Assembly: GCA_030632625.1 (NCBI GenBank)
Contig: DAOVUK010000016.1
Coordinates: forward strand, 1 to 15,598
Length of the DNA stretch: 15,598 nt
Direction: 5' to 3'
Source: Gammaproteobacteria bacterium
GTDB taxonomy: Bacteria; Pseudomonadota; Gammaproteobacteria; GRL18
Shown: positions 1 through 15,598 of the stretch, in pieces
How the letters are laid out: every line of letters starts with the position of its first letter
Position numbering within the stretch: position 1 is the first letter of the stretch
Made by a program: the position numbers and the translations under genes
The notes under the pieces: generated by a model
What the model was told of the DNA's origin: nothing
Database searches by the model: none
Seen by the model: the letters and a program-made list of their open reading frames with translations, nothing else

Positions 1-1035
1 GACATTCCAGAAAGCCTTAAGGCAGTAGGTCGTGCCGGTACCGGCGTTAATAATATCCCGGTTGATAAAATGAGTGCTGTGGGTATTCCGGTTTTTAATG
101 CACCGGGTGCTAATGCTAATGCCGTAAAAGAACTTGTGCTTGCAGGGATGTTAATGTCTGCACGTCATATCGGTCCGGCCTGGGAATTTGCTAAAAGTCA
201 GGAAGGTAGTGACGAAGAAATTAGTAAAGCGGTCGAAGCGGGCAAGAAAAATTTTGGTGGCTTTGAACTGCCGGGAAAAACACTGGGCGTGGTTGGCCTG
301 GGTGCTATTGGCCGTGCAGTGGCCAAGGTTGCTGAAGATCTGGGCATGCATGTTATTGGTTTAGATCCCGGTTTAACGGTTGAAGGTGCCTGGATGATTT
401 CTTCCAGTGTTAAACAGGCGGCAAGTTTTGATGCCATGTTGCCAGAAGTGGATTTTCTTACTTTTCATGTGCCTCTCATTGATGTGACTCGAAATATGCT
501 TAATGCTGATCGCATTAAACTATTGAAAAAAGGTGCAACCATACTTAATTTCGCCCGTGGTGGAATTATTGATGATGAAGCCATGGCTGAAGGGCTTAAA
601 TCAGGTCATATTTATGGTTATATCAATGATTTTGCCAATAATACACTTAAAGATGTACCTAATGTTGTGACTCTGCCGCATCTTGGTGCCTCAACTCAGG
701 ATGCCGAGGACAACTGTGCCATTATTGTTTCTGAAAACGTTCGTGAATATTTAGAAAACGGCAACATTAAACTTTCTGTTAATTTCCCTGAGATTAATAT
801 GCCCAAAGCTGAAGGTTGTCATCGTATCACGATTGCCAATAGCAATGTACCCAATATGTTAGGCCAGATATCTTCAATCCTTGCTGAAGCAGGTTTGAAT
901 ATTGTTGATATGGTCAATAAGTCTAAGGGTGAACTGGCTTATACCATTGTTGATGTCAATGATGCTGTCACTGCAGATATCGTTGAAACTTTAAAAGCAA
1001 TAGAAGGTGTTCTTTCTGTTAGAGCTTTATCTTAA
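1..1035 (+). CDS. serA: D-3-phosphoglycerate dehydrogenase, 5' end missing
   Basis: Oxidises 3-phosphoglycerate to 3-phosphohydroxypyruvate, the first step of serine synthesis in the cytoplasm. The reading frame is open from base 1 with no start codon in the window; 344 residues are visible. From family knowledge the short ACT-containing form is near 390 residues, so roughly 45 N-terminal residues lie upstream. Visible parts are the substrate-domain end (GRAGTGVNNIPVD), a Rossmann NAD site (VVGLGAIGRA, visible residues 97-106), the catalytic-Arg motif (ARGGIIDD) and catalytic-His motif (PHLGAST), then a C-terminal ACT domain (RITIANSNVPNMLGQISSIL onward) typical of serine-feedback enzymes. 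The usual DVFxxEP segment carrying the catalytic Glu reads NDFANN here. The gene lies 24 bases before pheA. In the classical layout serC, not serA, holds this place; serC may lie further upstream. Confidence 0.95.
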   Translation, partial: DIPESLKAVGRAGTGVNNIPVDKMSAVGIPVFNAPGANANAVKELVLAGMLMSARHIGPAWEFAKSQEGSDEEISKAVEAGKKNFGGFELPGKTLGVVGLGAIGRAVAKVAEDLGMHVIGLDPGLTVEGAWMISSSVKQAASFDAMLPEVDFLTFHVPLIDVTRNMLNADRIKLLKKGATILNFARGGIIDDEAMAEGLKSGHIYGYINDFANNTLKDVPNVVTLPHLGASTQDAEDNCAIIVSENVREYLENGNIKLSVNFPEINMPKAEGCHRITIANSNVPNMLGQISSILAEAGLNIVDMVNKSKGELAYTIVDVNDAVTADIVETLKAIEGVLSVRALS

Positions 1036-1059
1036 ACTCTTTATTTTAAGGGACGCAGC

Positions 1060-2190
1060 TTGAGTGAAGATCTGAAACAAATACGTGATCAAATAGATGA
1101 TCTGGATCAGCAGATTCAGTTATTATTGAATCAACGTGCCGCTTGTGCTCAGAAGGTAGCCGATGCCAAATTATCAGACATTGCTGATGGCGAAAGTGTT
1201 ACCTTTTATCGCCCTGAACGTGAAGCATCTGTATTACGTAAGGTCATGGCACGTAATGAAGGCCCTATCAGTAATGAAGAAATGGCACGTCTTTTTCGTG
1301 AAGTGATGTCTGCCTGTCTGGCACTTGAGCAACCCATGAAAATTGCTTTTTTAGGACCTGAAGGCACCTTTACTCAGGCGGCAGCTTTAAAGCATTTCGG
1401 TCATTCTGTTAAAACAATTCCTTTTTCAAGCATTGATGAAGTATTTCGTGAAGTAGATGCCGATTCCTGTCACTATGGTGTGGTACCCGTTGAAAACTCA
1501 ACAGAGGGCGTAATCAGTCATACTCTGGATATGCTGATAGAGTCTCACCTGAAAATATGTGGTGAGGTTTCACTGAGAATTCATCACTATTTAATGGGCA
1601 GGCAGGATTCACTCGATAAAAATGCACCCATAAAGAAAATTTATTCTCACCAGCAGTCTCTGGCACAATGTCGGGAATGGCTTGGTAGTCATCTGCCGGG
1701 CATCGAACGCATTGCGGTCAATAGCAATGCAGAAGCTGCTCGACTGGCATCCACAGAAGCAGGTGCTGTTGCCATCGCCAGCAGTGCTGCTGCTGAAATT
1801 TATCAGCTGAATTTGCTGGCGGAAAGAATTGAGGATGAACCGGATAACACCACTCGTTTTATAATTCTGGGAAAACAGCAAGTCGATTCCAGCAATTCTG
1901 CAATAAATAGCCATTCATCAGAGAAGTCATTTGATAAAACTTCCATTATGGTGACTTCAGCCAATAAATCGGGTGCTTTGCATAATTTACTTAAGCCTAT
2001 TGCCGAAAACGGCCTGTCAATGACGAGAATTGAGTCCAGACCCTCAAAAAGTGGTTTATGGCAGTATGTGTTCTTTATTGACATTGATGGTCATTCATCT
2101 GATCCTGCTGTTGCTAAGGCCTTGCGGGAAATAAAAAAACAATCAAATCTGTTAAAAATACTGGGCTCCTATCCAAAGGCTGTTTTGTAA
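1060..2190 (+). CDS. pheA: Bifunctional chorismate mutase / prephenate dehydratase (P-protein)
   Basis: Converts chorismate to prephenate and then phenylpyruvate for phenylalanine synthesis. The 376 residues match the family length. An AroQ-type chorismate mutase helix bundle covers about residues 1-90. The prephenate dehydratase domain covers about 93-270, with VPVENSTEG (142-150) and the catalytic-Thr motif TTRF (264-267). A Ser/Asn-rich linker (about 275-291) leads to an ACT domain with the phenylalanine-binding motifs GALHNLL (305-311) and ESRPSK (325-330), so feedback inhibition by phenylalanine is expected. The start is TTG at 1060, behind the Shine-Dalgarno-like AAGGGA at 1048-1053; no ATG gives the full mutase domain. 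The stop TAA overlaps the hisC ATG by one base (TAATG), which points to translational coupling. Confidence 0.97.
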   Translation: MSEDLKQIRDQIDDLDQQIQLLLNQRAACAQKVADAKLSDIADGESVTFYRPEREASVLRKVMARNEGPISNEEMARLFREVMSACLALEQPMKIAFLGPEGTFTQAAALKHFGHSVKTIPFSSIDEVFREVDADSCHYGVVPVENSTEGVISHTLDMLIESHLKICGEVSLRIHHYLMGRQDSLDKNAPIKKIYSHQQSLAQCREWLGSHLPGIERIAVNSNAEAARLASTEAGAVAIASSAAAEIYQLNLLAERIEDEPDNTTRFIILGKQQVDSSNSAINSHSSEKSFDKTSIMVTSANKSGALHNLLKPIAENGLSMTRIESRPSKSGLWQYVFFIDIDGHSSDPAVAKALREIKKQSNLLKILGSYPKAVL

Positions 2191-3320
2191 TGAAGCAGCC
2201 GCAAGCAGTAGATAGTATTGCTCAGCTGCAGCCTTATATTCCCGGTAAACCTGTTGATGAGCTGGAACGTGAGTATGGTGTAAAAAATGCCGTTAAAGTT
2301 GCTTCAAATGAAAATCCTCTCGGGCCCAGTCCAAAAGTGATTGCCCACCTGAATCAGTTATTATTAAATCCACTGGAATTAGCCCGATACCCAGATGGTA
2401 ATGGCTTTATTCTAAAGAACAAACTGGTTGACAAACTTTCAGCGGTTAAACAGAGTATATCTGCTGAGCAGATCACTTTAGGTAATGGTTCAAATGATAT
2501 ACTGGATTTATTAGCCAGAACTTTTGCGGCTAAAAACGATGAAGTTATTTTTTCACAATATGCCTTTGCTGTTTATCCTATAGCAACTCAGGCCGTTGGC
2601 GCTACAGCGGTTATAACAACGGCGACTGACTGGGGTTATGATCTGGATGCAATGCTTGATGCCATAAGTGAACAAACCCGTTTAATCTTTATTGCTAACC
2701 CGAATAATCCAACGGGTACCTGTTTGTCAGCCACTGATTTGCTGCATTTTTTGCACCAGGTTCCTGAACATATCGTGGTTGTGATTGATGAAGCTTATGA
2801 AGAATATGCTGCCAGTTCAGATTTCTGTGAAGATTATCATTCAATGTTAGCAACATTGAACCAATTCGACAATCTGGTCATAACTCGCACTTTTTCTAAA
2901 GCCTATGGGCTGGCCAGCTTTCGAGTGGGCTATGCTGTTTCATCAATATCTATTGCTGATTTACTTAATCGAGTCAGACAGCCCTTTAACAATAATACTT
3001 TTGCGCTTGAGTCGGCCGCAATCGCGCTTGATGATCAGCAGCATATTCGTCAATGCGTTGAACTGAACCGGCAGGGAATGTCCTATCTGGTGAATTGTTT
3101 CACATCGCTTGGTTTAAGCCATATACCATCCGCAGGCAACTTTGTCTGTGTGAAAATAGGTGCAGAATGTGCCCAGGTCTATGAGAAATTGCTTTATGAA
3201 GGTGTAATTACCCGGCCTGTTGCCAATTATCAGATGCCGCAATATTTAAGAATATCCATTGGTACTATGGCCGAAAATCAACGGGTTTTTGCGGCGCTGA
3301 AAAAAATACTTAGCTGCTGA
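2190..3320 (+). CDS. hisC: Histidinol-phosphate / aromatic aminotransferase (HisC family)
   Basis: A fold-type I PLP aminotransferase of 376 residues. The phosphate/PLP-contact segment GNGSNDIL (98-105), ANPNNPTG (169-176), VIDEAYEEY (198-206), the PLP lysine K237 in TFSKAYGLA and the C-terminal carboxylate-binding Arg in LRISIG are all present. The family transaminates imidazole-acetol phosphate in histidine synthesis. In the gammaproteobacterial aromatic supraoperon the copy between pheA and tyrA (HisC2/HisHb) is a broad-specificity enzyme that also handles phenylpyruvate and 4-hydroxyphenylpyruvate. I infer that role here because both keto-acid-producing enzymes sit on either side. It is coupled by one-base overlaps to pheA upstream and to tyrA downstream (TGATG). 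No other his genes are in view. Confidence 0.95.
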   Translation: MKQPQAVDSIAQLQPYIPGKPVDELEREYGVKNAVKVASNENPLGPSPKVIAHLNQLLLNPLELARYPDGNGFILKNKLVDKLSAVKQSISAEQITLGNGSNDILDLLARTFAAKNDEVIFSQYAFAVYPIATQAVGATAVITTATDWGYDLDAMLDAISEQTRLIFIANPNNPTGTCLSATDLLHFLHQVPEHIVVVIDEAYEEYAASSDFCEDYHSMLATLNQFDNLVITRTFSKAYGLASFRVGYAVSSISIADLLNRVRQPFNNNTFALESAAIALDDQQHIRQCVELNRQGMSYLVNCFTSLGLSHIPSAGNFVCVKIGAECAQVYEKLLYEGVITRPVANYQMPQYLRISIGTMAENQRVFAALKKILSC

Positions 3321-4225
3321 TGATATCCCCACAAAAAAATATAAAAATTAAGCATCTGACCATCATCGGTGTGGGCCTTATCGGCGGTTCATTTGCCAGG
3401 GCTCTGCGTCAGGCAGGCATGGTTGAGCATATCAGCGGTTGTGGTCGAAGTAGTGAAAATCTTCAAAAAGCACTGGATTTAGGCGTGATAGATGATTTTT
3501 TTCTGGATATTAAAGATGCAGTAAAAAATGCTGATCTTATATTTATTGCCACGCCAGTGGGCAGCTTTCAACAAATTTTATCGCAAATTAAAAATGCTAT
3601 GAAAAACGGTGCCATCATTACCGATGCCGGCAGTACAAAGTTCAGTGTGATTGAGGCTGCACAGTCTGTATTTAATGAAATTCCAGAAAATTTTGTCCCC
3701 GGTCATCCTATTGCCGGTACTGAAAATAGTGGTGTAGAGGCTTCATTTTCCGAGCTTTATCAGAATCATCGGGTTATTCTGACACCTGTTGAACAAACCA
3801 GTGCTGCTGCTGTTGAACTTGTTTCTCAGCTATGGACATCTATTGGTGCTCAGGTGGTCATAATGGAAGCCCGTCACCATGATCTTGTCCTGGCTGCAAC
3901 CAGTCATTTGCCCCACCTGCTGGCATTTTCTCTGGTTAACACCTTAACGACCCTGGATGAAAAACAGGAAATTTTTGAAAATGCTGCGGGGGGCTTTAGA
4001 GATTTTACCCGTATTGCTTCGAGTGATCCCTCCATGTGGCAGGATATTTGTCTGGCGAATAAAAACGCCTTATTGGAGCATCTGGATCTTTTTACTCAGG
4101 ATTTACAAAAGTTACGTACAGCCCTTGAGCAAGGCGATGGTGATTTTTTAAAAGAAACATTTGTTCGCGCCAAACAGAGCCGGGATCATCTGGTAGAAAA
4201 TAGTATAGAGAAAAATAGTGAATGA
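3320..4225 (+). CDS. tyrA: Prephenate (cyclohexadienyl) dehydrogenase
   Basis: Oxidatively decarboxylates prephenate (or arogenate) to 4-hydroxyphenylpyruvate (or tyrosine). It has 301 residues and a stand-alone TyrA fold: Rossmann motif GVGLIGGS (17-24), ATPVG (77-81), TDAGSTK (101-107) and the active-site histidine segment GHPIAGTENSG (128-138; H129), then a helical dimerisation domain. There is no chorismate mutase domain, as expected with PheA supplying that activity, and no C-terminal ACT domain. The segment after the second strand (GCGRS) lacks the acidic residue typical of NAD-specific enzymes, so I do not assign NAD or NADP. In Pseudomonas the related gene is fused to aroA; here it ends normally and two genes separate it from aroA. 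Confidence 0.95.
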   Translation: MISPQKNIKIKHLTIIGVGLIGGSFARALRQAGMVEHISGCGRSSENLQKALDLGVIDDFFLDIKDAVKNADLIFIATPVGSFQQILSQIKNAMKNGAIITDAGSTKFSVIEAAQSVFNEIPENFVPGHPIAGTENSGVEASFSELYQNHRVILTPVEQTSAAAVELVSQLWTSIGAQVVIMEARHHDLVLAATSHLPHLLAFSLVNTLTTLDEKQEIFENAAGGFRDFTRIASSDPSMWQDICLANKNALLEHLDLFTQDLQKLRTALEQGDGDFLKETFVRAKQSRDHLVENSIEKNSE

Positions 4226-4757
4226 AGACAAAACACTGACAATTCAGGTTAATCCAAAACAATTAGATTCTTTTTGCAAAAAAATTATTTCCCGTTCCCG
4301 AAATACAGCAAATATTCACCAAGCTTTAATCGTCTTAGAAGCTTTTATCAGTGCCTTTTCCAGTGACTCACAGGGTGCAGATAATTATCAGAATATTCAG
4401 CAAACTCTGAAATCTCATTCCTTAAAAACCCGTGAGCTGCTCATGCAGGAAAAAACACAGCAGCTGAAACAGGGCTTATCGACGCAAAACATGATGCTAT
4501 TAGCAGATGTCTATGGTTCACTTTCCAGAAATGGTTTTTATCAGATTTTATCCACGGCTACTGAGCAAATTGTTCGTTCTCAAATACCTTCTATTGCTGA
4601 ATGGGTGATCGCCTGGGCAGGTGAAGCAAAACAAAAAGCAGAACAGGCCAGTGGTTACCCGGATGCTCTGGATTTTAAAAAAGCTGATATCGATATTGAA
4701 CAATATCAGGCGATGACTGATATTGCCTACTTTTTTAATAACACCTATAAATATTAA
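4218..4757 (+). CDS. Uncharacterised 179-residue cytoplasmic protein in aromatic operon
   Basis: I do not recognise this family. The gene starts with GTG at 4218, eight bases inside tyrA, and ends nine bases before the next gene, so it is almost certainly expressed as part of the operon. The protein is rich in Gln, Ser and Lys and looks largely alpha-helical, with no signal peptide, membrane segment or metal-binding cysteine cluster. There is one Cys near the N-terminus (FCKK) and aromatic-rich helices near the C-terminus (IAEWVIAWAGEAKQKAEQ; AYFFNNTYKY). No purely intrinsic evidence reveals a function. Its place between tyrA and an IMPase-like gene suggests a lineage-specific addition to the operon. 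There is no in-frame ATG near the start, so the GTG call rests on the overlap and on codon continuity. Confidence 0.75.
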   Translation: MNEDKTLTIQVNPKQLDSFCKKIISRSRNTANIHQALIVLEAFISAFSSDSQGADNYQNIQQTLKSHSLKTRELLMQEKTQQLKQGLSTQNMMLLADVYGSLSRNGFYQILSTATEQIVRSQIPSIAEWVIAWAGEAKQKAEQASGYPDALDFKKADIDIEQYQAMTDIAYFFNNTYKY

Positions 4758-4766
4758 CGAGAAATA

Positions 4767-5552
4767 ATGATAGATATCAATAAAATAGAAGACATTATTA
4801 AAACTGTTTCTAAGGAAGTTCTGATGCCTTACTTTAGTAAGGTACAGGCTCAAACAAAATCTGATGGTTCATTGATTACTCAGGCAGATATTGAAGTTCA
4901 GGATTGTATTAAGTCTGAACTGTTAAAATATTTTCCAGAATATGGTTTTTTTGCTGAGGAACTGTCTGAAGATGAATTAAACTCATTTTTATTAAAAAAT
5001 CACTCAGGTTACTGGTGTCTTGATCCCATTGACGGCACCAGTAATTTTGCTTCAACATTACCTTATTTTTCAATTTCACTAGCATTAATCATTAATGGCC
5101 AGACTATTTTTGGCTTAATCTATGACCCTGTTCGTGATGAATGCTTTACAGCCTTAAAAGGTGATGGTGCCAAACTCAATAGTCGGGCTATTATTCGACC
5201 CAAAGCACCTGAAACTCTAAAAGAATGTCTGGCTATAGTGGATTTTAAACGTTTACCTGCTGAACTTTCAGTAAAACTGGTCTCTCAAGCGCCTTATCGT
5301 TCGCAACGCAGTTTTGGTTCGGTTGCATTAGATTGGTGCTGGCTGGCAATGGGCAGAGTTGATATTTATCTTCATGCTAAACAAATGTTATGGGATTATG
5401 CTGCAGGATTATTGATTGCTGAAGAGTCCGGTTGTGTTAGCTGCACTATGGATGGTGAAGCTGTTTTTAAGGAATCATTAGTACCCAGAAAAGTGATTGC
5501 CAGCACTAATGATGTATTGCAAAAACAATGGCTTGCAGTTATTATCTCATAA
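4767..5552 (+). CDS. Inositol monophosphatase family phosphatase
   Basis: A Mg2+-dependent, Li+-sensitive-type phosphatase fold of 261 residues, the normal length for SuhB/IMPase/HisN-like enzymes. The metal-binding signatures are all present: EE at 64-65 (FAEELSE), DPIDGT at 86-91 and WDYAAG at 209-214. The substrate cannot be read from sequence. Family members hydrolyse inositol-1-phosphate, histidinol phosphate (HisN type), 3',5'-bisphosphoadenosine or fructose-1,6-bisphosphate. The neighbouring HisC-family gene makes histidinol-phosphatase activity thinkable, but the aromatic context gives no strong support. ATG at 4767 follows a modest ACGAGAAA Shine-Dalgarno-like stretch. It lies in the operon, 37 bases before the aroA start chosen here. 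Confidence 0.9.
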   Translation: MIDINKIEDIIKTVSKEVLMPYFSKVQAQTKSDGSLITQADIEVQDCIKSELLKYFPEYGFFAEELSEDELNSFLLKNHSGYWCLDPIDGTSNFASTLPYFSISLALIINGQTIFGLIYDPVRDECFTALKGDGAKLNSRAIIRPKAPETLKECLAIVDFKRLPAELSVKLVSQAPYRSQRSFGSVALDWCWLAMGRVDIYLHAKQMLWDYAAGLLIAEESGCVSCTMDGEAVFKESLVPRKVIASTNDVLQKQWLAVIIS

Positions 5553-5589
5553 TGTACATTTAATCAGAATCCCGACTCACTGGAATATT

Positions 5590-6942
5590 ATGTCAGAACA
5601 TCTATTAATTAACTATATTGCTCAGCCTGGCGGTCATTTATCAGGTCAGCTTCGTGTCCCTGGTGATAAGTCTATTTCACACCGTTCTATTATGCTGGGT
5701 TCGCTTAGTGAAGGCACTATGACGATATCCGGTTTTTTACAGGGTGAAGACTCTCTGGCAACTTTGAAAGCCTTTAGAGCTATGGGGGTTGAAATTCAGG
5801 GACCGGATGAACAGGGCAGGGTTGTCATTCAGGGTGTGGGAATGCATGGGCTTAAAAAACCAGATGCCGCACTTGATTTGGGTAATTCTGGTACATCGAT
5901 GCGTTTATTAACCGGATTATTGTCTGCACAGGGCTTTGATATTACTTTAGCCGGTGATCATTCCTTGTCATCCAGACCAATGAAACGTGTCATTGACCCG
6001 GTGATTCAAATGGGTGCAGACATTAAATCCAGCGCTAATGAAAATGCTGCAGGTACTGCGCCGTTAAATATACACAGCGATGATAAAACCCAATTGACAG
6101 GCATTAATTACACTTTACCAATGGCCAGTGCACAGGTTAAATCCTGTGTTTTACTGGCTGGTCTCTATGCTCAGGGTGAAACCTGTGTGACTGAACCTGC
6201 ACCCACTCGTGATCACACAGAGCGCATGCTGCAGGGCTTTGGTTATCAGCTCGAAGTAAAAAAACTGGATGACCAGCGCAGTAAAATATGTCTTCAGGGT
6301 GGTGGGCAGTTAACTGCCTGTGATATTGATGTGCCTTCTGATATTTCTTCAGCAGCTTTTTTTATGGTTGGAGCCAGCATTGCAGAAGGCTCTGATCTGA
6401 CACTTCAACATGTTGGCATTAATCCAACCCGTATTGGCATCATTAATATTCTTCAGCAAATGGGTGCCGATATTTCCCTTTCTAATAAGAAAGATGTGGG
6501 CGGTGAGCCTGTCGCTGATATTCGTATTCGTCATGCTCAATTAAAGGGAATTCATATCCCGGAAGATCAGGTGCCTCTGGCAATTGATGAGTTTCCTGTC
6601 ATTGCTATCGCCGCGGCTTGTGCACAGGGACAAACTATCCTCACGGGTGCTGAAGAATTACGCGTTAAGGAAAGCGATAGAATTCAGGCTATGATAGATG
6701 GTATGCAGATTTTGGGTATTGATTGTGAAGGCACTGAAGACGGCATGATCATCAATGGTGGTGAGTTTAATTCAGGGACTGTTGATAGTCTCGGTGACCA
6801 CCGAATTGCTATGGCCTTTGCCATGGCCGCTTTAAAAGCCAAAAGCACCATTACTATTAAAGACTGCGCCAATGTAAATACCTCTTTTCCGGGTTTTATA
6901 GCGCTTGCCCGGTCTTCAGGTCTACAGGTAGATGCTCAATAA
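5590..6942 (+). CDS. aroA: 3-phosphoshikimate 1-carboxyvinyltransferase (EPSP synthase)
   Basis: Joins shikimate-3-phosphate and PEP to give EPSP, the step before chorismate. I chose ATG 5590 (450 residues). An in-frame ATG at 5497 would add 31 unrelated residues and overlap the preceding gene. Motifs are GDKSISHR (25-32), LGNSGTSMR (97-105), ASAQVKS, TRDHTERMLQGFG, IDEFPV and ELRVKESDR, ending in SLGDHRIAMA and NTSFPGF. The pattern resembles the class II-like AroA half of Pseudomonas TyrA-AroA fusions rather than E. coli AroA. The glycine of the NSGT loop, where the glyphosate-tolerant CP4 enzyme has alanine, is retained, so tolerance is not predicted. cmk follows after 37 bases. Confidence 0.96.
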   Translation: MSEHLLINYIAQPGGHLSGQLRVPGDKSISHRSIMLGSLSEGTMTISGFLQGEDSLATLKAFRAMGVEIQGPDEQGRVVIQGVGMHGLKKPDAALDLGNSGTSMRLLTGLLSAQGFDITLAGDHSLSSRPMKRVIDPVIQMGADIKSSANENAAGTAPLNIHSDDKTQLTGINYTLPMASAQVKSCVLLAGLYAQGETCVTEPAPTRDHTERMLQGFGYQLEVKKLDDQRSKICLQGGGQLTACDIDVPSDISSAAFFMVGASIAEGSDLTLQHVGINPTRIGIINILQQMGADISLSNKKDVGGEPVADIRIRHAQLKGIHIPEDQVPLAIDEFPVIAIAAACAQGQTILTGAEELRVKESDRIQAMIDGMQILGIDCEGTEDGMIINGGEFNSGTVDSLGDHRIAMAFAMAALKAKSTITIKDCANVNTSFPGFIALARSSGLQVDAQ

Positions 6943-6979
6943 CTCCATAACGAGGCCTTTTCTTAATGGATAATTTCAA

Positions 6980-7663
6980 ATGGCTCAGACTATGACTCAG
7001 GTTCACAATAGTATACCGGTTATTACTCTCGACGGTCCGGGTGGGGTCGGTAAAGGCACAATTTCAGCTTTACTGGCGGCAGAACTCAATTGGCATTATT
7101 TAGACAGCGGTGCACTATATCGTTTGACTGGACTTGCCTGTGTTCAGAATGGTATTGCTCTGGACTCAAGTGAAGAAGTGGCTCTACATGCTGAAAATCT
7201 TGCCGTCAAATTTTTACCTCTGGGCGGTATTTTATTAGATGAGCAGGAAGTTGAAGCGCTGATTCGAACAGAAATGGCTGGAAATAACGCCTCAAAGGTG
7301 GCAGCAATACCTCAGGTACGCGATGCATTATTTAAACGCCAGAAAGCTTTTTTACAATTACCAGGCCTTATTGCCGATGGGCGTGATATGGGAACGACTA
7401 TTTTTCCTGATGCATTATTAAAAGTTTTTTTAACGGCCAGTGCCGCTGAAAGAGCAAAAAGACGCTATAAGCAGTTGATAGAAAAAGGAAATAATGTTAA
7501 ACTCGCCGACCTTATTGTGGAAATACAGGAACGTGATGAGCGAGACATGAATCGCAGTGCATCACCTCTGAAAGCAGCAAAAGATGCACATATTATTGAT
7601 ACTTCTGACTTGACGATTGATGAAGTTTTTCAGAAAGTAATGCTTTTGTATAAAAATTTATAA
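6980..7663 (+). CDS. cmk: Cytidylate kinase
   Basis: Phosphorylates CMP and dCMP with ATP for nucleotide recycling. The 227-residue protein has the P-loop GPGGVGKGT (19-27), the nucleotide-binding start LDSGALYR, the DGRDMGT motif and the Arg-rich lid/ATP-contact region (ERAKRRYKQL; ERDERDMNRSASPL). ATG 6980 gives the full N-terminus; ATG 6992 (M5) is an equally possible start. It is the last gene of the packed block. In most gammaproteobacteria rpsA follows directly, but here a hairpin and then ihfB follow. Confidence 0.96.
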   Translation: MAQTMTQVHNSIPVITLDGPGGVGKGTISALLAAELNWHYLDSGALYRLTGLACVQNGIALDSSEEVALHAENLAVKFLPLGGILLDEQEVEALIRTEMAGNNASKVAAIPQVRDALFKRQKAFLQLPGLIADGRDMGTTIFPDALLKVFLTASAAERAKRRYKQLIEKGNNVKLADLIVEIQERDERDMNRSASPLKAAKDAHIIDTSDLTIDEVFQKVMLLYKNL

Positions 7664-7679
7664 TAATAAGAGTAATAAT

Positions 7680-7704
7680 AATTGAGAGATGTTTCTCAAT
7701 TTTA
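7680..7704 (+). terminator. Weak rho-independent terminator-like hairpin after cmk
   Basis: The perfect 8-bp stem AATTGAGA (7680-7687) / TCTCAATT (7694-7701) with loop GATGTT is followed by a short T-rich stretch. The stem is AT-rich and the T-tract short, so termination may be partial. It lies 16 bases after the cmk stop and would separate the aromatic block from ihfB. Confidence 0.45.
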
Positions 7705-7777
7705 ATTATGGTGTTGATTTATATTATGGCCAAAGCTGTGCTGTTCTAATTGCTCTCTATTTGATGTCTCTGCTTTT

Positions 7778-7806
7778 TTGAAGGTGGGATGGGGGATAGA
7801 AATATT
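7778..7806 (+). promoter_or_regulatory. Possible sigma-70 promoter for ihfB
   Basis: TTGAAG (7778-7783), a 17-base spacer and AATATT (7801-7806), each 4 of 6 to consensus, lie 84 bases before ihfB in the 226-base cmk-ihfB gap. In an AT-rich genome such matches occur by chance; support is positional. Otherwise I see no gene or RNA in 7664-7889. Confidence 0.25.
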
Positions 7807-7889
7807 AAAAACATTTCGGGTATAGAAAGTGAAATCATTTACAACAGACCAAAAGCTTATGACCAATCGACCTAAGGATAATTTAAAAA

Positions 7890-8189
7890 ATGACAAAATC
7901 TGAGTTGATTGAAGCGCTTGCTCAAAAACAATCTCAATTAGCCTACAAAGATGTTGAGTTAGCAGTCAAGTCGATGCTGGATTTGATGGCACAAACTCTG
8001 GCTTCTGGTGAGCGTATTGAAATTCGTGGATTTGGTAGTTTTTCATTGCATTATCGTCCACCCAGAACAGGTAGAAACCCGAAAACTGGTGATGCAGTCA
8101 CACTTGCATCAAAATATGTTCCGCATTTTAAACCAGGGAAAGAACTAAGAGAGCGAGTCAATAAAACTCGTAATAATGTGATACTCTAA
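7890..8189 (+). CDS. ihfB: Integration host factor beta subunit
   Basis: A small DNA-bending HU/IHF-fold protein that pairs with IhfA and acts in recombination, replication and transcription. At 99 residues it matches the family. It begins [10 protein letters not shown], contains the core [20 protein letters not shown], and has the DNA-intercalating beta-arm tip RNPKTGD, whose proline makes the kink. It ends in the [13 protein letters not shown] helix. This composition and its place before lapA favour the beta subunit over HU. The Shine-Dalgarno AAGGA at 7874-7878 lies 11 bases before ATG. rpsA, the usual upstream partner, is missing. Confidence 0.96.
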
Positions 8190-8251
8190 TCCAAACAGAC
8201 TCTTATTTTAGAGACATCTAATAATTTCATAAATAAACTACGGTATAACTT

Positions 8252-8554
8252 ATGAAACGATTGCTCAGTATTATTATATTGCTAATATTTATGGCTTTTG
8301 GTGTAGCGATAGCTATCGTTAATGCTGATGAGGTTGTGTTCAATTTTTACTATGGCAGTGTCACACAACCACTGTCAATCCTGCTGGTTGGTGCTATTAT
8401 GGTGGGTGCTTTGCTGGCAACGCTGATTAATAGTATAGTCATTTTAAGTTTACGGCATCAGGTTCGTCGTACACAACGACAATTATCAAAAATTGACGAA
8501 AAATCAAAAGAAAGTTCAATGACTCTTATTGAATCACCCGATAAGAACAGTTGA
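8252..8554 (+). CDS. lapA: Lipopolysaccharide assembly protein A (LapA/YciS)
   Basis: A small inner-membrane protein of 100 residues in the DUF1049 family. It has two membrane helices (about 4-24 and 40-66) joined by the conserved short segment VVFNFYYGSVTQPLS, and a basic cytoplasmic tail with coiled-coil character (RHQVRRTQRQLSKIDEKSKE). In E. coli LapA acts with LapB in the control of LPS synthesis and assembly at the inner membrane. The gene sits 62 bases after ihfB and 37 before lapB, the conserved order. No strong Shine-Dalgarno is visible before ATG 8252, but the length and topology fit this start. Confidence 0.9.
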   Translation: MKRLLSIIILLIFMAFGVAIAIVNADEVVFNFYYGSVTQPLSILLVGAIMVGALLATLINSIVILSLRHQVRRTQRQLSKIDEKSKESSMTLIESPDKNS

Positions 8555-8591
8555 AACAATACTGTTCTAAAAATAGGCTTTCCCTGGTAAT

Positions 8592-9773
8592 ATGATAGAC
8601 AATACCCCTTTATTTATTGTATTACCTTTCATCGTTATTGCTTTTATGCTCGGTATTTTTCTCGGTCGGAAAAACACTGAAAAAAATTCTGTCAGCTCAC
8701 CCTTCACCCTAAGTTCTGATTATTTCAAAGGTTTGAATTATCTTCTTAATGAACAGACTGACAAAGCAATTGATGTTTTTGTTCGCATGCTTGAGGTTGG
8801 TGAAGAAACGGTTGATACGCATATTTCATTAGGCAATCTTTATCGCCAGCGGGGCGAAGTTGAACAGGCTATCAAAATTCATCAAAACATTATTGCTAAA
8901 CCATCTCTCAGTCTGGTTAAGCGCAATGATGCATTGTATGAGTTAGCCAGAGATTATATGAATGCCGGTTTACTGGATCGAGCGGAAAATCTTTTTCTGG
9001 AACTCATCGAAAAACAATCTCATGTTCCACCTGCTTTAAAACGTTTGTTATCAATTTATCAGCAGGAGCATGATTGGGAAAATGCCATACTGACGGCAAA
9101 AAAGCTTGAATCTGCATCAAATAAATCCTATTCACAACAGGTCGCTCATTTTTACTGTGAATTAGCGTTAGTGAAATACCAGGCAGGTCATTCAAGAGAG
9201 GCCTTGAAGCTGGTTAAAAAAGCGCTGGGAACTGATAAGCAATCTGTACGTGCCAGTATTATCGAAGGTGAAATTAATCGCAACCTTGGCAACTGTAAAG
9301 CTGCAACTCGTGCCTACAGGCGAGTGGAGCAACAGGATCCTCTATTGATCTCTGAAGTACTCGAATCTTTAATACAGTGTTATAAAGAACTCAATAATAC
9401 TAAAGAAATAAAAGCTTATCTGGAGCACGTATTAAATAAATATGGCGGCATCACCTCAATTCTGCTTTATGCTCAACAGATTCAACAGACTGCCGATGAT
9501 AAATCAGCGGCTCTTTTTATTGTTGATTCACTTCGAAAAAAACCCTCTATTCGTGGTTTAAGTTCACTTATTGATATCAGTTTAGATTTTACCAAAGGCA
9601 CAGCACACGATAACCTGATGATATTACAGGAAATTACCAACAAGCTGCTGGAAAACAAGCCCGTTTACCAATGTATTCAATGTGGATTTAATGGTAAATC
9701 AATGTTTTGGCATTGCCCGAGCTGCAAGTCCTGGAGCTCTATAAAACCTATTCAGGGAATTGAAGGTGAGTAA
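8592..9773 (+). CDS. lapB: Lipopolysaccharide assembly protein B (LapB/YciM), TPR and rubredoxin-like
   Basis: An adaptor that in E. coli directs FtsH proteolysis of LpxC and so sets LPS synthesis. The 393-residue protein has one N-terminal membrane helix (about 6-24), a long run of TPR helices facing the cytoplasm (for example KGLNYLLNEQTDKAIDVFVR and SLGNLYRQRGEVEQAIKIHQ), and a C-terminal rubredoxin-like metal site with cysteines C361, C364, C375 and C378 in two CxxC pairs. All four metal ligands are present, so the protein looks functional. Its stop lies 12 bases before unusual tandem repeats rather than a clear terminator. Confidence 0.95.
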   Translation: MIDNTPLFIVLPFIVIAFMLGIFLGRKNTEKNSVSSPFTLSSDYFKGLNYLLNEQTDKAIDVFVRMLEVGEETVDTHISLGNLYRQRGEVEQAIKIHQNIIAKPSLSLVKRNDALYELARDYMNAGLLDRAENLFLELIEKQSHVPPALKRLLSIYQQEHDWENAILTAKKLESASNKSYSQQVAHFYCELALVKYQAGHSREALKLVKKALGTDKQSVRASIIEGEINRNLGNCKAATRAYRRVEQQDPLLISEVLESLIQCYKELNNTKEIKAYLEHVLNKYGGITSILLYAQQIQQTADDKSAALFIVDSLRKKPSIRGLSSLIDISLDFTKGTAHDNLMILQEITNKLLENKPVYQCIQCGFNGKSMFWHCPSCKSWSSIKPIQGIEGE

Positions 9774-9785
9774 GGCTGTTTATAA

Positions 9786-9822
9786 GTTGTAAGTTGTATG
9801 TTGTATGTTGTATGTTGTATGT
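9786..9822 (+). repeat. Tandem 7-base repeat (GTTGTAT)n, left array
   Basis: Five units of seven bases: one variant GTTGTAA at 9786-9792, then four exact GTTGTAT units at 9793-9820, ending in GT. It is the approximate inverse complement of the array at 9859-9890, but the unit there is eight bases. The two arrays can fold into an imperfect hairpin between lapB and pyrF. Confidence 0.9.
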
Positions 9823-9858
9823 CAAAAGAAAAGACAAAAGCAGTTCTTAAGCTTATAA

Positions 9859-9890
9859 ACATACAAACATACAAACATACAAACATACAA
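9859..9890 (+). repeat. Tandem 8-base repeat (ACATACAA)n, right array
   Basis: Four exact ACATACAA units. The inverse complement of the unit is TTGTATGT, equal to the left-array unit plus one T, so pairing with the left array needs a one-base bulge per turn. The stretch GTTTATAAG (9778-9786) also recurs inverted as CTTATAAAC (9852-9860). The array ends exactly where the MITE-end sequence at 9891 begins, 31 bases before pyrF. Confidence 0.9.
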
Positions 9891-9908
9891 CTGAGTAGTT
9901 ACAATTTT
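9891..9908 (+). mobile_element. Solitary end of the 11548-11690 MITE-like element
   Basis: The 18 bases CTGAGTAGTTACAATTTT are identical to 11678-11695, the right terminal inverted repeat of the element downstream of the FGE-domain gene plus its flanking T-tract. No matching left end is visible nearby, so this looks like a remnant or a solo terminal repeat. It abuts the tandem array and lies just before the pyrF Shine-Dalgarno. Confidence 0.55.
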
Positions 9909-9921
9909 GTTAGGACTAAAT

Positions 9922-10620
9922 ATGCCATCAGAACCAAGAATTATAATTGCTCTGGATTTTAAAGATGAAGCTTCTACATTAGCTTTAGTCGATCAACTGG
10001 AACCATCACTTTGTCGTCTCAAAGTCGGCAAAGAACTATTTGTGCGTTGTGGTCCTGCACTGGTCAAAAAGCTGATTAATAAAGGTTTTGATGTTTTTCT
10101 TGACTTAAAATTTCATGATATTCCCAATACAGTTGCAGCTGCCTGTCATGCCGCAGCAGATATGGGCGTGTGGATGGTGAATGTGCATGCTTCCGGCGGT
10201 AGAAAAATGATGCAGTTTGCCCGTGAAGCCATAGACAAAAGTGAACATAAACCTTTGTTGATCGGCGTGACTATCCTGACCAGCCTGTCTCGTCAGGATA
10301 TTGCTGAAGTAGGTCTGGATATTGAACCTGCTGATCAGGTTTTACGACTCGCCAGACTTGCCAGAGACTCTGGTCTGGATGGTGTGGTTTGCTCACCTCA
10401 GGAAGTGAGCGTCTTAAAACAACAACTTGGTCAGGATTTTTGTCTGGTGACTCCCGGTGTAAGACCTTCAGGGTCGGCAGCAGGTGATCAGCAAAGAGTA
10501 ATGACTCCGTCTCAGGCCCTGCAGTCTGGTTCAGACTATTTAGTGATTGGACGACCTATTACAGCAGCACCTGATCCCGTTCAGGCATTAAAGAATATTA
10601 TTGATGAATGCCAAAAGTAG
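9922..10620 (+). CDS. pyrF: Orotidine 5'-phosphate decarboxylase
   Basis: Decarboxylates OMP to UMP, the last step of de novo pyrimidine synthesis. I chose ATG 9922 because TAGGA at 9911-9915 sits six bases upstream; a TTG at 9907 would add five residues and lies in repeat-derived sequence. The resulting 232 residues are typical for gammaproteobacteria. The catalytic tetrad motif [10 protein letters not shown] (61-70) carries D61, K63 and D66. ALDF near the N-terminus, the phosphate loop TPGVRPSG and the C-terminal [10 protein letters not shown] complete the TIM-barrel signature. The lapB-pyrF adjacency is conserved, but here the gap has been invaded by repeats. The last 17 bases overlap the next possible start. 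Confidence 0.96.
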
Positions 10621-11533
10621 TGCGGAATTTAATGAGCAGACAAATAATCTTTATATGAACTTGCAAAATATAGCCTATGTGCCTGGGCCGCTGCATACTG
10701 TTGCCTTACTGCTTCCCCTGAAAACCATCTTATCTAAATGTCGCTTTTTTCATCAGTCTGTGCAATTTTTTTCTGTGATTATGTTGTTATGTCTGAGTTG
10801 TCAGCAAACTATTGCTGCTGAGAAAGCTAAGCAACATCATCCGCTGCTCAATCGCATACAAATGCTGGAGATACCTTCAGGTGAATTTATGATGGGCAGT
10901 CATGATGTTATTTTTGCTAAACCCGTTCATCCGGTGAGAGTAGCTGCGTTTAAACTGGCTAAAAATGAAATTACTTATGAATTATATGATTTATTTGTAC
11001 TGCAAACGGGCTATGATATCCCTGTGGATAGCTGGGGCCGTGGTAATCAGCCAGTGACCAATGTCTCCTGGTATGATGTGCAGCTGTTTATAAAATGGCT
11101 TAATAGTGCCGCAATGCCAGAAAAACCCTATCGGTTACCGACGGAAGCCGAGTGGGAATATGCCGCACGTGCAGGTACTCAGACAGCTTATTGGTGGGGC
11201 AGCCACAAAGGCTATAATAGAGCTAATTGTTCTGATTGTGCCAACCCATGGTATCGACAAACAGTACCTGTGGGTACATTTGCAGCTAATCTTTTTGGTT
11301 TAAATGATACCAGCGGCAATGTCTATGAATGGACACAGGATTGCTGGAACAGTCATTTTGAGCAAGCGCCTCAAGACGGTTCAGCCCGTTTATCAGATTA
11401 TTGTAAATACCGTGTCATACGAGGTGGTTGCTGGTACTTTGATCATAAGGAGATGACTTCGGCCAGTCGAACCTGGAATACAGCGACTAAAAGAGACAGT
11501 ACTATCGGTTTTCGCTTAGCTCAGGATTATTAG
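10604..11533 (+). CDS. FGE-sulfatase (SUMF1) domain exported protein, catalytic cysteines absent
   Basis: A formylglycine-generating-enzyme-like domain covers about residues 86-308 (numbering from ATG 10604). Landmarks are [59 protein letters not shown] and a C-terminal RVIRGG...GFRLAQ. True FGEs carry two redox/copper cysteines after RGGSW; here the segment reads [17 protein letters not shown], so neither is in place and sulfatase activation is not predicted. Other family branches include PvdO-, EgtB- and lipoprotein-type proteins. A hydrophobic stretch (about 50-66) followed by IAA-EKA looks like a signal peptide, with export to the periplasm. The start is uncertain: ATG 10604 overlaps pyrF by 17 bases, while ATG 10655 or a later start would fit export better. 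No good Shine-Dalgarno decides it. Confidence 0.85.
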
Positions 11534-11547
11534 CATTAAAAATTTTT

Positions 11548-11690
11548 TGTAACTACTCAGCGTATTCATCTTTTACCCCATAACTGCGTTGTTTTTGCCC
11601 TCAAAATGGTCACGTATCTCTATACGCTCACATTTTTCGGTCAAAAACGCCTTGTTCTGAGGCAAAATCTAAACACGCTGAGTAGTTACA
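11548..11690. mobile_element. MITE-like element, 143 bp, with terminal inverted repeats
   Basis: The perfect 16-bp terminal inverted repeats TGTAACTACTCAGCGT (11548-11563) and ACGCTGAGTAGTTACA (11675-11690) extend to 17 if the next T/A pair is counted. ATTTTT flanks both sides (11542-11547 and 11691-11696), a possible target duplication, though in a T-rich context. The interior is a nested palindrome: GTTTTTG/CAAAAAC (11591-11597, 11642-11648), AAAATG/CATTTT (11603-11608, 11631-11636) and CGTA/TACG (11613-11616, 11623-11626). There is no coding capacity, so a transposase elsewhere would be needed to move it. Confidence 0.75.
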
Positions 11691-11733
11691 ATTTTTTATT
11701 CTTTAAATAACCCAAAACAGGAAATATATTGGT

Positions 11734-12213
11734 ATGTCATTTATTCAAACGAGACATTCAATTTTGATCATCAGTATCATAAGCGCTGCTATTATATGGT
11801 TCGGAGAGTCGCTGCTTCATTTTTCCGTTCTGGATCAGGGACAATTGTTTGAATTATTTCCAAATGACTCCAATGAGCTTTGGATGCGAGCAATCATCTG
11901 CGGTCTGATCATAATATTTGGAATCTATATCCAGAGACATACTAATCAAAAGCTGGACCTGGAAGCAGAGAAAATGCGTACTCTCAAAGCCACTATGAAC
12001 ACCGTTCATGACCTTGTAGGTAATTCACTTGCTGGAATTAAGTTATTGTTAGCTAACTCTGAAAAAAATGATATCGTAGATATAGAGACACATAAAAAAC
12101 TAATAATACTTATAGATGAGACATTTGCAAGCCTGAGAGATATTTCCAATATAGAAGCTTTAAATGAAAAACAATTTCACAATGATATTTATCATTTGGA
12201 ACTTGATAAATAG
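11734..12213 (+). CDS. Small two-helix membrane protein with a kinase-dimerisation-like helix, no ATPase domain
   Basis: A 159-residue protein with two membrane helices (about 9-31 and 50-66), then a cytoplasmic helical region: EAEKMRTLKATMNTVHDLV, GNSLAGIKLLL and, after a linker, LIILIDETFASLRDISNIEA. This arrangement recalls the DHp hairpin of a sensor histidine kinase, with a histidine in VHDLVGNSL, but there is no N/G-box ATPase domain and the protein ends soon after. From memory, similar short proteins with a conserved MRTxKATMxTV core occur widely in gammaproteobacteria without an assigned function; I offer no function. AGGAAA at 11719-11724 lies nine bases before ATG. It sits between a MITE-like element and IS-end-like sequence, and its stop codon abuts the latter. 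Confidence 0.7.
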   Translation: MSFIQTRHSILIISIISAAIIWFGESLLHFSVLDQGQLFELFPNDSNELWMRAIICGLIIIFGIYIQRHTNQKLDLEAEKMRTLKATMNTVHDLVGNSLAGIKLLLANSEKNDIVDIETHKKLIILIDETFASLRDISNIEALNEKQFHNDIYHLELDK

Positions 12214-12509
12214 GGCTCTTCACAAATTTACGTAGTGCGGTCGAGCAAGGTCAATAATTCCAGTGGGTGGAAATCCCACTCTGGCAAGGTAGGTCAATCA
12301 CCACTCAGGCATTAGCTGTGTGAGTCCATTTCGGTGACAAAATTGGGCAATCAATTGCTTATCAATATTGCAAATGAATTAAACAGAAGCTTCCTGGAAG
12401 CACTTATCTTCAGAGTTTATGGCGTAAGCTCATACACAATTCGGGCTGTTCAAAATGTAATAATGACAGGAAAGTCACTGGCGAGCCTTATGAGTGCTCT
12501 TACGAATCG

Positions 12510-12525
12510 ACTCGTTATAACGAGT
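12510..12525. repeat. Palindrome, copy 1 (ACTCGTTATAACGAGT)
   Basis: A perfect 16-bp palindrome whose 14-bp core CTCGTTATAACGAG recurs at 13910-13923. Flanks also agree: AATCGA precedes and G(T/G)GAA(T)TTC follows in both, so the repeat unit is about 30 bases in direct orientation. It could be an operator, a recombination site or a small dispersed repeat; the sequence does not decide. Confidence 0.6.
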
Positions 12526-12603
12526 GAATTTCTAAGAATTGATCACTAAGAGGTTTTTAAAATAAGCCCTTTGTAGTCGTATCAATGTGAACATTGGTAG
12601 AAA

Positions 12604-12636
12604 CAGAAGTTATTAAAATGCTATTAATAACTTCTG
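12604..12636 (-). terminator. Hairpin downstream of the binding-protein gene
   Basis: A perfect 13-bp stem, CAGAAGTTATTAA (12604-12616) and TTAATAACTTCTG (12624-12636), with a seven-base loop. Read on the minus strand it is followed by TTTCT and lies 54 bases after the stop of the minus-strand binding-protein gene, which fits a terminator. The AT-rich stem and short T-tract keep confidence moderate. Confidence 0.5.
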
Positions 12637-12689
12637 ATATCAGGAACATAATTTTTCTGGGACCCAAAAGTAGGAATGGTCAGTCAGAC

Positions 12690-13550
12690 TCATTCAGCTG
12701 TTGAATTTATAAGATACATAGCTTCAAGCAATGAAGGCATTTCTTTGGTAAATTGCCCGAACCAACGTGAATAAATTGATATAATTTTGCCATTCCGATT
12801 CAGTTCAGATAAGACCCGATCTGCAAGCAATCTAAATTCAGAATCATTTTGTCTCACAGCTAGAGCAAAAGGTTCATATGAGAAAAGTTTCTTGGCTATC
12901 GCAAATTGCTTTGGGTTTTCATGAGTCGTTGCAAGTCCAATCAGTACCACCTGATCAGATGAAAAAGCATCTACCTTTCCTTTAACCACTGCATTCATGC
13001 CTTCTGCTGCAGACTTGACTGAAATTACTTTTGCATTACTTTTTGCAGACTTCAGAGCCTTTGTTAAAGTTTTTATCGTAGTAGTGTCTTTAACTACTGC
13101 AACCTTTTTGTCCTGAAGATCTGAAATACTATTGATTTCAGAAGATTTTAAACTAAGTAATGAAGCACCTGTTATAAATGAAAGTTGTGTAAAATCGACC
13201 AGTTCTGCACGTGAATGAGTTTTAGTTGTTGACCCACACAGTATATCAATCGAGTTATTTTCCAGAGCTTTAAAGCGGTTAGAAGCAGTAACAGGTACAT
13301 ACTTAATCGCAATATTAGGATTTTTCAACTTACGCTTTACTTCAGCAGCAATACGCACACAGAGTTCAATAGAATAACCGACAGGTTGATTGTCTTTATT
13401 TAAAAATGACATTGGTGGTTCGTTTTTGCGATAGCCTATACGAAATGTCTCTGATTTTTTTATACTCTTAAGTGTTGAGCTAGTATCTGCGAGAGATATC
13501 CCTGAAAACAACATTGAGAATACAGTAATAGTTACAAATAGATGTTTCAT
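12690..13550 (-). CDS. Periplasmic polar-amino-acid-binding protein (SBP_bac_3 family), orphan
   Basis: A 286-residue extracellular solute-binding protein of the amino-acid ABC transporter type. A signal peptide (MKHLFVTITVFSMLFSGISLA) is probably cut before DTSS. The mature part shows the family core: FRIGYRKNEPPMSF, GYSIELCVRIAAEV, NRFKALENNSIDILCGSTTK, SDLQDKKVAVVKDTTT, a second lobe with VDAFSSDQVVLIG, and LSELNRNGKIISIYSRWFG near the C-terminus. The CGSTTKTHSR stretch resembles glutamate/aspartate binders such as GltI, so an acidic amino acid is a reasonable ligand guess. No permease or ATPase gene is adjacent, so it serves a remote transporter or works as a sensor. The AAGGAAA Shine-Dalgarno (minus strand, near 13554-13560) supports ATG 13550. 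The upstream small gene on the same strand ends 28 bases earlier, so they may share a transcript. Confidence 0.9.
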   Translation of the reverse strand: MKHLFVTITVFSMLFSGISLADTSSTLKSIKKSETFRIGYRKNEPPMSFLNKDNQPVGYSIELCVRIAAEVKRKLKNPNIAIKYVPVTASNRFKALENNSIDILCGSTTKTHSRAELVDFTQLSFITGASLLSLKSSEINSISDLQDKKVAVVKDTTTIKTLTKALKSAKSNAKVISVKSAAEGMNAVVKGKVDAFSSDQVVLIGLATTHENPKQFAIAKKLFSYEPFALAVRQNDSEFRLLADRVLSELNRNGKIISIYSRWFGQFTKEMPSLLEAMYLINSTAE

Positions 13551-13578
13551 ATTTTTCCTTTAATAATAAATAGGAGAT

Positions 13579-13830
13579 TTAATCATTGTCTCGATTATCA
13601 CGAGCCTGATGCTTATCTCGATCATTTTCTCGACCGTCTTGTTTACAGCCGCGCTTATCTTTACCTATCAAACCTTCTTCGTGACGGCAATCCTGTCGGT
13701 TATCACGACGATCCATTCTACGCTCAATACCATTAAGCTCAGCCTAAACGGTGGAAATCATACCAGCACCAAGTACTACTGATGCCGTTGCAATGATAGC
13801 TATACGACGATAAATTGTTTTAGTTTCCAT
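13579..13830 (-). pseudogene. Small secreted charged protein interrupted by an in-frame TAG
   Basis: Read on the minus strand from ATG 13830 the frame gives a signal peptide of 28 residues (METKTIYRRIAIIATASVVL, then GAGMISTV), a TAG codon at 13744-13746, then 54 residues beginning AELNGIERRMDRRDNRQD and ending in TAA at 13579-13581. The second part is rich in Arg and Asp with two Cys. The AAAGG Shine-Dalgarno lies about eight bases before ATG. The sequence STV-x-AEL would be a good signal-peptidase site with any residue at x, so one change (for example CAG to TAG) appears to have broken an otherwise intact 83-residue gene. Readthrough or suppression cannot be excluded. Function unknown. It lies directly upstream of the binding-protein gene on the same strand. 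Confidence 0.7.
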
Positions 13831-13909
13831 TTAAAATACCTTTATTGTTTGTTGACTCAATTCAATCAGTGTTCCCCTCTTTAACTCAGCCTTGGAACTA
13901 ATCGATTCG

Positions 13910-13923
13910 CTCGTTATAACGAG
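13910..13923. repeat. Palindrome, copy 2 (CTCGTTATAACGAG)
   Basis: An exact copy of the 14-bp core at 12511-12524, preceded by AATCGATTCG and followed by GAAATTC. It lies 27 bases beyond the 3' end of the minus-strand membrane-protein gene (stop at 13950-13952) and 80 bases upstream of the broken small gene. The two copies bracket the binding-protein and broken genes. Confidence 0.6.
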
Positions 13924-13949
13924 GAAATTCATTTTAGCATTCAATTTTA

Positions 13950-14405
13950 TTAGGCCAAAGAGTTATAAAGTTTTAAGACAAGCTGTTCTGCTACTAAAAT
14001 TGCAATGACGACAATGATAAATATAACGATTCCATGCAGAGGACCTGTAAATAATACAGCACTGCCAAATATAAAATTAATCCCTTCAAGAATAATTACT
14101 TTTGAGATAAGAAGAATTGTCCAGATAACGGTTATTTGTAATGTTTTCCATGCCGCACCAGATTTATCTTTAAATTTTTTAGAGACTCGATGTTCAATAT
14201 CAATGGTTATTAGTAGTAAAATCTGTAATAAAATCGCGACAAGAAATGAAACTGTGAATGTTTCGATACTGACTAACTCTGAATATTGATTAAAAAAATT
14301 CAAAACTGTCAAGTCAATCAAAACAGCCATTATAAATCGAGTGAATAGCTGCTGATAGTTTGAGCGAGGTTTTGCTAATTCTTTTGGTATTTTTATATTA
14401 AACAC
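13950..14405 (-). CDS. Four-helix integral membrane protein, function unknown
   Basis: A 151-residue protein with four predicted membrane helices (about 21-39, 49-69, 89-108 and 124-140) and a short basic cytoplasmic-type loop with a charged patch (EHRVSKKFKDKSG) between helices two and three. The SKVIILEGINFIFGSAVLF segment resembles a conserved motif I remember from uncharacterised gammaproteobacterial and marine bacterial membrane proteins (KxxILExIDxxFG); no activity is known to me. The start is GTG at 14405 with a good Shine-Dalgarno (AGGAAA, about seven bases upstream on the minus strand); no ATG would keep the first helix intact as well. A perfect TATAAT lies 28 bases upstream. Confidence 0.75.
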   Translation of the reverse strand: MFNIKIPKELAKPRSNYQQLFTRFIMAVLIDLTVLNFFNQYSELVSIETFTVSFLVAILLQILLLITIDIEHRVSKKFKDKSGAAWKTLQITVIWTILLISKVIILEGINFIFGSAVLFTGPLHGIVIFIIVVIAILVAEQLVLKLYNSLA

Positions 14406-14433
14406 TGATTTTTTCCTGATTTAATTTCTACTT

Positions 14434-14439
14434 ATTATA
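14434..14439 (-). promoter_or_regulatory. Possible -10 box (TATAAT) for the four-helix protein
   Basis: A perfect TATAAT on the minus strand 28 bases upstream of GTG 14405, a natural leader length. The -35 region at 16-18 bases spacing (TTTTAC or ATTTTA) is poor. AT-rich context makes a chance match possible. Confidence 0.3.
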
Positions 14440-14456
14440 GATTTGAATAGCTAATG

Positions 14457-14484
14457 TAAAATATTAAAGTTATTTAATATTTTA
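14457..14484. repeat. AT-only inverted repeat
   Basis: TAAAATATTAAA and its exact inverse complement TTTAATATTTTA, a 12-bp stem with loop GTTA. It lies just upstream of the -10 box of the minus-strand gene. It may be a protein-binding dyad (AT-rich sites suit H-NS- or IHF-like proteins) or a chance product of base composition. Confidence 0.5.
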
Positions 14485-14613
14485 TTTTGAATTTTCCATG
14501 GACATTATTTATAAAACTTCATAAACAAACTTTTTCATGTATAATTTCATGGAGTGATATATTTTGTAAAATGTCAGTTGATGTTACATAATATAGCTGA
14601 ATTTCAGTGTATT

Positions 14614-14638
14614 TTTATCCCCTTTAATGGGGGATAAA
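14614..14638. terminator. Hairpin with C4/G4 stem
   Basis: TTTATCCCC (14614-14622) pairs with GGGGATAAA (14630-14638) around a seven-base loop. On the plus strand a TTTTTT tract comes nine bases later (14647-14652), too distant for a classical terminator. On the minus strand the stem runs straight into a T-less region apart from AAAA/TTTT bases before it. A regulatory or terminator-like role is possible. Confidence 0.3.
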
Positions 14639-14709
14639 TGGGGGAGTTTTTTGAACTAATGGTAAGCACAAGCTGTTTGTACTGTTGTTATCCATGAAGC
14701 CTGTACTCG

Positions 14710-14820
14710 TGATACTTGGAAATGCAGCGAGGCATTTTGACTTAGAGCCGATTGAATGTATAAGTACTACATGATTGAGGCTTTAAGTTAAAATAACGAA
14801 GTATGCACTTCCAAGTATCA
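14710..14820. mobile_element. 111-bp imperfect palindrome, MITE-like
   Basis: Perfect 12-bp ends, TGATACTTGGAA (14710-14721) and TTCCAAGTATCA (14809-14820), continue inward as a second inverted pair, ATTTTGACTTAGAGCC (14734-14749) and GGCTTTAAGTTAAAAT (14779-14794), 14 of 16 matched. If the ends are extended four bases (CTCG/TGGG, partly matched), TA dinucleotides flank both sides (14704-14705, 14825-14826), as expected for an IS630/Tc1-type MITE; that is inference. Its right end supplies an ATG at 14820 in frame with the next gene. Confidence 0.6.
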
Positions 14821-14840
14821 TGGGTATAAAAGTCATAAGA

Positions 14841-15598
14841 ATGAATAGTAAATCACAAATCAATAAAGATACGATCAGAGTTCTATTAGTAGATGACCAT
14901 GCGATGCTGCGTAAAGGAATGGTGCTGCTTCTGGGTGAAGAAAAAGATATCATTGTTGTGGGTGAAGCAGGTGATGGTGAGGAAGCCATAGAGCAGGCCT
15001 GTAAGTTAGAGCCCAATATCATTTTAATGGAAATTACCATGCTGCGACTCAATGGCATTGATGCGACGCGGCAGATTGTTTCCAGATTTCCTGATATTAA
15101 AGTCATTGCATTTTCTACTCACTCTGCCAAACTCTATATTGATGATATGCTCAGTGCAGGTGCACGTGGCTACCTTTTGAAGGATAGTGACCCTAAGGAA
15201 TTGTTACAGGGTATTCGAGAAGTGATGCGTGGTAACATGTATCTCAGTCATGCGATTACTGCTCGAGTTCTGGAGTCCTATGTTGATCAGATAATTGATA
15301 AGCCCTTAGAAAGTAGGTTGAAAGAAGATGTGGGCATTTTACGAACTAAGCTGCACCCACCGCCAATCATGCCTGATCTGGTTCTACGGCAGCGTCTGAA
15401 CGATTATCTGAATGCCGGGAGGGTACAGCCTTTAATCCTCATTTCAGCGCCAGCAGGCTATGGTAAAAGCATATTGGCTAGCAGTTGGCTTAAGGAATGT
15501 GATTGGCCAGCAGCCTGGATTTCATTGGATGAGGGTGATACTGATTTACGCCAATTTCTACTTTACTTTATGGCTGCTATTGAGGATATTTTTCCAGA
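14841..15598 (+). CDS. Receiver domain joined to MalT-type STAND ATPase, 3' end outside window; Glu at phosphosite
   Basis: The frame is open from ATG 14841 to the window end (252 residues visible). Residues 12-130 form a NarL-type receiver domain: LLVDDHAMLRKGM with the acidic pair D18-D19, AFSTH (S92/T93) and LLKDS (K114). The phosphoacceptor position in NIILMEITM is Glu64 (GAA at 15030-15032) instead of Asp. A NarL-like linker follows (SHAITARVLESYVDQ), but instead of its helix-turn-helix the protein enters a MalT/LuxR-type ATPase: ILRTKLHPPP, then Walker A APAGYGKS (203-210) and AWISLDEGDTD. From family knowledge, TPR-like repeats and a C-terminal LuxR DNA-binding domain probably follow. 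The in-frame ATG 14820 is an alternative start; neither start has a clear Shine-Dalgarno. A TATAAA lies at 14825-14830. Confidence 0.8.
   Translation, partial: MNSKSQINKDTIRVLLVDDHAMLRKGMVLLLGEEKDIIVVGEAGDGEEAIEQACKLEPNIILMEITMLRLNGIDATRQIVSRFPDIKVIAFSTHSAKLYIDDMLSAGARGYLLKDSDPKELLQGIREVMRGNMYLSHAITARVLESYVDQIIDKPLESRLKEDVGILRTKLHPPPIMPDLVLRQRLNDYLNAGRVQPLILISAPAGYGKSILASSWLKECDWPAAWISLDEGDTDLRQFLLYFMAAIEDIFP

Follow-up and report, generated by a model that had tools for sequence, protein, structure and literature searches.

Does the gene at the end of this stretch of DNA really join a NarL-type receiver to a MalT-type STAND ATPase in a single protein, and if so, by which input would such a regulator be driven? 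The window (the whole stretch of DNA analysed, 15,598 nucleotides) is the entire contig G000:C255 of a genome assembled in 533 contigs with a completeness of 81.56%, and it stops inside the gene because this contig ends there. On the plus strand, the reading frame starts at ATG 14841, or at an upstream ATG (14820), and is free of stops up to the window end (14841..15598). An earlier note had reported a receiver running into a MalT-type ATPase, and this observation is confirmed: the receiver is matched by Pfam Response_reg (1e-24), and the tail of the window aligns to MalT (8bob, E 7e-9). Directly 5' of the gene, a palindromic, MITE-like repeat (14704-14829, arms of 23 nt, 87% complementary) includes the alternative start, and about a dozen near copies of it (94-99% identity) are found elsewhere in the genome.

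One gene across a contig end

The gene continues on contig C90 of the same genome (G000:C90, from 4603 down to 1970, minus strand). The last 205 bases of the window (15394-15598) overlap positions 4401-4605 of that contig with 7 mismatches, which suggests two strain variants within the assembly. Read beyond 15598, the C90 frame (877 open codons) goes on with the NTPase, a MalT-like TPR sensor (PF17874, 88.6 bits for a cut-off of 45) and a C-terminal LuxR-type helix-turn-helix (GerE, PF00196, 60.2 bits for a cut-off of 23.5), so that all the domains for which a search had been advised (Response_reg, MalT-type ATPase, TPR_MalT and GerE) were matched.

Could this fusion be a chimera of the assembly, or two separate genes meeting at a contig end? 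The window does stop at such an end, and its overlap with C90 is imperfect, but both parts are carried in one chain by P0012, a 1069-aa database protein from a 10,782-base contig, with 255/259 identities to the window part and 867/877 to the C90 part (98-99% for each half of the gene); since it covers the two, they form one gene. Moreover, homologues of the same domain order run uninterrupted in two genomes of the same genus (G011, 1048 aa; G012, 1059 aa), a third one (G006) holds a piece cut by a contig end and 96% identical to P0006, and the small protein encoded after the C90 part is the same as in these three genomes. Altogether, 4 of 16 genomes of the genus, own genome counted, gave a match at E<=1e-60. 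A frameshift or a join at the linker was looked for, as the earlier note had proposed, and none was found; its other ground for refutation, a lack of homologues with this domain order, is contradicted by these genomes. The intact proteins P0012, G011 and G012 thus rule out an assembly chimera at the linker, and an artefact at the contig end is barely conceivable. That the C90 frame belongs to a separate paralogue is possible in principle, given the mismatches; P0012 is the best fit to both parts among the proteins listed, and a search of the own genome, at its stated completeness, found no other copy of the gene. The receiver-STAND fusion is real.

The receiver (14874..15233, P0012 residues 19-138) has the receiver fold, with NarL as its closest solved structure (1a04, E 1.1e-24), and is followed by a linker (15234..15338, residues 139-173) taken as the gap between domain matches, with approximate boundaries. 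At the place of a NarL-style helix-turn-helix comes the start of the STAND NTPase (15339..15598, the remainder being on C90), and MalT 8bob aligns to P0012 residues 175-590. The NTPase motifs are intact, including Walker A (APAGYGKS, 15447-15470, also read on C90) and Walker B (LLVLDDY, on C90). With 340 bits, P0012 falls below the cut-off (537) of the NCBIfam MalT model NF003420, and is therefore not MalT itself.

Is this architecture uncommon, as the earlier note held? The answer depends on where it is sought. With residues 1-330 of the G011 protein (receiver included) as query, 928 database matches were obtained, and by our own count 118 of the 120 listed have both PF00072 and PF25873, so that the receiver-MalT order is not rare among the listed relatives. 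Among 369 genomes sampled from the class, where scoring was limited to two candidates in each genome, the claim stands: four gave a match at E<=1e-90, own genome included, and of the other three only G175 has a full-length protein with the receiver (1/369 besides the own genome). The 23 genomes searched in the family of G175 added no other full-length match with a receiver at E<=1e-100. A contig scan examined the best 80 of 586 confirmed loci and found six with a receiver, in Gammaproteobacteria (L042, L043), Desulfobacteraceae (L044, L047), Bacteroidetes (L048) and an unplaced bacterium (L045); because similarity to a receiver-bearing alignment set the ranking of these loci, 6/80 is not a frequency. 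Five are whole; in the sixth (L047, from a Desulfobacteraceae MAG), receiver (2112-2672) and ATPase (2708-5335) lie in separate frames, which points to a split gene or to an error in its sequence. A literature search covering titles and abstract openings, with most subscription papers outside its scope, found no receiver-MalT fusion, and the available part of an actinobacterial LuxR census names REC+LuxR and AAA+LuxR proteins, and none with both (PMC3466318).

A receiver without its phospho-acceptor aspartate

The receiver had been described as complete. It is indeed NarL-like, and it is not complete: in the alignment with NarL, a Glu (codon GAA, 15030..15032, P0012 residue 71) lies under the Asp of LILLDLNMP, which we take to be the phosphorylation site of NarL. 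The domain is in consequence an aspartate-less receiver. The other pocket residues are in place, namely the Asp-Asp acid pair (14892..14897, residues 25-26), the switch Ser (15114..15116, residue 99), the Tyr (15171..15173, residue 118) and the conserved Lys (15180..15182, residue 121).

How often, and where, has the aspartate been lost? Among 120 listed relatives, the phospho-acceptor position is Asp in 103, Glu in 9, Ala in 4, Gly in 2 and Thr in 1, with a gap in the remaining one. In a tree of long proteins (at least 1000 aa; 84 of 121 possible rows, with P0113 and P0114 dropped as poorly aligned), 13/13 non-Asp rows fall on one side of a single branch (SH-aLRT 100), and none of 500 label shuffles gave a value as low. 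In a second tree of 119 rows, including short ones, 14 of the 16 non-Asp rows form one clade (SH-aLRT 99) within which the lineage of the window is placed, and the two others, P0059 (on a long branch) and P0116, lie outside, so that the family as a whole has lost the aspartate on more than one occasion. The two trees were built by a quick method, with SH-aLRT as their sole support and midpoint rooting for drawing. Six of the 14 clade members have no Glu (2 Gly, 3 Ala including P0032, and 1 Thr, P0003).

Within the 13 full-length non-Asp rows, Ser and Lys are kept in 13/13 (70/70 for both in Asp-bearing rows) and Tyr in 12/13 (69/70), the first acid is kept in 12/13 (the other being a gap) and the second in 9/13, and the residue preceding the switch Ser has changed from Leu (67/70 Asp rows) to Phe (12/13). 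Section 7 of a survey of aspartate-less receivers (PMC4395418) gives Glu as the commonest replacement (26%), with Ser/Thr kept in 61%, Tyr/Phe in 66% and a basic residue at the Lys position in 70%; by our own comparison with these values, the clade retains its switch residues better than the average of that survey.

Branch lengths inside the Asp-less clade were divided by those of the rest of a fixed topology of 40 rows (13 non-Asp, 27 Asp), which gave 0.65 for the receiver (0.55-0.78 over 20 resamplings, of columns only), 0.29 for the NTPase (0.26-0.31), 0.29 for the winged-helix/arm region, 0.28 for the TPR (0.25-0.30) and 0.15 for the helix-turn-helix. Of these five domains, the receiver changes most slowly outside the clade (5.74 vs 8.42-17.71), and inside it ranks second fastest (3.73, the others ranging from 2.41 to 4.00). 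Likewise, for pairs whose remaining sequence is 45-55% identical, receiver identity is 55% in the clade (21 pairs) vs 68% among Asp rows (241 pairs). Measured against the other domains, the clade receiver thus changes at about double the pace seen in its Asp-bearing kin; it is relaxed, yet no freer than the remainder of the protein.

Gene neighbours: a kinase in relatives and a small downstream protein

The earlier note had supposed a two-component input. For the Asp-bearing relatives this fits well: among the six receiver-fused loci with room upstream, a PAS-HisKA_3-HATPase kinase lies directly upstream in five (L042, L043, L045, L047 and L048; not in L044), and the same holds for G012, giving 6/7 Asp-bearing receiver-fused loci, the Asp being present in all seven. 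The kinase model was built from the six kinases later counted (five loci and G012), which favours finding them, and domains were assigned by Pfam. Receiver-less MalT ORFs with room upstream have a directly adjoining kinase in 0/66 cases. Asp-bearing relatives therefore probably add a kinase-controlled receiver to a MalT-like core.

For the protein of the window the supposition fails, as a Glu takes the place of its acceptor and the window yielded no histidine kinase: a search with the model of the relatives' kinases gave no match at E<=10, and on the C90 side the gene adjoins the small protein, an exchanger and a carbonic anhydrase rather than a histidine kinase. In the clade, kinase input appears to have been cut. 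Only at the window's locus is the upstream side of an Asp-less gene readable, the contigs of G011 and G006 ending too early, so that the pairing of aspartate loss with kinase loss is a single case, and a kinase for this regulator could be encoded elsewhere in the genome. Elsewhere in the window are a lone SBP_bac_3 solute-binding protein (12690-13550, minus strand), close to the regulator, and a 159-aa protein (11734-12213, plus strand) that has no Pfam match and to the eye resembles a pair of membrane segments plus a kinase-like helix containing HDLVGN; the kinase upstream of L048 has an SBP_bac_3-type domain fused to it.

Downstream of the gene, C90 encodes an 88-aa protein (1545-1811, minus strand), a Na+/H+ exchanger (PF00999) and the first part of a carbonic anhydrase, whose best match among solved structures has E 5.2e-14. 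In G011, the small protein is followed by a SulP-type permease (PF00916) and a ParB-like protein, and in G006 by an RND pump: transporters are found downstream, yet they differ in kind. The small protein itself recurs. It lies on the same strand within 1.5 kb downstream in 47 of the 80 MalT ORFs with more than 600 bases downstream. In 22 whole genomes, chosen for holding MalT relatives, it is present in 18 (four are without it); 63 of its 83 copies follow a same-strand MalT match at a distance of up to 2.5 kb, where a simple density estimate expects 0.29, and 77/83 are within 10 kb of such a match. Conversely, 63 of 129 MalT matches have it (139 rows minus 10 second pieces of genes already listed). 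Among 299 genomes of the phylum, it was found in the own genome only. Its 120 listed homologues (of 937) include none with a Pfam domain, those with a name being hypothetical proteins, and the literature search, at the scope given above, found no small MalT neighbour. A ferredoxin-like fold is predicted (beta-alpha-beta-beta-alpha-beta, mean pLDDT 82.9); among the nearest structures are ACT domains, the PII-like proteins SbtB and CPII, and ribosomal S6, the likeness to each going no further than a common arrangement.

Judged from gene position, the small protein is a putative partner of the regulator. Tentatively, MalT-type STAND regulators of several phyla may use a dedicated downstream partner of about 88 aa (predicted ferredoxin-like, ACT/PII-like), and in the lineage of the window this partner, together with the TPR sensor, may have replaced phosphorylation as input, the receiver having lost its Asp and surviving as a phosphate-independent switch. 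The conserved neighbour is a candidate for a missing partner of MalT-like regulators in several phyla. As to the organism, the HisC encoded in the window has its closest organism-named matches in gammaproteobacterial symbionts of Bathyaustriella (80%), with those of Lucinoma (76%) and Gigantopelta (73%) ranking lower.

What the receiver may do, and how it compares with known systems

What, then, is an Asp-less receiver doing on a STAND regulator? We lean, by a small measure, towards a MalT-type STAND factor derived from kinase-paired receiver-STAND ancestors, in which phospho-Asp was replaced by Glu and the receiver was kept as a phosphate-independent module, with an inducer on the TPR sensor as input. 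The ancestor would have been a regulator made of a receiver, an NTPase switch, a TPR sensor and a LuxR helix-turn-helix, run by an adjacent PAS-HisKA_3 kinase; in the lineage of the window, phospho-Asp would have given way to Glu and the kinase input would have been cut, and without a phosphate-accepting residue the receiver probably works without a partner kinase. In MalT, an inducer that binds the sensor and the arm opens the NTPase from its ADP-closed form ahead of nucleotide exchange; the protein then multimerises, and its resting form is maintained by inhibitor proteins (PMC4381067, PMC6468293). As the NTPase motifs are intact here, a similar core mechanism is plausible, an inducer on the TPR sensor leading to an ADP-to-ATP change and oligomerisation. 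The receiver may at first have been active-like through its Glu, and later kept for dimerisation or docking. The Na+/H+ exchanger and alpha-carbonic anhydrase genes just downstream would probably be targets of the regulator, and its likeliest protein modulator would be the small neighbour of predicted ferredoxin-like fold.

The faster change of the receiver counts against this explanation, as it is also expected of a decaying relic, functionless since the loss of the kinase, in what would effectively be a plain MalT-type regulator. The loss of Glu itself in some clade members points the same way. A relic nevertheless seems unlikely, for the domain is present in 14/14 clade members (P0021 and P0032 begin late in the alignment and are perhaps incomplete), the Ser and Lys are retained along with nearly every Tyr, and the absolute rate of the receiver stays inside the range of the other domains. 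Less probable still is a receiver held constitutively on by Glu as a standing phosphomimic, with sensor input alone setting the output. According to the same section of PMC4395418, this commonest of replacements can activate without phosphate, and the acid pair and Lys are retained in the window's receiver, but Glu alone is often insufficient (PMC4395418), and members with Gly, Ala or Thr still keep the domain; since these are six of 14, such a phosphomimic cannot be essential clade-wide. An ordinary phospho-switch, on which an unlinked kinase or acetyl phosphate would still act, agrees with the otherwise well retained fold and pocket, yet lacks its acceptor Asp and any kinase match in the window, and is very improbable.

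The family amounts to a natural rewiring experiment, in which an Asp-bearing form next to its kinase stands against a derived Asp-less clade with the remaining protein kept. It allows a test of whether receivers gate STAND ATPases in the first place, which would connect two large classes of signalling protein. The earlier interpretation is partly supported.

Compared with known systems, the protein shares with MalT of E. coli (a STAND, LAL-type LuxR regulator) the NTPase, the TPR_MalT region and the C-terminal LuxR helix-turn-helix, and differs from it by the N-terminal receiver. With NarL-type response regulators it has in common the receiver sequence and the pocket residues apart from Asp, but Glu stands for phospho-Asp, and a STAND core follows the receiver, the helix-turn-helix coming about 860 residues later. 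The Asp-bearing receiver-MalT regulators (G012, P0027 at L042, P0043 at L043) have the same domain order and a similar length (about 1050-1140 aa); unlike the window's protein, they keep the Asp and mostly sit (6/7) directly behind a PAS-HisKA_3 kinase. Finally, as in the aspartate-less receivers of PMC4395418 (RitR, ChxR and others), phospho-Asp is replaced, mostly by Glu in that survey, while Ser/Thr, Tyr and Lys are kept; here, in a combination that the available text of PMC4395418 does not contain, such a receiver is joined to a STAND ATPase.
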